Of a stretch of 64,000 nt of DNA, positions 1 through 64,000 are shown in pieces. The stretch is taken from contig JAJFGG010000061.1 of assembly GCA_021776235.1 (NCBI GenBank), positions 1 to 64,000 on the forward strand, in the 5' to 3' direction. A model generated the notes under the pieces. It was given only the letters and a program-made list of their open reading frames with translations, did not search any database and had not been told where the DNA came from. This DNA is from Alphaproteobacteria bacterium (GTDB lineage Bacteria > Pseudomonadota > Alphaproteobacteria > GCA-2731375). Made by a program: the position numbers and the translations under genes. How positions within the stretch are numbered: position 1 is the first letter of the stretch; every line of letters begins with the position of its first letter.

Positions 1-9
1 GTCGGTCAT
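1..9 (-). CDS. Start of an unidentified leftward gene (cut by window edge)
   Basis: An ATG on the minus strand at 9-7 is preceded seven bases upstream by AGGAG, a good ribosome binding site. Only three codons (Met-Thr-Asp) lie inside the window, so the product cannot be named. The ribosome binding site lies at the edge of an inverted repeat (18-62), an arrangement seen at some transposase genes. That identity is a guess. Confidence 0.3.
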
Positions 10-17
10 GGTTCTGC

Positions 18-62
18 TCCTGTGTTGAGTGAGGTTCGGAAACCACAAATCTCAACACAGGA
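18..62. repeat. 12-bp perfect inverted repeat overlapping a ribosome binding site
   Basis: Arms at 18-29 and 51-62 are perfect reverse complements (TCCTGTGTTGAG / CTCAACACAGGA) separated by 21 bases. In the leftward transcript the second arm carries the AGGA of the ribosome binding site, so a hairpin could hide it. It could instead be part of an insertion-sequence end. Confidence 0.55.
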
Positions 63-612
63 CAGGCCAACCCGTTATCGTGCAGTCCTCACCACACGCT
101 GACAAAAATTATCGCGGGAGCGATTTAGTTCATTGGCACAAAGCGCTGGTAATCGCCTCCAACCACGACTTCCGCTAAGCCTCCAGCATCGAGCCTGATA
201 TCGGCCTAAGCTTATCGGCCGGCTTCCAGCTAGCCTGTCGACGGCCTCATATGGCCCTGAGCGTACAGAGAGTCGCTCCGAGGCCGTTTCTGCCAATCCA
301 GCCCTTTCTGTGCCCACCGGCTCCTATATCCGCCTGCTGAGGACTCTCCCTTGAACTCTAAGGGTAAGCTGGACGGCGCCTTCTGGTTTGCGGATGTTCT
401 TGGACTATCTTGATTGTCGTTTCATCGTCCGGCTCTCCCTGGCGCGTCAAGAGAACGGGGGACGAACGGGCCAAACAAAATCACACCAGGTCACAGATGC
501 GTCGTGTCGGCCGGGCAAAAACGGCGATAACCAAACCATAGGCCGCTAGTTTGACCGTCAGTCAGCGGCGCGGCGCCGGCTGTTTTGTCATGCCGGATGG
601 ATCCGCCAAAAC
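63..612. other. Intergenic stretch without a supported gene
   Basis: No reading frame here shows recognisable protein features. The longest open frame (minus strand, about 80 codons at 75-317) has arginine-rich composition typical of a non-coding frame. The stretch precedes the convergent end of the aldo/keto reductase and may be degenerate mobile-element flank. Confidence 0.5.
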
Positions 613-1599
613 CTAAGCCGCAAATCCCGCCTGCACCGTTCTGATCTGCGCCAAAGCGTCGTCCGACAGCGGCCCTTTGTTTATGGCCGCGGCTGCCTGC
701 TGTAATTCTTCAAGCGTTGCGATACCAATCTCGGTAGTTGGGAGGGCCGGATTGGAAATGACATAGCGTACCGCCAGTTCCGGCAGGCTCGCGGCATGCC
801 CAGCCTCAACCAACGGGGTGAACTGAAGGGCGCGCTGCACGTCTGTCGCGTAGTCGGTCTCTGATCCTATGGGTTCGACTGCCGGCATCCCGAGCGGGTG
901 GCGCGCCTCGCTGCCGGATAGGGCGCCGCCGGCAAGTACGCGCACGCCAATTGCACCGACGCCGTTGTCCAACGCGGCATCAAGGAGTTGGTGAAAGTCA
1001 TCGGCCGGATAACCGGCCGGCACCGCTTCGCCGGCAGATGGAACAAGCAGGTTGTAGAAAACCTGTGCGCTGCTAAAAGCGCCGCATTTAACTAATTTGT
1101 GCAGATCCTCCGCCTCGCCCTTGGCCGTAAAGCCCAAGAAGCGCGTCTTGCCTGCATCCTTCAGTTTTTCGAAGGCTGGGATGACGTCATCCAACACCTG
1201 CTCGACGTTAAGTGTGCCGCGGAAATCCGGACGGCCCAAGGTGTTGTGTAACTGAAAGATGTCCACGTAGTCGAGCTTCAGCCGCGTCAGGCTGGCATCA
1301 AGAGACCTGGCCACGGCGCCTGCAATGTCGGTCAAATCGTCATTGCCCAGGCCAACCTTGGTACTGACCACGATGCCGTCAGTGTTGCCGTTTAGGGCCC
1401 GGCCCAGGTTCGTCTCCGAAGCGCCGTTTCCGTAACTCGCCGCCGTGTCGAAAAAGTTAATGCCGTTGTCCCGTGCCCAGGCTATGGCGCGGTCCTGATC
1501 GGAGGGATCACCTTTGGTCATCAGGCCACCAACGGCGCCGCAGCCGAACGTCAAGCGGGAGACGTCGAGACCGGTGTTGCCGAAACTTCTCTTTTCCAT
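613..1599 (-). CDS. Aldo/keto reductase
   Basis: A 328-residue NADPH-dependent aldo/keto reductase of TIM-barrel fold, expected to reduce aldehydes or ketones in the cytoplasm. The catalytic tetrad is visible as Asp51 and Tyr56 (FFDTAASYG), Lys81 (STKVG) and His118 (QLHN). The N-terminal LGxTGLxVS-like segment is typical of the YdjG/L-galactose dehydrogenase-like branch. The frame stays open upstream, but the ATG at 1599 follows GAGGA at good spacing and begins directly with the family N-terminus (MEKRSFGNTG), so the longer start is rejected. The substrate is unknown. Confidence 0.9.
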   Translation of the reverse strand: MEKRSFGNTGLDVSRLTFGCGAVGGLMTKGDPSDQDRAIAWARDNGINFFDTAASYGNGASETNLGRALNGNTDGIVVSTKVGLGNDDLTDIAGAVARSLDASLTRLKLDYVDIFQLHNTLGRPDFRGTLNVEQVLDDVIPAFEKLKDAGKTRFLGFTAKGEAEDLHKLVKCGAFSSAQVFYNLLVPSAGEAVPAGYPADDFHQLLDAALDNGVGAIGVRVLAGGALSGSEARHPLGMPAVEPIGSETDYATDVQRALQFTPLVEAGHAASLPELAVRYVISNPALPTTEIGIATLEELQQAAAAINKGPLSDDALAQIRTVQAGFAA

Positions 1600-1826
1600 C
1601 ACGGATTTCCTCTGACAATTCCCAACCGGAACACTGCCACAAAAGATTATGGGCAACAATCTTTGCATTCCGCCCGATCCGGTACCGCAGTGGGAGCAAA
1701 AGTGACGATAGAAGCCTGACTTGAGTACGTTGTAATCAACTGATCGGTGCGGTTTGGCGGTAAGAGCCTTGTACCAACCTGCGCTGATAGGAACCCATAG
1801 AGATCGCCTCCTTCGGCAGCGACTGT

Positions 1827-2762
1827 TCAATACCCTGCCGCGATATCAATTTCCTGCAAGTGAGTACCACCGGCTTCAAGACGCCGAATGTTGGCAGTGA
1901 TTTCCGTCACCAGTCGTGCGACCGTCGGCCGCCGCGCCACGTGTGGCATGACAGTGACCTTGGGATGCAGCCAGAGCGGGCTCTCGGGGGGCAAAGGCTC
2001 GGGCCAGTGAGCGTCGAGGGCGGCGTATGACAATTGTCCAGTATCGAGCGCATCGATCAAATCCTCATTGATCACATGTCGGCCACGCCCGACGTTAACA
2101 AGCATCGCGCCTTTCGGCATCATGGCGAAGGTGCGGGCGCAGAATATGCCCTCCGTTTCCGCCGTGAGCGGCAACAGGCAGACGGCGATGTCGGTTTGCC
2201 TGAGAAAAGGCTCAAGCTGATCGGGGCCGTGAAAAATTGGAACTTCGGCGTCCTCTTTCGGCGTTCGGACCCACGCCGAGACATTGAATTCCAGTGATCT
2301 TAGAACCAACGCCGGCGCCTTGGCCATCATGCCGTAGCCCAGGAACCCAATGCGCCTTTCCTCCGGTCTCTTTATCGGACCCCGGTGCCATTCCCGCTTC
2401 GCCTGGCGTGCCTGATAGTCGGGCATATCGCGATGGAAACGAAGCACGTGCATGATGACGTATTCCGTCATCATCGGGTCACCGCCCGAGGGCTCCAGCT
2501 TGCCAAGTGGCACGTTCGGTAGTTTTGGATGGTTGACAAAGTCATCCACGCCCGCCGAGCGCGTGAACATGGCTTTCAAGTTTGGAAGTGGCGGGAGAAT
2601 GTCGAAATCAGGGTGCATGAATGCGAGATATTCGATATCCGTCAGCACGCCCGCATCGGGCCAAATACGAATTTCCAAATTGGGAAGCTGTTCTTCGAAC
2701 GCATCGCGCCACGCTTCAGCGTTTCCAATAAATTTATCCAGGTTCACGATAAGTAGTGCCAC
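1827..2762 (-). CDS. D-2-hydroxyacid dehydrogenase, glyoxylate/hydroxypyruvate reductase A-like
   Basis: A 311-residue NAD(P)-dependent D-isomer 2-hydroxyacid dehydrogenase of the GhrA type, which reduces glyoxylate or hydroxypyruvate. The Rossmann turn is at 141-149 (LGYGMMAKA), the substrate-binding arginine lies in VNVGRGRHV near 226, the catalytic Glu is in WPEPLPPESP near 255 and the His is at 274 (MPHVARR). The nucleotide loop lacks the usual third glycine (GYGMMA rather than GxGxxG), which is tolerated in GhrA relatives. It lies on the same strand as the aldo/keto reductase but about 225 bp upstream of that gene's start, so co-transcription is uncertain. Confidence 0.88.
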   Translation of the reverse strand: MALLIVNLDKFIGNAEAWRDAFEEQLPNLEIRIWPDAGVLTDIEYLAFMHPDFDILPPLPNLKAMFTRSAGVDDFVNHPKLPNVPLGKLEPSGGDPMMTEYVIMHVLRFHRDMPDYQARQAKREWHRGPIKRPEERRIGFLGYGMMAKAPALVLRSLEFNVSAWVRTPKEDAEVPIFHGPDQLEPFLRQTDIAVCLLPLTAETEGIFCARTFAMMPKGAMLVNVGRGRHVINEDLIDALDTGQLSYAALDAHWPEPLPPESPLWLHPKVTVMPHVARRPTVARLVTEITANIRRLEAGGTHLQEIDIAAGY

Positions 2763-2894
2763 GGGCCCTCCTTGACTTGTTCCCTATGTTGTCCTTCAGC
2801 GAAATCGGTTGACGACACCCTGCCGCCCGCGCCGGCGTCAATGCGTCTGAGCGCTTTTTTACAGGGCATCGCGATCACGAATGATGCACCTCAC

Positions 2895-3998
2895 TTACGC
2901 CTTGATGCCAAGCAGCCCGGCGGCTGTGCCGCCAAGGATCGCGATTTTCTCGGCATCGGTCAGGCCGGGAGTTTCAAGGATCAGATCGATCGCCGTCGTC
3001 GTCCACGGATAGGGATAGTCGGTTCCCACCATGAGTTGGCTGGCGCCGACTTCGGCCGCCAGATGGCGTACGCCTTCGGGCCGGAACACCATGGTGTCGT
3101 AGTACATCTGCTTGAGATACTCTGATGGGCGTTTCTTGATGGCGCCATGGGGACCGCCAGGAGATAGGTCAGGGCGAACAGGGCCACCTCGATCAAAACG
3201 GCCCGCATAGGAGGGCATGAAACCGCCCGCGTGGGCCGCACAGATCTTGAGGCCTGGGTATCTGTCGAGGGTGCCCTCGAAAATCAGATGCGAGAGCGCA
3301 ATCGTGGTTTCGAGAGGATTGCCGATCACGTTGCTGAGATAACCATTGCCTTTAAACCGCGAGCCCAACTGTGCCGGCGCCCCGTCGCCCTGTGGATGAA
3401 TAAAGGCGAGCACGCCCAGCTCCTCGACCTTGGCCCAAAACGGGTTAAATGCCGGGTCGCTGATTTCCTCGCCGGCGACATTGCCGCCGATGGCCACGCC
3501 GCGCAGGCCGTATTTCTTCACGCCGTCTTCAAGCTGTTGGGCCGCGAGATCTGGAAACTGCAGAGCGACCGACGCGAAAGCCACGAACCGGTCTGCATTC
3601 TTCGCACAGGCTTCGGCAAGCGTCTGATTTTGAAGCTCGATGATTTTTCCGGCTAGATCGCGATCATCAACCCGGTACCAATTGGGATTGATGCTCAACG
3701 CCTCAATATCAATGCCCTGCTCATCCATGCTCTTGATGCGCAAGTCGACCTCGGTCGCCATATCAAGGTCGGTTCGCAGCCCCGGCCCGGCAAGTTCATG
3801 GCCCATCAGCGCCAGTGCCTCGGGCACCGCACAGTGCGCATGGATGTCCACGGTCCTCACGCGTTTGCCGTTGACGACGACTTCGCGGCGTCTCGGTTGT
3901 TCGTCTGTGGCCGGCCCCGCTCCCAAACCACAGGCAACAAACACCAAGTCATCCTTGGAACCAGCCGTTGAAGTGGCGATCTCCGTGCGATGTGTCAT
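2895..3998 (-). CDS. Amidohydrolase family protein (ACMSD-like)
   Basis: A 367-residue metal-dependent amidohydrolase of the amidohydrolase-2 group, which includes aminocarboxymuconate-semialdehyde decarboxylase and related ring-cleavage product decarboxylases or hydrolases. The metal ligands are visible: HxH at 53-55 (VDIHAHC), a mid-barrel His in FIHPQGD, a second His in CAAHAGG and a late Asp in VGTDYPYPW. The first 40 residues precede the barrel and include a short hydrophobic stretch ending VACGLG, which is not a convincing signal peptide. The substrate is unknown. It shares orientation with the two dehydrogenases downstream. Confidence 0.88.
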   Translation of the reverse strand: MTHRTEIATSTAGSKDDLVFVACGLGAGPATDEQPRRREVVVNGKRVRTVDIHAHCAVPEALALMGHELAGPGLRTDLDMATEVDLRIKSMDEQGIDIEALSINPNWYRVDDRDLAGKIIELQNQTLAEACAKNADRFVAFASVALQFPDLAAQQLEDGVKKYGLRGVAIGGNVAGEEISDPAFNPFWAKVEELGVLAFIHPQGDGAPAQLGSRFKGNGYLSNVIGNPLETTIALSHLIFEGTLDRYPGLKICAAHAGGFMPSYAGRFDRGGPVRPDLSPGGPHGAIKKRPSEYLKQMYYDTMVFRPEGVRHLAAEVGASQLMVGTDYPYPWTTTAIDLILETPGLTDAEKIAILGGTAAGLLGIKA

Positions 3999-4277
3999 GG
4001 TGCGCTATGCCCCCAATTTCTAAACTGTGGATACTATCGGCCGCTTTATCGTCGCAAGCAATGAGCGGCCGGGTCCGCTGAGTTTACTCGGACCGGGCAT
4101 TCTGTCGGCGCAAATATATTCGAGACGTCAGATAGGTACTCCCGGCAAGAATTTCCAGGTTATCAAATTGCGCCATTCCGACAATGCGGCAAGGCGAAGT
4201 AATAGATTGTTGTCTTGTGTTGTTGTGGCGCATCTGATGCTGCACGCTGCAATTGGCTGTGCGAACGACTACGACAG
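3999..4277. other. Intergenic stretch upstream of the amidohydrolase
   Basis: About 280 bases with AT-richer patches and no supported reading frame. It must hold the promoter of the leftward amidohydrolase. A weak dyad (GGTCCG ... CGGACC around 4074-4097) is visible but not clearly functional. Confidence 0.4.
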
Positions 4278-4517
4278 CTATGCCGGAGCACGGTCCAGAA
4301 TCGCTTGCAGCGTCGCCGCACCTTTCACTCCCTTCGCCGAGACGTGGCCGCCGTCGGCAATCCGCTTGCGCTGGGCCTCCTCCCAATGTTGGCCATCGAA
4401 GAAGCGTGGCGGTTTCATGGATGGTCCATCGATGTCGTCCAGGCATCTCGCGTTCACGGTGACCTTATCGGGTTGCGAGCGGGGCACGTGGAAAGCAGCG
4501 ATGCCGCAATGCGAGCA
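4278..4517 (-). pseudogene. C-terminal remnant of a GFA-family (glutathione-dependent formaldehyde-activating) protein
   Basis: In one minus-strand frame the translation reads CSHCGIAAFHVPRS followed by DKVTVNARCLDD and FFDGQHWEEA. This is the last third of a GFA/CENP-V-type zinc-binding protein: the second CxxC pair, then the VNxRCLDD and FDGxxWE signature. Upstream in the same frame there is no GFA sequence, and the segment runs into the 3' end of the hydrolase gene. The N-terminal half with the first zinc cysteines is missing. It looks like a deletion remnant, although a GTG at 4487 would allow a 69-residue product. Confidence 0.6.
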
Positions 4518-4545
4518 AAGGCCTTCTCGGCCATCGCAGGGTGCG

Positions 4546-5313
4546 CTATTCCGCTGCCTTCGCCAGGACCGCGGGGGCGTTCGTTGCCATGAAGCCGCGG
4601 ACGTGGCGGAGGGCGAGCGCGATCTTTCGATCGTTCTCTTTCCAGGGATAAAGGCTGACCTGTGCGTTCGGCGCCAGCAGCGCCGTCTCCATCGCCGTCG
4701 CGTAGGGGTGCGCCGGGATGTCGTCCGGCAGGATTAGCACCGGTGTCCGGCAATTCCGCACAAAGTCGCGGTCGACGGTGAATACGAAATCCGCCCGCTT
4801 CGTGTACATGTTGTTGAGGAACTCCGAAATCATTTCCATGCTGATCTCGGGCCGCCGCTTATTGAACTCTGGTGCCCAGCCGTTGATGTTGTTGTTGTAG
4901 TAGATGTCCGGATGGCTGGAGATGTAGCCGCTCGGGTGCACCAGCGTAGCGGCGGCGACCCGGTCGCCCGCCTGTTTCAGCAGGTTCCAGATCATGGGGC
5001 CAGCAATGCAGAAGCCTAGCACCATGAAGCGGTCGATACCGAGGTGGTCCATCAGGCCCAACTGGTCGTCGGTGAAGCCGTCCCAGGTCCGTTCGATTTC
5101 GAGCGGGCCCTCCGTCTGGCCGCCATTGGCGTTGCGCAGGTCCAGCGCGATCACGCGATAGGTGTCGCTGAATTCCTCGAGCGGATTGAAGACGTGGTTG
5201 GCGAGCCCCGCTATGGTCGCGTTCAGGCCGCCGCCGGGAATGACCAGCAGTGGGAAGCCGGAACCGGCCTCCTCGTAATGGATCTGCACGGGACCGTTTT
5301 CATAGATTGGCAT
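4546..5313 (-). CDS. Alpha/beta hydrolase with cysteine at the nucleophile position
   Basis: A 255-residue alpha/beta-hydrolase. An oxyanion-type GGG is near 27-29 (VIPGGGLN), and the nucleophile elbow near 100-104 reads LGFCIAG, placing Cys102 where most family members have Ser. Dienelactone hydrolases also use cysteine there. Late Asp and His candidates lie in LPDDIPAHPYATA. The ATG at 5313 follows AAAGGAG and opens with MPIYENGPVQIHYEE, a common family start, so the upstream in-frame start at 5385 is rejected. It is divergent from the yghU-like gene across about 160 bp. The substrate is unknown. Confidence 0.82.
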   Translation of the reverse strand: MPIYENGPVQIHYEEAGSGFPLLVIPGGGLNATIAGLANHVFNPLEEFSDTYRVIALDLRNANGGQTEGPLEIERTWDGFTDDQLGLMDHLGIDRFMVLGFCIAGPMIWNLLKQAGDRVAAATLVHPSGYISSHPDIYYNNNINGWAPEFNKRRPEISMEMISEFLNNMYTKRADFVFTVDRDFVRNCRTPVLILPDDIPAHPYATAMETALLAPNAQVSLYPWKENDRKIALALRHVRGFMATNAPAVLAKAAE

Positions 5314-5472
5314 GGCGGTTCTCCTTTCCCGATGAGGTATACTGCGTTTATACAAGTGGTTTCCATACTGCACGAGTACGATCATGCCTATCAGATAGGT
5401 TCCATTCGCCGCGTCGGCCCCTCATATGGTATCGCTGATCGCAGCTACGACACCCGGAACGGAGTTCGCACT

Positions 5473-6342
5473 ATGACAAAAACCTACACACCGCCGAAAG
5501 TCTGGAAATGGGAAGCCCAGAAGCAGGGACGCTTTACCAGTACCAACCGCCCGATCGCCGGCGCGACGCACGACAAGGAATTGCCCATCGGCAAGCACCC
5601 GCTGCAGCTCTATTCGCTGGGCACGCCAAACGGCGTGAAGGTCACGGTGCTGCTGGAGGAGCTGTTGGCGCGGGGCCATGCGGGCGCTGAATACGACGCC
5701 TGGCTGATCCGCATCGGCGACGGCGACCAGTTTGGCAGCGGTTTTGTCGCGGTGAACCCGAACTCCAAGATCCCGGCGCTGATGGACCACAGCACCAATC
5801 CTCCAACCCGGGTCTTCGAGTCCGGCGCGATGCTGCTGTACCTGGCCGAGAAATTCGGCGAATTCCTGCCGAGCGATCCGGCGCAGCGGGCGGAATGCCT
5901 GTCCTGGCTGTTCTGGCAGATGGGCAGCACGCCATATCTCGGCGGCGGCTTTGGCCATTTCTACGCCTACGCGGAGGAAAAACAGCAATACCCCATCGAC
6001 CGCTACACGATGGAAACCAAGCGCCAGCTCGACGTGCTCGACCGGCGCCTGGCCGACAACCGCTATATGTGCGGTGACGAATACACCATCGCCGATATGG
6101 CGATCTGGCCGTGGTACGGCGGGATGGTCATCTTCGATCAGTACGAGGCGGAGGAATTCCTCGATGCCAAGAGCTACGCCAATGTGCTGCGCTGGGCGGA
6201 GGAAATCCACGCCCGTGAGCCGGTCAAGCGCGGCCGCATGGTTAACCGAATGCGCGGCGAACCGCGCGAACAGCTGCGCGAACGCCATGACGCTGGGGAT
6301 TTCGAAACCATGACGCAGGACAAAGTCGAGGCGGCGGACTGA
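5473..6342 (+). CDS. yghU: Glutathione S-transferase family disulfide-bond oxidoreductase, YghU type
   Basis: A 289-residue protein matching the length and landmark sequences of YghU, a Nu-class GST with GSH-dependent disulfide-bond reductase and peroxidase activity. Diagnostic pieces are LYSLGTPNGVKVTVLLEEL around 47-65 (GSH site), VNPNSKIPALMDH and RVFESGAMLLYLAEKFG in the thioredoxin-like half, and CGDEYTIADMAIWPW in the helical half. The ATG at 5473 follows GGAG and gives the family length. The frame is open much further upstream only because it overlaps the divergent hydrolase. Confidence 0.93.
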   Translation: MTKTYTPPKVWKWEAQKQGRFTSTNRPIAGATHDKELPIGKHPLQLYSLGTPNGVKVTVLLEELLARGHAGAEYDAWLIRIGDGDQFGSGFVAVNPNSKIPALMDHSTNPPTRVFESGAMLLYLAEKFGEFLPSDPAQRAECLSWLFWQMGSTPYLGGGFGHFYAYAEEKQQYPIDRYTMETKRQLDVLDRRLADNRYMCGDEYTIADMAIWPWYGGMVIFDQYEAEEFLDAKSYANVLRWAEEIHAREPVKRGRMVNRMRGEPREQLRERHDAGDFETMTQDKVEAAD

Positions 6343-6530
6343 AGCGGGCGCAGCGAGGGCGTTTGAGTGGGCACTGACAACGAAAATGTTTAGTCTTGTT
6401 TACATCACTACGTCGGATGCCAACTAAGCGGCATGCTCAAAACCCCATAAAACGCCACTCGATTGTCTCGTAAATCAACGCTGGCCATCGCTAAAATAAT
6501 ATCGCCAGGAACGTAAGTCGTGGAGAAAGC

Positions 6531-8000
6531 ATGAAACCGCAGAATATGCTTTTCATCATGTCGGATGAGCACAGCAATCAGACGATGGGTTGTTCGGGGC
6601 ATCCTATGGTCAGGACGCCTAGTCTCGACGCGCTTGCTGCACGCGGCACACGCTTTACGGCAGCCTACACGCCGTCGCCGATCTGTGTTCCGGCTCGCGC
6701 GGCGCTGGCAACCGGGCGTTATCCGCATCAGACCCAAAACTGGTGCAACGGCACACCTTATTTTGGCGAAATCAAGGGCTGGAACCACCGGTTACAGGAA
6801 CAGGGCCAGCGCGTGGTGTCGATTGGCAAACTGCATTATCGGAACGAAACCGACGATACCGGCTTCGACGAACAGATCATCCCGATGCATGTGGTCAACG
6901 GTGTCGGCGATGTCGCCGGTGCGGTCCGCGATCAACTGCCGCTACCGGTGCGCTATCAGTGCAGGAAACTGTCCGAAGGGGTCGGGGAAGGCGACTCCCC
7001 GTACCTGCAGTATGACCGCGATATTCTCCGGGAAAGCTGCAACTGGCTACAGGAGGAAGCTACCAGGCACACCGACAAGCCCTGGGTGCTTTTTGTGTCC
7101 TTCGTCTGCCCGCATTTTCCGCTGGTGGCGCCGCCGGAATTCTACCAGCTGTACGACCGCTCCCGCCTTCCCGAAATGAAGGCAACGCCCGGTTCCGGTT
7201 ACCAACGCCATCCTTGGATCGAAACGCTCGCACAATGCCAGATTTACGATCGATATTTTACCGACGAGACCCGGTCAAAAGCCCGCGCTGCCTATCTCGG
7301 AATGGTGAGTTTCCTGGACGACAATATTGGTACGCTATTGCGCACGCTTGAGGAAACCGGTCTCGCGGGTGATACGCGGGTCATTTATACCAGCGATCAC
7401 GGCGACAATCTCGGCGCGCGCGGTCTTTGGGGGAAGTCCAATTTCTACGAAGAAGCTGCCGGCATTCCCCTCATCATGACCGGCGACGGGGTGCCCGTGG
7501 GGAAGGTCCGCAATACGGCCGCCAGCCTACTCGATTGTTACCCGACGATCCTCGAGGGTGCCGGGATCGAACTGACGGACGAAGAAGAAAACCTGCCGGG
7601 GCAATCGCTCTATGACATCGCCACCGCGGGCGACGATTTTACCCGCGCTGTCGGTGGGGAGTACCATGCGGCCGGCGCCGCCTCGGGCGCTTTCATGATA
7701 CGGCAGGGCCGCTACAAATACGTCCATTATGTCGGTTACCCGCCCGAACTTTTCGACCTGGAAACCGATCCAGAGGAAATGAACAATATGGCCGACAGCG
7801 CCGATGCCGCTGGGATACGTGAGGGATTGGAGAGAACACTGCGTTCAATGTTTGACCCGGAAGCCATCGATAAACGGGCGCATGACGATCAGGCGGCGCT
7901 TGTTGCCAAACATGGCGGGCGTGACGCCGTGCTCAATCGCGGCAGCTTCAGTGGAACACCGATACCTGGCGAAACGGCGGAATTTATCAGCTCGAACTAG
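6531..8000 (+). CDS. Sulfatase (arylsulfatase/choline-sulfatase family)
   Basis: A 489-residue type I sulfatase that would hydrolyse a sulfate ester. The activation signature CVPAR lies at 52-56 (SPICVPARAALATGRYP). Cys52 would be oxidised to formylglycine, so an FGE-type enzyme is needed elsewhere in the genome. Metal-site residues are in IMSDEHSN near 10-13 and TSDHGDNLGARG near 285-295. There is no signal peptide, so the enzyme is probably cytoplasmic, as is usual for choline-sulfatase-like proteins. It stands alone with no transporter beside it, and the substrate is not predictable. Confidence 0.92.
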   Translation: MKPQNMLFIMSDEHSNQTMGCSGHPMVRTPSLDALAARGTRFTAAYTPSPICVPARAALATGRYPHQTQNWCNGTPYFGEIKGWNHRLQEQGQRVVSIGKLHYRNETDDTGFDEQIIPMHVVNGVGDVAGAVRDQLPLPVRYQCRKLSEGVGEGDSPYLQYDRDILRESCNWLQEEATRHTDKPWVLFVSFVCPHFPLVAPPEFYQLYDRSRLPEMKATPGSGYQRHPWIETLAQCQIYDRYFTDETRSKARAAYLGMVSFLDDNIGTLLRTLEETGLAGDTRVIYTSDHGDNLGARGLWGKSNFYEEAAGIPLIMTGDGVPVGKVRNTAASLLDCYPTILEGAGIELTDEEENLPGQSLYDIATAGDDFTRAVGGEYHAAGAASGAFMIRQGRYKYVHYVGYPPELFDLETDPEEMNNMADSADAAGIREGLERTLRSMFDPEAIDKRAHDDQAALVAKHGGRDAVLNRGSFSGTPIPGETAEFISSN

Positions 8001-8080
8001 TCGGAGCACTTCCGGGTATGGTAGTTTCGCGCAGAATATGAGGTCAGGCTGCCATTCGCTTGCCACACACAGTTCGACAA

Positions 8081-8725
8081 TCAGTTTGCAGGCGGGATGG
8101 TTTCCCGTATCGATGGCCGTTCGCTGAAGCGGTCTACCCAGTTGCTCAAATTACTGCGGTCGCTACGCCATTCGAATTCGGGTGGGTGGCCTTCGCTAAC
8201 ATCCAATTTCGGGTTGGGCCAATGCCAATAGGGCGGCAATGCGCAGGCCAGCAACAGTTGGGCAATGGACAAAGGACCGTCAAACAGACCGGCGGCGACG
8301 TCTTTATCCAGGGCATCCGCTAAGCGATGGGCACGGGCGGTTTCGTGCTCGATGATGGTGGGGGAACGCTCGTTGACGGGCCGGTAGAATTCCCGGCCCC
8401 AGACCGAGATGCCGTCGAGCAGGCTCCGCACCCTGGCTTCCAAGCGCAAGGCGGGCCATCGGTTTTTATCATAAGGGATATCAAAGATCGGCGCACCGTC
8501 CAGGAGATCCAGATAGGTGCAGATCAGCGCTGAATCTTCAAAAATCACGCCAGCATCCGTGACCAGGGTCGGAACCCGACCCGACGGATTGATGGAGTAG
8601 AGGGGGCTGTCCGGTGTGCGGGTCTGGATTGGCGTTACGGCGACGCGGTCCTGCAGCCGCTTTTCAATGATCACGGCACGAACCAGTCGGGAATAGGGCG
8701 AACTCAAGGTCACATAAAGTTTCAT
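8081..8725 (-). CDS. Glutathione S-transferase family protein
   Basis: A 214-residue two-domain GST. The N-terminal thioredoxin-like domain begins KLYVTLSSPYSRLVRAV, with a Ser at the usual catalytic position, and continues to NPSGRVPTLV with its cis-proline and to FEDSALICTYLD, the GSH gamma-glutamyl site. The C-terminal half is helical. It is convergent with the sulfatase gene. The role (detoxification or a specific degradation step) cannot be read from context. Confidence 0.88.
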   Translation of the reverse strand: MKLYVTLSSPYSRLVRAVIIEKRLQDRVAVTPIQTRTPDSPLYSINPSGRVPTLVTDAGVIFEDSALICTYLDLLDGAPIFDIPYDKNRWPALRLEARVRSLLDGISVWGREFYRPVNERSPTIIEHETARAHRLADALDKDVAAGLFDGPLSIAQLLLACALPPYWHWPNPKLDVSEGHPPEFEWRSDRSNLSNWVDRFSERPSIRETIPPAN

Positions 8726-9027
8726 TTATTGATCTTATGTCATTAATGAGGGCAGGGGTCGTTGGCTGCCGCGTATTCGGCTAACAGCTTCGTCATGGCG
8801 GATCGTAGCTGAAAACGTCGCGGTGAGTATGGGGTGTGCCAAATTGGAGGCGCACCTTCGCGCCGAAGGTCTTTGGTAATGCTGGGAATGTCTGCTGCTG
8901 CGCCTGCGTCGCCGCCTCAGCGTTGCGCCGCAGGGACTGATCAGCTCGATGAGCCAGAGTATGGGGCTGCTCCGTCCGTCGCCTGCGGCTGGACTCGGGC
9001 GGGGCTTCACAACCCGCGGTATCTTGC
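8726..9027. other. Intergenic stretch with a short hairpin
   Basis: About 300 bases between two leftward genes with no supported frame. It contains a perfect 7-bp hairpin at 8854-8870 (ACCTTCG, loop CGC, CGAAGGT) without a T-run. The open frames here have the arginine/proline-rich composition of non-coding sequence. Confidence 0.4.
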
Positions 9028-9417
9028 CTAACGCGGATCATCGGCAAATGTATGTTCGGTCGGCTGTGGCGTTGCGGTCATCACCGTCACGCCGTCAGGG
9101 GCATTGAAACGATGCCAATGATCCCTGGGCACTACGACCAGGGTGCCGGCGGTAAGGCTCAGGACTTCGGGTCCGGCGTCGGTCAGGATCGTCAGCGTGG
9201 TGGCGCCGTCCAGGATGTGTACGATTTCATCGCCCTTTGGGTGCTTTTCCCAGCCGCTGTCGCCTTGAAACGATCCGGCGAACACCCCGCCATCGCGAAA
9301 CGGCGCCAAGGTCGCGAACGCGGCCGCCGCCTCTGCTTCCGTGGTTTCTGCGTTCCGCATTATCAAGGGGGACAATGGCGCCAGTTCAGCTTGAATATCG
9401 ACGACCTTGATCGGCAT
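9028..9417 (-). CDS. Cupin-domain protein
   Basis: A 129-residue single-cupin protein. The first cupin motif lies around 55-70 (GWEKHPKGDEIVHILDG) and the second around 93-105 (VVVPRDHWHRFNAPDG), with candidate metal ligands His58, Glu64 and a His of the second motif. GAAGGAG precedes the ATG. It lies about 130 bp downstream of the flavin monooxygenase fusion on the same strand and may be co-transcribed, which would fit a role in aromatic metabolism, but no function can be assigned. Confidence 0.85.
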   Translation of the reverse strand: MPIKVVDIQAELAPLSPLIMRNAETTEAEAAAAFATLAPFRDGGVFAGSFQGDSGWEKHPKGDEIVHILDGATTLTILTDAGPEVLSLTAGTLVVVPRDHWHRFNAPDGVTVMTATPQPTEHTFADDPR

Positions 9418-9545
9418 TGCCGGACTCCTTCTTTGTCTTCATATCTTCCGGTGTCTGGTCCGGGCTTTGCAGACCAACGATGGGCAAAAAGTTACCGCAG
9501 CCGGGCCCTGTCTTCAACATGCGGTAAGGCTGCCTCCGCCTGGCA

Positions 9546-11849
9546 TCAACTGGCCGGCTGTGGCTTGGCGGGACGGGCAAGGCGGCGTAGTTCTTCGATA
9601 TCCGCCTGCTGCCGGCTGGCCACGGCATGGGCCTGAGCCTGGCCGGGTAAATAGGGTTCGGGCCAGGATTGGGCTGCGTGGTCATAGCGGGCGGCGGCAT
9701 TCAGCGTGAAGTGTGGGTCAGCCAGGTGCGGGCGCGCCAGGGCGACCAGATCGGCCCGCCCGGCTGCCAGGATGGTGTTGACCTGATCGGCGGTGGTGAT
9801 ATTGCCCACCGCCATGGTTGGGATGGCGACCTCGTTCCTGATCTGGTCGGAAAACGGCGTCTGGAACATCCGGCCATAGAGGGGCGCCTGGTCCGGTACG
9901 GTTTGTCCGGCGGAGACGTCGATGAGGTCGCAGCCCGCCGCCTTCAACATCGCCGCCGCGGCCAATAGATCGGCGGCTGTCAAACCGCCAGGGTGCCAGT
10001 CCGTGGCCGACAGGCGTACCGATATGGGGCGGTCATCGGGCCACACCGTGCGGACCGCCTGGAATACGCGCAACGGCAGGGCCATGCGGTTCTCAATGGC
10101 GCCGCCATATGCGTCCTCGCGCTGGTTGGTCAGGGGCGAGATAAAGCTGGCCAGCAAATAACCGTGCGCCATATGAATTTCCAGCATGTCGAAGCCGGCG
10201 GTCAGGCCGAATTCCGCCGCCCGGACATAGGCCGCGACCAGGCCTTCCATGTCCGCTTCGTTCATTTCCCGGGGTACGGCGCTATCGGGAAAATAGGCCA
10301 GGGGCGAAGCGGAGATGATCGGCCAATTGCCGCTTTCCAGCGGGTGGTCGGCATCCTGCCAACCCAGCTGGGTTGATCCCTTGCGCCCGGCATGGCCCAA
10401 CTGCAGGCATATTTTGGCCTTGGTGTGCCCATGTACGAAATCGACAATACGGGCCCAGGCGTGGCATTGCGCATCGTTGTAGATGCCGGTGCAGCCCGGA
10501 CTGATGCGGCCGGCCGCATCCACTGCCGTCATTTCGGTAAAGACCAATCCGGCCCCGCCCAGTCCACGGCTGCCCAGATGCACCATGTGCCAGTCGTTCG
10601 CCAGACCGTCGGTAGCGGAATACTGGCACATGGGGGAAACCACCACGCGGTTTTCCAGGGCCATGCCGCGCAGGGTAAAGGGCGTGAACATGGGCACGGT
10701 CCCCGCCGCCGCGCCGGCTTGGCCGGCGAACCAGTCGCGTACGTCCGCCACCAGCTTGGGATCGCGCAAAGATAGATTGTCAAAGGTGATCTGCTTGGAG
10801 CGGGTCAGCATGGAAAAATTGAACTGTATCGGGTGCATGCCCCAGAACCGGTCCACCGTCTCGAACCAGGTCAGGGAGGTGTTGGCGGCGTGCTGTATGC
10901 GTTCCACTTCCTCGCGCCGGGCGGCTTGATAACGATCGGGGGCGGCCCTCAGATCATCACGGTTTGCCTCGCAGGCCTGATACAGGGCAATGGCATCCTC
11001 CATGGCCAGTTTGGTGCCGGAGCCTATGGAAAAATGCGCCGTATGCGCGGCATCGCCGATCAGCACCACGTTTTCGTGCACCCAGCTTTCGCAGTGAATA
11101 TTGGGAAACGCCCGCCAGCTGGAGCGGTTGATCAGGACCTCGGCGCCGCCCAACTCAGTCTCGAACAGTTTCGCCATATAACTGGCGGTCTCCGCCTCGC
11201 TGGTCTGCGCCATGCCGGCAGCCTGCCAGGTTGTCTCTGTGGTTTCGATGATCAGTGTCGCCAGACCGTCCTGATAGCGGTAGGCATGGGCGTTCCAGAT
11301 GCCGTGCTGGTCTTCCTTGAAGATAAAAGTAAAGGCCTGCAGCGGCGCCGTGGTGCCCAGCCAGACAAATCGGTTCGGCCGATGGTCGATGCTGGGCTTG
11401 AACGAGGCGGCATAGGCGTCACGGCACATGCTGTTGACGCCGTCGGCCGCAACCATCAGGTCCGCGTCGCGATAGGGAGCCAAATCCGTTATTTCGGTCT
11501 CGTAGTGGATGGCGACGCCAAGTTCTTCGGCTCGGCGCTGCAAGATCTGCAGCAGGCCAACCCGGCTCATGCCGCAGAAGCCATGGCCGGTTGAGTTTAT
11601 GACCTGACCGCCATAGTGGGTTTCGATTTCATCCCAATAGGCGAAATTGCGGATGATCTGGTCATAGCTTTCTCGGTCCGCATCCCGGAAAAAGCCGAGA
11701 GTCTCATCGGAAAAAACCACACCGAAGCCAAAGGTATCATCCGGACGGTTACGTTCGTAAACCGTGATTTCGTCGCCCGTGTGCCGCTTTTTGGCCAAAA
11801 TTGAGAAATACAGGCCGGCAGGACCACCGCCGATTATATTCGCTTTCAC
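9546..11849 (-). CDS. Bifunctional FAD monooxygenase / Old Yellow Enzyme fusion (salicylyl-CoA 5-hydroxylase or 2-aminobenzoyl-CoA monooxygenase/reductase type)
   Basis: A 767-residue fusion. The N-terminal half is a class A flavin monooxygenase with the FAD loop GGGPAG at 7-12 and the second FAD motif in VLIGDAAHTAHFSIGSG near 265-285. From about residue 395 an NADH:flavin oxidoreductase/OYE barrel begins (FTPFTLRGMALENRVVV, then SPMCQYSA), with the substrate His pair in LQLGHAGRKG and DMLEIHMAHGYLL. This architecture is known from 2-aminobenzoyl-CoA monooxygenase/reductase and salicylyl-CoA 5-hydroxylase, which dearomatise aryl-CoA thioesters. No CoA ligase for an aromatic acid is adjacent. 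A strong palindrome lies 16 bp upstream of the start. Confidence 0.9.
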   Translation of the reverse strand: MKANIIGGGPAGLYFSILAKKRHTGDEITVYERNRPDDTFGFGVVFSDETLGFFRDADRESYDQIIRNFAYWDEIETHYGGQVINSTGHGFCGMSRVGLLQILQRRAEELGVAIHYETEITDLAPYRDADLMVAADGVNSMCRDAYAASFKPSIDHRPNRFVWLGTTAPLQAFTFIFKEDQHGIWNAHAYRYQDGLATLIIETTETTWQAAGMAQTSEAETASYMAKLFETELGGAEVLINRSSWRAFPNIHCESWVHENVVLIGDAAHTAHFSIGSGTKLAMEDAIALYQACEANRDDLRAAPDRYQAARREEVERIQHAANTSLTWFETVDRFWGMHPIQFNFSMLTRSKQITFDNLSLRDPKLVADVRDWFAGQAGAAAGTVPMFTPFTLRGMALENRVVVSPMCQYSATDGLANDWHMVHLGSRGLGGAGLVFTEMTAVDAAGRISPGCTGIYNDAQCHAWARIVDFVHGHTKAKICLQLGHAGRKGSTQLGWQDADHPLESGNWPIISASPLAYFPDSAVPREMNEADMEGLVAAYVRAAEFGLTAGFDMLEIHMAHGYLLASFISPLTNQREDAYGGAIENRMALPLRVFQAVRTVWPDDRPISVRLSATDWHPGGLTAADLLAAAAMLKAAGCDLIDVSAGQTVPDQAPLYGRMFQTPFSDQIRNEVAIPTMAVGNITTADQVNTILAAGRADLVALARPHLADPHFTLNAAARYDHAAQSWPEPYLPGQAQAHAVASRQQADIEELRRLARPAKPQPAS

Positions 11850-11864
11850 GCCTTTTGGTCCTTC

Positions 11865-11914
11865 CTGTCAGCCGCCTATTTGTTTTAAGTATAAAACAAA
11901 TAGGCGGCTGACAG
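11865..11914. promoter_or_regulatory. Perfect 23-bp inverted repeat in the divergent promoter region, likely operator
   Basis: Arms at 11865-11887 and 11892-11914 are exact reverse complements separated by AGTA. The core is AT-rich (TTTGTTTTAAGTATAAAACA) and the outer parts GC-rich (CAGCCGCC). It sits just upstream of the flavin monooxygenase fusion and upstream of ompH on the other strand. Such palindromes commonly bind dimeric MarR- or TetR-type regulators, but no regulator gene is adjacent. As RNA it would also form a very stable hairpin near the 5' end of the monooxygenase transcript. Confidence 0.7.
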
Positions 11915-12082
11915 AAGCATTTCGGAGAATGCGCAGGTATGGCAATTCCATGTTCGGAAAGAATAGGTTACACTAACCGCGTATTCGCAAACGGCAAATG
12001 ATAAGCTCTAAGAAACGGCAAGTTAGCTTGGACGCCAGATAGCTTGGGCGACTGAGGATCGGGTTGAAGGAATGATTGCATA

Positions 12083-12670
12083 ATGGCTCGATGGATCGAA
12101 GCTGCAGGTTCCGTTTTGCTGGCGGGTCTGTTGGCCGGCACGGCAAATGCGGCGGACGCCAAGGCGCCCGAGGCTGCGGCTTCCGTGGGTGGACCGGTAA
12201 TAGCGGTCCTGGATGTTCAGCAGGTGCTGCGCAAGGCCGCAGCGGCAAAGGGGATCCGCACCGCCTTGGATGCGCGCCGCAAGGCATTTGAGGAAGAGAT
12301 CGAGGCGGTGCGCAAGGGTTTGAAGGCGGACGAGCAGAAATTGCGCCAGCAAAGCACAATTTTGTCTCCCGAGGCCGCCACCGAGCGGCGCCGCGTTCTC
12401 GAGACCAAGTTTTCGGATTTGCGGCGCAAGGCCGAACAACGCCGGGGCACCTTGAACCGGGCCTTCACCAGCGCTACCCGGAAGTTGCGCGATGAAATTG
12501 CCAAGGTGCTGGCCCAGTTAATGGCGGAACGGAAGATAACCATGACCCTGGCCCGTACGGCCGTATTGGTTTTTGATCAAAGATTAAGCGTGACTGTCGA
12601 AGTGCTGAAGCGGCTGGACAAAAACCTGCCCAACGTAACCGTCGACTTCAAAAACCCGGACGCCAAATAG
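12083..12670 (+). CDS. OmpH/Skp-family periplasmic chaperone-like protein
   Basis: A 195-residue secreted protein with a signal peptide of about 23 residues (VLLAGLLAGTANA, then AD). It continues with VIAVLDVQQVLRKAAAAKG, the usual N-terminal strand of OmpH/Skp proteins, and a long charged coiled-coil arm (about 70-140). Skp proteins are trimeric holdases for unfolded outer-membrane proteins in the periplasm. The gene is not in the usual bamA-skp-lpxD context, so it may be a paralogue with a different client. The MFS gene follows 33 bp later. Confidence 0.82.
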   Translation: MARWIEAAGSVLLAGLLAGTANAADAKAPEAAASVGGPVIAVLDVQQVLRKAAAAKGIRTALDARRKAFEEEIEAVRKGLKADEQKLRQQSTILSPEAATERRRVLETKFSDLRRKAEQRRGTLNRAFTSATRKLRDEIAKVLAQLMAERKITMTLARTAVLVFDQRLSVTVEVLKRLDKNLPNVTVDFKNPDAK

Positions 12671-12703
12671 ACCGGCTGCAGGGATTTCGAACCATATTGG
12701 CCA

Positions 12704-13870
12704 ATGCTAACTAATCGCTGGGCCATTCTCGCCATCCTAATCGTGGTACGGGTGGCCATGGGATTTCAATTCCAGTCCATTGCGTCAATCACGCCAATTA
12801 TCGCGATCGATCTGGGATTGGACTACAGCCAGATTGGTACGTTGGTTGGTTTTTACTTGCTGCCCGGCGTGATCATCGCCATTCCCGGTGGTTTTCTGGG
12901 TAGCCGTTTCACTGACCTGACAATGGTGCTGTTTGGCGTCGGCGTGATGGCCCTGGGCGGCGTTGTCGCCGGTTTGGCCGATGACTTCCGCCTGCTGGCA
13001 GGCGGCCGTCTGTTAAGCGGCGCCGGGGCCGTGGTGCAAAGTATATTTCTGGTCAAGATGATCGCCGATTGGTTCGACGCCAAATCCGTGGTGACCGCCA
13101 TGGCCATCATGTTATCCGGCTGGCCCGTGGGCATCGCCATCGCCCTGGCAACCCTTGGGCCGCTGGCCGCGCAATGGGGCTGGCAGGCCGTCATGCATTT
13201 AACGGCCTTTGGCTGTGTCGTCGCCATGGTAGCGGTCTGGCTGGGCTATCAGCCGCCGCCGGGCAGCGACACCGCAGGTGGCGGCCGTGCCCGGTTTCGC
13301 CTTCCGCGCCGTGAACTCGCCCTGGTCTGTTTCGCCGGACTGGTCTGGACCGTCTACAACCTGGCCTATTTTTCGTTTCTATCTTTTGGCCCGGCACTGT
13401 TGATCGAACGGGGTCTGGACGTGGCGGCGGCGGGACGGGCCATCAGCCTGTCCAGCTGGGCCGCTCTACCGGCGCTGCCCCTGGGCGGGTACCTGGCGGA
13501 CCGGACGGGCCGGCCCGGTCTGGTCTTGGCCATATGCTGTGTTTTGGCCGCCACGGCGACCGCAGCATTGCCGTTGTACGATCAACCTTATTTGCTGTGC
13601 GTGGCCATCGGACTGTTTGCGGCCGCGCCGGCTGGCATTATTATGGGCCGGGCGATCTCGGTCATGTCGCCGGCCAGGCGGGCCCAGGGTAACGCGATCC
13701 TCTATACTTTCTTCTATGGTGGGATGGGCGTCATTCCCGGCCTGATCGGGTGGAGTGCTGATAGCGCCGGGACCGCCGCCGCGCCTATATTTATTTCGGC
13801 CCTTGTTCTGGGCCTATCGGTGCCACTGTTTCTGGCGCTGAACGCGGTGTCGCGACGCCCGGCCCTTTAG
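12704..13870 (+). CDS. Major facilitator superfamily transporter
   Basis: A 388-residue inner-membrane protein with about twelve hydrophobic segments in the usual 6+6 arrangement and a short cytoplasmic loop near residue 185-200. The loop 2-3 motif is degenerate (GGFLGSRFTD), and the repeat at loop 8-9 reads GGYLADRTGRPG. It resembles cyanate/nitrate-type or organic-anion MFS carriers, but the substrate is unknown. It ends 14 bp from the convergent ThDP enzyme gene. Confidence 0.88.
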   Translation: MLTNRWAILAILIVVRVAMGFQFQSIASITPIIAIDLGLDYSQIGTLVGFYLLPGVIIAIPGGFLGSRFTDLTMVLFGVGVMALGGVVAGLADDFRLLAGGRLLSGAGAVVQSIFLVKMIADWFDAKSVVTAMAIMLSGWPVGIAIALATLGPLAAQWGWQAVMHLTAFGCVVAMVAVWLGYQPPPGSDTAGGGRARFRLPRRELALVCFAGLVWTVYNLAYFSFLSFGPALLIERGLDVAAAGRAISLSSWAALPALPLGGYLADRTGRPGLVLAICCVLAATATAALPLYDQPYLLCVAIGLFAAAPAGIIMGRAISVMSPARRAQGNAILYTFFYGGMGVIPGLIGWSADSAGTAAAPIFISALVLGLSVPLFLALNAVSRRPAL

Positions 13871-13883
13871 CCCCCGGCATGCT

Positions 13884-15560
13884 CTAAACTGCATCCGGAC
13901 CTTTATCGAAGGGCGCGATATCCCGGTCGTCGGTTACGAGGTGGATCAGGGCCGGACCCGTATGCGTCATGGCGCCGTGCAGGGCTGCCGGGAAATCCGC
14001 GTTGCGCTCAACCGTCCAGGCGGCGCAGCCGTAGGCCCGGGCCACGGCCGCGAAGTCAGGGCGGGAAAGGCGGGTGCCATAGATATGCTCTGGCCCAAAG
14101 CGCTGCCGCTGCCCCTCTAAAATGGAACCATGCACGCCGTTATCACAGACCACCACCACCAGATCCATGTTCTGTTCTACCGCCGTTACCAGTTCCTGGC
14201 CCGTCATCATGAAACCACCGTCGCCGACAAAGGCGATCACCGGACAGCCAGGCCGGGCCAGGCGGGCGCCAATGGCGCCGGGTACACCATAGCCCATGGC
14301 GCCGGAGATGGGGCCGGCTTGGCTATGGGCCTGGCGAAAGCGGTAGAAGCGATGAATCCAGCGGGCAAAGCTGCCGCCATCGGTCAGGATCACGGTTTCA
14401 GGGGGCGCCTGGCGCTGTACTTCACCTGCGATCAGGGAAAGATCCACTGTCCCGTGCACGGCTACGGCGCCGGGTTTGCTGCTGTTCAAATAGGCCTGGT
14501 GCAATTCGCCGCGCCAGGCGGAAATTTCACCAATGACGGAGGCGGCCGGCGCGGCCAAGTTTTGCGCTAAAGCCAGGCAGGCGGCGGCTGGGTCTGAAAG
14601 CAGAGGCAGGGTAGCCTGGCAGTGGGCCAGAACCGACTCGCCTGGATAGATCTGCAGTAAATTCTGGTGCTGCCGGGGCAGGGCGCCGTCCTCGGCGCTG
14701 ATGCCATCCATCCGGCTGCCCACGGCGATTAACAGATCGGCATCCGTCAGCGCCTGGCGCTGGTAGGGCAGGCGGTTGATCTCCAGATGTCCGGCATAGG
14801 CGCCGTGATCGTTGGGAAAGGTATCCTGGCGCCGATAGGTCGTCATGACCGGGGCCCCTGTGGCCTCGGCCAGGGTCACCAAGGCCGCAGCGGCATCCTG
14901 AATGGCGACGATCTCGCCCGACAACAGCAGGGGCCGCTTGGCGGCGGCGATCATCCGCGCGGCCCGATCCAGAGCGCCGCCGTCGGGCGTTACTGCCTGC
15001 CGCTGGCCTGGGCGGGGTATGGCGGGCTGGCGAACCGCGCCATCGGTCAGGTCCCGGGGCAGAACCACAACCACCGGCCCCGGCCGCCCGGCAACCGCCA
15101 GGGCCACGGCCCGTGCGGTGACGATGGCAACCTGATCGGCGCTATTGGGTTGCAAGACCGCCTTGGCGATGGGCCTGAACATGGCGGCCAGATCGATTTC
15201 CTGAAATGCCTCCCGTCCTTGCGATGTGCTGGGCACATGGCCGACGAACAACAACATTGGCGTACTGTCCTGTTTGGCCGTATGCACGCCGATGGCAGCG
15301 TTCGTGGCGCCGGGCCCGCGCGAGACGAACAAGGCGGCCGGCCGGCCCGACAGCTTGCCGAAGGCTTCCGCGGCAAAGGCGCCGCCGCCCTCGTGCCGCG
15401 TGGTGATCAGGCTGATGCTGTTGCGTTTGCGGCGCAGGGCTTCCAAAACGGCCAGGAAACTTTCGCCCGAAACGGTAAAGGCCGTATCGACGCCATGGGC
15501 GATCAAGGTATCGACCAGGACATCGCCGCCCGTGATAATCTGCGTTGTCACATCATTCAT
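13884..15560 (-). CDS. Thiamine pyrophosphate-dependent enzyme, acetolactate synthase large-subunit-like
   Basis: A 558-residue three-domain ThDP enzyme. The N-terminal pyrimidine-binding domain carries the catalytic Glu in VSGESFLAVLEAL, the central domain has a degenerate FAD-type fold, and the C-terminal domain carries the GDGGFMMTGQEL to NNG-like ThDP/Mg motif (seen as VGDGGF and CDNGVHGSI). No regulatory small subunit is adjacent, so this is probably a catabolic or biosynthetic carboligase/decarboxylase rather than the branched-chain amino-acid enzyme. The ATG at 15560 gives the family N-terminus. The longer open frame would add 23 unlike residues. Confidence 0.87.
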   Translation of the reverse strand: MNDVTTQIITGGDVLVDTLIAHGVDTAFTVSGESFLAVLEALRRKRNSISLITTRHEGGGAFAAEAFGKLSGRPAALFVSRGPGATNAAIGVHTAKQDSTPMLLFVGHVPSTSQGREAFQEIDLAAMFRPIAKAVLQPNSADQVAIVTARAVALAVAGRPGPVVVVLPRDLTDGAVRQPAIPRPGQRQAVTPDGGALDRAARMIAAAKRPLLLSGEIVAIQDAAAALVTLAEATGAPVMTTYRRQDTFPNDHGAYAGHLEINRLPYQRQALTDADLLIAVGSRMDGISAEDGALPRQHQNLLQIYPGESVLAHCQATLPLLSDPAAACLALAQNLAAPAASVIGEISAWRGELHQAYLNSSKPGAVAVHGTVDLSLIAGEVQRQAPPETVILTDGGSFARWIHRFYRFRQAHSQAGPISGAMGYGVPGAIGARLARPGCPVIAFVGDGGFMMTGQELVTAVEQNMDLVVVVCDNGVHGSILEGQRQRFGPEHIYGTRLSRPDFAAVARAYGCAAWTVERNADFPAALHGAMTHTGPALIHLVTDDRDIAPFDKGPDAV

Positions 15561-15665
15561 GGCCGGAATTTGCCCGATCGCGGGCGGCGCTACAAGTGTC
15601 CCGGTGCGGGGGCTGCGGCAGCATGACAATTCGTGCTAGATTTAGATGAACGGGGAGGTGACACG

Positions 15666-15986
15666 ATGCCGGACAAAACACAGCGCGCGGTGGCCGTTGG
15701 CACGGTGCAGGAAGACAACGATCGGGTTCGGGTCACTGAACACCGCTTTGCGCCGGGCGCCGAAACGACGCCGCATGTGCATCAGTGGGATTATGTGGTG
15801 GTGCCGCAAACCGACGGCGAATTGCTGCTGATCGCACCTGACGGCACCGAGAGCCGGGCGCAATTGACCAAGGGCGTCTCTTATTATCGCCAGGCTGGCG
15901 TCGACCATAACGTCATCAACGCCGGTGCCGCGGAACTGATCTTCATCGAGGTCGAGTTGAAGGCCCACCCCATTGCAAACAGTTAG
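15666..15986 (+). CDS. Small cupin-domain protein
   Basis: A 106-residue single cupin. Metal-ligand candidates are in TTPHVHQWDYVVVP near 37-50 and a His in GVDHNVINAG near 83. The ATG at 15666 follows GGGGAGGTGA at good spacing, so the in-frame TTG at 15633 is not used. It lies 33 bp upstream of the enol-lactonase-like hydrolase and is probably co-transcribed with it. Function not predictable. Confidence 0.85.
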   Translation: MPDKTQRAVAVGTVQEDNDRVRVTEHRFAPGAETTPHVHQWDYVVVPQTDGELLLIAPDGTESRAQLTKGVSYYRQAGVDHNVINAGAAELIFIEVELKAHPIANS

Positions 15987-16019
15987 GACACAAAATTCAT
16001 AGCGGACAGAGGATAAAGC

Positions 16020-16808
16020 ATGAAATTCCTGGGCAACGGTATAACCATTGATTATGAGTTTTTTGGACCGGAGCACGCGCCGGTGGTGGTGTTGAGCCAT
16101 TCTCTGGGCTCTTCTTCTGTAATGTGGGCACCGCAGTTGCCTCTGTTGACCGAAAAATACCGGGTGCTGTGCTATGACACCCGCGGCCACGGCGGTACTT
16201 CGGCGCCGGAAGGGGCCTATAGCCTGGATCAACTGGGCAACGACGCGTTGGCGCTGATGGATGGTATGGACCTGGCCCAGGTCCATTGGGTCGGGCTGTC
16301 CATGGGCGGAATGATTGGCCAAAACCTGGCCTTGCGCCAAAATGGCCGCTTCAAAAGCCTGACCCTATGCGATACCTCGTCGCAAATACCCGAATCCGCC
16401 CGGGCCACATGGGATGAACGGATCGCCATTGCCACGGCAGCGGGCATGGCCGCCCTGGCGGACAGCACCATGGAGCGTTGGTTCACCGCGCCTTATCTGG
16501 CCGACAAGCCATCCTCGGTGGAGTCCATTCGGGCGCAGTTTCTGGCCACACCGCCGGCGGGTTTTATCGGTTGTTGCCATGCCCTGAAGCCGCTGGATTA
16601 CCTCGATCAGCTGCACACCATTGATCTGCCCACGATGATTATCGTCGGTGCCGAGGATATGGGCACCCCGGTGGCCGCGTCCAGGGACATGGAAGCCCGC
16701 ATCCCCAATTCGCAGCTGGCGATACTGCCCCAGGCCGCCCATCTGGCCAACGTTGAACAGGCAGAACCGTTCAGCCGGGCGTTACTGGATTTCCTGAACG
16801 CGCAGTAA
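16020..16808 (+). CDS. Alpha/beta hydrolase, 3-oxoadipate enol-lactonase-like
   Basis: A 262-residue alpha/beta-hydrolase close in layout to PcaD, which opens 3-oxoadipate enol-lactone in the protocatechuate branch. The nucleophile elbow is GLSMGGM with Ser94, the early SHSLGSS supplies the oxyanion region, and the late His is in PQAAHLANVEQ near 240. The other pca genes are not adjacent, so enol-lactonase activity is inferred from sequence style alone and a related esterase role is possible. Confidence 0.82.
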   Translation: MKFLGNGITIDYEFFGPEHAPVVVLSHSLGSSSVMWAPQLPLLTEKYRVLCYDTRGHGGTSAPEGAYSLDQLGNDALALMDGMDLAQVHWVGLSMGGMIGQNLALRQNGRFKSLTLCDTSSQIPESARATWDERIAIATAAGMAALADSTMERWFTAPYLADKPSSVESIRAQFLATPPAGFIGCCHALKPLDYLDQLHTIDLPTMIIVGAEDMGTPVAASRDMEARIPNSQLAILPQAAHLANVEQAEPFSRALLDFLNAQ

Positions 16809-16819
16809 CCGGAAATGCC

Positions 16820-18013
16820 CTAATTCCCGTGCGCCTGGGCCAGCGAGGCGATGGCGGCGGGGAGGGCGCCTTCGCCATAGGGGATGCCGAGAATTTGGAA
16901 GGCTGCTTCGATGCTGCCCAGAGTGCCCAGGATCATGGGTTCGTTGACGTCGCCCATATGGCCAATGCGGAAGGCCTTGCCGTCCAGTTGACCCAGGCCG
17001 CCGCCCACTGCGACGTTGAAGCGGTCGCGCAAAAGACTTTGAAAAGCCTTGGCATCAAAGCCTTCGGCCATGCGTATGGTGGTGATGGATTCGGCCCGTT
17101 GCTCCGGTACCAGCGCGTTGAGTTCCATCGCCCCGGCCGTGGCCCAGGCCTCCACAGCCGCCCTGGTACAATCACCTAGCCGGCGGTGCCGGGCAAAGGC
17201 AGCCTCCAGGCCCTCTTCCGCCAGCATGACCAGGGCCTCGCAGAGGCCAAAAATCATATGTTCCGGCGCCGTGCCGGCGAACCAGCGGTAGGCTTCCGGA
17301 TTGGTCATGCTGCGGCTGCGCCAATCCCAATAGCTGCGCGGACTGCCGCCCTGTTCGCCAACCTCCCGGGCCTTCTTGCTGACCGCATTGAAACCCAGGC
17401 CCGGCGGACACATCAGGCCCTTTTGCGAACCGCCGATGGCGACATCGACGCCCCACTCATCCATGCGGAAATCGGTACAGGCGAGAGAGGCGATAACATC
17501 AACGACAAGCAAGGCGGAATGGCCGGCCGCGTCGATCGCCCGGCGCATCGCCTGTATGTCCGAGGTGATGCCACTGGCCGTTTCCGTATGCACCATCAGG
17601 ATAGCGCGGTATTCGCCGGCCTTGTCGGCGCGCAGGCGCTCTTCGACCTGGTCCGGGTCGATGGCGTGGCGCCAATCGTTGTCGATGGTGTCAATGGTGA
17701 CGCCCAATTGCTTGGCTACGACCGACCAGGCGAAGGAGAACAGGCCGGTTTCGGGCACCAGGACCTTGTCGCCGGGGGCGAGAATATTGGACAGGGCTGC
17801 CTCCCAGGCGCCATGACCGTTGGATGCGTAAATAAAGACCTCCCCTTCGGTCTTGAAGATGGGGCGAATATCGTACAGGCACTGCCGCGCCAGTTCGACA
17901 AAGTCGGGACCGGAATATTCCCAGGCCGGCTGATGCATGGCCCGCAAGACCCGTTCCGGAATATTGGTTGGTCCCGGTGTCTGAAGAAAATTGCGTCCCC
18001 GTCGTACGGTCAT
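16820..18013 (-). CDS. PLP-dependent aminotransferase, serine-glyoxylate / alanine-glyoxylate type
   Basis: A 397-residue fold-type I class V aminotransferase. It begins FLQTPGPTNIPERVLRAM, the standard start of serine-glyoxylate aminotransferases. ASNGHGAWEAAL binds the cofactor phosphate near 63-73, VVDVIAS carries the PLP Asp near 172, and the Schiff-base Lys198 lies in GGSQKGLMCPPG. It would transfer an amino group to glyoxylate, usually from serine. The window also encodes three 2-hydroxyacid dehydrogenases that could use hydroxypyruvate or glyoxylate, but none is adjacent. Confidence 0.9.
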   Translation of the reverse strand: MTVRRGRNFLQTPGPTNIPERVLRAMHQPAWEYSGPDFVELARQCLYDIRPIFKTEGEVFIYASNGHGAWEAALSNILAPGDKVLVPETGLFSFAWSVVAKQLGVTIDTIDNDWRHAIDPDQVEERLRADKAGEYRAILMVHTETASGITSDIQAMRRAIDAAGHSALLVVDVIASLACTDFRMDEWGVDVAIGGSQKGLMCPPGLGFNAVSKKAREVGEQGGSPRSYWDWRSRSMTNPEAYRWFAGTAPEHMIFGLCEALVMLAEEGLEAAFARHRRLGDCTRAAVEAWATAGAMELNALVPEQRAESITTIRMAEGFDAKAFQSLLRDRFNVAVGGGLGQLDGKAFRIGHMGDVNEPMILGTLGSIEAAFQILGIPYGEGALPAAIASLAQAHGN

Positions 18014-18073
18014 GGTCGTCTTCCTTGTCCCTTGTCCAGCCTCTGTATTCAGCCTGGTAACTCACAAATGGAA

Positions 18074-18102
18074 AAGCCCGCCATGGCAGTCCTGACGGGC
18101 TT
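18074..18102 (-). terminator. Probable intrinsic terminator of the atp operon
   Basis: Twenty-six bases past the atpC stop, the minus strand forms a stem with arms CAAGCCCG-type (18102-18096) and CGGGCTT (18080-18074), followed by further T residues. The loop is about 15 bases with partial internal pairing. Confidence 0.6.
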
Positions 18103-18127
18103 GAAATCCAAAACTTCGGCCCTAAGC

Positions 18128-18529
18128 TTAACGGGCGGCGCCCATTATTTCCTGCAGGACGGCGGCTTTGCCATCCGCCAGGCGCCGTTGCTCGCCCTCT
18201 TCCGCCGCGGCCACTTCCTCATTGGCCTCTTGGACGCGCTGCTCCAGGTCCGCCCGGTCCATGTCCGCCACCGGCACCGCTTCCTCGGCCAGCACGACCA
18301 AACGGTCAGCAGCAATTTCGGCAAAACCGCCGGCGATGTAAATCCGGTCGGGATTGTCACCGGCGCCTTCTACTTCGATAACACCGGCACGCAGGGCCGT
18401 AATAAGCGGCGCGTGCCCCGGCAGGACGCCAAAATCGCCCTCCATGCCCGGCATGGCCACGGCGTCAGCTTCCACTGACATCAATAAGCGGTCAGGTGAT
18501 ACCAATTCGAATTCGACCTTGTCGGCCAT
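18128..18529 (-). CDS. atpC: F1 ATP synthase subunit epsilon
   Basis: A 133-residue epsilon subunit. The N-terminal beta-sandwich is recognisable (FELVSPDRLLMS, then VAMPGMEGDFGVLPGHAPLI) with a short helical C-terminus. It rotates with gamma in the central stalk and restrains ATP hydrolysis. It is the last gene of atpHAGDC, 25 bp after atpD, with a terminator-like hairpin following. Confidence 0.97.
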   Translation of the reverse strand: MADKVEFELVSPDRLLMSVEADAVAMPGMEGDFGVLPGHAPLITALRAGVIEVEGAGDNPDRIYIAGGFAEIAADRLVVLAEEAVPVADMDRADLEQRVQEANEEVAAAEEGEQRRLADGKAAVLQEIMGAAR

Positions 18530-18554
18530 TCTATCCTTGCCTCTCGCTACCTAA

Positions 18555-19994
<1,440 letters not shown>

Positions 19995-20027
19995 CTATCC
20001 GTAACGAGGTGTTTTCCGTGGCCAGCG

Positions 20028-20939
20028 CTATAGCGCTTCAGCGCCGGAAACGATTTCAATCAATTCTTTGGTAATGATGGCCTGACGTGTGCGGTTGTAG
20101 GTCAGGGTCAGACCGTCAATCATGTCACCGGCGTTGCGCGTGGCATTATCCATCGAGGTCATGCGCGCGGCATGTTCCGCGGCGCCGCTTTCCAGCAATG
20201 ACCGATAGATCTGTACCGCCATATTGCGTGGCACGAGGACGCCCAGCAGGTCGTTTTCTTCCGGCTCGTACTCGTAGATGGCGCCGCCCAGGTCCACCGC
20301 GCTGTCATCATCGCTCTCAGCCGCCGCGGCGGCCTCCGGATCCGGCAATTTAACCGGGATCAACTGCTGGTCGGTGACGACCTGGCTGATCACGGATTTA
20401 AAAGCATTGTAGAAAACGGTGCATACATCAAATTCGCCGTCCGCGAACATCTGCGATATCTGTTCTGCAATGGGCCGCGCGTTGGCAAAGGAAAGCTGGC
20501 GAACCTCGCGCAGGGTGATGTATTCCACAATCAGGTCGTCCAGATCGCGGCGCAGGCTTTCCTGGCCCTTGCGGCCGACACAAAACAGCTTCACGGTCTT
20601 GCCGGCGTCCCGCAGTTCCTTCACCCGCCGGCGTACCGCGCGGACGATATTGCTGTTGAACGCGCCGCATAGGCCGCGTTCCGCCGTGACCACGACCAGT
20701 AAATGCACATCATCCTTGCCGCTGCCGACAACCATGGGCGGGGCGGTATCCAGACTGGGCAGATTGGATGCGACGGCGGCGATCATCCGTTCCATGCGGT
20801 CGGCATAGGGGCGCGACTGTTCCGCCGCCTCCTGGGCCCGGCGCAGCTTTGCCGCGGCCACCATTTGCATGGCCTTGGTGATCTTCTGCGTCGAGGTGAC
20901 GGAGGTGATCCGGTTTTTCAGTTCTTTCAGGTTTGCCAT
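20028..20939 (-). CDS. atpG: F1 ATP synthase subunit gamma
   Basis: A 303-residue central-stalk subunit. The N-terminal helix ([20 protein letters not shown]) and the C-terminal helix ([16 protein letters not shown]) form the rotating coiled coil, and [11 protein letters not shown] marks the Rossmann-like domain. An acidic insert ([19 protein letters not shown], about 205-225) follows the usual alphaproteobacterial insertion position. The gap to atpD is 45 bp. Confidence 0.98.
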
Positions 20940-21014
20940 GGATCGGCGCCTTCAACTCTCCGGCGAATTATGGGTGCAAGTACGGTGACCGCGTTCAGTG
21001 ATCTTGATCGATGA

Positions 21015-22544
21015 TCAGGCGAATTTCTTTGTGAAATCTTCCAGGTATTCACTCAATTGCTTGTCCACATCGTCGGAAATGTCACTGCTCTCGCGAATGG
21101 CGGTAAGGATTTCCGGCTTCTTTTCGCGAATTTCGTTCAGCAGCTCCTGCTCGAAGCGGCCGATCTGGGCGACCTCAATCCGATCAAGATAGCCGCGCAC
21201 ACCGGAATAGATGGAAACCACCTGTTCCTCGACCGCCATGGGCACGTATTGATCCTGTTTCAGCAATTCAGTAAGGCGCGCACCGCGATTCAAAAGCTGC
21301 TGCGTGGACGCGTCCAGGTCAGAGCCAAACTGGGCAAAGGCCTCCATCTCGCGATATTGGGCCAATTCCAGCTTGATCGTGCCGGCCACCTTTTTCATGG
21401 CCTTGACCTGGGCCGCCGAACCCACGCGCGAGACCGACAGACCGACGTTAATGGCCGGGCGGATGCCGCGATAGAACAGATCCGATTCCAGGAAGATCTG
21501 GCCATCGGTGATGGAAATCACGTTAGTCGGAATATAGGCCGAGACGTCATTTGCCTGGGTTTCGATGACGGGCAGGGCGGTGAGCGAGCCCAGGCCGTTG
21601 TCTTCATTCATCTTGGCGGAACGTTCCAACAGGCGGGAATGCAGATAGAAAACGTCGCCCGGATAGGCCTCGCGCCCCGGCGGGCGGCGCAGCAGCAGGG
21701 ACATTTGCCGGTAGGCGACGGCCTGTTTGGTCAAATCGTCATAAACGATAACCGCGTGCATACCGTTGTCGCGGAAATACTCACCCATGGTGCAGCCGGT
21801 GTAGGGGGCCAGGAACTGCAAGGGCGCCGGTTCCGAAGCGGTGGCCGCGACGACAATGGAATATTCCATGGCGCCATTGTCTTCGAGGGTTTTTACGATC
21901 TGGGCAACGGACGAGCGTTTCTGCCCAACGGCGACATAGATGCAATAAAGTTTCTTCGCTTCATCGTCACCCTGGTTGATGGGTTTTTGGTTGATGAAGG
22001 TATCGATCGCCACGGCCGTTTTGCCGGTCTGGCGGTCACCAATGATCAATTCGCGCTGGCCCCGGCCTACGGGGACCAGGGAATCCAATGCCTTCAGGCC
22101 GGTCTGCATGGGTTCATGCACCGATTTGCGCGGGATGATACCCGGCGCCTTGACGTCGACCAGGCGGCGTTCGTCGCTTTCAATGGGGCCTTTGCCATCG
22201 ATCGGGTTGCCCAGGGCATCGACCACGCGGCCCAGCAGGCCCTTGCCCACCGGCACGTCAACAATATCGCCCGTACGTTTTACAATATCGCCTTCCTTGA
22301 TGGCGCTGTCGTTGCCGAAAATCACGACGCCGACGTTGTCGCTTTCCAGGTTCAACGCCATACCCTTGATGCCGCCGGGGAATTCGACCATCTCGCCGGC
22401 TTGGACCTGGTCCAGACCATAGACACGGGCGATTCCATCACCCACCGACAACACTTGGCCGACTTCCGAGACTTCCGACTCGGTGCCAAAGTTGGCGATC
22501 TGCTCCTTCAGGATGGCAGAGATCTCTGCAGCCCGCAGATCCAT
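21015..22544 (-). CDS. atpA: F1 ATP synthase subunit alpha
   Basis: A 509-residue non-catalytic alpha subunit with P-loop GDRQTGKT at 169-176. It has the N-terminal [19 protein letters not shown] and the signature [17 protein letters not shown]. Its ATG overlaps the atpH stop (TAATG), which indicates translational coupling. Confidence 0.99.
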
Positions 22545-23104
22545 TACTCAACTCCTCTCATGGCAAATCTGAGATTTTGAATTTTCGTTCGCAGCGACGA
22601 ATCAACCATACGCGAGCCGATCTTGACGATCATACCGCCCAGAATGTCTTCATTCACTGCAGTTTCAACTTGGACATCGGTCTTCATGGCCGCGGCCAAT
22701 TCAGCTTTGATCTTGGCCAGTTGCCCATCGTTCAGGGTGTGGGCCGAGGTTACCTCGGCCACCACTTCGCCACGATGGGCCGCCAACAGGGCGCGGAAGG
22801 CCCGGATCATATCGCGCAGGGCGAAAAGCCGGCGATTCTGCGCCACCACGGCGACGAAATTACACACGACTTGGGATGCGCCGGCCTTTTCCAGTACCGC
22901 GCCCACGCCCCGCCCCTGGTCCTCGGCGGCGATCACTGGGCTGCGTAAAAGCCGGTCCAGATCCTCGGAATCATCAATCATGCTGCCCAGACCGGCGACA
23001 TCAGAGGCCACATTGTCCAGCGCACCACTATCGCGCGCGAGTTCGAACAGGGCGGTGGCGTACCGTCCTGCGATGCCGGATACGACGCTTGCTTCGGCTG
23101 ACAC
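22544..23104 (-). CDS. atpH: F1 ATP synthase subunit delta (OSCP)
   Basis: A 186-residue peripheral-stalk subunit with [19 protein letters not shown] at the N-terminus and the C-terminal [19 protein letters not shown] signature. The start is GTG (23104), preceded by GAGG. It is the first gene of the operon, so the promoter is expected in the 190 bp upstream, shared with the 3' flank of the CoA-transferase gene. Confidence 0.97.
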
Positions 23105-23297
23105 GTTCGTGGGGTCCTCGTCGCGGAATTAGATGTAACAGTTGATTTTGCTTAAGCTCTTGAATTCATGCGCAGAAACTTACGGCGAACTGTCCTCCCG
23201 GACAGCTGTTTCGTAAGGCGCGGCGTTTCGTAGCATAGCCATCCGGTCCTGGCAAGCAGCTACAGCGTTTCGCGGCGCCCCAGCCGGTAAACACGGC

Positions 23298-24530
23298 TTA
23301 GATGACACCATTTTTACGAAATGTGTCCATTTGCGCCGGGCTGAGGCCGAGGCGTTCAAGATAGATTTTGCCGTTCCAGTCGCCGAGCCTGGGTCCCAGG
23401 GCGTCGATGCCGCCGGGGGTGGCGGATAGCCTGGGGAGAACGTCTGGGACAACAATTTCGCCCAACATGGCGTGTTGTATGCGCTGCAGGGTGCCGCGGG
23501 CATCGAATTGCGGATCGCTGAAGATATCGGCAATGGAATTGATCGCGGCGCAGGGCACATCGCCTTGGGCGCAGATTGCCACCACCTCGGCTGCGGGCCT
23601 GGTGGTGGTGAAGCCGGTCACCACGCCATCTATGAAGCCGCGGTCTCGGACCCGGTCGGCGGTCGTGGGGTGGCTTTGCGCCAGATCGGGCCGCTCCAGC
23701 ACGTTGCAGGCCAGGCGCCGCCAGATCTTGTCCGAGGTGCATGCTATGGCCACCCAGCCGCCGTCCTGGGTGGCGAAATGCCCGTGCGGGCAGACATTGC
23801 GGGTTCCCAATCCTTCCCGTTCGCGTACGGTGCCATGCTTGGCGTAGGCTGGCGCCAGTTCGTCCAGCACCCGGAATATGCTTTCGAACAAGGCCACATC
23901 GATGACCTGGCCCCCACCGGTGCTGTCCGCCGTGCGCAACGCCATCAGCACACCAATGGCGCCGAACAGGCCGGAAATGTAATCAGCCAATGAGGTCGAA
24001 CCCGGCGTCACCGGCGGCTCGCCAGGCATGCCGGCAAGATAGGTCAGGCCGCCGACTGCATGGGCGATGCGGGCGAAACCGGGGCGGTCGCGATAGGGGC
24101 CGTCCTGGCCATAGCCACTAACCTGCAACATGATCAGCTTTGGATTGATGGCCCGCAATACGTCATAGCCCAGGCCCCATTTTTCCAAGGTTCCCGGCCT
24201 GAAGTTTTCACAGACGACGTCTGCCTGTTGTACCAGACGCTTGAATAATTCGGCGCCCTCGGGGGCCTTCAGGTTCAGGGTGATGGAATGCTTGTTCCGT
24301 GCCTCGCTGAGCCAGGCCAGGCTGCTGTCCGGTATTTCGGTCGCGGTGCCAAACTGCCTTAGGGGATCGCCGCTGCCCGGTTGTTCGACCTTAATAACCT
24401 CGGCGCCGAATTCGGCCAGTATACCCGCGGCGAACGGCGCGGCGATGAAGGTCGCCAGGTCCAGCACGCGAACGCCAGCCATAGGTCTTTTGGCGGAGCC
24501 CGCCGCCGTTCCATCATCTTCCAGGCTCAT
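23298..24530 (-). CDS. CaiB/BaiF family (type III) CoA-transferase
   Basis: A 410-residue family III CoA-transferase, which moves CoA between carboxylic acids through an aspartyl-CoA intermediate. The family hallmarks are [20 protein letters not shown] near 20-40, [17 protein letters not shown] near 44-60, [10 protein letters not shown], and the catalytic Asp in [13 protein letters not shown] near 177. It follows the 2-hydroxyacid dehydrogenase gene with a 4-bp ATGA overlap, suggesting a shared 2-hydroxyacid/acyl-CoA pathway. The substrate is unknown. Confidence 0.92.
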
Positions 24531-25501
24531 CGTGGGCGAACACCCGGGTTGATGACGTTGATGGGCGAACCGGCGGCGTAGGCCGTGATCTGGTCGAAGA
24601 TATCCGAGAACTGTATTTCGTATTCTTCGGCGGTGACATAGCCGATGTGCGGCGTGCAGATCACATTCTCCATGTTCAGCAACGGGTGGGAGCGGTCCAG
24701 CAGCGGTTCTTCTTCATAAACATCCACCGCCGCCATGCCGGGCCGTCCCGCTTCCAGGGCCGCCACCAGGGCGCCCGCCTCGATCAAGGGCGCGCGGGAG
24801 GTGTTGACCAGCAGGGCGGTCGGTTTCATTTCGGCCAGGTCGGCGGCGCTGACAATGCCGCGGGTTGCGTCATACAGGCGCATGTGCAGGGAAAGAACAT
24901 CGCAGGCGCCAAAAAACGCCGCCTTGCTGGCGGCGACCTCATAGCCGTCCGCCTGTGCCCGGGCGCGGGAGTCCGGGCGGGCCCAGACCAGGATGTTCAT
25001 GCCGAATGCCTTGCCATAGCCGGCAACGACGCGGCCGATCCGGCCATAGCCGTAAATGCCAAGCGTACGGCCGCCCAGCGTGTTGCCGACGCCCATCTGC
25101 CAGACGCCGGCCTTCAGGGCGGCCATTTGCTGGGGGATCTGCCGCATGGCGGCCAGGATCAGGCCCCAGGTCAACTCCGCGGTGGCGTACGATGGCGTAC
25201 CCGCGTGCTGGTTAGAGGAAACGATGATGCCCAGCCGGGTGCAGGTATCCACGTCGATATGGGGATAGACGCTGCGCTGGCTGATCAACTTCAGCCTGGG
25301 CAAACGGGCCAGCAGGGGGGTGCGGATTTTCGTCCGCTCCCGGATCAGCACCAGGGCTTCGGTCTCGGCCAGACGCGCGGCCAGGGCGTCGACCTCCTGG
25401 AGATGATCGTTCCAGATCGTGACCTCGTGGTCCTTCAGCTTGGCAAAGCAGGGCAATGTCCGCAGCGTGTCGTGATAGTCATCCAGTATGGTAATTTTCA
25501 T
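24527..25501 (-). CDS. D-2-hydroxyacid dehydrogenase family protein
   Basis: A 324-residue NAD-dependent dehydrogenase of the phosphoglycerate dehydrogenase-like group. The Rossmann loop GYGRIG is at 151-156, the Arg of the active site lies in [13 protein letters not shown], the Glu in VYEEEPLLD and the His in CTPHIGYVT. It is translationally coupled to the downstream CoA-transferase (4-bp overlap) and preceded by the luciferase-like gene 33 bp upstream. The three form a probable operon, reading luciferase-like, dehydrogenase, CoA-transferase. Confidence 0.92.
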
Positions 25502-25534
25502 GACAATCCTGCCGCTATCCAGCCCGAAAGTGCT

Positions 25535-26770
25535 TTAGGTACCGGCGATCTGCGCGGCCTTGACCGAGGCCCTGACCACCGGGATTTCGTCTTCGGCCAA
25601 TGGCGCCATGAATTTCTTGCGGGCCAGGGCTGCCTGAATATAGGGAGCCAGTTCGGCGGCCTTCGCCTCCGCCTTTGCCGCCTGTTTGCTCTTGAAGCCG
25701 GGCAGCACGTCCGCGGCGAACAATTCCAGGGACTCGCAGATCTCGCTGTGAAGATTACGCCCGGCCTGTTGCAGAAAAATGATCTGATCCACACCGGCCT
25801 CTTCAAACTCGGCGATATGCCCCGCCAGATCATCGGGCGTGCCGATACCCGAGGCATGGGTGCGGGCCCGTCTGACCGAGGCGATCAAGTCCTCGGTCTT
25901 GGAACCGTGCTGGGCCAGGTACTCCTCCCATAAGTTGGTCCGGCCCGGCACCGTGTCGTGGGCCACCAGGGCGTTCATGGCATAGCCGAAAAATTCGAAA
26001 TTCACCTGGCCCCGGCGTATGGCCTCCTCGCGGTCCTTGTGCAGGGAAAAATTCGAAACGATGGCGATGTTGGCATTCACACTGTGACCCACCGGGACGC
26101 AGGCGTCGCTTTTGATAATGCCATAGTAGATATCGGCCCAGGCTTTCGCTTCTTCCCTGTCCAGGAACGAAAATGCCAGGGCGCCAACGCCCAGGGAGGC
26201 CGCGATCTTGATGGTGTCGCGGTTGGTGCAGGCCATCCACATGGGCGGATGCGGCGTCTGCAATGGTTTCGGCAGAACATTCCGGCAGGGCATGGAAAAA
26301 TGCTCGCCTTCGAAGCCGGGATACGGCGTCATCACCATCATATTGGCGATCTGCTCGGCCGACTCTATGGCCATGGCCCGCTTTTGCTTGGCGGGGATGG
26401 CAAAGCCCCCCAGTTCCAGCCGGGTCGCGCCCTCGCCAATGCCGAAATCAACCCGCCCGTTGGAGATCAGGTCAAGGGTGCTCAACCCCTCCGCGGTGCG
26501 GGCCGGATGATTGTAATTCGGTATCACCTGGCGGATGCCATGGCCCAGACGGATATTCCTGGTCTGTCCGGCCGCCGCCGCCAGGAAGACTTCCGGCGAG
26601 GAGCAATGAGAGTATTCATCGAGAAAGTGATGCTCGACGGCCCAGGCATGGTCGATGCCCAGTTTGTCGGCCAGGACGATTTGCTCCAGCGCCTCCTGAA
26701 ACAGGCGATGCTCGTCGCCCTCTTTCCAGGGGCGGGGCAATTGCAGTTCATAAAAGACACCGAATTTCAT
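25535..26770 (-). CDS. LLM-class flavin-dependent oxidoreductase
   Basis: A 411-residue luciferase-like monooxygenase. The N-terminal MKFGVFYELQLPRPW and AWAVEHHFLDEYSHCSSPEVFL (around 44-65) are typical of bacterial-luciferase alpha-like proteins, followed by IRLGHGIRQVIPNYNHPART. The enzyme would oxidise a substrate with O2 and reduced FMN (or F420). The ATG at 26770 begins the family N-terminus; the frame runs five codons further upstream. It is divergent from the adenosine deaminase across 141 bp. Confidence 0.9.
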   Translation of the reverse strand: MKFGVFYELQLPRPWKEGDEHRLFQEALEQIVLADKLGIDHAWAVEHHFLDEYSHCSSPEVFLAAAAGQTRNIRLGHGIRQVIPNYNHPARTAEGLSTLDLISNGRVDFGIGEGATRLELGGFAIPAKQKRAMAIESAEQIANMMVMTPYPGFEGEHFSMPCRNVLPKPLQTPHPPMWMACTNRDTIKIAASLGVGALAFSFLDREEAKAWADIYYGIIKSDACVPVGHSVNANIAIVSNFSLHKDREEAIRRGQVNFEFFGYAMNALVAHDTVPGRTNLWEEYLAQHGSKTEDLIASVRRARTHASGIGTPDDLAGHIAEFEEAGVDQIIFLQQAGRNLHSEICESLELFAADVLPGFKSKQAAKAEAKAAELAPYIQAALARKKFMAPLAEDEIPVVRASVKAAQIAGT

Positions 26771-26911
26771 GTAACCAGTCCTCAATTATTCCGGGCGGGC
26801 CGCTGATTGCGCTGCTCATTTTGCCTGCCCGTGCCTGCCATGCTTGCCATGCGGCCTGGGCAATAGCATAACAAATCATCGGGCTCGGGCAAATTTGATG
26901 GGACAGCGGAT

Positions 26912-27925
26912 ATGACGGACGATCTTGGTGCCTGGCTGCAGGCGCTGCCGAAAGTGGAATTGCACCTGCATCTGGAAGGCGCCATTCCCCTGCCGGCCCT
27001 GTGGCGGCTGATCGAGAAATATGGCGGTGAGCCCGGCCTGCACAGCCAGGCGGATTTGCGCCAGCGCCTGACCTACAAGGACTTTCCCGACTTCATCGCC
27101 GCATGGATCTGGAAGAACGGTTTCATCCGCTCGTACGAAGATTTCACCTTCATCGCCGAGGCGATGGCGCGGGATCTGGCGCAACAGAACATCCGCTATG
27201 CGGAGGTGTTTTTCTCACCCACAAGGTTCCTCGATCAAGGTTTGCAGCCTCAGGGCCTGGCCCATGCCATTCGAAAAGGCCTGGACCGGGTGCCCGAGAC
27301 GGAAGTCTGGCTAATCGCCGATCTGGTCCGCGATCATGGCCCGCAACAGGCGCGGGGCACCCTGGCCGAAGTACGGGAGGTGCTGCATTGCGGCATCATC
27401 GGGATTGGTATCGGCGGCTCGGAACACCTGTACCCGCCCGAACCCTTTGCCCCGGTCTACGAGGCCGCCCGCCGCCTTGGTCTCCACACCTCGGCCCATG
27501 CCGGCGAGGCGGCGGGGCCGGAAAGTATCCGCGGCGCCGTCGAGGCCCTGGCGGTCGATCGTATCGGCCACGGTATCGCCGCCCGCCAGGATGCCTCGGT
27601 CATGGACCTGTTGGCGGAGCGTCAGATACCCTTGGAATTATGCCCCCTGTCCAATGTCGCCACCGGTTCCATTGCCGCAATAGGCGAGCATCCGGTGCGG
27701 GAATTCTGGCAGGCGGGCCTGATGTTGACCGTGAATACGGACGATCCGGGCATGTTCCACAACTCCATGGTAGGGGAGTTCACGGTGCTGCACGACGTCT
27801 TTGGCTTCGACCGGGACGAGATCCGCCGCCTGATCCTGAACGGCGTCGACGCATCATGGCAGCCGGCCGACCGCAAGATCGCACTGCGGCAGGCCTTTCA
27901 GGATGATCCGGCCTGGCAGGCGTGA
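26912..27925 (+). CDS. add: Adenosine deaminase family protein
   Basis: A 337-residue zinc-dependent purine deaminase that would convert adenosine to inosine. The metal ligands are visible: ELHLHLEGA with His18 and His20, SAHAGEAAGPESI, RIGHGIAA and the late NTDDPGMF. The CPLSNVATGSI segment is also standard. Bacterial members include adenine deaminases, so adenine cannot be excluded as substrate. It is read in the same direction as the nitrile hydratase genes downstream but separated by 64 bp. Confidence 0.92.
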   Translation: MTDDLGAWLQALPKVELHLHLEGAIPLPALWRLIEKYGGEPGLHSQADLRQRLTYKDFPDFIAAWIWKNGFIRSYEDFTFIAEAMARDLAQQNIRYAEVFFSPTRFLDQGLQPQGLAHAIRKGLDRVPETEVWLIADLVRDHGPQQARGTLAEVREVLHCGIIGIGIGGSEHLYPPEPFAPVYEAARRLGLHTSAHAGEAAGPESIRGAVEALAVDRIGHGIAARQDASVMDLLAERQIPLELCPLSNVATGSIAAIGEHPVREFWQAGLMLTVNTDDPGMFHNSMVGEFTVLHDVFGFDRDEIRRLILNGVDASWQPADRKIALRQAFQDDPAWQA

Positions 27926-27989
27926 CCGTGACAAGGCGGATATCCATTGCTAGGCTAGCGACAAGATTTTGGGCGAAGGAGACGAACTG

Positions 27990-28568
27990 ATGTCGGATGA
28001 GGACGTGGCCCTGCGGGTCAGGGCGCTTGAATCTCTGTTGCTGGAAAAGGGCCTGGTGGAAGCACCCGCCATCGACGAGATCATCGATCTGTTCGAAAAC
28101 CGCCTGGGCCCGCAAAACGGTGCCCGGGTTGTGGCGCGGGCCTGGAGCGATCCGGACTTCAAGGCCCGGCTGCTGGAAAACGCCACCGACGCCATCGTGG
28201 AAATGGGTTACGAGGCGGTGCAGGGCGAGGACATGGTGGTGGTGGAGAATACCCCCAAGGTGCAGAACCTGGTGGTCTGCACGCTTTGCTCCTGTTTCCC
28301 CTGGGCCACTCTGGGCCTGCCGCCGGTCTGGTATAAATCCGCGCCCTACCGCTCCCGCGCGGCCTCGGACCCGCGGGGCGTACTGGCGGAATTCGGTACC
28401 GAGATCGCGGCCGATGCGGAGGTGCGGGTCTGGGACAGCAATGCCGAGCTGCGCTACATGGTGCTGCCGGAACGCCCCGCCGATACCAATGGCATGAGCG
28501 AGGACGAATTGATGGCCCTGGTGACGCGGGACTCGATGATCGGCGTAACGAAGGCCCTGGCGCCATGA
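27990..28568 (+). CDS. nthA: Nitrile hydratase alpha subunit, cobalt type
   Basis: A 192-residue alpha subunit. The metal claw motif CTLCSC sits at 97-102 within [11 protein letters not shown]. Thr at the second position is the mark of the non-corrin cobalt enzymes, and the outer cysteines (100, 102) are oxidised in mature enzymes. It hydrates nitriles to amides in the cytoplasm. The ATG at 27990 follows GAAGGAG; an in-frame TTG at 27969 is less likely. The subunit is followed by a two-piece beta subunit, so thiocyanate hydrolase-like architecture must also be considered. Confidence 0.92.
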
Positions 28569-28608
28569 ATGGCGCCACAGAGGGACTTTCGCCATGAATG
28601 GCGCCACA
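28561..28608. repeat. Two 19-bp direct repeats at the nthA/nthB junction
   Basis: The sequence CGCCATGAATGGCGCCACA occurs at 28561-28579 and again at 28590-28608, with a 29-bp period. Each copy contains ATGAATGGC, which mimics the real beta start ATGAACGGC at 28623. The strong site AAAGGAGGT lies only before the latter. The repeat itself contains the self-complementary GGCGCC. Confidence 0.75.
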
Positions 28609-28622
28609 AAGGAGGTATCCCC

Positions 28623-28934
28623 ATGAACGGCATACATGACATGGGCGGCATGCATGGGCTGGGGCCCATCGAGCGGGAAGCGGACGAGCCGGTTTTTCAC
28701 CATGAATGGGAGGGCAAGGCCCTGGCCCTGGCCCGGGTTGCCCTGGCGGGCGGCCATTTTAATCTGGACGAGTTTCGCCACGTCATGGAACGCATACCGC
28801 CGGTACAATATCTCTCCATCAGCTATTACGAACGCTGGCTGGAAGGCACCGTCGCCTTGCTGGCGGAAAAGGGCGTGATCAGCGCGGACGAGTTCAGCGC
28901 CCGTCTGACTGAACTGTCGGGAGACCCGTCATGA
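28623..28934 (+). CDS. nthB1: Nitrile hydratase beta subunit, N-terminal half (separate polypeptide)
   Basis: A 103-residue protein equivalent to the first half of a nitrile hydratase beta chain. It begins MNGIHDMGGMHGLGPI and continues with FHHEWEGKALALAR and YYERWLEGTVALLAEKG, the helical arm that wraps the alpha subunit. A normal beta chain is about 220 residues and would continue into an SH3-like domain. Here the gene stops and the remainder is a separate gene beginning in a 4-bp ATGA overlap. AAAGGAGGT precedes the ATG. The split parallels thiocyanate hydrolase and toyocamycin nitrile hydratase. The symbol is provisional. Confidence 0.88.
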   Translation: MNGIHDMGGMHGLGPIEREADEPVFHHEWEGKALALARVALAGGHFNLDEFRHVMERIPPVQYLSISYYERWLEGTVALLAEKGVISADEFSARLTELSGDPS

Positions 28935-29284
28935 GCCGGGTCATAACCCGCGAGGTCGTGCAGGGCCTGTACAAGCGCACGGGCACGGCGCGGGTGGACG
29001 CGGACGTCGCCGCCTCTTTCAAGGTTGGCGACGGGATCCGGGCCCGCAATGTGCACCCCACCGGCCACACCCGCCTGCCGCGCTATATTCGCGGCAAACA
29101 GGGACGCATCGCCACGGATCACGGGGTCTTTCAATTCGCCGACAGCCTGGCCCATGGCGGCGGCAAGCAGCCCCAGCATCTCTATTCCGTGTGCTTCACC
29201 GCCCAGGAATTGTGGGGGTCCCAGGCGCCGGCCCGGGACAGCCTGTATATCGACCTGTGGGACGATTATCTGGAAGCGGTTTGA
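28931..29284 (+). CDS. nthB2: Nitrile hydratase beta subunit, C-terminal half (separate polypeptide)
   Basis: A 117-residue protein carrying the SH3-like C-terminal domain of nitrile hydratase beta: FKVGDGIRARNVHPTGHTRLP, then RYIRGKQGRIATDHG, and the closing LYIDLWDDYLEAV. It overlaps the N-terminal-half gene by 4 bp, so the two would be made in equal amounts through coupling. It has its own 12-residue lead (MSRVITREVVQG), arguing for a stable gene split rather than a sequencing frameshift. The symbol is provisional. Confidence 0.88.
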   Translation: MSRVITREVVQGLYKRTGTARVDADVAASFKVGDGIRARNVHPTGHTRLPRYIRGKQGRIATDHGVFQFADSLAHGGGKQPQHLYSVCFTAQELWGSQAPARDSLYIDLWDDYLEAV

Positions 29285-29296
29285 GGACGGCAACCG

Positions 29297-29989
29297 ATGC
29301 GTAAACTGCCGGGCGTTCCCGACCTCGCCATGCCGGCCCGCCGGGGCGGCGCGGCCCAGCCCGGCGATGTCCCCGGCCCGGTGTTCCATGAACCCTGGCA
29401 GGCGCATGCCTTTGCCATTGTCATGAACCTGTACCGGAACGGCCAATACACCTGGGCCGATTGGGATGACTATCTGGGGCACGAGATCCAGTCGCCGGAT
29501 CACTTCGCGGGCGCGCCGCCGCCCGAGGAGGCCGCGGCGAATGGCGGCCGTGGAGCCAATTACAACCGCTTCCTGGCCGCCTGCGAGGCCGATGGCGCGG
29601 CCTATTACCACTATTGGCTGGCCGGCCTGGAAAAGATGCTCCATGTCAAGGGCCTGGTCGGCGGGCAGGAACTGGCGGCCCGCATTGCCGCCATCGCCAG
29701 GGTGGAGGCCGCGGGTCCCCGCTTCAAGGCCGGCGACCGGGTCAAGGTGCTGGATATCGAACTATTGGGCCACAGCCATCTGCCCAACTATATCCGGGGC
29801 GTCAGCGGCATGGTGGAGGCCGACCGGGGCGCCAAGGTCTTCCCCGACAGCCACGGCCACGGCAGGACGGATGCCCTGCAGCACGTCTACACGGTCCGTT
29901 TCCAGGCCACAGAAATCTGGGGCGAAAGCGCCGACCCTCGCCAGAGCCTGAATTTCAGCCTATGGGACTATCAACTGACGCCAATCTAA
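29297..29989 (+). CDS. Fusion of nitrile hydratase accessory (activator) domain and beta-type SH3 domain
   Basis: A 230-residue protein. Residues about 27-115 look like the nitrile hydratase accessory/activator family, itself related to the beta N-terminus (FHEPWQAHAFAIVMNLYRNG, then YTWADWDDYLGHEI, and YYHYWLAGLEKMLHVKGL). Residues about 137-230 are a second copy of the beta SH3-like domain (FKAGDRVKVLDIELLGHSHLP and closing SLNFSLWDYQL). Cobalt-type activators normally deliver metal to alpha by subunit swapping and lack an SH3 domain as large as this. It lies 12 bp after the beta C-terminal half. It could be the activator or an alternative intact beta chain. Confidence 0.8.
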   Translation: MRKLPGVPDLAMPARRGGAAQPGDVPGPVFHEPWQAHAFAIVMNLYRNGQYTWADWDDYLGHEIQSPDHFAGAPPPEEAAANGGRGANYNRFLAACEADGAAYYHYWLAGLEKMLHVKGLVGGQELAARIAAIARVEAAGPRFKAGDRVKVLDIELLGHSHLPNYIRGVSGMVEADRGAKVFPDSHGHGRTDALQHVYTVRFQATEIWGESADPRQSLNFSLWDYQLTPI

Positions 29990-30021
29990 AACGCGATAGC
30001 GTTGCGGACCACTTCGCCGGT
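29986..30021 (-). pseudogene. 3' end remnant of a second alcohol dehydrogenase gene
   Basis: Read leftward, this short segment ends TGEVVRNAIAF then TAG. The intact alcohol dehydrogenase 1.3 kb away ends TGEVARNVIAF then TGA. DNA identity over the 31 bases around 29991-30021 is about 26/31 by eye. The remnant's stop overlaps the stop of the accessory/beta fusion gene. It marks the left boundary of a duplicated or inserted segment. Confidence 0.6.
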
Positions 30022-30149
30022 CTCGTAAAGCAGGGGCACAAAATTTATGCCAATCAGTGCACTGTAGATTCATGCAGCGAATGTGCTACCGGAAATATCA
30101 GATAAGTATTGTCTCGCCAGAATTTTGATAGGGGGAGAAGAAAAAACCA
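30022..30149. other. Left part of an AT-rich insert
   Basis: Sequence composition shifts sharply to AT-rich after about 30030. No gene is supported until the small membrane protein at 30150. Confidence 0.5.
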
Positions 30150-30416
30150 ATGGAACACGTCTGCTCGCTTCTAAGGTCCTATCTTGGACTTTATTACATG
30201 GTGGCTTTTGGATTATTTTTGTTCTCCATAATTTATCTGTACTCTGGACTGGCATCTCTTTCAGTTAGTGATACATGGAAGACGCTACTGCTACAAACCA
30301 AAGCGACAAAAAGGGTGAGGCAAAAGCTATATTGGCGATGTTTGCCCGCTCTTCTTTCTGCCTTCATGGTCATAATTCATAAGAATGCCGACACCGTATT
30401 TGGTTGCCCGTCTTGA
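30150..30416 (+). CDS. Hypothetical small membrane protein in AT-rich insert
   Basis: An 88-residue ORF with one or two hydrophobic segments (about 12-36, YYMVAFGLFLFSIIYLYSGL, and a weaker one at 64-76). It is preceded by GGGGGAG at 10-15 bases. Base composition is far lower in GC than all neighbours, which suggests horizontal origin. No family is recognised. Its 3' end overlaps the next ORF in another frame, so a frameshifted single gene is possible. Confidence 0.5.
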   Translation: MEHVCSLLRSYLGLYYMVAFGLFLFSIIYLYSGLASLSVSDTWKTLLLQTKATKRVRQKLYWRCLPALLSAFMVIIHKNADTVFGCPS

Positions 30417-30982
30417 CGCTTGGGCAGCAAACACGTTGTGTCCCCGGAATTGCCCGGAAATGCAAAACAAAACGCAGGCGCTGGTGGCGTTATGTATTTC
30501 GTACTCTTGGAGTTGTTATCCTGTTAGTCGTCTTTCTTATTGCAATCAGGCTGTCTAATTATATCTCATACGAAATTGACATGAAATACCAAAAAGCGGA
30601 TTTGAAATTGCGAGATCATGTTGTCGAGAGTCTCTCAGAGAGAGGATTCAAACTCACGGTATCTGAGCTGACATCAAAAGAAATTGCGAGCGTATGTATG
30701 CTTGGCCCTGTGTATCCAGAACTATACCATAAATATGACGTCGGTTGGGCGTTCGACGATCAGACGCATACGTTGGCTGTTGACCTTGTAGACGGTACTG
30801 CCATCCTCCTGCCCTTTTTTAGGAATGCACATTTCGATTATTACGGTCCTAAATGCTTTCCTCCCAGTACGTCGTTTCGCCTAATTCATTGGCAGGTGGC
30901 TAATCGAAAGTTTGGGCTCAATAAGCCGGGTCCCGAACGTCATGGAATGAGTTATTGTTTGGTCCCAGTTGATGGTGAATAA
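30404..30982 (+). CDS. Hypothetical membrane-anchored protein in AT-rich insert
   Basis: A 192-residue ORF with a basic N-terminus (KTKRRRWWRYVFR), one transmembrane segment (about 34-50, LGVVILLVVFLIAIRL) and a polar C-terminal domain of about 140 residues containing three cysteines, presumably periplasmic. The only plausible starts before the membrane segment are TTG codons (30404 or 30413), so the true 5' end is uncertain and may lie in the preceding ORF's frame. Low GC and no homologue recognised. Confidence 0.55.
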   Translation: MPVLTLGQQTRCVPGIARKCKTKRRRWWRYVFRTLGVVILLVVFLIAIRLSNYISYEIDMKYQKADLKLRDHVVESLSERGFKLTVSELTSKEIASVCMLGPVYPELYHKYDVGWAFDDQTHTLAVDLVDGTAILLPFFRNAHFDYYGPKCFPPSTSFRLIHWQVANRKFGLNKPGPERHGMSYCLVPVDGE

Positions 30983-31100
30983 ACTATGGATATGCCAACA
31001 ACATCGGATTTATTAATTTGCAGACTTGGATCTGTTGCATGGTTATGCAGACGCCAAAACCGGGGTAGTATATGTTTAATCAGTCGTTGGGAGCTTCCGC
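30983..31100. other. Right part of AT-rich insert
   Basis: AT-rich sequence without a supported gene. It ends abruptly at about 31100, where nitrile hydratase-like coding sequence resumes. Confidence 0.5.
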
Positions 31101-31235
31101 ATCTTTCCCGATAGCCATGGCCACGACAGGACCGACGCCCTATCGCAGGTCTACATGGTGCGTTTTCAGGCCGCGGATATCTGGGGCGAAGCGGCGGACC
31201 CGCATCAAGGTCTGAGTTTCAGTTTGTGGGATTGA
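31101..31235 (+). pseudogene. Duplicated 3' end of the nitrile hydratase accessory/beta gene
   Basis: In one forward frame this stretch reads FPDSHGHDRTDALSQVYMV, then RFQAADIWGEAADPHQGLSF, and ends SLWD-stop. It parallels the end of the intact gene (FPDSHGHGRTDALQHVYTV ... SLWDYQL) residue for residue with few changes. There is no start codon or upstream domain, because the frame begins abruptly at the edge of the AT-rich insert. It is the right-hand copy of a duplicated junction, lying directly before the intact alcohol dehydrogenase 3' end. Confidence 0.85.
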
Positions 31236-31239
31236 CGAC

Positions 31240-31265
31240 TGGGGCCGGGCTGATACCCGGCCCCA
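31240..31265. terminator. 10-bp perfect GC-rich hairpin between convergent genes
   Basis: Arms TGGGGCCGGG (31240-31249) and CCCGGCCCCA (31256-31265) enclose CTGATA. It lies between the nitrile hydratase remnant and the alcohol dehydrogenase stop, where a bidirectional terminator is expected, but it has no T-run on either side. Confidence 0.5.
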
Positions 31266-31280
31266 GCCTGGTAAATCGTA

Positions 31281-32366
31281 TCAAAAGGCAATGACGTTGC
31301 GGGCCACTTCGCCGGTTTTCAGATCGGCCATGGCGTCGTTGATCTGCTCCAGCTTCAGCCGGCCCGAGATCATTTGGTCCAGCTTCAGATCGCCGCGCAT
31401 ATAGAATTCCACCAGACGGGGCATATCGACCCGAAAACGGTTGGAACCCATGGAAGAGCCCTGGATCTTCTTCTCCTGCAGGAAATCCGGTCCATGCAGT
31501 TCCACATTGGTGCCCACGGGGACCATGCCGATGATGGTTGCCGTGCCGCCGCGCCGCAAGGCGCGGAAGGATTGTTCGGCCGTAAGCTTCAGGCCTACCG
31601 CCTCGAAGGAATAATGCACACCGCCTTCCGTCAGGGCGCGGATCTGCTTGACCACGTCGCCGTCGGCGGGATTGACCACGTCGGTGGCGCCAAATTCCTT
31701 GGCCAGGTTCAATTTGGAGCCGACCATATCGACCGCGATGATCTGCCCGGCACCGGCAATCGCCGCGCCGTTGACGGCCGAGAGGCCAATGCCGCCACAG
31801 CCGAAGACGGCGACGGTAGAGCCCGGTTCGACCTTGGCGGTATGGAACACCGCGCCGACGCCGGTCATCACGCCGCAACCGATCAGGGCGGCGCGGTCCA
31901 GGGGCATGTCCTCGCGCACCTTCACCATGGAATGTTCATGGGTCAGGATGTATTCGGCATAGGAGGACAGATTGGCGAACTGGCCCATCACTTCGCCGTT
32001 CTGGGTCAGGCGTTGCTGGCCGTCCTTGGCCCGCTGCACCATGGGGCTTTGACAAAGCGACATGCGCCCGGTCAGGCAATACTCGCATTCGCCGCAGAAG
32101 GTGGAGAGGCAGGTGATGACATGATCGCCCGGCTTCACATAGGTCACATCCTCGCCCACCGCCTCGACCACGCCGGCGCTTTCATGGCCCAGGACACAGG
32201 GGCAGGGGATGGGATACAGCCCTTCGATGAAATGCAGATCGCTGTGGCAGACGCCGGCGTAAACCGTGCGCACCAGCACTTCGCGCCGGGCCGGTTTGTC
32301 GATTTCAATTTCCTCGATGGTCAGGGGCGCATGGGCCTCCCGCATTACCGCAGCTTTCGCTTTCAT
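31281..32366 (-). CDS. Zinc-dependent alcohol dehydrogenase (class III-like)
   Basis: A 361-residue medium-chain dehydrogenase. Catalytic zinc ligands are Cys40 (GVCHSD) and His61-Glu62 (GHESAG). The structural-zinc lobe carries Cys91, 94, 97 and 105 (FCGECEYCLTGRMSLC), and the NAD loop is VFGCGGIGLSAV. The style matches NDMA-/glutathione-dependent-type long-chain ADHs. The substrate is unknown. Its convergent position beside nitrile hydratase sequence is repeated at 29986, so the pairing existed before the rearrangement. Confidence 0.92.
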   Translation of the reverse strand: MKAKAAVMREAHAPLTIEEIEIDKPARREVLVRTVYAGVCHSDLHFIEGLYPIPCPCVLGHESAGVVEAVGEDVTYVKPGDHVITCLSTFCGECEYCLTGRMSLCQSPMVQRAKDGQQRLTQNGEVMGQFANLSSYAEYILTHEHSMVKVREDMPLDRAALIGCGVMTGVGAVFHTAKVEPGSTVAVFGCGGIGLSAVNGAAIAGAGQIIAVDMVGSKLNLAKEFGATDVVNPADGDVVKQIRALTEGGVHYSFEAVGLKLTAEQSFRALRRGGTATIIGMVPVGTNVELHGPDFLQEKKIQGSSMGSNRFRVDMPRLVEFYMRGDLKLDQMISGRLKLEQINDAMADLKTGEVARNVIAF

Positions 32367-32453
32367 TTCGAATGTCTCCTAATGTCGGTCACTTAATTGC
32401 CTGTTGCCGGATGCTAACATCCGCAGGGTACGGGGCCAACGGCTAACGCTGCC

Positions 32454-34358
32454 CTATTCCGCCGCTTCCGCCAGCTTCGACGGCGCCGTGCGGCCCATCC
32501 ATTTTTGGAAGACCGGGGTCTCGGGCGGATCCAGGGTGGTATCTTCCTTGCAGCGGGCCTTCAATTCCGCCACCGTGCCGCCGAAATCGAACAGTTCCAC
32601 ATCGCCCCGTTCGGCGGTCATGCGGCGGCGCAGGTCCTCGGTGCCGCGCTGATCGACGCCGAAATCAGGGCCCAGGACAACGCCATAGCGTTTCGCCCCT
32701 TCGATGGTGATCAAGCCCCGTTGCGCATCGAGCGAGACCATGGCGGGATCGCGCTGCAGGCGATCGCCCCAACCGCCGCCGCCCCAGGTATTGAAGTACA
32801 GGATATCGCCGGCGTTGACCTTGATGCGGTCGCATTTGGATTCCATCCATTCCTGGCTACCGTCGGCCCGCACCATCAACTTGTTGCTGCGCGCGCCCGG
32901 CAGACCGCCGTTGACGCCCCAGGGGTGGGTCAGCCAGCGGTCGTCGTGAATGGAAATATTGCCCGGCTCGAGAAATTGATAGCCCATGGACAGGCCATTG
33001 CCGCCCCGGTGCAGGCCCGGCCCGCCACTGTCCGCAATGGTTTCATACTGCACGATGCGCAGGGGGAAATAGGCTTCCAAAAACTCGTTGGGAACGTTGG
33101 TGAAGGCCGGCCACAGGGAATGGCCGTCGGCGCCATCGCCGGCCGGCCGGCCGGGAATGCCGCCAAAGCCGATCTGATAGAGCTGATACCATTCGCCGTT
33201 CTTGTCATAGCCGGAATACATGAAATGGGGGCTGTCGGAGAAACCGGCGGCACACAGGGCATCGGGCGAGCCCTGGCCCAGCAGGCCGCTCATAATGTCG
33301 AAGATCCGGCCCAGCAGATGGGTCCGGCAGCTCAACGCCGCCGGGCGGATCGGCTTCAGTATGGTGCCGCGCGGTATACGCACCTCGACCAGATCGTAAA
33401 AACCGTCGTTGAACAGGATCTGCGGGTCGAACATGTTGATGAAAAAGGCGCCCAGGAACATCTTGAACATCTCTTCATTCAACAGGAAATTGACCGAGCT
33501 GATGGATTGCGGATCCGTGCCCTCGAAGTCAAAGATCGCCATGTCGCCCTCGCGCCACAGGGTGCAGGCGATCTTGTAGGGGCCCATGCCGACGCCGTCG
33601 TCGTCGATGTAATCCTCGAAATACTGTTTCGTCTCGGGGATCACCTGTTTCAGGATGGCGCCCATGGCGCGCTTGTTGCGCTCCAGCATCTCGTCCATGG
33701 CGGTGACGAACTCGTCGACGCCGAAGCGTTCGCAGTTCTCCACCACGCGGCGTTCGGCCATGCGCAGGGCGGCGATGATGGCGTTGAAGTCCGAGCGGTT
33801 CCATTCCGGCAGGCGGCAGTTGCGCAGGATCAGTTCCAGGATTTCCTCGTTCAGGACACCCTTGCGGTAAATCTTGATGGGCGGGATCTGCACCCCTTCC
33901 TCGAACAATTGCGCCGCGTCCGTGGGCAGGCTGCCGGGAACCTTGCCGCCGATGTCCGTCATATGGCCGAACATGGCACCCCAGGCGACGATGCGGCCGT
34001 CGATATAGATGGGCATCATGGTCAGCCAGTCGTTCAGATGGCTGATGGCGCCGTTGCAGAAGTAGGGATCGTTGGTCAGGAAGACATCGCCTTCCTCGAT
34101 GGTGCCGTCGTAACCCGCCTGGAAGCCATGGAAGAAGGAACCGAACTGCCCCACCACCATCTTGCCGTCCTGATTGGCGATCATGGGAAAGGCATCGTGC
34201 TGTTCCCGGATGCCCGGCGACATGGCGGTGCGGAACAGCACCGCATCCATTTCATCGCGGGCATTGCGCAAGGCGTTCTCGACAATATCCAGGGTGATCG
34301 GGTCCAGATCGACGTTCCGGAACGGTGTATTGTTGCTTTGGATTATTTGTGCTGGCAT
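32454..34358 (-). CDS. hyuB: Hydantoinase B/oxoprolinase family protein
   Basis: A 634-residue beta-type subunit of the ATP-dependent hydantoinase/acetone carboxylase superfamily. It begins LDPITLDIVENALRNARDEMD, the standard family start, followed by REQHDAFPMIANQDGKMVVGQ and the FLTNDPYFCNGAISHLNDW metal-site region. It forms a complex with the HyuA-type subunit encoded 18 bp upstream and acts on a cyclic amide or ketone with ATP hydrolysis. The actual substrate cannot be inferred. Confidence 0.92.
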   Translation of the reverse strand: MPAQIIQSNNTPFRNVDLDPITLDIVENALRNARDEMDAVLFRTAMSPGIREQHDAFPMIANQDGKMVVGQFGSFFHGFQAGYDGTIEEGDVFLTNDPYFCNGAISHLNDWLTMMPIYIDGRIVAWGAMFGHMTDIGGKVPGSLPTDAAQLFEEGVQIPPIKIYRKGVLNEEILELILRNCRLPEWNRSDFNAIIAALRMAERRVVENCERFGVDEFVTAMDEMLERNKRAMGAILKQVIPETKQYFEDYIDDDGVGMGPYKIACTLWREGDMAIFDFEGTDPQSISSVNFLLNEEMFKMFLGAFFINMFDPQILFNDGFYDLVEVRIPRGTILKPIRPAALSCRTHLLGRIFDIMSGLLGQGSPDALCAAGFSDSPHFMYSGYDKNGEWYQLYQIGFGGIPGRPAGDGADGHSLWPAFTNVPNEFLEAYFPLRIVQYETIADSGGPGLHRGGNGLSMGYQFLEPGNISIHDDRWLTHPWGVNGGLPGARSNKLMVRADGSQEWMESKCDRIKVNAGDILYFNTWGGGGWGDRLQRDPAMVSLDAQRGLITIEGAKRYGVVLGPDFGVDQRGTEDLRRRMTAERGDVELFDFGGTVAELKARCKEDTTLDPPETPVFQKWMGRTAPSKLAEAAE

Positions 34359-34376
34359 GGCGCTATCCTCTTCCGA

Positions 34377-36869
34377 TTAAACCGGCCGGATCAATATGTT
34401 GCCCACGGCGTCGATCTCGCCCTCGTGGCTGGGCAGGATCAATGTGGTGGAGTCCATCTCCGTTACGATGGCGGGGCCGGGAACACGGTTGCCCGCCTGT
34501 AACAGGCCGCGGTCGTAAATCTTGGCCGGCTGGTCCCGGCCCTCCACATAGACCGAGGTATCCATATAGACCGCGGCCGAGGGGTCGCCGCCACCCGTGG
34601 GCAAGGTCTCGGCCTTGGCCGAACTTTCCCGGCCCTGCACCAGGGCGCGCAGATTATAAAGCTCGTGCCCGGTCTCCAGGGCAAAGGTGAACATCTGTTC
34701 GTGCATGGCATTGAACTGCCGGCCGGCGGCGGCCAGGCCGCCGCTGGCGAAATCTTCCGGCGTCACATCCACGGTCAATTGCATGGCCTGGCCCGCATAA
34801 CGCAGATCTATCTGGTATAATGTGGTCTGGTCCGACCGCGGCACGCCTTCATGGTCCAGGGTGCCGGCGGCGATCTCGGCCAATTCCTCGAGAATGCCGC
34901 GCACTTCGCCATCCGAGGTATCTTCGAACTTGCGCACAAAGGTGCGGGAGGCTTCATCCCGCACCCGGGTGGTGGCATCGCCATAGGCGCACAGCACGCC
35001 GGGCCCGGGCGGTATCATCACCGGCCAACTGCCCATCAGCTTACCCAGGGCATTGGCATGCAGGGGGCCGGCGCCGCCAAAGCCGACCAGGGCGAAATCG
35101 CGGGGGTCGTAACCCTGCTCGACCGAGACCAGGCGCAGGGCGCCGAACATGTTCTCGTTGACGATATTGACAATGCCTTCGGCGGTTTCCTTCAGCCCCA
35201 GGCCCATGGCCTTGGCGATCTTGCTCATGGCGCGCTCGGATGCCGCGTAGTCCAACTGCATATCGCCGCCCAGCTTCGCGCCCGAGGGCAGATAGCCCAG
35301 GACGACATTGGCGTCGGTGACGGTGGGTTCCTCGCCGCCCTTGCCATAGGCAGCGGGCCCCGGTTCCGCGCCCGCGCTTTGCGGCCCGACACGCAGGGCC
35401 TTGGTCAATTCCGGCACATAGGCGATGGAGCCACCGCCCGCACCCACCGTGCGCACGTCGATTGACGAGGCCCGTACAGTCACATCCGCCACGCGGGTTT
35501 CGCGCCGCGTCCGCGCCACGCCATCTTCGATCAGCGCCACATCGGTGGAGGTGCCGCCCATATCGATGGTCAGAAGGTTTTCATAGCCGGCTTGCCTGGC
35601 GATCCAGATAGCGCCGGTCACGCCGCCCGCCGGACCGCTCATCAAAAGATTTACCGGCGCCGACTTGGCCGCCTCGGCCGAGGCCAGGCCGCCGTCCGAA
35701 CGTAGGATGTGCAACTGCACCCCGTTCATGCGCTGGTTCAGCTCCGCCTCCAGGCTCTCGATATATTTCGAAACCACGGGCCGGATATAGGAATTGACCA
35801 CCGTGGTTTCGGCCCGTTCGTACTCATACATCTCGGGGATCACCTCGGATGATATGGAGACGGGAATTCCAGGCATGACCTTTTCCGCGATGCTGCGGAT
35901 GCGTTCTTCATGGGCGCCGTTGGCATAGGCGTTGACCAGCGAGACGGTCAGGGCCTCAACACCGCTGCCTTTCAGACCGGCGATGCTTTCCGCCATCGCC
36001 GCCTCGTCCAGAGGCTCCACCACCTCGCCCAGGGCGCTCATGCGCTCGTTGGCTTCGATGGTCAGTTCCAGTGGCGCCAGGGGGTCGCGCTTGTTGAAGA
36101 TGACCCAGCCGCCGAGGCCGCCCGGCACATAAGAGCGCGCGATCTGCAGCACCTGCTTATAGCCCTTGGTGGTGATCAGGCCGACCAGGGCGCCATTGCC
36201 CGTCAGCACCGTGTTGGTCGCCACGGTTGTGCCATGCATGACGCGGCCGATGGCCGTGGGGTCGATGCCGGCCTCAAGGCAGATCTTGTTGATCCCATTC
36301 AACACGCCCTGGGCGGAATCCTCCGGTGTTGAGGGTACCTTCGCGGTGTAGGCATGGCTGCTGCCTTCATCGATCAGCAACAGATCGGTGAAAGTACCGC
36401 CGACATCGACGCCCAGGCGATAGCCGCCGGCATCGGAAGCCGACCGTGGCCGCGGCGCCGGCATGCTGACGACGCTGGTGGTGGCCGCTGCCGGCGTCGT
36501 GCGCCGGGCCTGGACCGGTGTCTCCCTGGGGGTTTCCCTGAGGGTTTCGCGGCGTGTTTCCCTGGGCGCTTCCCTGAGGGATTCCGGGCGGGCCTGGGGC
36601 GGCGGTGGTGATGGCGGCCTATATGCCGGTGCGCCGGCCGGCGCGATCTGCGGCGGCGCGATGGTGGGTGTCGGCGCGATCTTCGGTGCCGGCGCAATGG
36701 ATGGGGGCCGCGAGACCGGCGCCGATGAAGGAGACGCCCGGCGATCCCGTTCCCCTGCATTCTGTCCAACCGGGGTGCGCAGTTTGTCTTCCAACTGGCC
36801 CAGGTCCTGCTTCAGATCGGTTAACTGTTCCGTGAACCAATCGCTTGGCCCCTTGCCGTCATTTGCCAT
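34377..36869 (-). CDS. hyuA: Hydantoinase A/oxoprolinase family protein with proline-rich N-terminal extension
   Basis: An 830-residue protein. The catalytic HyuA part begins at about 150 (YRLGVDVGGTFTDLLLIDEG, an ASKHA-type ATP site) and is about 680 residues, the normal family length. Ahead of it is an unusual extension: a short amphipathic helix (about 8-32, DWFTEQLTDLKQDLGQLEDK), a Pro/Ala-rich linker (43-96) and a charged repeat with ETRRETLRETPRET near 103-117. Such tails are not part of the family and may localise or oligomerise the enzyme. It is upstream of and likely co-transcribed with hyuB. Confidence 0.92.
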   Translation of the reverse strand: MANDGKGPSDWFTEQLTDLKQDLGQLEDKLRTPVGQNAGERDRRASPSSAPVSRPPSIAPAPKIAPTPTIAPPQIAPAGAPAYRPPSPPPPQARPESLREAPRETRRETLRETPRETPVQARRTTPAAATTSVVSMPAPRPRSASDAGGYRLGVDVGGTFTDLLLIDEGSSHAYTAKVPSTPEDSAQGVLNGINKICLEAGIDPTAIGRVMHGTTVATNTVLTGNGALVGLITTKGYKQVLQIARSYVPGGLGGWVIFNKRDPLAPLELTIEANERMSALGEVVEPLDEAAMAESIAGLKGSGVEALTVSLVNAYANGAHEERIRSIAEKVMPGIPVSISSEVIPEMYEYERAETTVVNSYIRPVVSKYIESLEAELNQRMNGVQLHILRSDGGLASAEAAKSAPVNLLMSGPAGGVTGAIWIARQAGYENLLTIDMGGTSTDVALIEDGVARTRRETRVADVTVRASSIDVRTVGAGGGSIAYVPELTKALRVGPQSAGAEPGPAAYGKGGEEPTVTDANVVLGYLPSGAKLGGDMQLDYAASERAMSKIAKAMGLGLKETAEGIVNIVNENMFGALRLVSVEQGYDPRDFALVGFGGAGPLHANALGKLMGSWPVMIPPGPGVLCAYGDATTRVRDEASRTFVRKFEDTSDGEVRGILEELAEIAAGTLDHEGVPRSDQTTLYQIDLRYAGQAMQLTVDVTPEDFASGGLAAAGRQFNAMHEQMFTFALETGHELYNLRALVQGRESSAKAETLPTGGGDPSAAVYMDTSVYVEGRDQPAKIYDRGLLQAGNRVPGPAIVTEMDSTTLILPSHEGEIDAVGNILIRPV

Positions 36870-36961
36870 CTGGCATCCCTATTGCTGCATACCCGCAGGC
36901 GCCCTGTCTGCCTGGATGGGGTTAGTTTAGTACGACATTATGATGGGTGCATAGACGCAGC

Positions 36962-37924
36962 TTAGGATTTGAAGAGATTGGGTCCCGGCGCCACACGTTG
37001 CCGTTCGACCCGGCCGCGGAAAGGGCTTTCATCCATGTCCGTGGTCGGCCCCTCGGCCCTGTAAAACGGTGTATCGCCGATGACCGTCACCCGCTCGACC
37101 TTGCGGTTGTTGGGCCAGTAGTCCGAGGCGGCATAGTGCTGGCAGGCCCGGTTGTCCCAAAACGCGATGGAATTGGCGGCCCAGCGGAAGCGACACTGGT
37201 ATTCGGGCATATTGGCCTGATGATACAGGATGGCCAGCAGCCGCTCGCTTTCTTCCGGCGCCATGCCGATGATGTGCTTGGTAAAGGCGGCATTGACATA
37301 GATGCCCTTGCGCCCGGTTTCGGGATGGCTGCGGATCACCGGGTGTTCGGGATTGGGATAGGTCTTGTTGAATTCCTCCAGTTCCGCCTCGGTCGCCCCG
37401 CGTTTGCGCAGGCGGACACGGAAGCCTTCGAAATCATGCAGCGCCATCCGCCCTTCAATTTTTTCCCGCACCACTTCCGGCAGACCGTCATAAGCGGCAT
37501 ACATATCCGCAAACAACGTGTCGCCGCCCATGGGGGGGCATTCGATACAGCGCAGAATCGAGCCCAGGGACGGTTGCAGCCGCCAGGTCACATCCGAATG
37601 CCAGCCGTTTTCCTGGCCCGGATGTTCCCGGTCATGGGTGATCGCCAGAACCTCGGGATAGCCGTCCTTGTGGGGGGCGAAGGGATGCACTTCCAGATCG
37701 CCAAAGTTGCGGGCGAATTCCAGATGCTGCTCGGTGGTAATATTCTGATCGCGGAAGAACAGCACCTTGCGGTCCAGCAGGGCCGCGCGTATTCCTTCGA
37801 CCTGCCCGTCGGTCAGGGGCTGGCTCAAATCGATACCGCTGATCTCGCCGCCAATGGTCGGCGAATAGGGCGTTATCTGAATTGGCAGCTCGTCGGTCAG
37901 GGAATCTATGGTGTCCAGGCTCAT
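36962..37924 (-). CDS. TauD/TfdA-family Fe(II)/2-oxoglutarate dioxygenase
   Basis: A 320-residue non-haem dioxygenase. The iron facial triad is complete: His109 and Asp111 (NGWHSDVTW) and His263 (RACQHYAASDYW). The 2-oxoglutarate-binding Arg is near 278 in VERVTV context. The family includes taurine and 2,4-D dioxygenases and sulfate-ester-cleaving enzymes. The sulfatase in this window is 30 kb away, so there is no useful context for substrate. Divergent from the YrdC gene across 67 bp. Confidence 0.92.
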   Translation of the reverse strand: MSLDTIDSLTDELPIQITPYSPTIGGEISGIDLSQPLTDGQVEGIRAALLDRKVLFFRDQNITTEQHLEFARNFGDLEVHPFAPHKDGYPEVLAITHDREHPGQENGWHSDVTWRLQPSLGSILRCIECPPMGGDTLFADMYAAYDGLPEVVREKIEGRMALHDFEGFRVRLRKRGATEAELEEFNKTYPNPEHPVIRSHPETGRKGIYVNAAFTKHIIGMAPEESERLLAILYHQANMPEYQCRFRWAANSIAFWDNRACQHYAASDYWPNNRKVERVTVIGDTPFYRAEGPTTDMDESPFRGRVERQRVAPGPNLFKS

Positions 37925-37991
37925 CAGGCTATACCTATCTATCTGGAAAGAATGTCCGACGGCAACCTAACGGAAACAGGCGCAGAACACC

Positions 37992-38681
37992 ATGATGGGA
38001 CGTTACGATATCGAAGGCGATGCTCAGCGGGCTTTTGCGGTGCTGCAGCGCGGCGGCATCGCCATATTGCCCATGGATGTGGGTTATTCCCTGATCGGTG
38101 GTTCGGAAACGGCGCTGGCCCGTATCTTCGAGACCAAAGGCCGGGCGGTGAGCAAGCTGAACGCCATGATCGGCGATCAGGCGGTGCACGAAGCCATTCA
38201 CAGAATTGATCGGCGGGCCCATGACGTGGTTCAGGCGATCACCAAGGATGCGGACCTGCCATTGGGGGTAATTGCGCCGTGTGATCCCGCGCACCCATTG
38301 CTCACGGCCCTGACGGCAAGAAGCCTGGCCGGCAGTTCCAAGGATGGCACGGTTGCCCTGCTGATGAACGCGGGGCCTTTCCATGCGGCCATCAGCCGTC
38401 TTAGCCTGGCCGCCGGGCATCCTTTGTTCGGCTCCTCCGCCAACCGCTCCCTGCAGGGCACGAAATTCCGGGTCGAGGATATCGAACCCGAGATCGCGGC
38501 CATCGCAGATATCATCGTCGATCATGGTCTGCGCAAGTACCACGCCTATGGCGCCTCATCCACCTTGCTGGATGTGGCAAATATGACCGTGGTGCGCCAC
38601 GGCGCCTGTTTCGAACTGATCGACGATATCCTGCGCCGCCGCTTCGCCATTACCTTGCCGCCGCCTTCGCAGCCGCAATAG
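37992..38681 (+). CDS. Sua5/YciO/YrdC-family protein
   Basis: A 229-residue YrdC-fold protein. The domain is recognisable in GGIAILPMDVGYSLIGGS near 22-38 and GHPLFGSSANRSLQGT near 140-155. True threonylcarbamoyl-AMP synthases have a KxR..SxxNxSG pattern; here KGRAVSKLNAM and SSANRSLQG are divergent. It may be a paralogue that binds a nucleotide or RNA without making t6A. A hairpin terminator begins at its stop codon. Confidence 0.8.
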   Translation: MMGRYDIEGDAQRAFAVLQRGGIAILPMDVGYSLIGGSETALARIFETKGRAVSKLNAMIGDQAVHEAIHRIDRRAHDVVQAITKDADLPLGVIAPCDPAHPLLTALTARSLAGSSKDGTVALLMNAGPFHAAISRLSLAAGHPLFGSSANRSLQGTKFRVEDIEPEIAAIADIIVDHGLRKYHAYGASSTLLDVANMTVVRHGACFELIDDILRRRFAITLPPPSQPQ

Positions 38682-38709
38682 AAAACGGCGGCCCGAAGGC
38701 CGCTGTTTT
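38682..38709 (+). terminator. Intrinsic terminator after the YrdC gene
   Basis: Twelve-base arms AAAACGGCGGCC and GGCCGCTGTTTT with a CGAA tetraloop form a strong stem (one G-U pair) ending in four T. It lies immediately after the stop codon and between convergent genes, so it may work in both directions. Confidence 0.82.
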
Positions 38710-38778
38710 CGTTCAGGTCTTTGCGTTGGGTCAAAGAGCCATAGCAACCTGTCGGCGTTGAATTGAACGCGTGTTACT

Positions 38779-40236
38779 TTAGGCCTCGGCGACCTGTTTC
38801 ATAAAGCCATCGACATGGTGGCGCAGATCCTGCGATTGTCCCGACATCTTCCGCGCCGCCTCCAGCACCTCTGTTGCCGAGCGTCCGGTCTCGTCCATGT
38901 TGCTGCTGACGTCGCTGATCGTTTCGTTGACCTGTTGGTTGCTATCGAGGAGCGAATGCGCGCTTTGGCTGATTTCTCCAGTCGCCTGGCCCTGCTCGCT
39001 GACTGCGGCGGCAACCGCGGTGCTGATATCGTTGATCTCGCGGATCACGCCGTTGATTTGTTCGATGGCGGTAACAGCTTCGCCGGTGGAGTCTTGGATC
39101 GCATTGATTTGTCCGGATATCTCCTCAGTCGCGTTGCTCGTCTGGACCGCGAGATTTTTGACTTCCGAGGCCACGACCGCGAAGCCCTTACCGGCATCGC
39201 CGGCGCGGGCTGCTTCGATTGTCGCGTTGAGGGCCAGCAGATTTGTCTGACTGGCAATGTCGTTGATCAAATGCACGATCTCGCCGATGCGTTGCGAGGC
39301 CTCGGCCAAACCGCCGACCTTGGCCATTACGTTGTCGGCCTGTTGCGCCGCGTTTTGCGCGACGTTGCTGGAATTGCTGACCTGGTTCGAGATTTCCTGG
39401 ATCGACGCGGTAAGCTGTTCGGCCGCTGCCGCCACCGTCTGGGCATTGCCCGCGGCCACTTGCGCCGTTTGGCCGACGCTGTTCGAGCCTTCGACCGCAC
39501 TGTTGGCGGCACTGTTCAAGGCTTCCGCCGAAACCGTCAAGCCATTGGCGGCCTCATCCACGGATTTGACGATGCCCATGACATTGACCTCCAGGTCGCG
39601 TGCCAGTTCTTGCATGGCCGCCCGGCGCTCTTCGGCCGCGGTGGTTTCGCTCTGACGTTGTTTTTCAGCCATGTGGGTATTTTCCCTCTGCGCCGTCTCG
39701 GATTCGATAATGACTTCCTCGACTTCCTGCAGAACCTCGACCATGCGAAAGGAAATCCAGGTCAAGGTGGCGGATTCCAGGATCACGACCACTGCATGCA
39801 CCACCACCCGGAAGAAGTCGCCGCCCGCCGGGAAAACCGCCATGGGCAGGGCGAAATTCAGCACCAGGTGGTGCAGCGCCACGGTTACAGTGGCCAGAAG
39901 AATGGTACGCCAGTCGCAGAACGCGGCCAGCATGGCCAGGGTGGCGAAGAAGTACATATGCATGTCGATTTGCCAGGGATGTCCGGCGAACTGAAAAACC
40001 AGCAAGGATGGCATGATCATCAGTGCCACCGCCGCGGTATAGCGTGTCACCGCTTCGCCTCGGGCCCGCCACCAGGCGAGGGTCGCGGCGGCGGCGCAGA
40101 CAGCGGCCGTAACAAGCGGCAGGATCAGCGCACTGTCGAGCAGGTAGCCGACGACGGCGATCAGTGGCAGATGAGCCCAAAGATAGACGATGAACCAACG
40201 CGCCACGGTGGTGCGAATTTCAGCTAATCTGGTCAT
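38779..40236 (-). CDS. Methyl-accepting chemotaxis protein with polytopic membrane sensor domain
   Basis: A 485-residue receptor. The first 180 residues form about six membrane segments with a His-rich region ([16 protein letters not shown], then [13 protein letters not shown]), not the usual periplasmic sensor between two helices. A coiled coil follows, then the MCP signalling hairpin with its tip near 330-350 ([20 protein letters not shown]). There is no HAMP domain in its usual form. The conserved histidines could hold haem or metal, which is an inference. Its start overlaps the end of the small secreted protein gene by 17 bp. Confidence 0.9.
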
Positions 40237-40606
40237 GAAAGATACTCCTCATAGGCATGGAAATTTGGGATTGTTGGGTAAATGCGACGGCACAGCCACC
40301 GGCGACGACTGGGTCCAGCACCAACCAGGCACCATGTTGATAAAGGTCTGTGTAACGGCTGCGGTCCGCCAGTTGCACTATGACAATGTTGTCAAAAGCG
40401 CCGGCACGCACCAGTAGGCTTCCCGATGCCGCGACCGCCGTTGCCACATCGCTGTGTTCAGCCGTTGGCGCGAACACCACCGCGACCTGACGCGCATCCG
40501 CGGCTGGAAACGCCGTGCCGGCCGCTACCGCGAACATGCTTGCGAAAAGCAAGCACAGCGCCGGTAGAAATTCGCGCCTGGACTTGTTTTCAAGGGCCAA
40601 CTGCAT
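40220..40606 (-). CDS. Small exported protein coupled to the chemotaxis receptor
   Basis: A 128-residue protein with a Tat-like signal: SRREFL at 9-14, a hydrophobic stretch to about 36, then AADA as a possible cleavage site. The mature part is about 90 residues with an alternating strand/helix look ([20 protein letters not shown], then [16 protein letters not shown]) and a conserved-looking [14 protein letters not shown]. The overlap with the receptor gene suggests the two are co-translated and act together. No named family is recognised. Confidence 0.75.
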
Positions 40607-40700
40607 CTACTCAAACAATTTACTTCGTTCAGGCGGCATGCGGCCGCCAACCAAAATCAGGCTGGCAGGCTATGCCAAATTGCTTAAGAAATACTTGCGG

Positions 40701-41462
40701 TTAGCTGCGCCAGAAACCTTCCTTGTCGATGTGGTGCAGCGCGTCCATCTCCTCTTTCGTGGGCGGCGGCGTCTGGGCCACATCCGGAACTGACTTCAAC
40801 GCCCAACCCGTGTTTTGCACCACTTCCTCCAAGGTATGGCCGGGATGGATCGAGGCCAGATGGAATTCGTTTGTCGGGCCATAGGGCTGCAGAATGGCCC
40901 GGTCGGTGATCAACACGGCGGGTCCGCCGCCGGGCAGGCCGGCCTTGGTACGGGCGTCGCCGCCATCCAGAAAGCCGGGCGAGGTGATGAAGTCGACCTT
41001 TTCCACCAGGCGATGCTTTTGATGGTTGATGATGATCACCAGGCGTTCGGCCATGGCTGCGATATCCGGCGCGCCGCCAGAACCAGGCAGCTTGACCTTG
41101 GGGTTTTCTGTATCGCCGATGTAGGAGGTGTTGATATTGCCATAGCGGTCCACTTCCGCGCCGCCGATAAAACCCGCATGCACCCGGCCGCCGCTTAACA
41201 AACCCATGATCTGGATCAGACCGGTGGTCCACGCCGCGCCCAGTTGATTGGGTCCGTCGCACATGGTGTACAGCATGCCGTCGGCGGGTTCGTACCGGGC
41301 CACGCCGCTTTCAAACAGGCCGACGGCGTTGGGCGCGTGGGTCAAACGCGCCACGCCATAGGCGGTGATGGGCAGGCGCATGCCGACGAAAATGCGTTCG
41401 CCATCCTGGATTTGCCGGGCGGCGGCGATGATCATCAATTCCTGGGTCGAATACTCGGTCAT
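40701..41462 (-). CDS. CoA-transferase subunit B (glutaconate CoA-transferase / IpdB-like)
   Basis: A 253-residue beta subunit of a two-component family I CoA-transferase. The region GLFESGVARYEP near 49-60 holds the expected active-site Glu of this subunit, and VDFITSPGFLDGGDARTKAG is a family hallmark. The ATG at 41462 gives the standard start MTEYSTQELMI; the longer frame is antisense to the alpha gene. It lies 7 bp downstream of the alpha subunit, so they form one operon. Glutaconate and steroid-ring acyl substrates are known in this family; the substrate here is unknown. Confidence 0.88.
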   Translation of the reverse strand: MTEYSTQELMIIAAARQIQDGERIFVGMRLPITAYGVARLTHAPNAVGLFESGVARYEPADGMLYTMCDGPNQLGAAWTTGLIQIMGLLSGGRVHAGFIGGAEVDRYGNINTSYIGDTENPKVKLPGSGGAPDIAAMAERLVIIINHQKHRLVEKVDFITSPGFLDGGDARTKAGLPGGGPAVLITDRAILQPYGPTNEFHLASIHPGHTLEEVVQNTGWALKSVPDVAQTPPPTKEEMDALHHIDKEGFWRS

Positions 41463-41469
41463 GAAGTTC

Positions 41470-42405
41470 TTACTCCGTCGCGTAGTTGGCGGGGGCGGAG
41501 GGAGCATCGCCCAGAACGCGCAGTTCTTCCAACTGGCCGCCCAACTTGGCGCGATAGGCTGCATGATCGGGCAGGTCGCGCACCCATTCATCGCACCAGC
41601 GCGCAAAATCCGCCGGGTCGCGGGTCTCTTTGTGATAATCGTGGAAAAACGAATTGTCGCGCTTCCATTTTCCGATCAACGGTGCGGGATGGCAGGCGGC
41701 CGGAACATGACAGACCGCATCGACGCCAAAGCCGGGAATAAGCACCCGGCTGGGGTCCGAGGCGATGACCTCTGGCTCGACAATTTCATCGGCCAGAACG
41801 ATGATTTTGTTGGCCGCAATGGAGGCCTCCTGGGTCAGGCCTGTGGAGCCCCAGATGTGGGAATTGCCGTCACAGTCGGCCCGTTGCACGACCAGGAACG
41901 CCACGTCCGGTTTCAAGGCCGGTACCAGAGCAACAGGTTCGCCGGAGAAGGGGTCCTTGGCCAGTTTGATTTTCTGGTTGGATTTCAGAATATCAGAACC
42001 CAGGATAGATTTGACCGGGATATACGGCAGGCCGTAGGCGCCGGCGAAAAACGCCATGCCGATGGAAAAGTTCGAATAATCGTTGATCTTGATTGGATGG
42101 GGCAGGCCGTGTTCCGCCGCCCGGCGAAAATTATGGCCCATGCCCCCCGATACGTTGCCGACCCAGGCACCCGTCACCTCGGCCACGCAGCCGGCCCCGA
42201 TCAGCATATCCGTCGAGATATCCGAAATCGGCGCGATCATGTTCAAATTTCGCCGGCCCTGGCGGATCAGTTCGTGGGTCGCGGCAAAGGGTACGGCATT
42301 CTCCAACGCCGCGCCCAAAACAATCGCCGCGCCATCCTGTACATAGGTCGCGATTGCCGCCGCCAGACTGGTAAGCTTGTGATTATTGATCGCTCGTTCC
42401 CCCAA
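41470..42405 (-). CDS. CoA-transferase subunit A (glutaconate CoA-transferase / IpdA-like)
   Basis: A 311-residue alpha subunit pairing with the adjacent B subunit. It shows the GxGxGG-like loop region (VLGAALENAVPFAATHELIR), GNVSGGMGHNFRRAAEHG and NDYSNFSIGMAFFAGAYGLP, together with the VVQRADCDGNSHIWG segment common to GctA/IpdA proteins. It is the first gene of the pair. The 3' remnant of a TRAP permease lies upstream on the opposite strand. Confidence 0.88.
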   Translation of the reverse strand: MGERAINNHKLTSLAAAIATYVQDGAAIVLGAALENAVPFAATHELIRQGRRNLNMIAPISDISTDMLIGAGCVAEVTGAWVGNVSGGMGHNFRRAAEHGLPHPIKINDYSNFSIGMAFFAGAYGLPYIPVKSILGSDILKSNQKIKLAKDPFSGEPVALVPALKPDVAFLVVQRADCDGNSHIWGSTGLTQEASIAANKIIVLADEIVEPEVIASDPSRVLIPGFGVDAVCHVPAACHPAPLIGKWKRDNSFFHDYHKETRDPADFARWCDEWVRDLPDHAAYRAKLGGQLEELRVLGDAPSAPANYATE

Positions 42406-42527
42406 AGCGTATGGATTCCAAAAGATGCATTTTAGGACGGGAAGGCAAAATCGCCTAACTGCTTGGCTTCGGCCACATCGCGGCCGCCCGATCAGGGCCC
42501 GGGTGGCGGCGGAGTAAGTCGGTGCGC

Positions 42528-42680
42528 CATACGGGCCTCAATTTGATCGTGGCGATGACCGCCTTCAAGGAGGATTTCCTACTGATATGCCGCACCGTCA
42601 TTCCGTTCATTGGCCTGAAGCTTGTTGTCTTGGGCTTGGTCGTGTTTATCCCTAGACTGTCTCTTGGCCTGATCCGCTGA
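42528..42680 (+). pseudogene. C-terminal remnant of a TRAP transporter large permease (DctM type)
   Basis: The forward frame reads HTGLNLIVAMTAFKEDFLL, ICRTVIPFIGLKLVVLGLVV, then FIPRLSLGLIR-stop. This is the characteristic end of DctM-family permeases, where HxGLNLFV precedes the last membrane helix and a (F/I)P.L(A/S)L ending. Upstream in the frame there is unrelated arginine-rich translation and no membrane protein, so only about 50 residues survive. It occupies the 327-bp gap between the CoA-transferase and the cupin. Confidence 0.65.
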
Positions 42681-42732
42681 CATGCTATCGACCTGGGATG
42701 ACCGTTGCTATTGGGCGGATCGCTGAGTCACT

Positions 42733-43218
42733 CTAATACGGTTGTCCATCCTTATGGGTGAACCTCCAGGCACCATCGGCCGCGAACCCAGCCTGAATGT
42801 CGTCATTTGGATAGCTGGCCTCGTCACCGCTTGTACGGTCGCCAATCTCGAGGAAGACGACATCCCTGTCGGTCCGGTTGAGCAGTTGATGGGCAACGCC
42901 CTGCGCCGGAAAACCCGCACACATGCCGGGCTGCAGCATGATTTCTTCCGTGCTGGTGACCAATGTCGGTTCGCCTTCCAAAATGAAGACAAACTCGTCC
43001 TGTTTGCTGTGCCGATGCAGCAGGGCGGATTCACCGCCGGGTGCCAGCTTCGTTAGATTCACGCCGAAGTTCGTCAGGCCGAAAATATCACCCAACTGGC
43101 GTTTTTCCCGCTTATTCATGCGGCTGAAATATGGTTCCGGATAGTTTGATGGTTTGGTGCGTGGCGGAAGCGCTTTGGCCTCAACGGCAATCGGCCCCGG
43201 CGTTTTTTGCTCACTCAT
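42733..43218 (-). CDS. Cupin-domain protein
   Basis: A 161-residue single cupin with the first motif in LLHRHSKQDEFVFILEGEP near 67-85 (His, His, Glu ligands) and the second in GFPAQGVAHQLLNR near 106-119. The ATG at 43218 begins MSEQKTPGPI. The frame upstream to 43296 is unlike the family. It lies downstream of tonB on the same strand, with about 110 bp between. Enzymatic role unknown. Confidence 0.85.
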   Translation of the reverse strand: MSEQKTPGPIAVEAKALPPRTKPSNYPEPYFSRMNKREKRQLGDIFGLTNFGVNLTKLAPGGESALLHRHSKQDEFVFILEGEPTLVTSTEEIMLQPGMCAGFPAQGVAHQLLNRTDRDVVFLEIGDRTSGDEASYPNDDIQAGFAADGAWRFTHKDGQPY

Positions 43219-43326
43219 AGAGTTTGCCTTTCCCTGATACTTGTCCGGGCCGCGCAGCCGGATCGTCCGATCGATCAATAGAGCCGGGGACGGCACCGGC
43301 TGATAGGACGGCAGGCGCGCCGGCTG

Positions 43327-44355
43327 TCATCGCGGGTTGTGCAGTCCGAAATGCACTGGGACAGTGAAGGTCAATTTATCCTTGGCAATTTCCGGCGGGA
43401 TCGGCGGGACCGGCGAGGAGCGATCCATCATCCGCCGGACCGCCTGGTTCAGCAGGTACCATTTCGAAGTCTTGATCAATTCGTAGTAAAGGATCTTGCC
43501 TTGCCGGTTTATGGAGAATTTCATCGTTACCGTATCCTCCAACCGGTACATTGCCGCTTCGCGCGGGTAGGCCCCATGCCGCTTGAGCCAGAGCATCACC
43601 TGATCTTCGTAGTTCAGTTCACGAATATCGCCCGTCCTGTTGCCGGACGCCGTCCCAGCCTGCCCGCCCCGGTTGATGAAAGACAGATCGGTAACGGTTT
43701 TCTTATCGTCCTTTGCCTTGTCAGTGCTGGTCTTTGCAGCCTCGGGCGCGGCGGTAGCGGCGGGAGATGGTTTCGACGGCGCCTTCGAGGGCGCTTTCGT
43801 CGGCGCTGCCTCGGGCGGCCCCTGCACCGAAAGCCGCCGTCCCAGGGATTCCATTTCCGGCATAAGATTGGGGGGCTTCGGTTTGCGCCTTGGAATGGGC
43901 GCGGCAGCGGTTTTCGTCTCGGAAATCTTTGCTTCCTTTATCTTCTTGGGCGCCGGGCCGGCTTCTTTCGCCGGCGTGGTCACGGTCTGTTCCGGCGCAG
44001 CCTTGGCCGTCGGCTCCGGCGGTTCCGTTGGCTCGGTTTCCTTGGCGCCCGAGCCGGGCTCGTCCTGGCCGGCGGCAAACGCCTGGGCCAGGGTCTCCTG
44101 GGCAGTCTGCGCCGGCGCCTGTTCTTTCAGCGTCGCCTTTTCGGACGTCTCGCCCGAACTTTCCCCTGACTTGCCAAGCTTGACGAGAATACCGGCGGCG
44201 CCCGGCGACTGTTTGTCATCGTGATCGAAAGAACCCTGGCCGCGATAGACCGGCGCGCCACCCGGCAAAGTGATCGAGAAAATATAGATCGCCAAATGGG
44301 TCGCGAACGCCAGGATGAAGGCGATCATCCAGTGCGGCTGGCGTAGTCGGATCAT
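43327..44355 (-). CDS. tonB: TonB-family energy transducer
   Basis: A 342-residue TonB/TolA-like protein. It has an N-terminal anchor helix (about 9-31), a long Pro/Ala/Lys/Glu-rich periplasmic spacer (about 70-225, with PTKAPSKAPSKPSP repeats) and a C-terminal TonB domain (about 255-340) with YPREAAMYRLEDTVTMKFSI and the VPVHFGL end. It would transfer proton-motive energy from ExbB-ExbD to outer-membrane receptors. Its start overlaps the second exbD gene by 4 bp. No TonB-dependent receptor lies in the window. Confidence 0.88.
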   Translation of the reverse strand: MIRLRQPHWMIAFILAFATHLAIYIFSITLPGGAPVYRGQGSFDHDDKQSPGAAGILVKLGKSGESSGETSEKATLKEQAPAQTAQETLAQAFAAGQDEPGSGAKETEPTEPPEPTAKAAPEQTVTTPAKEAGPAPKKIKEAKISETKTAAAPIPRRKPKPPNLMPEMESLGRRLSVQGPPEAAPTKAPSKAPSKPSPAATAAPEAAKTSTDKAKDDKKTVTDLSFINRGGQAGTASGNRTGDIRELNYEDQVMLWLKRHGAYPREAAMYRLEDTVTMKFSINRQGKILYYELIKTSKWYLLNQAVRRMMDRSSPVPPIPPEIAKDKLTFTVPVHFGLHNPR

Positions 44356-44756
44356 CCGTCAGGCTCCAACGTGAGCAGCATGACGCGCCGCACGCCGACG
44401 GCCTCGAGCAATTCCATCAACTCGACCACGCGGGCAGCATCAACGCGGCCATCGGCCTTGAGGCGAAAGACCGCGTCGGCATTGGCGGCCAGTTTGTCGG
44501 AGACGGAAAGCTGCAGATCGACTTCGTCCATCTCCTTGTTTTCAACCGCGACGCGGCCGTCGCCGCCGACCAGAATGACCATTTCATCCAACGAGGCCTG
44601 GATTTCGCTGGAAGAGCTGGGCGGATCGACGTTGAAATAGTCCACCGCGTGCAGAGCACCAGTCATGATGAAGAAAATCAACAGCAGAAAGACAATGTTG
44701 ATCAGCGGCAGAACCGTGTCGGCCTCTTCCTCCTGTTGCCGAACTTTCAACTTCAT
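44352..44756 (-). CDS. exbD2: ExbD/TolR-family protein (second copy)
   Basis: A 134-residue single-pass protein. The membrane segment (about 15-38) carries PLINIVFLLLIFFIMTGAL. The Asp normally conserved at PLIDVVF is replaced by Asn here (PLINIVF), whereas the neighbouring copy keeps Asp. The periplasmic domain follows the ExbD pattern ending VMLLTLEPDG. It lies between exbD1 and tonB in the operon. Confidence 0.88.
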   Translation of the reverse strand: MKLKVRQQEEEADTVLPLINIVFLLLIFFIMTGALHAVDYFNVDPPSSSSEIQASLDEMVILVGGDGRVAVENKEMDEVDLQLSVSDKLAANADAVFRLKADGRVDAARVVELMELLEAVGVRRVMLLTLEPDG

Positions 44757-44759
44757 GGA

Positions 44760-45155
44760 TCAACGTTTCCGCGATAGTGAAACATTGGTCGCGCCAATCC
44801 GGCGCACAAGATCCAGCGTGTCTACGGCGCGTTGCAACTGGACACCGGGTTCGGAACTGATCACCACGCGGTGCCCAGGGTTGCCTTTCAACTTCTCCGC
44901 TACGACGGATCCTAACGTTTGCATTGCCACCGGCTTGGACCCTAAGGCAACGGACCCATCGGCCTGCAGATTGATCACGATAGCCTGTTGGGCGGACGTA
45001 GCGGCGCCCGCGCCGCTGGAAACCGAGAGATCGATCGAACGCCAGTCGAGAAAGCTGGATGCGAGCATAAAGAAGACGAGCAGAATGAAGACCACGTCAA
45101 TCAATGGAGTCAGAGAGATCAAACGCCCAGTCGGTTGTTGCTGGCCAAACTGCAT
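44760..45155 (-). CDS. exbD1: ExbD/TolR-family protein (first copy)
   Basis: A 131-residue ExbD protein with the proton-pathway Asp in ISLTPLIDVVFILLVFFML (about 13-31). The periplasmic part includes VNLQADGSVALGSKPV. It is located 6 bp after exbB and 3 bp before the second exbD. Confidence 0.9.
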   Translation of the reverse strand: MQFGQQQPTGRLISLTPLIDVVFILLVFFMLASSFLDWRSIDLSVSSGAGAATSAQQAIVINLQADGSVALGSKPVAMQTLGSVVAEKLKGNPGHRVVISSEPGVQLQRAVDTLDLVRRIGATNVSLSRKR

Positions 45156-45161
45156 CGCCGA

Positions 45162-45908
45162 TCACTCCAGCGGTTGGGCGGCTTCCGCAGCGGGACCGGC
45201 CGATTGGCTGCTGCTTGCGGTGGGAAGAAGCTGAGCTGTGAAGACCCGTGTCACGGCATCCTCCATGGTCCGTTGCGCGCGGTAGACGACGCCTTCCATC
45301 CAATTGTGCGCCGTCGCCGCCGGTATTGCGATGATCAGGCCTGCCGCCGTCGTCAACAGCGCGACCCAGATACCGCCGGACAGGATCGAGGGGTCAACCT
45401 TGTTGCCCGCAGCCTGCAGGGCCTTGAACGCGTTGATCATGCCAAGCACGGTGCCCAGCAGACCGATCAATGGGCTGATGTTGGCGATCAGGGCAAGTGG
45501 CCTGAGCCCGGTGCGAAGGTTATCAAGTTCGAGTCCCGCAACCCGGGTGATCTCTTCCTTGACCAGTTCCTCCGTACGCGTCCCGCCTGCCGAACCGTGC
45601 AGCGCGACCTCGAGAACGCGGGCGACCGGGTTGCGCTGGCTACGAAGACTATCCAATGCCTCCCTGTTCCGGCCCTCGTGCCAGGCCCGGAGGACCGGTT
45701 CGACAAAGCCCTGGGCGCGGACCCTGAGCATTCCGAACTGGATGAGTTTTGCGATGATGAGCGTCAGCGCCAAAATGGAGATGGCAAGCAGCAGATACAG
45801 GACGGGCCCGCCATCATCCATAAATAGAAGCGCCTGTTCGATGGCGCCGAGCGGCACCGCTTCCGTAGCGTTGGTGGCGCCTGCTGTCGCCGTCGTCGCG
45901 TCTGCCAT
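45162..45908 (-). CDS. exbB: ExbB/MotA/TolQ-family proton channel protein
   Basis: A 248-residue inner-membrane protein with three helices (about 37-57, 133-155 and 168-190). The signature LIANISPLIGLLGTVLGMINA and the following GGIWVALLTTAAGLIIAIPA are typical of ExbB. It forms the pentameric motor with ExbD and drives TonB. The first 25 residues are Ala/Thr-rich. Confidence 0.93.
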   Translation of the reverse strand: MADATTATAGATNATEAVPLGAIEQALLFMDDGGPVLYLLLAISILALTLIIAKLIQFGMLRVRAQGFVEPVLRAWHEGRNREALDSLRSQRNPVARVLEVALHGSAGGTRTEELVKEEITRVAGLELDNLRTGLRPLALIANISPLIGLLGTVLGMINAFKALQAAGNKVDPSILSGGIWVALLTTAAGLIIAIPAATAHNWMEGVVYRAQRTMEDAVTRVFTAQLLPTASSSQSAGPAAEAAQPLE

Positions 45909-45965
45909 TGCTAACCTTCCTTTTTTCCGAACCCGCTCTTTACGGGTTTGTCACCAGATTTCGTA

Positions 45966-46763
45966 TCATTGTTGGCCTGCCGGGACTGGCTGAAAGGCCT
46001 CGGCCCGGCTTTGCGCTTCGGCGATTTGCCGAGGGCCCATAGCCTCGTGCAGTTCGTCGAGAGTCGTCTGCACTGACGCGCGTCCCGCCTGGCTGGCCAG
46101 GATGGCCCATTTCAGCGCCTCTATAACATCGCGCTGCACACCGGTGCCGCGGGCGAAACGGATAGCCAGTTTTTCCTGCGCCTTGGCGTAACCCTGTACG
46201 GCGGCTTTCCTGAACCAATCTACCGAAACGACCGGGTCTGCTGCGACACCGATGCCGTCGCGATAGATTTTTCCAAGGTTGTATTGCGCCTTCACGAAGC
46301 CCGCATCGCCGGCCTTTAAAAAAAGGTCGAGGGCGAGGTCGTTGTCCCTTTCGACTCCCAGGCCGGTCGCGTAGAGCTTGGCTAGACTGTATTGCGAGAG
46401 AACAAAGCCATCCGCTGCGGCGCGCTTCAACCAGTATGCCGCCTTGCGAAAATCCTGCGTGCGTCCGCGTTCGATCAGGAGCAATGCCAGATTATGCTGC
46501 GCCGTGAGGTGGCCTTGATCGGCGGCCTTGTTCCACCATGCGACAACTTTGGCGGGATCCCTGCGAACCCCTGTGCCTTCATCGTACATGACGCCAACAT
46601 TGTACTGCGAGACCGGATCGCCATTCTCCGCCAGCCTAGTCCAATGTTGCAGGGCGGTTGTAAAATCTCCCTGCTGATAGGCGCGCCAGCCCTCCAGGAA
46701 ATCGGCTTGTGCGGTTGCAGTAAAGCAAAGAAACGCCAGGGCCGCTATGATTAGCCGAGCCAC
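45966..46763 (-). CDS. Secreted Sel1-repeat (tetratricopeptide-like) protein heading the ton cluster
   Basis: About 265 residues if started at the GTG 46763, which follows GAAGG by six bases and places a signal peptide first (ARLIIAALAFLCFTATAQA, then DFLEGW). The body consists of tandem Sel1-like repeats of about 36 residues (for example YNVGVMYDEGTGVRRDPAKV and YNLGKIYRDGIGVAADPVVS), a helical protein-interaction scaffold, probably periplasmic. The frame is open to 46907 but the extension is basic and unlike a signal. It lies 57 bp upstream of exbB, so a role in the Ton machinery is possible. Confidence 0.85.
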   Translation of the reverse strand: MARLIIAALAFLCFTATAQADFLEGWRAYQQGDFTTALQHWTRLAENGDPVSQYNVGVMYDEGTGVRRDPAKVVAWWNKAADQGHLTAQHNLALLLIERGRTQDFRKAAYWLKRAAADGFVLSQYSLAKLYATGLGVERDNDLALDLFLKAGDAGFVKAQYNLGKIYRDGIGVAADPVVSVDWFRKAAVQGYAKAQEKLAIRFARGTGVQRDVIEALKWAILASQAGRASVQTTLDELHEAMGPRQIAEAQSRAEAFQPVPAGQQ

Positions 46764-46986
46764 GCAGAGCCTTCGCCGCAGCGGGATGTATACCCGATTA
46801 TTGTGGTCACGATCTATCGCGAGAGTGGATCTGATGAGCAAACCGGGAATTCCAATTGTGCGCGGCGCCAGAATAGGGGGTATGCGCTTTTTCCAAAATA
46901 TTTGCAAATCGGACTTGGCGTCCCAGGGACGTCATGTCGGCGAGGCGGTGTTGGTGGCGTGCTACAGGTACAGAGTTAGCTTGCTC

Positions 46987-47655
46987 TCAGTTGCCCGTAG
47001 CGGTTGATCGCTTAAACCGTCCATGGACCGCAAGCGATGCGGCGATGACAATGGTAATGGATGCGGCGTAATCGATTCTGTGTTCGAGCATGTAGGCGGT
47101 AGCGCCGACAACGCCCGCCCAGGCTAGTGGAACAATGAAAAGCAGCACCGGCGGTCGATCACGGCTGGCCAGCAATAGGCCGACAGTAAAGATCGCCGTT
47201 GGATTGGGCGCTGTACCGACCACGGGAAGGGATTTCCAATCATGGCCCAGAAGGAGCAAAACCAGGGGATAGATGACCAGGCCGAACAGGGTCAATACCT
47301 TGGCGGGCGCGCCGGGACGGCTTGCTCGGAAATCAAACCTGACGGTCCCAAGGTACAGCCCGGACCAGGCCAATAACAGGCCTTGGCCAATCCAGGCCAT
47401 ACCGTAGATGGGCGCCATGAAATTCAGCTCGGTCATAAAGCCCAGTTGGTGGATCGCGCCGATCCACAGCCAGACCGCCGCTAGATAGCCCACCACGAAC
47501 CGGGATGCCCAATGCCCGGCATGATCGCGCGGATAAAGCGCCAGGAGCGACGCAAAAACCGCAAGCAGCCAGGCCAACAGCACCAGGGGCAGCCAATCCG
47601 CGTTATAGGCGGCCATCGACGCACGATAGACGTCAAGAGAGTAGGGTAACTGCAT
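46987..47655 (-). CDS. Polytopic membrane protein (DUF6064-like)
   Basis: A 222-residue protein with about seven hydrophobic segments and the N-terminal LDVYRASMAAYNADWLPLVL, which resembles the uncharacterised DUF6064 family. The AGHWASRFVVGYLAAVWLWI and MAPIYGMAWIGQGLLLAW segments are typical of it. Function unknown. It overlaps no neighbour and lies 39 bp downstream of the Tat-exported aldo/keto reductase, so the two may be co-transcribed. Confidence 0.7.
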   Translation of the reverse strand: MQLPYSLDVYRASMAAYNADWLPLVLLAWLLAVFASLLALYPRDHAGHWASRFVVGYLAAVWLWIGAIHQLGFMTELNFMAPIYGMAWIGQGLLLAWSGLYLGTVRFDFRASRPGAPAKVLTLFGLVIYPLVLLLLGHDWKSLPVVGTAPNPTAIFTVGLLLASRDRPPVLLFIVPLAWAGVVGATAYMLEHRIDYAASITIVIAASLAVHGRFKRSTATGN

Positions 47656-47694
47656 TGCTCTATGCCGCCCTGATCGCCTGCCCCGGGGGGCGGA

Positions 47695-48630
47695 CTATTG
47701 ATCCTCGATATATTGCTGCATGCGCCGGCGCGTCTGTGGGCCGGGCAGGCGGCCCCGGGACGCGCCCATATTCTCGCGCATGTGTGCCACCTTCGACGTC
47801 GCAGGGATGGCGCAGGTAACCGCCGGATGGGACAGAATGAACTTGAGAAAAAACTGCGCCCAATTCCGGCAGTCGAACTCCGCGGCCCAGTCCGGCAGCG
47901 CTTTGTCCCGGACAATGGGAAACAGGCCGCCGCCACGAAATGGCCGGTTGATGATCACGCCGAGGGCACGTTCCCGGGCCAGGGGCAGCAGCCGCGCCTC
48001 GGCCTCGCGATCGAGTATGTTGTAGGTGAATTGGACGAAGTCAATTGGTTGATCACGGATGATCCGTTCCATTTCCCGGTGGCGGCTGCCGTGGGATGTT
48101 GTAACGCCGATGTACCTTATCCGGCCATCTTTCTTGGCGCCGAGTAGGACGTCCAGATGGGTCTCCCAGTCCACGAGATTGTGAATCTGCATCAGGTCAA
48201 AGCCGTCGATCGCCCAAAGCGCGGCAGCCTCCATCATCTGGCTTTCCGCGCTCGCGCCATAGGGGGTCCAGACCTTGGTCGCCGAGAACAAATCCTGTTT
48301 GTTTTGCAGCCGTTTCAGACACCAACCGATAACATCCTGTGACGAGCCATACATGGGCGAACTGTCGATCATTCCGCCACCCAGCTCGAAAAATGTCCGC
48401 AAAACCTCCAATCGTTGCCGGCGCAGGGCCTCGCTGGCGCCGACGTTGAAGGTGATCCAGGTTCCCATGCCCACGGCGGGGATAGGTTCACCGGTATTCG
48501 GAATTGCCCGCGTGAGCAATCCGCCCTGGTCTGCTGAAGCCGGAGCCGTGCCGATACATGGCGTCAGGGCTATTGCCGTGGCGGACGATAGCAGACGACG
48601 GCGTGTCACCAGCATCGGGTTTTCAGTCAT
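47695..48630 (-). CDS. Tat-exported aldo/keto reductase
   Basis: A 311-residue aldo/keto reductase with a twin-arginine signal (TRRRLLSSATAIALTPCIG) and a cleavage region near APASA, so the enzyme is predicted to be periplasmic. The catalytic residues are visible as Asp and Tyr in MIDSSPMYG, Lys in SATKVW and His in MQIHNLVD. Periplasmic members of this family are unusual because they need NADPH; the enzyme may be exported with bound cofactor. The ATG at 48630 is chosen; one at 48660 would add ten residues. Confidence 0.88.
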   Translation of the reverse strand: MTENPMLVTRRRLLSSATAIALTPCIGTAPASADQGGLLTRAIPNTGEPIPAVGMGTWITFNVGASEALRRQRLEVLRTFFELGGGMIDSSPMYGSSQDVIGWCLKRLQNKQDLFSATKVWTPYGASAESQMMEAAALWAIDGFDLMQIHNLVDWETHLDVLLGAKKDGRIRYIGVTTSHGSRHREMERIIRDQPIDFVQFTYNILDREAEARLLPLARERALGVIINRPFRGGGLFPIVRDKALPDWAAEFDCRNWAQFFLKFILSHPAVTCAIPATSKVAHMRENMGASRGRLPGPQTRRRMQQYIEDQ

Positions 48631-48830
48631 GGACTTCGGCACTCCTTCGTCCAACAGCATGCCTTTTCGCGACCGTCTTCCATTATGCTATGTGTTAGGA
48701 CAAGTTGTTTGATCTTCCATAGTCGACCCGCGTCATCAGTGGACAATTCTTTTCGTCCGTTGGCAATGGGTTGAAAGATCCGGGCCGATCGGAATAATGC
48801 GCGGTGTTTAATTTGACCCGAGAGGAAAGC

Positions 48831-49511
48831 ATGGACGTTATCGAAGCCATCAAGACCCGCAAATCTATTCGGGCTTTCACGGATCAGCCGGTCGCCAAGG
48901 AGACCATCGAGCAGATCCTGGAAGTTGCCCAGCGCGCGCCCAGCGGCACCAATACCCAACCTTGGCATGTCTATATCTGCACCGGCCGGGTTCGTCAGGC
49001 AATTACTGACGACGTTCTGGCCCTGGCGGCGGCGGGCAAGGCGAGCACATACGAAGACTACGACTACTACCCGCCGGTCTGGAACGACCTGCATCGCGAC
49101 CGTCGCCGTGGTGTCGGCTGGGGCTTGTACGGCCTGCTGGGAATTAAAAAGGGCGACCGCGAGGCGAGCCAAAGGCAAGGGGCGAGGAACTTCAAGTTTT
49201 TCGACGCCCCGGTTGGTCTGTTTGTTACAACGGATGCCTATCTAAGCCGTGGTAATTGGGCCGATACCGGCATGTACATTCAAACACTGATGCTGGCGGC
49301 GCGCGGCTTTGGCCTGGAAACCTGTCCGCAGGCGGCCTGGATCCAATTTCAGGAGCCGGTGTTTCGACATCTCGCCATCCCCGAGGATCAGGTGCTCGTC
49401 ACCGGCATGTGCCTTGGCCACCCGGATACCGAGGCCATCGAGAATACCCTGGTAAGCGATCGGGAGGACGTTGCCAACGTCGCTCACTTCTGCGGCTTTG
49501 ACAATTCTTGA
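48831..49511 (+). CDS. Nitroreductase family protein
   Basis: A 226-residue FMN-dependent nitroreductase-fold protein. The FMN phosphate site is in IKTRKSIRAFTDQPV near 6-20 and RAPSGTNTQPWHVYIC near 37-52; the second FMN segment is DTGMYIQTLMLAARGFGLET near 150-168. Reductases of this type reduce nitro groups, quinones or enones. ATG 48831 follows GAGAGGA. It leads a forward run of five genes (nitroreductase, SDR, amidohydrolase, DHDPS-like, dehydrogenase) with short gaps that may form one degradation pathway. Confidence 0.92.
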   Translation: MDVIEAIKTRKSIRAFTDQPVAKETIEQILEVAQRAPSGTNTQPWHVYICTGRVRQAITDDVLALAAAGKASTYEDYDYYPPVWNDLHRDRRRGVGWGLYGLLGIKKGDREASQRQGARNFKFFDAPVGLFVTTDAYLSRGNWADTGMYIQTLMLAARGFGLETCPQAAWIQFQEPVFRHLAIPEDQVLVTGMCLGHPDTEAIENTLVSDREDVANVAHFCGFDNS

Positions 49512-49593
49512 CGCGGGCGGGCGCTACGGCGTTCCGATGTCATTGCTCCCGAATTCCAGACGAACATAATGGGCACACAAGGAGACCAACACG

Positions 49594-50427
49594 ATGGATA
49601 AGAAAGTCGCGGTAATAGTGGGCGCCACCACCAAGTGGCAATCGGATGGCCGCATGACCAAGCTGGCCCATGGCCGGGCACTGGACGACAGCGACCTGCC
49701 GGTCGGCGTGCGCTATGGCGTCGGGGGCGCCATCGCGCAGAAGTTCGCGCAGGAGGGCTTCTTCGTCGTGCTGACAACCCGCACCAAGGCCAATGCTTCG
49801 GCCCTGTCGGCGGCCATCCAGGAGCAGGGCGGTGAGTGCATGACTGTCGAACTGGATCTCGTCTCGCCCGAATCCGTCGCGGAGGCATTCGCCACAATTC
49901 GGCGCGACGCTGGTGATCCGGATGTCCTGGTCTACAACGCCGGTTATCTTGAAGGCCGCGATCTTCCGCCGGGGAAAGAACTGCTGGAATACATCCCCCT
50001 GGAGATGTTCGATACCGCGCAGCACATTTCCAGCCGGGGCCCCTTTCTCGTCGCCAAGGAAGTATTACCGACCATGCGCGAGAAAGGCGCAGGATCGTTT
50101 CTTATCTCCAACAACAATTTTTCCCTGCGCGGGCGCAAGCGAAAGACCGGAGAATCACTTTACTACCCCAGGGGCATGATGCGCACCTTGGCCCAGGTCC
50201 TCACCGAAGAATATTCCGAGCACGGCGTGCACGTGGCCAACGTCGTGATCGACGGTCTTATCGATTCACCCGGAACCCGTGCGCTGGCAAAAGCACAGAA
50301 ACAGCCCGATATCGTGATGAACCCGGTCAAGATCGCCGAGGCGTTCTATTACCTGCACACCCAGGACCCATCGTGCTGGACCCATGAACTTCAACTCACG
50401 CCGTTTCCGACCAATCCGAGCTATTGA
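49594..50427 (+). CDS. Atypical short-chain dehydrogenase/reductase
   Basis: A 277-residue SDR-fold protein with two departures from the family. The glycine-rich turn is interrupted: VGAT at 9-12 is followed by about 28 extra residues before GVGGAIAQKFA. In place of the catalytic YxxxK there is ESLYYPRGMM, which lacks the lysine. NAGY and the beta-6 segment VVIDGLIDSPG are present. It may be a non-catalytic or cofactor-altered SDR. Ribosome binding site AAGGAG precedes the ATG. Confidence 0.82.
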   Translation: MDKKVAVIVGATTKWQSDGRMTKLAHGRALDDSDLPVGVRYGVGGAIAQKFAQEGFFVVLTTRTKANASALSAAIQEQGGECMTVELDLVSPESVAEAFATIRRDAGDPDVLVYNAGYLEGRDLPPGKELLEYIPLEMFDTAQHISSRGPFLVAKEVLPTMREKGAGSFLISNNNFSLRGRKRKTGESLYYPRGMMRTLAQVLTEEYSEHGVHVANVVIDGLIDSPGTRALAKAQKQPDIVMNPVKIAEAFYYLHTQDPSCWTHELQLTPFPTNPSY

Positions 50428-50496
50428 TAACCGGCAGGCCGCGGGGCAGGGCGCCAGTGGCTTTGCGGTTGCTGAAAATGGAAGGAATAGCATGCG

Positions 50497-51327
50497 ATGC
50501 AGATAATCGACGCCCAGATCCACCTTTGGGGGACCGGCCTGCCCAGCAACCTTGCGCACCGGCAGGTGACAGCGTTTACCCCTGAAGAGGCCATCGGCCT
50601 GATGGACGAGGGCGGCGTCGACGCCGCCGTCATTCATCCACCCAGCTGGGACCCGGGCTCGGGTGAAATGGCCAGGGAGGCGGTGCGGAACTATCCTGGC
50701 CGCTTCGCGATTATGGGTTCTTTGCCGCTCGACCAGCCGCAATCCCGTTCCCTGATCGCAGGTTGGCGGAATGAACCGGGTCATCTCGGACTTAGATATA
50801 CCTTTTTGAGCGATCCCGCACGGCAATGGCTGCACGATGGCACCCTGGATTGGCTATGGTCGGCCGCGGAAGACGCCGGCGTCCCGGTTGCCGCTCTGGC
50901 GACGGACTCGCTGTCAGCTCTTGGCCGGGTCGCCGAGCGTCACCCCGGACTGCGATTGACCATCGATCACCTGGGCGGTAGAGGCGGCATGACCTCGCTC
51001 AAGGACGCGGCGGCCATGACCCACATACCGGACCTTCTGGCGCTGGCGAGATTCCCCAATGTGGCGGTCAAGGCGACTGGTGCGCCGGGCTATTCCAGTG
51101 AAGCGTATCCGTTTCCGGCAATGCATACCTATCTGCAGCAAATCTACGATGCGTTCGGTCCGGAGCGGATGTTCTGGGGCACAGATATCACGAAGATGCC
51201 CTGTTCCTGGCGCCAATGCGTCTCGATGTTTACCGAGGCGTTGCCGTGGCTCAACGCCCAGGACCAAAGACTGGTCATGGGCGAGGCGCTCTGTGCCTGG
51301 TGGGGCTGGGACCGGGCGACCCGATAG
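50497..51327 (+). CDS. Amidohydrolase family (amidohydrolase-2) protein
   Basis: A 276-residue TIM-barrel hydrolase of the group including 2-pyrone-4,6-dicarboxylate lactonase. It begins MQIIDAQIHLWG with a single His of the HxH pair. Later landmarks are TIDHLGG near 153-159, NVAVKATGAPGYSS and FWGTDITKMPCSW near 225-237 with the late Asp. The N-terminal HxW rather than HxH suggests a metal-independent lactonase style, though this is inference. It belongs to the forward catabolic gene run. Confidence 0.87.
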   Translation: MQIIDAQIHLWGTGLPSNLAHRQVTAFTPEEAIGLMDEGGVDAAVIHPPSWDPGSGEMAREAVRNYPGRFAIMGSLPLDQPQSRSLIAGWRNEPGHLGLRYTFLSDPARQWLHDGTLDWLWSAAEDAGVPVAALATDSLSALGRVAERHPGLRLTIDHLGGRGGMTSLKDAAAMTHIPDLLALARFPNVAVKATGAPGYSSEAYPFPAMHTYLQQIYDAFGPERMFWGTDITKMPCSWRQCVSMFTEALPWLNAQDQRLVMGEALCAWWGWDRATR

Positions 51328-51379
51328 GCTGCTCGCCGGCCGCGCGCCGGGACATTTCGATCACCGAGTTGGAGGGATC

Positions 51380-52312
51380 ATGGCAACAGCATCACAACCG
51401 CAACCCTATCGCGGGGTCTATCCGATCGCCCCAACGCCCTTCAATGAGGATGAAAGCCTGGATTTGGAGGCTCAAATACGGGTGCTGGACTGCATGATCG
51501 ACCAGAATGTGGACGGTATCTGTATTCTGGCGAACTATTCCGAGCAATTTTTGCTGACCGATGCGGAGCGTGACCGTCTGCTCGTTACCTGCCTTGAGCA
51601 TATCGCCGGGCGGGTTCCGGTTATCGTCACCTGTAGCCATTTCAGCACACAGATTTCCGTTGCCAGGGCACGGCAGGCCGAAGCAGCCGGCGCAGATATG
51701 ATTATGATGATGCCGCCCTATCACGGCACGGCGCTAAAGGCCTCCGAGGCGGGCAACTTTACCTATTTTAAAAGGCTCGCGGACGCCATCGCCATTCCCA
51801 TAATGGTGCAGGACGCGCCATTGAGCGGGGTAAACCTGTCGGTCCCGTTTTTGGCCGATCTAGCGCGTCAGATACCGCAGATAAGCTACTTCAAGATCGA
51901 GGTTCCCGGCACGGCCGGCAAATTGCGGGACCTGATTGCCGCGGGTGGCGCCTTGATCCAGGGCCCGTTTGACGGCGAGGAATCAATTACCTTGATGGCC
52001 GATTTGCACGCTGGTGCAACGGGCACCATGCCCAGTGCATTGTTGCCGGAGCTAATTCGGCCGGTGGTTATGGACTATCTTGCCGGCAATACGGTGCGGG
52101 CGGCCGAACATTTCGCCCGTATCCTGCCCCTCATCAACTTTGAGAACCGCCAGTGTGGTCTGAGAGCAACCAAGGCCGCCATGAAGGAAGGCGGTGTCAT
52201 TAAGTGTGATGCCGTTCGCCATCCCTTGGAGCCTCTGCATCCGGAAACCCGGCGGCAACTTTTGGAGCAGGCCGCGGCTTTGGATATCCTGGCCTTGAGA
52301 TGGGGCAAATAG
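51380..52312 (+). CDS. Dihydrodipicolinate synthase-family lyase/dehydratase
   Basis: A 310-residue Schiff-base aldolase-fold enzyme. Lys172 in SYFKIEVPGT is the expected Schiff-base residue. Where true DapA carries the catalytic Tyr (YNVPxRT) this protein has MVQDAPLSG (142-150), a pattern I associate with sugar-acid dehydratases such as L-2-keto-3-deoxyarabonate dehydratase. So it probably acts on a 2-keto-3-deoxy acid in catabolism and not in lysine synthesis. TTGGAGGG precedes ATG 51380. It sits 25 bp before the dehydrogenase. Confidence 0.88.
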   Translation: MATASQPQPYRGVYPIAPTPFNEDESLDLEAQIRVLDCMIDQNVDGICILANYSEQFLLTDAERDRLLVTCLEHIAGRVPVIVTCSHFSTQISVARARQAEAAGADMIMMMPPYHGTALKASEAGNFTYFKRLADAIAIPIMVQDAPLSGVNLSVPFLADLARQIPQISYFKIEVPGTAGKLRDLIAAGGALIQGPFDGEESITLMADLHAGATGTMPSALLPELIRPVVMDYLAGNTVRAAEHFARILPLINFENRQCGLRATKAAMKEGGVIKCDAVRHPLEPLHPETRRQLLEQAAALDILALRWGK

Positions 52313-52337
52313 GCCCGGTCAGCGGGAGAGGCGGAAC

Positions 52338-53396
52338 ATGCGTGCATTTGAAGTCTTGAGTATCCAAAGGATCAGCGCCGAGGAACGGGCCATGATCCAG
52401 GCTGTCGATCCGGCGATCACATTGACCGACGCCGGTGGCTGGTTCGACGGCGAAATTCGCAAGACCTGGCCGGCTTTCACCTCCGAACGTTATTTGCCGC
52501 CCGACGCCAAAGGCGACGGCAGCCGCGAAGAACGCGACCGCATTCTGGCCAAGGCAGAGGTCATACTGGGCGGCTGGCCCTTTCCCCTGGATCTGCGCGC
52601 CAGGGCAGCAAAGCTAAAATGGTTTCACCAGCGTCCGGCCGGCGCCAGTAATCTGCTTCGCGGTGACCTCTGGGGCAGTGACGTCGTGGTGACGACTTCG
52701 CGCGGTTCAGGCAATACATTGGCAATGGCGGAATATGCGCTGGCTGGAATTCTGCATTTCGCCAAAGGTTTGCCGCAGGCTGCCATCGATCGAACCGCCG
52801 GCCATTTCTCCCATCGCGCCTACCAGCCACTCCTGCTGCAAGGCAAGACCGCCTGCGTCGTTGGCGTCGGCGGCATCGGGCGCGATGTCGGCAGACTTTG
52901 CGCCGCCATCGGCATGCGGGTTGTCGGCATTCGCCGCAAGCCGCGCGATGACCGGCCCCTGCCCGAGGGGTTCGATCAGGTGGGCGGCCCCGGCGATCTT
53001 GATCGCCTGCTGCCGGAAGCTGATTTCGTGGTGATATGCTGTCAGTGGACGCCGCAGACAAACGATCTTTTCGACTCCGGCCGCTTTGAGCTGATGAAAG
53101 CGGGGAGCGTACTGGTCAACGTCGCCCGTGGCGAGATCGTGGACGAGACAGCGCTGGTCGAGGCGCTGCAGCGTGATCATCTTCGCGGCGTTGCCTTCGA
53201 CGTTTATGTCGGCGAGTTCGAGAGGGCACCCATGGAACAGCTTTGGTCGGATCCCCGGGTTTTGATTACGCCACACATATCGGGGGCGAGCGACCGGAAC
53301 CGGCATCGCGCCATCGATTTATTCTGCGAAAACCTCGCCTCGTACATTGCCGGCCGGCCGCTGGAAAATGTCATCGATTGGGAGCGGGGGTATTAA
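52338..53396 (+). CDS. D-2-hydroxyacid dehydrogenase family protein
   Basis: A 352-residue NAD(P)-dependent dehydrogenase. The Rossmann loop is GVGGIGRDVGR near 173-183, the active-site Arg lies in LVNVARGEIVDE, the Glu in VGEFERAPM and the His in ITPHISGASDRN. It is about 30 residues longer at the N-terminus than the two others in this window, with a distinct substrate domain. It is the last gene of the forward catabolic run. Confidence 0.9.
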   Translation: MRAFEVLSIQRISAEERAMIQAVDPAITLTDAGGWFDGEIRKTWPAFTSERYLPPDAKGDGSREERDRILAKAEVILGGWPFPLDLRARAAKLKWFHQRPAGASNLLRGDLWGSDVVVTTSRGSGNTLAMAEYALAGILHFAKGLPQAAIDRTAGHFSHRAYQPLLLQGKTACVVGVGGIGRDVGRLCAAIGMRVVGIRRKPRDDRPLPEGFDQVGGPGDLDRLLPEADFVVICCQWTPQTNDLFDSGRFELMKAGSVLVNVARGEIVDETALVEALQRDHLRGVAFDVYVGEFERAPMEQLWSDPRVLITPHISGASDRNRHRAIDLFCENLASYIAGRPLENVIDWERGY

Positions 53397-53563
53397 CGCT
53401 CTTCCTTAAGAGATACCGACCGCCTTCAGACCCAACTGAATAATGGCTCCATAAGAATAGTGATATTGGATCTTTAATTAGGTCCAATTCAATGCAATTT
53501 TCTGAAAACCCCTGGCTTATCGCCAGGTCCTGATCCTGGTTGCGTCTGCAGAAGAGACCTTAC

Positions 53564-54313
53564 ATGACGACCGATAGTGTAAAATATGAACTGTTTCCAC
53601 GCCCGTTATCGGGCGCAATGGTTTCGCGGCTTCCCTCTGCGCTGGTTCCGGCGCGTCGGTCCCTCAAAGGCCAATATGTTGAACTGGTGCCTCTTGATGC
53701 CGCGGTGCATGCGGCTGACCTGTTTGCCGCATCACATGGCAGTGCCGAGGCGCTTCGTATCTGGGACTACCTGGCCGACGGTCCGTGGCCAAATGTCGAG
53801 GCCTATAGCAACGCGCTGCGTCAGCAATCAGCCATGCTCGAGCGGGTATATTTCGCGATCCGGCCGCTGGCCGAGAAGACATACTGCGGACAAGCCAGTT
53901 TTCTTGATCTTGATGCGCAAAATGGCGTCATCGAAATTGGTCATATTTGGTTCGGCTCCCGCCTCCAGCGGTCCCGCGCCGCGACAGAGGCGTTGTATCT
54001 GATGATACGCCATGCCATGGATGATCTCGGTTATCGACGAATGCAATGGCGCTGCAATGCCCAGAACAAGAAATCCATGGCCGCGGCCGAGCGTCTTGGA
54101 TTTCGTTTTGAAGGCATCTTTTACAATCACCTCATTTTCAAGGGGAAGAACCGCGATACCGCATGGTTCTCGATTCTCGACGACGAATGGCCGGAACTTA
54201 GAGGGATCTTCGAGCAGTGGTTGGCGCCCGCCAACTTCGCGCAAGATGGCAACGCCCTTACGTCGCTTTCCCAATTGACGGGCGCCCGCGTAGCAACGGG
54301 CCGGACTATTTGA
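53564..54313 (+). CDS. GNAT-family N-acetyltransferase (RimJ/RimL type)
   Basis: A 249-residue GNAT protein that would transfer acetyl from acetyl-CoA to an amine or protein N-terminus. The core pieces are YVELVPLDAAVHAADLF near 44-60, IEIGHIWFGSRLQRSRAATE near 125-145 (acetyl-CoA pyrophosphate loop, degenerate) and RMQWRCNAQNKKSMAAAERL near 165-185. The N-terminal segment of about 40 residues is extra. ATG 53564 is preceded by GAAGAG. It is followed by an MFS carrier 53 bp later. Confidence 0.87.
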   Translation: MTTDSVKYELFPRPLSGAMVSRLPSALVPARRSLKGQYVELVPLDAAVHAADLFAASHGSAEALRIWDYLADGPWPNVEAYSNALRQQSAMLERVYFAIRPLAEKTYCGQASFLDLDAQNGVIEIGHIWFGSRLQRSRAATEALYLMIRHAMDDLGYRRMQWRCNAQNKKSMAAAERLGFRFEGIFYNHLIFKGKNRDTAWFSILDDEWPELRGIFEQWLAPANFAQDGNALTSLSQLTGARVATGRTI

Positions 54314-54366
54314 CAGGCCGCCCGGACGCGCGGGGCCAGGCCGCGCATTCAATAATGGAGATCCCC

Positions 54367-55599
54367 ATGCAACGATCCCCTTCAGATCAGGTCGCGACTA
54401 TCTACGCAAACGCCGGCCACATGCTCACCCATATGGTGACGATCCTCTATGCAACCGCCGTGCTGCATCTACCCATGGTGTTTGATCTGCCTTATGGCGA
54501 GATGCTTGGTCTCGCCAGTCTTGGCCTTGTGCTTTACGGAGTTGCGGCGCTGCCGGCCGGATGGCTGGGTGACCGGTGGAGCCAGGTGGGGATGATGATC
54601 GTGTTCTTTGCCGGAATTGGCCTGTCACTGTTGGTCGTCGGTACGGCGCGATCTTCCGGTCACCTGTTTTTGGGCCTCTCCCTGTTGGGCCTTTTCGCCT
54701 CCATTTATCACCCAGTGGGTATCGCATGGCTGGTCGCAAGCGCACGCAAACAGGGCATGACCCTGGGCATCAACGGCTTGTTCGGTGGGCTGGGTGGTGC
54801 CGTCGCGCCGCCATTTGTTGGTCTGATGATTGACAATTTCTCCTGGCGCGAAGCTTTCATCGTACCGGGCGTTATCAGTGTCGCGCTTGGTGTACTGCTG
54901 CTTTTTGCCTGGAGGCGCGGTTCCGTTGGTGATCTGAAGAAGGACCGGACAGCCGTTGCGCCGCCTAGCGCCAGCGCGATGAAACGCGCCTTCATCGTGC
55001 TGACGTTGACCATGGCGTGCAGCGGCTTCATCTATTCGGGCATCCTGAACACCATGCCCAAACTGTTCGAGGGCGGCCTGGGGGCTGGTCCTATAACAAA
55101 CTATACTGAAATTGGCCTCTACGTTGGCGCGGTGGTCGGATTTGCCTCTCTCAGCAGCGTCATAGGCGGTTGGCTGGCGGACCGATTTTCGCCAAAAAGC
55201 GTCTATATTCTGTTTTGGACGCTGCAAATTGTGCCGCTGTTCTTCGTAACTTCCTTGTTTGGCGCCGGGCTGGTTGCGCTGGTGGCGGCGGTGTTGCTGA
55301 TCAATACAGGCTTCGTCGCGGCCGAGAATATGCTGGTGGCCCGATATACGCCGTTCGAGTGGCGGGGTATTGCCTACGGCGCGAAGTTCGTGCTGTCCCT
55401 GGGGATCGGCGGGCTGACCGTCCAACTCGCGGGCCAGCTGTTCGATGCCATGGGCAACTTCCATCTTCTCTATACGTTGTTTGCCGCCGCCGCGGCATTG
55501 GCCACCGTTTGTGCGCTATTGCTGCCGGCCAGAAGCATTGGCCTCGGTGGCAGCGGCGGCCCGCGCCTCGCCGGGAGTGTCGCGGGAGACCCGTCTTGA
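54367..55599 (+). CDS. Major facilitator superfamily transporter
   Basis: A 410-residue carrier with about twelve hydrophobic segments and a loop near 190-205. AGHMLTHMVTILYATAVLHLP at the start is like that of fosmidomycin-resistance-type MFS proteins. The loop-2 motif is GWLGDRWSQVG and loop 8 reads GGWLADRFSPKS. ATG 54367 (MQRSPSD) has GGAG directly upstream; ATG 54355 is the alternative. It is one of two adjacent but divergent MFS carriers. Confidence 0.88.
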   Translation: MQRSPSDQVATIYANAGHMLTHMVTILYATAVLHLPMVFDLPYGEMLGLASLGLVLYGVAALPAGWLGDRWSQVGMMIVFFAGIGLSLLVVGTARSSGHLFLGLSLLGLFASIYHPVGIAWLVASARKQGMTLGINGLFGGLGGAVAPPFVGLMIDNFSWREAFIVPGVISVALGVLLLFAWRRGSVGDLKKDRTAVAPPSASAMKRAFIVLTLTMACSGFIYSGILNTMPKLFEGGLGAGPITNYTEIGLYVGAVVGFASLSSVIGGWLADRFSPKSVYILFWTLQIVPLFFVTSLFGAGLVALVAAVLLINTGFVAAENMLVARYTPFEWRGIAYGAKFVLSLGIGGLTVQLAGQLFDAMGNFHLLYTLFAAAAALATVCALLLPARSIGLGGSGGPRLAGSVAGDPS

Positions 55600-55695
55600 A
55601 ACAAATTGGTATTAGGCGCGTGGACGGCATTTGACTATTCAGAGATACTAGCTGATCGATGTGTAGAAGGACGATAGGAGAGAGTTACCAGACCA

Positions 55696-57000
55696 ATGTC
55701 GGAAGCGATCGAGACCGCGGCTTCACCGTCACTCCCCCTAAGGGGTGGGGAGACAGCGGGCAAAGCCGGCAAAGAGGAAAAATGGGCCCTCGGCCTTATT
55801 AGCAGCGGGCATTTTCTCAGCCACTTCTACGGCCTTACGCTGCCGCCGCTGTTTCTTTTTCTGAAATTGGAGTTTGACGTCAGCTATACCGAGCTCGGGC
55901 TGATCATGACGGCGTACGGCTTGCTCGGCGGCGTGGCGCAGGCCCCGGTCGGTTTTCTGGTGGACCGTGTGGGGCCGCGCAGAGTGCTGCTGGCCGGACT
56001 GGGGTTGAATGTCTGTGCCGTTCTGCTGATGGGATTTGCAGAAGCCTACTGGATACTGCTTGTACTGGCCGTGTTCGCCGGGTTGGGAAATAGTGTTTTC
56101 CATCCCGCTGATTACGCAATTCTGTCAGGTTCCGTAAGATCAAAACGCCTGGGCCGGGCTTTTTCAATTCATACCTTCTCGGGCTTTCTCGGAGGGGCCT
56201 GCGCGCCCGTAGCCATACTCATCCTGGCGCAGTGGAGCAATTGGCGGGCAGCCCTGATTTTTGTGGGCATTGCGGGTCTGGCGGTCTGGCTGGTCCTGGC
56301 CTTGCGCCGCGAGGTGCTTAAGGGCGAACAACCGGCAAAACCCCTGGAAGCGCATGGCAACTCCACTGGTGATGTGGTTTCGGCTCCTCAATCCGGATTG
56401 CGCCTTTTGCTGACAGCGCCCGTATTGCTTTTTTTGGCCTTTTTCGTTTTCTATGGCATGTGCAGTGGCGGCTTGATCGCCTTTACTGTTACCGGCCTCA
56501 TCAATTTGCATGGCCTCAGCCTGGGCGACGCCAATGCCGCGCTCACCGGCCATCTGTTCGGAGTAGTGGGTGGTATCCTGCTCGCGGGCATTGTCGCCGA
56601 CCGCTATCCACGGCACCTGCTGATCGTCGGCGGGGCATTGTTGTTGACCGCGGCGGCAGCCGTTCTGCCCGCGTTTCTATCGGTTCCGGGCCCCGTATTG
56701 ATCGCCATCATGGTACTTGCCGGTCTGGGTCTGGGCGCCGTTCTGCCGCCGCGCGACCTGATGGTTCGGGCGCTCATTCCGCCCGGTCAGACCGGTAAGG
56801 TTTTTGGCTTTGTGTTTGTTGGTTTCTCTATTGGCGTTAGCGCTGCGCCACTACTTTTTGGCTGGTTTCTCGATACCAACCAGCCTGCATTGGTCTTTGT
56901 TTTTGCCGCCTTATTCGCGGCGCTGGCGTTGATCGCGATTGCCGGTGTGCATTGGCTGACGACCTGTCGCGAATCTTCAAACACCACAGGCACAGTTTGA
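55696..57000 (+). CDS. Major facilitator superfamily transporter, second of a tandem pair
   Basis: A 434-residue twelve-helix carrier with a short polar N-terminal extension (about 1-30). Motifs: SSGHFLSHFYGLTLPPLFLF near 36-55, GFLVDRVGPRRVLLAG near 86-101, LGNSVFHPADYAILSGSV near 130-147. The GHFLSHF start is similar to the preceding carrier (AGHMLTHM), so the two may be old duplicates. AGGAG precedes the ATG. Substrate unknown. Confidence 0.88.
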   Translation: MSEAIETAASPSLPLRGGETAGKAGKEEKWALGLISSGHFLSHFYGLTLPPLFLFLKLEFDVSYTELGLIMTAYGLLGGVAQAPVGFLVDRVGPRRVLLAGLGLNVCAVLLMGFAEAYWILLVLAVFAGLGNSVFHPADYAILSGSVRSKRLGRAFSIHTFSGFLGGACAPVAILILAQWSNWRAALIFVGIAGLAVWLVLALRREVLKGEQPAKPLEAHGNSTGDVVSAPQSGLRLLLTAPVLLFLAFFVFYGMCSGGLIAFTVTGLINLHGLSLGDANAALTGHLFGVVGGILLAGIVADRYPRHLLIVGGALLLTAAAAVLPAFLSVPGPVLIAIMVLAGLGLGAVLPPRDLMVRALIPPGQTGKVFGFVFVGFSIGVSAAPLLFGWFLDTNQPALVFVFAALFAALALIAIAGVHWLTTCRESSNTTGTV

Positions 57001-57147
57001 GCTACGGCAATGGCGGCTTCGGTTCGTTGATCCAGACCGTTCCCGCGGTGGTATGCATCGCTGTGCCGCCAGGCTGATAATCGCTTTATGATGAATTCCG
57101 TGTGCGGATAGTATCATGCCCTAGCCGATTGAACGCGAGGCGCAGCC

Positions 57148-57537
57148 GTGTACCCGGGCAAATACGCAATTCAGCATCCTGACAAGCCGGCTTTCATCAT
57201 GGCGGAAAGCGGCGAGGTGGTGACCTACCGCGAGTATGAAGCGCGCTGTAACCGCCTGGCGCACCTGCTTCGGGAACCGAGTCTGAAACAAAAAGACCAT
57301 TACGCCATCTTCACGGACGGCATCTATGGACGATCGCGCAACCCCATTTACCTCTCCATGCTGATTGGCTTCGCCGGCATTGCCATTGGCGCTGGCAGCC
57401 TGGCCTCGTTCCCGTTGCTGGTGGTTTTCTGGGCCATTCTGCAGTTCTATGTAATCGCCCGAGAGGAGCGCTATCTCGAAGCCAAGTTCGGCCAACAGTA
57501 CAGCGATTACCGGAACACCGTGCGGCGCTGGCTGTAG
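57148..57537 (+). CDS. Chimeric ORF: acyl-CoA synthetase N-terminus joined to isoprenylcysteine methyltransferase-like C-terminus
   Basis: A 129-residue ORF (GTG start). Residues 1-52 (YPGKYAIQHPDKPAFIMAES ... LAHLLREPSLKQKDHYAIF) match the start of AMP-binding acyl-CoA synthetases. From about 53 the sequence changes to GIYGRSRNPIYLSMLIG ... AREERYLEAKFGQQYSDYRN, the C-terminal half of ICMT/PEMT-like membrane methyltransferases. Neither half is complete: no adenylation motifs are present and the methyltransferase lacks its first helices. It is most likely the scar of an in-frame deletion joining two genes, whether or not it is still translated. Confidence 0.75.
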   Translation: MYPGKYAIQHPDKPAFIMAESGEVVTYREYEARCNRLAHLLREPSLKQKDHYAIFTDGIYGRSRNPIYLSMLIGFAGIAIGAGSLASFPLLVVFWAILQFYVIAREERYLEAKFGQQYSDYRNTVRRWL

Positions 57538-57664
57538 GGTTAGGGTTTCTTTGGACCCCAATTCCTGCCACTACTGATGGAGTGCATGCAGCGTGGCACT
57601 CAGGACTTGGCCGTAACGACGCGGCGGAATTGGACAGAACCGTAACGATCGATAGGAGCCTACA

Positions 57665-57844
57665 ATGCGTATTTACGCTCTAATATTTCTGAATTTATTG
57701 CTTCCGGGGTTGGCGGTGGCGGCGTCGCACGAGGCTGGGGAGAAACTTTCCTATATCGAACGAATGGGCCTTTACGCGGATTGGGCCATTATCCTCCTCC
57801 TTATCCTGGCTGTCGTAGCGTTTGTTAAATTCGGAAGAAAGTAA
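57665..57844 (+). CDS. Small membrane protein (59 residues)
   Basis: A 59-residue ORF beginning MRIYALIFLNLLLPGLAVAA, which resembles a signal peptide. A polar segment of about 18 residues follows, then a second hydrophobic helix (WAIILLLILAVVAFVKF, 40-56) and a basic end GRK. AGGAG lies nine bases before the ATG. The length is below many gene-calling limits. No family is recognised. It follows the chimeric ORF by 127 bp. Confidence 0.65.
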   Translation: MRIYALIFLNLLLPGLAVAASHEAGEKLSYIERMGLYADWAIILLLILAVVAFVKFGRK

Positions 57845-57989
57845 TAGCCGGGCTCGGCCTGAGACAAATGGATGTCTGTTTCGTGCCGGAAATTTTCAGC
57901 CTGAATGCATCGGTTGTGCTTGCGTCGGTTTCACCGCCCCGAAAGTACCGTCGTCACAATTCTACAATTGCGGCATTTTCTCCGTAGCT

Positions 57990-58952
57990 TCAATCGTTGA
58001 CCAGTGGCATGACGTTGGCGGCGAATTCTTCCATACGCTCCTGCATGGCGCCCAGGTCGTCGGCAGTCAGGTTGATGATCATCGACGTGGTGCCAACCTC
58101 TGCGAAGGCACGGATATCTTCGGCCCGCTGTTCCGGGCTGCCGGTGCAGATCAGGCGGCCGCCGTCCCGGTGTTGCTGCGCCTGGGTTGAATGAAAGGCG
58201 CAGTTATAAGCCAGCCCGATGGAGGCGGGGTCGCGGCCGGCCTCTTCCGCCAGACCGTGCAGTCGCTGCACCCGGGCGCCATAGGCTGCCAGGGTATCCA
58301 TGGGGAACTTGGGGTTGCTGCCGAAGGGATACCAGGTATCGCCCATGGCCACGGTACGGCGCAGGGCCGGGGCGCTTTCACCGCCGATCCAGATTGGCGG
58401 GTGTGGCTGCTGTACCGGTTTCGGGTCCATGCCGATCTTGTCGAACTTAACGAACTCACCCGCGTAGACCGGTCGCGCCTCGGTCCAGATCGCCTTGATG
58501 GCCTGGATATACTCGTTGGTTACCTGGCCTCTTGCCGCGAAGGGGGGTAGTCCCAGCGCCTCGAACTCCTCGCGCAGCCAGCCCGCGCCGCAGCCAAACG
58601 TGACCCGCCCGCCGGACAGCTTATCAATGGTCGCCAGGGACTTGGCCATGAACAGCGGGCTGCGATGGGGGACCACGGTGACCGAGGTCAACAGCCGGAC
58701 CCTGGAGGTGATGGCGGCCAGCCAGGACAACAGGGTGAACTGCTCCATACATTCCACATCACCACCCTCGGCCCAGGGAAAATCCCCGGTCTCGCTATAG
58801 GGATAGGTGGAGTCTATCTCCGTCGGCACCACGATATGATCAGACACCGTCAGATAATCATAGCCCAAGGTCTCGGCCGTTTCGGCCAGGCTGCGGATGC
58901 TGGCCGCGTTCGCCAACGGGCCGCGGATTGGTGCGCTAACGCCGAATTCCAT
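57990..58952 (-). CDS. LLM-class flavin- or F420-dependent oxidoreductase
   Basis: A 320-residue luciferase-like protein with the short N-terminus MEFGVSAPIRGPLANAASI. SDHIVVPTEIDSTYPYSETG is near 38-57, TSVTVVPHRSPLFMAKSLAT near 88-107 and VTFGCGAGWLREEFEALG near 116-133; this layout is typical of the TIGR03619-like F420-class. The ATG at 58952 has GAAGGA upstream; the longer frame is not used. It lies divergent from the cupin-SDR-selenoprotein series. Confidence 0.88.
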   Translation of the reverse strand: MEFGVSAPIRGPLANAASIRSLAETAETLGYDYLTVSDHIVVPTEIDSTYPYSETGDFPWAEGGDVECMEQFTLLSWLAAITSRVRLLTSVTVVPHRSPLFMAKSLATIDKLSGGRVTFGCGAGWLREEFEALGLPPFAARGQVTNEYIQAIKAIWTEARPVYAGEFVKFDKIGMDPKPVQQPHPPIWIGGESAPALRRTVAMGDTWYPFGSNPKFPMDTLAAYGARVQRLHGLAEEAGRDPASIGLAYNCAFHSTQAQQHRDGGRLICTGSPEQRAEDIRAFAEVGTTSMIINLTADDLGAMQERMEEFAANVMPLVND

Positions 58953-59052
58953 AATCGTATCCTTCGTGCAAATTTGTCTGCCGTTCATTGTACACCCTAG
59001 CGTGGCGGAGTAGGCTATGGCCGGATTTATTTTATTCAAGGGGAACGGGATC

Positions 59053-59319
59053 ATGGATGAAGCGGCATTTCGCGAGCAACTGGCGCAGAACGGCTACGGC
59101 GACATAGGTATCAGGGAGATGGCGGCCAACCATACCGAGCCCACCCATACCCATGATTTCGGCGCCTCCATTCTGGTGCTGTCGGGGGAAATTTCCGTGA
59201 CCCTGGAAGACCGGGTGGTAACCTGCGGTGCCGGCGATACCTTCGCATTGGATGCCAATGTCCCCCATGCCGAACAGATTGGCGGCGAGGGTGTGCGTTT
59301 TCTGGCCGGCCGAAAATAG
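59053..59319 (+). CDS. Small cupin-domain protein
   Basis: An 88-residue single cupin with THTHDFGASILVLSGE near 34-49 (His pair) and FALDANVPHAEQIGG near 65-79. AAGGGG precedes the ATG. It ends seven bases before the SDR start, so the two are co-transcribed. Such minimal cupins often lack assigned activity. Confidence 0.8.
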   Translation: MDEAAFREQLAQNGYGDIGIREMAANHTEPTHTHDFGASILVLSGEISVTLEDRVVTCGAGDTFALDANVPHAEQIGGEGVRFLAGRK

Positions 59320-59326
59320 ACCGGCA

Positions 59327-60115
59327 ATGCAATTTCAGGATAAAGTAACGGTTGTCACCGGCGGTGCCTCGGGTATCGGGGCCGCCTGCGTCAGAAATTT
59401 CGCAGCCCGGGGGGCCAAAGTCGTCGTCGCCGATCTGAATGGCGAAGGCGCCAAGGCGGTCGCGGCTGAATTCGGCGGTCTTGGCATTGGCTGCGATGTG
59501 GGCGACGAGGACGCGGTCAACGCCTTGGTCAAGGCGGCCGAAGAGGCCTTTGGCCCGGTGGATATTTTCTTCAACAACGCCGGTATCAACTCGGGCCGGG
59601 AAATCCTCAATACGGATCTATCCGTCTGGGAGGACCAATGGCGGGTCAATGTCATGGCGCATGTCTATGCGGTGCGCGCGGTATTGCCGGGTATGCTGGC
59701 GCGGGGCAGTGGCTATCTTCTGCATACCGCATCCATGGCCGGAATTCTGATGTCGCACGGCAACCTGCCTTACACCGTGTCCAAGCACGCCGTGGTCGGT
59801 CTGGCCGAATATCTTTCCGTCACTCATCATCATGAAGGTATCCGGGTTTCGCTATTGGCGCCGCTGGGGGTGCGGACGCCGATGCTGGGCGATACGGACA
59901 AGCCCTTTGCCCGCAATGCCGCCGGCCCCATCAAGGAGCCCGAAGAGGTTGCGGAGCAGGTCGCCACGGCGGTGGAGGAGGAACGCTTTCTGATCCTCAC
60001 CGACGACATTGCCCAGACCTGGATGAATGGCAAGACCGATGATCTGGAGCGTTGGTTGCGCGGCATGCGCCGAATGCAGGAAAAAATCCAAAGCGAAGGC
60101 GGCCGGGACCCTTAG
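59327..60115 (+). CDS. Short-chain dehydrogenase/reductase
   Basis: A 262-residue classical SDR. The cofactor loop is VTGGASGIGAACV at 10-22, NNAGIN near 85-90, and the catalytic Tyr-Lys pair in YTVSKHAVVG near 150. All core residues are present. It lies downstream of the small cupin and 120 bp upstream of the thioredoxin/selenoprotein pair, so it may share their transcription unit. Substrate unknown. Confidence 0.9.
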   Translation: MQFQDKVTVVTGGASGIGAACVRNFAARGAKVVVADLNGEGAKAVAAEFGGLGIGCDVGDEDAVNALVKAAEEAFGPVDIFFNNAGINSGREILNTDLSVWEDQWRVNVMAHVYAVRAVLPGMLARGSGYLLHTASMAGILMSHGNLPYTVSKHAVVGLAEYLSVTHHHEGIRVSLLAPLGVRTPMLGDTDKPFARNAAGPIKEPEEVAEQVATAVEEERFLILTDDIAQTWMNGKTDDLERWLRGMRRMQEKIQSEGGRDP

Positions 60116-60235
60116 CCCAGACAGGGAAACTGCGCGACGCGGGGCACGGGCCACGGCGGGCAATGTCGCCAAGGGGCTGCGAGGCCGGCGCTGCCGTCAT
60201 CTGGCGCCGGAGATTAACTGATAGGCACAAACGGG

Positions 60236-61675
60236 ATGCACAAAATGCGAGAGAACGGACTGGTAGTGGTTGTTAAGCGGGATTGCCCGACCTGCGTCTT
60301 AATCGAACCGGTCTTGCAACGGCTAACGGAACAGGGGGATCTGACGGTCTACAGCCAGGATGATCCGAGCTTTCCCGAAGGTATCGCCGATGTGGCCGAT
60401 GACACCGCCTTGGACAACTCCTACCGTCTGGGAGTGGAAATCGTTCCGACCCTGGTGCGTTTTGCAGATGGCGCCGAGGTTGAACGAACCTTTGGCTGGG
60501 ACCGCGCGGTCTGGGAGACCATTACCGGCGCCGGCGATCTGGGTGCGGACCTGCCCCCGTTCAGGCCTGGCTGCGGTGCCTTGAACCAGGAACAGGACCG
60601 CCTGACGGAACTGAAAATCCGCCATGGCGATACCCCCATGGTATCCCGCCATGTCCAACTTGGCGCCAAGGAAGACCCGATCGAAGCCTGTTACGAGCGC
60701 GGCTGGAGCGACGGCTTGCCGGTGGTCCCACCGACCCAGGCCCGGGTGCTGGCCATGTTGGAAGGTACCACCCGGGCCCCGGACGAGGTGCTGGGCCTGA
60801 TGCCGTCGAACCTGGATACCTGCACGGTGGAAAAGGTCGCCATCAACGCGGTCATGGCCGGCTGCCGGCCCGAATACATGCCCGTGCTCCTGGCGGCGAT
60901 CGAGGCGGTGCTGGATGATGACTATTGTCTGCATGGCACCCTGGCGACGACGCGGTTCGTCGGGCCGGTGGTCATTGTCAATGGCCCCATCGCCCGGCAG
61001 ATCGGCATGAACGGCAAGGGTAACGCCCTGGGCCAGGGCAATCGGGCCAATGCCACCATCGGCCGGGCCGTGCAATTGGCCGTGCGTAACATCGGCGGCG
61101 GCAAGCCCCAGGGCGTAGACCGGGCCACTTTGGGTAACCCGGGTAAGCTGAGCTATTGCTTCTGCGAGGACGAGGAGGGTTCCGCCTGGGAACCCCTGAC
61201 CGTCGACCGGGGCCTGACCGCCGGCGCCAATGCGGTGACGGTATTTGCCGGCTTTGGCTTGCAAGGCGTGATCGACGATCTGGCGCGGACGCCAGAGGAA
61301 TTGGTGGAATCCATGGCCTCGTCCCTGCGGGCGGTGGACAATGTGAAGAAGTTTCCCGGCCCCGATTGTCTTTTGGTGGTCTGCCCCGAGCACGAGCGGA
61401 CCTATATGGAAGGCGGTTGGGACAAGGCACGGGTCCACAAGGAATTGATGGCGCGCATGGCAGTGCCCGCGGACGATGTCCTGCGCGGACTGGGCGGCAT
61501 GGCCGAGGGTGTGAAGCCCGAGATGGCCGGCAAAACCGTATCAAAGCTGTTGCCCAATGGATTAATGATCGTCCGCGCTGGTGGCGGCGCGGGCAAGTTT
61601 TCTGGTATCATCGCGGGCTGGACACCGGGCACGCCGGAATCCAGCCGGCCCGTGACAAAGGAGGTGAAGACATGA
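60236..61675 (+). CDS. Thioredoxin-fold protein fused to a large domain, partner of the UGSC selenoprotein
   Basis: A 479-residue protein. Residues about 8-105 are thioredoxin-like with the redox pair Cys17-Pro-Thr-Cys20 (KRDCPTCVLIEP) and the cis-proline in VEIVPTLVRF near 75-84. From about 125 to the end lies a domain of about 350 residues with ERGWSDGLPVVPPT, NGPIARQIGMNGKGNALGQ and NPGKLSYCFCEDEEGS; I do not know its activity. Its stop overlaps the start of the selenoprotein gene (ATGA), so the two are translationally coupled. A redox partnership is inferred. A second in-frame ATG at 60245 is possible. Confidence 0.85.
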   Translation: MHKMRENGLVVVVKRDCPTCVLIEPVLQRLTEQGDLTVYSQDDPSFPEGIADVADDTALDNSYRLGVEIVPTLVRFADGAEVERTFGWDRAVWETITGAGDLGADLPPFRPGCGALNQEQDRLTELKIRHGDTPMVSRHVQLGAKEDPIEACYERGWSDGLPVVPPTQARVLAMLEGTTRAPDEVLGLMPSNLDTCTVEKVAINAVMAGCRPEYMPVLLAAIEAVLDDDYCLHGTLATTRFVGPVVIVNGPIARQIGMNGKGNALGQGNRANATIGRAVQLAVRNIGGGKPQGVDRATLGNPGKLSYCFCEDEEGSAWEPLTVDRGLTAGANAVTVFAGFGLQGVIDDLARTPEELVESMASSLRAVDNVKKFPGPDCLLVVCPEHERTYMEGGWDKARVHKELMARMAVPADDVLRGLGGMAEGVKPEMAGKTVSKLLPNGLMIVRAGGGAGKFSGIIAGWTPGTPESSRPVTKEVKT

Positions 61676-62211
61676 GCATGACAGATATTCTTTTGGACCC
61701 CACGGGGGAGCGGGAGGCGGCAGAACGGCCGCGCCTTGCCCGTCCGGCTTCCCTGGACGGCCTGACCGTCGGCGTGCTGGACATTTCCAAGCCTCGCGGC
61801 GATGTGTTTCTGGAGCGGGTCGCGGCCCTGATCGAGGCGCGCGGTATTGAGGTAAAACGCTACCGCAAGCCGACCGTGGCGCGGACCGCGCCCATGGCGA
61901 TCCAACAGGCCATCGTCAAGGAAGTCGACGTTGTCGTTGAAGGCCTTGCCGATTGAGGCTCCTGCACATCGTGCTGTACGCATGATATGTTGAATCTGGA
62001 AAGCCGCGGCATCCCCACGGTTGGCGTTGCTACCACGGAGTTTGTCGAGGCCGCGGCGGTGCAGTCGGCGGCGTTGGGTTTCGATCCCGACTATATCTGG
62101 GTCCCCCATCCGATCCAGGACCGCACCGATGACGAATTACATGCATTGGCCGAACGTCACGTGGATGAAATCCTGGCGGCCCTGACCGACCAGGCGGCAG
62201 CGCAGGCCTAG
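61672..62211 (+). CDS. UGSC-family selenoprotein (in-frame TGA at 61954-61956 = selenocysteine)
   Basis: A 179-residue protein when the in-frame TGA is read as selenocysteine (residue 95). Before it the sequence ends VVVEGLAD; after it the same frame runs GSCTSCCTHDMLNLESRGIP and on to QAAAQA-stop. U95-G-S-C98 is the signature of the UGSC family, a selenoprotein group first noticed in marine metagenomes; cysteine homologues have CGSC. Two further cysteines (101, 102) lie close by. The ATG at 61672 has AAAGGAGGTG upstream and overlaps the previous stop. Ordinary gene calling breaks it into a truncated piece ending at 61956 and one starting at 61987 in the same frame. The genome must encode SelA, SelB, SelC and SelD. 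Its activity is not established to my knowledge. Confidence 0.88.
61954..61986 (+). promoter_or_regulatory. Candidate bacterial SECIS element
   Basis: Eleven bases past the TGA, ATCGTGC (61968-61974) pairs with GCATGAT (61980-61986) as a 7-bp stem with one G-U pair, closing a five-base loop TGTAC. The loop G (61976) is about 20 bases after the UGA, within the usual spacing for bacterial SECIS hairpins read by SelB. The fold was drawn by eye. Confidence 0.6.
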
Positions 62212-62216
62212 GGGCG

Positions 62217-63239
62217 GTGACCGCCCCCGTGCAGGTCGCGGTAACCGGGGCCTCTGGTTACATCGCCCTGCACGTTATCGCGGCGCAGCTGGATCAGGGG
62301 TACGCCGTGCGCGGAACCTTGCGCGATATGGCGCGAGGCGAAAAAATCCGCGCCGCCCTGGCAAAACATACGGAAGTATCCGCGCTTAGTTTCGCGGCAG
62401 CCGATTTACTTGCGGATGATGGTTGGGACGCAGCCCTGGCCGACTGCCGGTACGTCATGCACGTGGCATCGCCCTTTCCCATGGTGGATCCCAAAAATCA
62501 TGACGATCTAATCGTTCCGGCCCGCGAGGGTACGTTGCGGGTGCTGGCGGCAGCAGCGCGGGCAGGGGTGCAGCGGGTGGTGATGACGTCTTCCGTTGCC
62601 GCGATCGGTACTGGCCACGAGGACAAGTCCAGTTTTGCCGAGGCCGATTGGAGCGTCGTGGGCAAAGGTGGCGAGGCCTATGCAGCCAGCAAGACCATTG
62701 CCGAACGGGCCGCCTGGGATTTCATCGCCGGTCTGCCGGCGGGGGAAGCGCTGGAGCTGGTGGTGATAAATCCCAGCCTTGTTCTGGGTCCGCTGATCGA
62801 TCCCGATGGCAGCACCTCGATTGAAGTGGTGCGCAAATTATTGGCGCGGGAGGTGCCCGGTTGTCCCAAGATGGGCTTTCCCCTGGTCGACGTGCGCGAT
62901 GTGGCGGCGGCGCACCTGACGGCCATGACCAATCCGGACGCCCCTGGCAAACGCTATATCTGCAGCACCGAGTTCAGAATGTTGGCGCAAATAGCCGAAT
63001 TGCTGAACCAGACATTCGGACCCCAAGGGCATCCTGTACGCACCCGGGAGTTGCCCAATTGGCTGGTGCGCATTGTTGCCCTGTTCGACCCGGCGGTAGC
63101 CCGTATCGTGCCCGAACTGGGCCGGCAAAGACATTTTGACAATGCCGCCATTCGCAAGGATCTGAACTGGCAATCCCGCCCCATGAACGAAACCATCACC
63201 GCCACGGGCGATAGTCTGATCGAAATGGGTATCATCTGA
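62217..63239 (+). CDS. NAD-dependent epimerase/dehydratase-type reductase (dihydroflavonol reductase-like)
   Basis: A 340-residue extended SDR. The cofactor loop is VTGASGYIALHV near 8-19, HVASPFPMV near 83-91 is typical of dihydroflavonol/cinnamoyl-CoA reductase-like proteins, SSVAAIG carries the catalytic Ser near 125, and Tyr-Lys lie in EAYAASKTIAE near 152-162. The start is GTG 62217, six bases after the selenoprotein stop, so it is probably in the same operon. It probably reduces an aldehyde or ketone. Confidence 0.88.
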   Translation: MTAPVQVAVTGASGYIALHVIAAQLDQGYAVRGTLRDMARGEKIRAALAKHTEVSALSFAAADLLADDGWDAALADCRYVMHVASPFPMVDPKNHDDLIVPAREGTLRVLAAAARAGVQRVVMTSSVAAIGTGHEDKSSFAEADWSVVGKGGEAYAASKTIAERAAWDFIAGLPAGEALELVVINPSLVLGPLIDPDGSTSIEVVRKLLAREVPGCPKMGFPLVDVRDVAAAHLTAMTNPDAPGKRYICSTEFRMLAQIAELLNQTFGPQGHPVRTRELPNWLVRIVALFDPAVARIVPELGRQRHFDNAAIRKDLNWQSRPMNETITATGDSLIEMGII

Positions 63240-63716
63240 CAAACCGTGATTAGCTAATTTGCCGGTGTGGAATGTGGGCCCACCTGAAGAGCGCCGCGCT
63301 ACGGCGCGGCGCGTTCATATCTCGTCTCCTCGCGCCGTTGTCTGGGTGCACTCGCTTGCTCGAACCCATCGGCAACATGGCTGCCACCGAAGCAAAGGCG
63401 AACGAATATATGCAGATAAACGAGCTCGCTATGGTGGCGTGACTCAATCCAAATAGCATCCAGCCAGCCCGGCGCGATTGAAACTAAAGAGGAAGGACTA
63501 GGGTTGAGCCACGACGGGCCTGATCATCGTTCATTTAATTGGCTTTGTCCCCAACGAGGGGTCAGAGGAAAGTGAATTTGCTGGGCGCCCCTATGGGTCC
63601 CCATCAGCGAGGATTGGTATAAGCTGCATGACTGGAAAGCCGCCGAATAGGTTGGTATGGTCGACAGCTGAGGCTGTTTGCTGCCGTCACGAGAACGCAA
63701 ATCTAGGGAATTGCGC
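63240..63716. other. Intergenic stretch with a GC-rich hairpin
   Basis: About 480 bases with no supported gene. An 8-bp perfect hairpin (GCGCCGCG 63291-63298, CGCGGCGC 63305-63312, loop CTACGG) lies 50 bases past the epimerase-like gene and may act as its terminator, though no T-run follows. Short frames on both strands have no protein-like features. The last 150 bases presumably hold the promoter of the antiporter gene. Confidence 0.5.
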
Positions 63717-64000
63717 ATGTACGAAAACCTTGCCGTAGTGGCTGTATTCGCCTTTCTTTACAGTATCGTGGCGGCTGGCATGGAGCGGACGCCCATCAAC
63801 GGCGCCCTGGTTTTCGTGGCCGTTGGTCTACTCTTTGGGCCGTTATGGCTGGGCGTTCTGGATCTTTCCATCGATGAAACCGAGTTCCGCATGTTCGCCG
63901 ACCTCACCTTGGCATTGATCCTATTTATCGACGCCGCCAATGCCGACCTGCGCGTGCTGAAAAGCCAGTCGCACATACCGATCCGGATGCTCTTCATCGG
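63717..64000 (+). CDS. Cation:proton antiporter (5' part, cut by window edge)
   Basis: The first 94 residues of a membrane protein with helices at about 5-22, 28-50 and 62-77 (AVVAVFAFLYSIVAAGMERT, then GALVFVAVGLLFGPLWLG, and DLTLALILFIDAANADLR). This start matches CPA-type Na+ or K+/H+ antiporters, where LxLILFxDA marks the third or fourth helix. AGGGA precedes the ATG at 63717. The C-terminal part lies outside the window. Confidence 0.85.
   Translation, partial: MYENLAVVAVFAFLYSIVAAGMERTPINGALVFVAVGLLFGPLWLGVLDLSIDETEFRMFADLTLALILFIDAANADLRVLKSQSHIPIRMLFI

Follow-up and report, generated by a model that had tools for sequence, protein, structure and literature searches.

In the window, a stretch of 64,000 nucleotides from an Alphaproteobacteria bacterium (contig JAJFGG010000061.1), the convergent junction between a nitrile hydratase operon and a zinc alcohol dehydrogenase gene (ADH) occurs twice, on either side of an AT-rich insert. 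This insertion-duplication is present here but absent from all seven congeners that have the junction. It is best read as the product of a single crossover, with a probability of roughly one half. The event as a whole is ordinary in kind and is a clear example of the usual type of insertion. The locus shows, for one lineage, how a chromosome can take in foreign DNA with no gene broken.

The nitrile hydratase operon ran rightward and ADH ran leftward. The gene of the nitrile hydratase alpha subunit (27969–28568, + strand) matched Pfam NHase_alpha at 2e-86 and TIGR01323 above the cut-off. The beta subunit was encoded by two separate genes on the same strand, one for the N-terminal half (28620–28934; Pfam NHase_beta_N, 3.7e-37) and one for the C-terminal half (28931–29284; Pfam NHase_beta_C, 6.1e-33). 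They were followed by NHact, an accessory/beta-C fusion (29297–29989, + strand), which matched NHase_beta_C at 2.8e-26 and TIGR03889 nitrile_acc above the cut-off; its protein was 82% identical to the closest congener protein. After NHact came a fragment of ADH, the insert, a fragment of NHact, and ADH itself (31281–32366, − strand), which was assigned by profile matches and synteny. NHact and ADH, the target genes on either side of the insert, were both complete.

Two direct repeats were obtained by repeat comparison. The left copy of the NHact tail (29838–29995, + strand) recurred at 31102–31259 with 73% identity over 158 nt. The left remnant of the ADH 3′ end (29988–30021, − strand), a 34-bp piece encoding TGEVVRNAIAF-stop, recurred at 31283–31316 with 85% identity over 34 nt. 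The starts of the repeats were 1264 and 1295 bp apart, in agreement with the first-pass annotation, which had described the same convergent junction twice at a distance of about 1.25 kb. The homology stopped at the end of the remnant; beyond 30021, identity between left and right fell to 10/39. In an ungapped scan of both strands of the whole window, the 158-mer had 116 matches with its partner, and the next best site, with 86 matches, was the paralogous beta-C gene at 29133. The 34-mer matched its partner at 29 of 34 positions, and nowhere else were there at least 24 matches. The two partners thus scored far above every other site in the window.

Relatives of NHact were sought in 61 genomes, including the genome under study, and up to 20 kb was fetched around each. 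NHact was present in all 10 congeners. In seven of them (G001, G002, G005, G006, G008, G009, and G010), NHact met ADH directly across a short intergene, with neither insert nor repeat; the G008 contig stops 41 codons into ADH. The other three congeners, G003, G004, and G007, had a more distant nitrile hydratase operon, and no ADH was found in the stretch fetched from them. The gene order was kept in all seven congeners with the junction, with LLM, ADA, and the nitrile hydratase operon upstream and ADH downstream; hyuB lay beyond ADH in five of the seven. That 7 of 10 congeners have an empty site amid the same flanking genes supported the reading of the locus as an insertion.

G006 aligned with the right junction in a single 402-bp alignment at 81%, which spanned the NHact tail, the intergene, and ADH. 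With the left side, it aligned in two pieces of 287 bp and 32 bp. The split reflects the missing intergene of the left copy, in which the NHact stop overlaps the ADH end. Since G006 aligned unbroken with the right copy, it is the right junction that has preserved the layout of the ancestor.

The right copy of the NHact tail (31092–31235, + strand), whose start at about 31092 was placed by eye against G006, ended early. Its frame stopped just after SLWD, and the other sequences continued. The right tail differed at 7 of the 25 residues that were invariant in the eight other sequences. In leave-one-out controls, the difference was 0/25 for seven rows and 2/27 for G001. At codon positions 1 and 2, 11 of 66 sites in the right tail departed from the majority, against 4–6 in every other row. 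By these comparisons, the right tail is a decayed relic, a pseudogene; the left tail is as constrained as its orthologues, and NHact is complete. The decay of the spare tail provides a rough clock, by which the insert is old enough for conserved residues to have been lost.

The insert (30022–31091) was delimited by composition and searches, and its relatives were undetected in the sets searched. Its GC content was 43.8% (taken as 30024–31095, about 1.07 kb), against a window mean of 60.2% with an sd of 3.8 in 500-bp windows. The low-GC stretch of about 1 kb that had been noted between the junction copies was thus confirmed. Codon usage pointed the same way: GC at the third codon position was 0.41 in ORF B, compared with 0.73–0.82 in nine flanking genes. 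The values at the three codon positions of ORF B, read from 30482, were 0.54, 0.36, and 0.41. The insert had no match elsewhere in its own genome, and in the genus, besides the ends of NHact and ADH, no match was better than E 0.37. A comparison with 50,697 records of phages and 72,556 of plasmids gave no relative.

Neither ORF A nor ORF B had a family match above a cut-off, and no integrase, phage gene, or transposase was found in the insert. No third ORF longer than 61 aa lay wholly inside the insert, and no inverted repeat of at least 12 nt joined its ends. The missing terminal inverted repeats and the missing transposase speak against a transposon or insertion sequence. An Rfam search of 27000–33000 gave no match, and a scan of 29700–31400 found no promoter. 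A palindromic-repeat origin of the insert was also rejected. One arm resembling the repeat of G010 was seen at 30102–30118 with two mismatches; the second arm was not found, 7 of 100 window shuffles also matched, and the pattern had been chosen post hoc.

Two orphan ORFs had been reported in the insert, and the claim held for one of them. ORF B (30404–30982, + strand, 192 aa) is a probable orphan gene, as only 5 of 5000 shuffled versions of the insert, with dinucleotides preserved, reached its length. The length of ORF A (30150–30416, + strand, 88 aa) was reached in 1903 of 5000 shuffles and was indistinguishable from chance. Searched against 96 genomes, ORF A gave weak matches in three others (E 0.005–0.09). 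For ORF B, nothing was found above the cut-off in Pfam, NCBIfam, PHROGs, PDB sequences, plasmids, phages, or viral contigs. ORF B was further searched in overlapping sets of genomes of the genus (11), the family (15), the class (385), the phylum (398), and the class of G733 (369). At E up to 0.01, these gave, besides ORF B itself, only two weak matches, and both were judged to be chance. The match at E 0.003 lay inside a 677-aa frame of another kind, and that at E 0.007 covered 48 aligned residues within a 110-aa frame. At E up to 10 in the genus, the best match apart from itself had an E of 0.17.

The structural model of ORF B (from 30482) had a mean pLDDT of 50, with the first 30 residues at about 90 or above. 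This sole well-predicted part is likely an N-terminal membrane helix. The start codon was TTG with no ribosome site evident by eye, and for this reason the 5′ end may be cut. In a neutral simulation with 0.10 changes per site, the frame of ORF B was still open in 475 of 4000 runs; with 0.16, it was open in 125 of 4000. The decay of the right tail (11/66 against 4–6/66) suggests an age of the insert roughly of this order. Selection on ORF B is plausible, since by such an age a stop would often have arisen in a useless frame, which hints that ORF B may have been retained for some use.

Under the single-crossover reading, the gene that closes the nitrile hydratase operon would have stood tail to tail with ADH in the ancestor, as it does in the congeners. 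The incoming DNA would have consisted of a copy of the junction of about 190 bp, with the NHact tail and the ADH end, and of some 1 kb of AT-rich sequence unrelated to it. If this molecule was, for instance, circularised or tandem, one crossover within the homology would give the observed order. Both genes would be left whole, and the right NHact tail, useless as protein, would decay.

Single-crossover (Campbell-type) insertion-duplication leaves direct repeats of the target on both sides of the insert and the target genes whole. At the present locus, direct repeats of the target likewise flank the insert, nothing is evidently deleted, and the relatives show an empty site without the repeat. 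That NHact and ADH are both complete, as a single crossover predicts, counts in its favour. The locus differs from the Campbell type in that the repeats are only 73–85% identical, the left repeat lacks the intergene, and no vector or donor is recognisable; no donor of the insert was found in the searches above. Three of these features count against a single crossover, namely the lack of a donor in the searches, the identity of only 73% between the tails, and the absence from the left copy of the intergene of the right junction. Had the tails already diverged to 73% identity, they would have recombined inefficiently. If the tails were identical at the crossover, much must have changed since. 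The divergence of the right tail is also inflated because it is a decaying pseudogene. As for the form of the incoming molecule, an excerpt of PMC3240628 states that linear DNA can be ligated into a circle and then enter the chromosome.

The age of the two tails bears on a second origin, an old local duplication, which is possible but clearly less probable. In this case, the repair of a break would have duplicated a target of about 190 bp and added about 1 kb of filler, with the left copy selected and the right copy not. The changes in the right tail, which resemble those of unconstrained DNA, agree with this. Third-position differences amounted to 16/33 between left and right, 11–19 of 33 between left and the congeners, and 13–18 between right and the congeners. 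The left and right tails were therefore as different as separate species of the genus. Such divergence fits either a donor of a different lineage or a duplication dating from about the time of the split from G006 and G010. The 16/33 differences were only marginally above the expectation for a duplication of the age of the G006 split (P 0.063 at a rate of 0.342; 0.020 at 0.30), a point in favour of this origin. However, neither tail resembles the other more than it resembles the tails of other species, so that the duplication would need an age near that of the split from the nearest congeners. The missing intergene of the left copy also speaks against it.

In the tree of the tails (133 columns), no branch was starred, and neither copy was placed with support. 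AU tests on the 133 columns gave p values of 0.383 for a clade of left and right, 0.239 for left with G006, 0.205 for right with G006, and 0.316 for right with G010. A single crossover would leave a change of ancestry within the repeat where the crossover took place; the tree placed neither that point nor the origin of either tail. The clade of left and right, which would accord with a local duplication, was not rejected. The first-pass annotation had proposed that two diverged copies of the locus recombined and captured foreign DNA. Of this proposal, the capture was upheld by the empty site and the composition. The recombination of diverged copies is one possibility, with left and right as sisters compatible with the test.

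Homology-facilitated illegitimate recombination is a doubtful origin. Linear DNA of a relative would have paired by homology in NHact and joined illegitimately before the native tail, which would have been pushed downstream. An excerpt of PMC5361080 proposes this mechanism for displaced 3′ gene ends in the T6SS and rhs loci of Vibrio. As in those loci, a 3′ end is in place here, a second 3′ end lies downstream, and unrelated DNA lies between. Unlike in Vibrio, the gene encodes an accessory protein and belongs to an enzyme operon, no new kind of protein end was swapped in, and no deletion was seen. The tree of NHact also agrees with the proposal, as it separated the window from G006 and G010, whereas the operon upstream of NHact grouped the window with both (97/98, starred). 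However, the grouping with G006 and G010 was not rejected for NHact (AU p 0.466; 0.156 for the first part and 0.262 for the second). A gene conversion of NHact from a donor was rejected, since sliding identity gave no clear switch and the species grouping was not rejected, though the trees differ. According to an excerpt of PMC3240628, such recombination events generally remove roughly as much DNA as they add, and a deletion of about the length of the insert would be expected. At this locus, NHact and ADH are whole, and a stretch of about 190 bp occurs twice. The mechanism would also leave 3–10 bp of micro-homology at the illegitimate joint.

A remnant of an integrative element that used a gene 3′ end as its attachment site and lost its integrase is improbable. 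The model for it is the e14 prophage in icd of E. coli, which, in an excerpt of PMC6379469, entered by site-specific recombination and displaced a 3′ end of 163 bp. The layout is e14-like in that a gene 3′ end occurs twice, supplied on one side of the insert and displaced as a pseudogene at its far end. Unlike the prophage, the insert is only about 1 kb and contains no integrase or phage gene, no relative was found in the phage and plasmid records searched, and the repeat extends into the 3′ end of a second gene, which is convergent. There is slightly less to be said for a minimal element of about 1 kb, with ORF B as an orphan membrane-protein gene, which would enter convergent junctions by bringing a copy of the junction and would have no recombinase of its own. 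Were this very improbable reading true, both neighbouring genes would stay whole. The least probable origin is an assembly artefact joining contigs of two strains at about 30030 or 31092, as closeness to G006 is similar for the genes on the left (94, 89, and 87%) and on the right (94, 95, and 91%), the gene order is that of G006, and the right tail is a decayed pseudogene, whereas a chimera would join two working tails.

The native right junction also carried a hairpin with a perfect 11-bp stem at 31238–31266. Compared with shuffles, its folding gave a z of −4.3 on the + strand and −6.3 on the − strand, and as good a fold was reached by 1 of 200 and 0 of 200 shuffles, respectively. The left junction folded little on the + strand (7/200) and not at all on the − strand (96/200). 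The hairpin may perhaps signal the 3′ end of the ADH transcript, and under the single-crossover reading it would have been retained at the right junction, perhaps in this role. The role is inferred because the hairpin has no U run. A weaker hairpin was present at the same place in G006, and 0 of 200 shuffles folded as well.

The short spacers in which the NHact gene (the accessory/beta-C fusion gene that ends the nitrile hydratase operon) and the convergent alcohol dehydrogenase gene (ADH) meet tail to tail were inspected by eye in the congener genomes. Differing palindromic repeats were seen in the spacers of G010 (locus L025), G001 (L022), G008 (L026), and G002 (L027). The arm pattern of the G010 repeat, scanned across the G010 genome with up to 2 mismatches allowed, gave 18 forward and 19 reverse matches. 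The NHact-ADH spacer seems to have received small palindromes repeatedly. Within the AT-rich insert of the window, a single arm at 30102-30118 resembled the G010 repeat with 2 mismatches; this may be a chance match. Lower GC (0.51–0.54) was also observed elsewhere in the window, at 11501-12250 and 57501-58000.

The nitrile hydratase genes at 28620-29989 comprised a beta subunit split into two genes, followed by the accessory/beta-C fusion gene; in several congeners the tail of this fusion gene carried a His-rich stretch. The alpha subunit contained the motif CTLCSC, which we take to indicate the cobalt type. An additional, more distant NHact-like copy was located immediately 3' of NHact in G007 (L009), G003 (L010), and G004 (L011).

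Follow-up and report, generated by a model that had tools for sequence, protein, structure and literature searches.

The window, i.e. the whole stretch of 64,000 nucleotides analysed here, carries on its forward strand a gene with an in-frame TGA, a gene that overlaps its start and a gene that follows its stop. The features of this locus are the following:

60236..61675, + strand: partner gene, apparently obligate, 479 aa, with an N-terminal thioredoxin domain and a domain of ~345 aa without Pfam match
60236..60532, + strand: thioredoxin domain of the partner (CPTC), by hmmsearch to PDB thioredoxins (E=8.7e-5) and VIA-align
60641..61672, + strand: core domain of the partner, 24 invariant columns (alignment A2)
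61657..61666, + strand: Shine-Dalgarno-like AAAGGAGGTG, a strong ribosome binding site 5′ of the UGSC start (direct reading)
61672..61675, + strand: ATGA overlap of the partner stop and the UGSC start (direct reading)
61672..62211, + strand: UGSC selenoprotein gene, 179 aa with the predicted Sec95
61954..61956, + strand: in-frame TGA, predicted Sec95 of the UGSC motif, U95 G96 S97 C98 T S C101 (UxxCxxC)
61968..61986, + strand: candidate bSECIS hairpin, stem 61968-61974/61980-61986 of 7 bp (AUCGUGC/GCAUGAU), loop UGUAC
62217..63239, + strand: NAD-dependent epimerase/reductase-like gene (PF01370, E=2.8e-24), 5 nt past the UGSC stop

A preliminary description of this DNA had proposed that two ORFs are joined by the TGA at 61954-61956, followed by Gly-Ser-Cys codons and two more cysteines. 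Direct reading confirmed this layout: the frame opens at ATG 61672, passes the TGA and GGC TCC TGC (Gly-Ser-Cys), and closes with TAG 62209-62211, the further cysteines being residues 101 and 102. Alignment to the UGSC family, suggested there as a check, was positive with both models available. Pfam PF24696 (UGSC) was matched across the TGA with E=2.7e-45 (155 bits against a cut-off of 25, profile positions 2-171 of 172), and NCBIfam NF041046 (UGSC_fam) was covered from end to end (positions 1-147 of 147; 145.5 bits against a cut-off of 125). A PDB sequence search with UGSC gave no useful match. The window gene shares with the family the full-length match, the U-G-S-C motif, the length and the Sec/Cys exchange, and the protein itself shows no difference from it. 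It belongs to the already known UGSC family, and what is new lies in the partner, the thioredoxin linkage and the Sec-gene island described below. The claim that standard annotation misses such genes was half right: the Acidovorax homologue, which contains the TGA, is entered in the PLSDB table as a ‘hypothetical protein’ of 97 aa that ends at the TGA, but the NCBI model NF041046 exists.

The ATGA overlap likely leads to translational coupling of the partner and UGSC. Coupling to an upstream thioredoxin-fold gene had been proposed; the coupling is borne out by the overlap and by conserved adjacency, but the label is not, thioredoxin covering only the first ~100 residues of the upstream product. 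The epimerase/reductase-like gene is likely co-transcribed with UGSC, and was found clustered with it in 4 loci, those of the nearest orthologues only.

We then compared the TGA codon among homologues. It was present at the Sec95 position in all 120 aligned rows (114 distinct loci once re-fetched copies of the own genome were removed), at identities of 25-88%, and the reading frame stays open 3′ of it. Six more distant plasmid homologues carried a Cys codon in five cases, haloarchaea included (two Natrinema, one Halorientalis, one Arthrobacter, one Embleya) and TGA in one (Acidovorax), so that the search for homologues with Cys in place of U also had a positive outcome. Between close orthologues, dN/dS was 0.117 and 0.094 past the TGA, and equally low ahead of it (0.147 and 0.121); the gapped pairs L063, L090 and L064 were invalid and were discarded. 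The ATG at 61987, which would serve as start if the second half were annotated alone, corresponds to Met in only 7 of 60 homologues, and the downstream half thus most likely lacks a start of its own. With dN/dS values of 0.09-0.12, this half behaves as coding sequence, as had been supposed. All comparative tests support a real selenoprotein, and the TGA at 61954-61956 is very probably read as selenocysteine, as judged from sequence conservation.

The 7-bp hairpin described 11 nt past the TGA, with a G in its loop, was found as stated. Published passages of PMC13188914 give for bSECIS elements a loop of 3-9 nt, a stem of 4-16 bp, a G in loop positions 1-2, a distance of 16-37 nt from the UGA and an MFE of at most −7.5. 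The window hairpin agrees with every one of these values (5 nt, 7 bp, G at position 2, i.e. 61976, apical loop 18 nt from the UGA, −12.8 kcal/mol). Dinucleotide shuffling of the single sequence was unremarkable taken alone (z=−1.5, 15/200), and an Rfam scan of the window returned no matches. Support for the hairpin comes instead from the covariation of synonymous sites. Of 108 distinct sequences, 83 form the complete seven-pair stem, compared with 5% when codons are randomised synonymously; the pairs joining two third codon positions, +12/+30 and +18/+24, are retained above within-amino-acid shuffles of the partner codon (0/2000 each, values inflated by kinship among the sequences), while the third-position pair +15/+27 is uninformative (1151/2000 shuffles). 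Homologues of the Cys form, taken as negative control, gave a mixed picture, with 4-7 of the 7 pairs.

The genome was then searched for the selenium machinery, a further check named in the preliminary description. Adjacent selA and selB genes and two selD genes were found, one of the latter with an in-frame TGA (L018, G000:C46:22266-23192); the second selD sits in a 760-aa open frame (C25), and is perhaps a fusion. Six UGSC genes are present, with one TGA each, as well as five genes of PrdB/GrdB-like type in which the matched stretch contains a single TGA, at the UxxC site (L184, L195, L198, L199 and L200, G000). In L200, a CaiB-like CoA-transferase sequence lies ahead of the PrdB/GrdB-like part in the same frame. 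The exception was selC: no tRNASec was found in this 174-contig assembly, where the RF01852 matches that were inspected proved to be tRNA-Ser, Tyr and Cys, and where the genus consensus tRNASec pattern had no match with 3 mismatches allowed. Nor was any tRNA nested in or beside selB of this genome, an arrangement reported for tRNASec (PMC8124441). Among the other genomes of the family, 13 of 14 have a tRNASec (66-73 bits), with anticodon TCA in the four relatives checked by ARAGORN. An inverted-repeat element of ~270 bp lies beside a thiolase gene (L178:2623-2891, G000:C68; 63-nt arms, 76% complementary). In sister genomes, tRNASec is located on this same flank of the thiolase, and no tRNASec is found there in the present genome. 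With an assembly of 98.4% completeness split into 174 contigs, a gene of 95 bp could plausibly have been missed, and an assembly gap or relocation, rather than true absence, is our tentative explanation. Of the two observations named beforehand as speaking against a selenoprotein, neither was made: past the TGA the sequence shows conservation at the protein level, and the genome has selA, selB and selD.

Next, the association between UGSC and the upstream gene was examined. In 110 of 114 loci the partner core is found no more than 400 nt from UGSC and on the same strand (upstream in 101, downstream in 9), and one of the four others (L040) is a locus cut short. Among 398 genomes of the phylum, UGSC occurred in 5, belonging to five genera, and the partner in exactly those 5; it also accompanied all six plasmid UGSC homologues. 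These distributions support the view that partner and UGSC are an obligate pair. The thioredoxin part of the partner superposes on thioredoxins with a Z of about 10 and an rmsd of about 1.9 over 85-89 residues (VIA-align). Pfam searches with the window partner protein gave only thioredoxin-type and marginal matches, none for the core, and Foldseek returned essentially thioredoxins only, for the first ~100 residues. The core is possibly the ‘Unknown_1’ mentioned in passages of PMC2398784. In the paralogous loci of the same genome, the partner on C60 bears the thioredoxin domain, and those on C149, C126, C21 and C98 match the core only. Some loci have two partner copies per UGSC. On contig C98, two tandem partner-domain genes (L033:7322-9927) follow the divergent UGSC paralogue, and a Rieske oxygenase and a methyltransferase are encoded upstream.

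On an Arthrobacter plasmid the gene order is trxB-trxA-partner-UGSC, and the partner match starts past the thioredoxin part, i.e. the partner is thioredoxin-less. Because the domain is fused in the window and separate trxA and trxB genes are found in Arthrobacter, thioredoxin is the likely electron donor. In Halopseudomonas, Marinobacter, Noviherbaspirillum, Rhodoferax and others, the pair belongs to a partner-UGSC-selA-selB-tRNASec island, in which the distance from UGSC to the downstream start of selA is 19-80 nt in 14 loci and 223 nt in a 15th, with selB next; tRNASec was called in 14 loci. The passages on UGSC in PMC2398784, PMC13188914, PMC9312934 and PMC5029168 make no mention of the partner or of the Sec-gene island. 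A comparable linkage between formate dehydrogenase and selenium genes is the fdoGHI-selABCD cluster (PMC8124441), which likewise joins a selenoprotein gene to selA, selB and selC, but its cargo is formate dehydrogenase, whereas that of the islands is UGSC and its partner. Other UGSC neighbours encode luciferase-like monooxygenases, SDRs, hydrolases, CoA-transferases and TTT/TRAP transporter binding proteins. No constant pathway was found among these catabolic neighbours; though variable, they fit the catabolism of small organic acids, with no specific one indicated. A phosphosulfolactate synthase gene was seen near UGSC of the Cys type on a haloarchaeal and an actinobacterial plasmid (L202, L204).

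AlphaFold2 predicts for UGSC an alpha/beta domain of the doubly wound, flavodoxin-like type (mean pLDDT 92.8). Superposed with VIA-align, the model reached Z values of 9-12 with chains of flavodoxin-like, CheY-like and PurE-like fold, with no thioredoxin among the matches listed. A thioredoxin-like fold, proposed for UGSC in a passage of PMC2398784, finds no support in this model. The predicted flavodoxin-like arrangement is a common one and indicates no function.

In profile comparisons, TIGR01917 (GrdB) was matched by 43 of 60 UGSC members at E<=0.1 (best 1.1e-5), and TIGR04483 (PrdB) was reached by just 2 of 60 (best 0.029). The window UGSC lies far below the Grd cut-offs, with 19.2 bits against 602.2 for TIGR01917 and 17.8 against 65.45 for TIGR01918, and hhalign of UGSC with GrdB/PrdB gave a probability of 18.6% (P=0.0013), a weak similarity of only ~95 residues. 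Membership in the Grd/Prd subunit B family was rejected on these scores, UGSC being a remote relative at most. The similarity with GrdB, GrdF and GrdH (TIGR01917, TIGR01918) lies around Sec, and the UxxCxxC, described for GrdB in passages of PMC13188914, and a thioredoxin-linked system are also shared; the models of these proteins have 431-435 residues, against 179 aa for UGSC. PrdB and PrdB-like selenoproteins (TIGR04483) also have a UxxC site, and its register may be close to that of UGSC, Sec95 falling near profile position 347 and the Cys of the PrdB-like CxxC near 348 when counted from the match starts of weak-scoring matches with gaps ignored, but the partner differs. Comparison of proteobacterial PrdB/GrdB-like proteins with UGSC yielded only weak single-sequence and profile matches, and the searches run with the partner revealed no resemblance to Grd/Prd subunits; nor did a pyruvoyl subunit such as GrdE come up in the course of this work. 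Some proteobacterial PrdB-like proteins have Cys at this site (L186-L189, PNCPVCH), with a CaiB-like CoA-transferase sequence next in the same open frame in several genomes. By analogy, UGSC may work like the Grd/Prd reductases.

Taken together, we favour, with a probability of about 0.6, the reading that UGSC and its partner form a two-component GrdB/PrdB-like selenoprotein reductase recharged by thioredoxin. SelB and Sec-tRNASec would decode the UGA at 61954-61956 under the control of the bSECIS directly 3′ of it. In the model, Sec95 is placed in the loop between the strand 87-93 and the N-terminus of the helix 96-111, where the selenolate would be activated. UGSC would be one subunit and the partner the other, a complex suggested by adjacency and co-occurrence. 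As in GrdB/PrdB, Sec95 might act as the catalytic nucleophile that attacks or reduces the substrate, after which the oxidised protein would close as a selenenylsulfide with Cys98, the resolving residue of UxxC, and be re-reduced by the thioredoxin domain (CPTC) fused to the partner. The likeliest chemistry would be a catabolic reduction that splits a C-N, C-S or comparable bond of a small organic acid. Counting against this reading are the tRNASec not found in this assembly, the weakness and short extent of the GrdB/PrdB similarity, a partner unlike any Grd/Prd subunit in the searches run, and catabolic neighbours that vary from locus to locus.

Alternatively, UGSC may be a selenoprotein of another kind, a thiol- or peroxide-type oxidoreductase serving in redox defence rather than a C-X bond reductase. 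The UxxC motif, the thioredoxin fusion and the trxB-trxA neighbours would suit any thiol oxidoreductase, as would the thioredoxin-like fold put forward in PMC2398784, but the UGSC model is flavodoxin-like, the similarity points to GrdB and not to the Prx/Trx families, and the neighbours are mostly catabolic, which makes this unlikely. Somewhat less probable still is that catalysis resides in the partner, which UGSC would serve only as an electron carrier containing selenium. This would agree with the larger size of the partner, its 24 invariant columns and its two copies per UGSC at some loci; it fits less well with a GrdB/PrdB similarity that takes in the Sec site, and with GrdB being the substrate-binding subunit of glycine reductase, as stated in passages of PMC13188914. 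Finally, the TGA could be a genuine stop codon in an organism that has lost tRNASec, whether in a pseudogene, through a sequencing error or to yield a regulated product of 94 aa. This would agree with the failure to find the tRNASec gene and with the inverted-repeat element at its syntenic place, but is very improbable given the intact selA, selB, selD, six UGSC and five PrdB-like genes, the latter two kinds all with TGA, the TGA common to all close relatives, the purifying selection past it, and an assembly in which so short a gene is plausibly missed.

UGSC and its partner could represent an undescribed class of thioredoxin-driven reductases, remote cousins of the glycine and proline reductases, which in several lineages travel in a compact island with their own selA, selB and tRNASec; this wider proposal is a tentative one. 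With the partner, the fused or neighbouring thioredoxin system and the selA/selB/tRNASec islands, an ‘unknown redox protein’ becomes a specific enzyme of two proteins that is open to reconstitution, and the islands point to culturable hosts for knock-outs, Halopseudomonas and Marinobacter.
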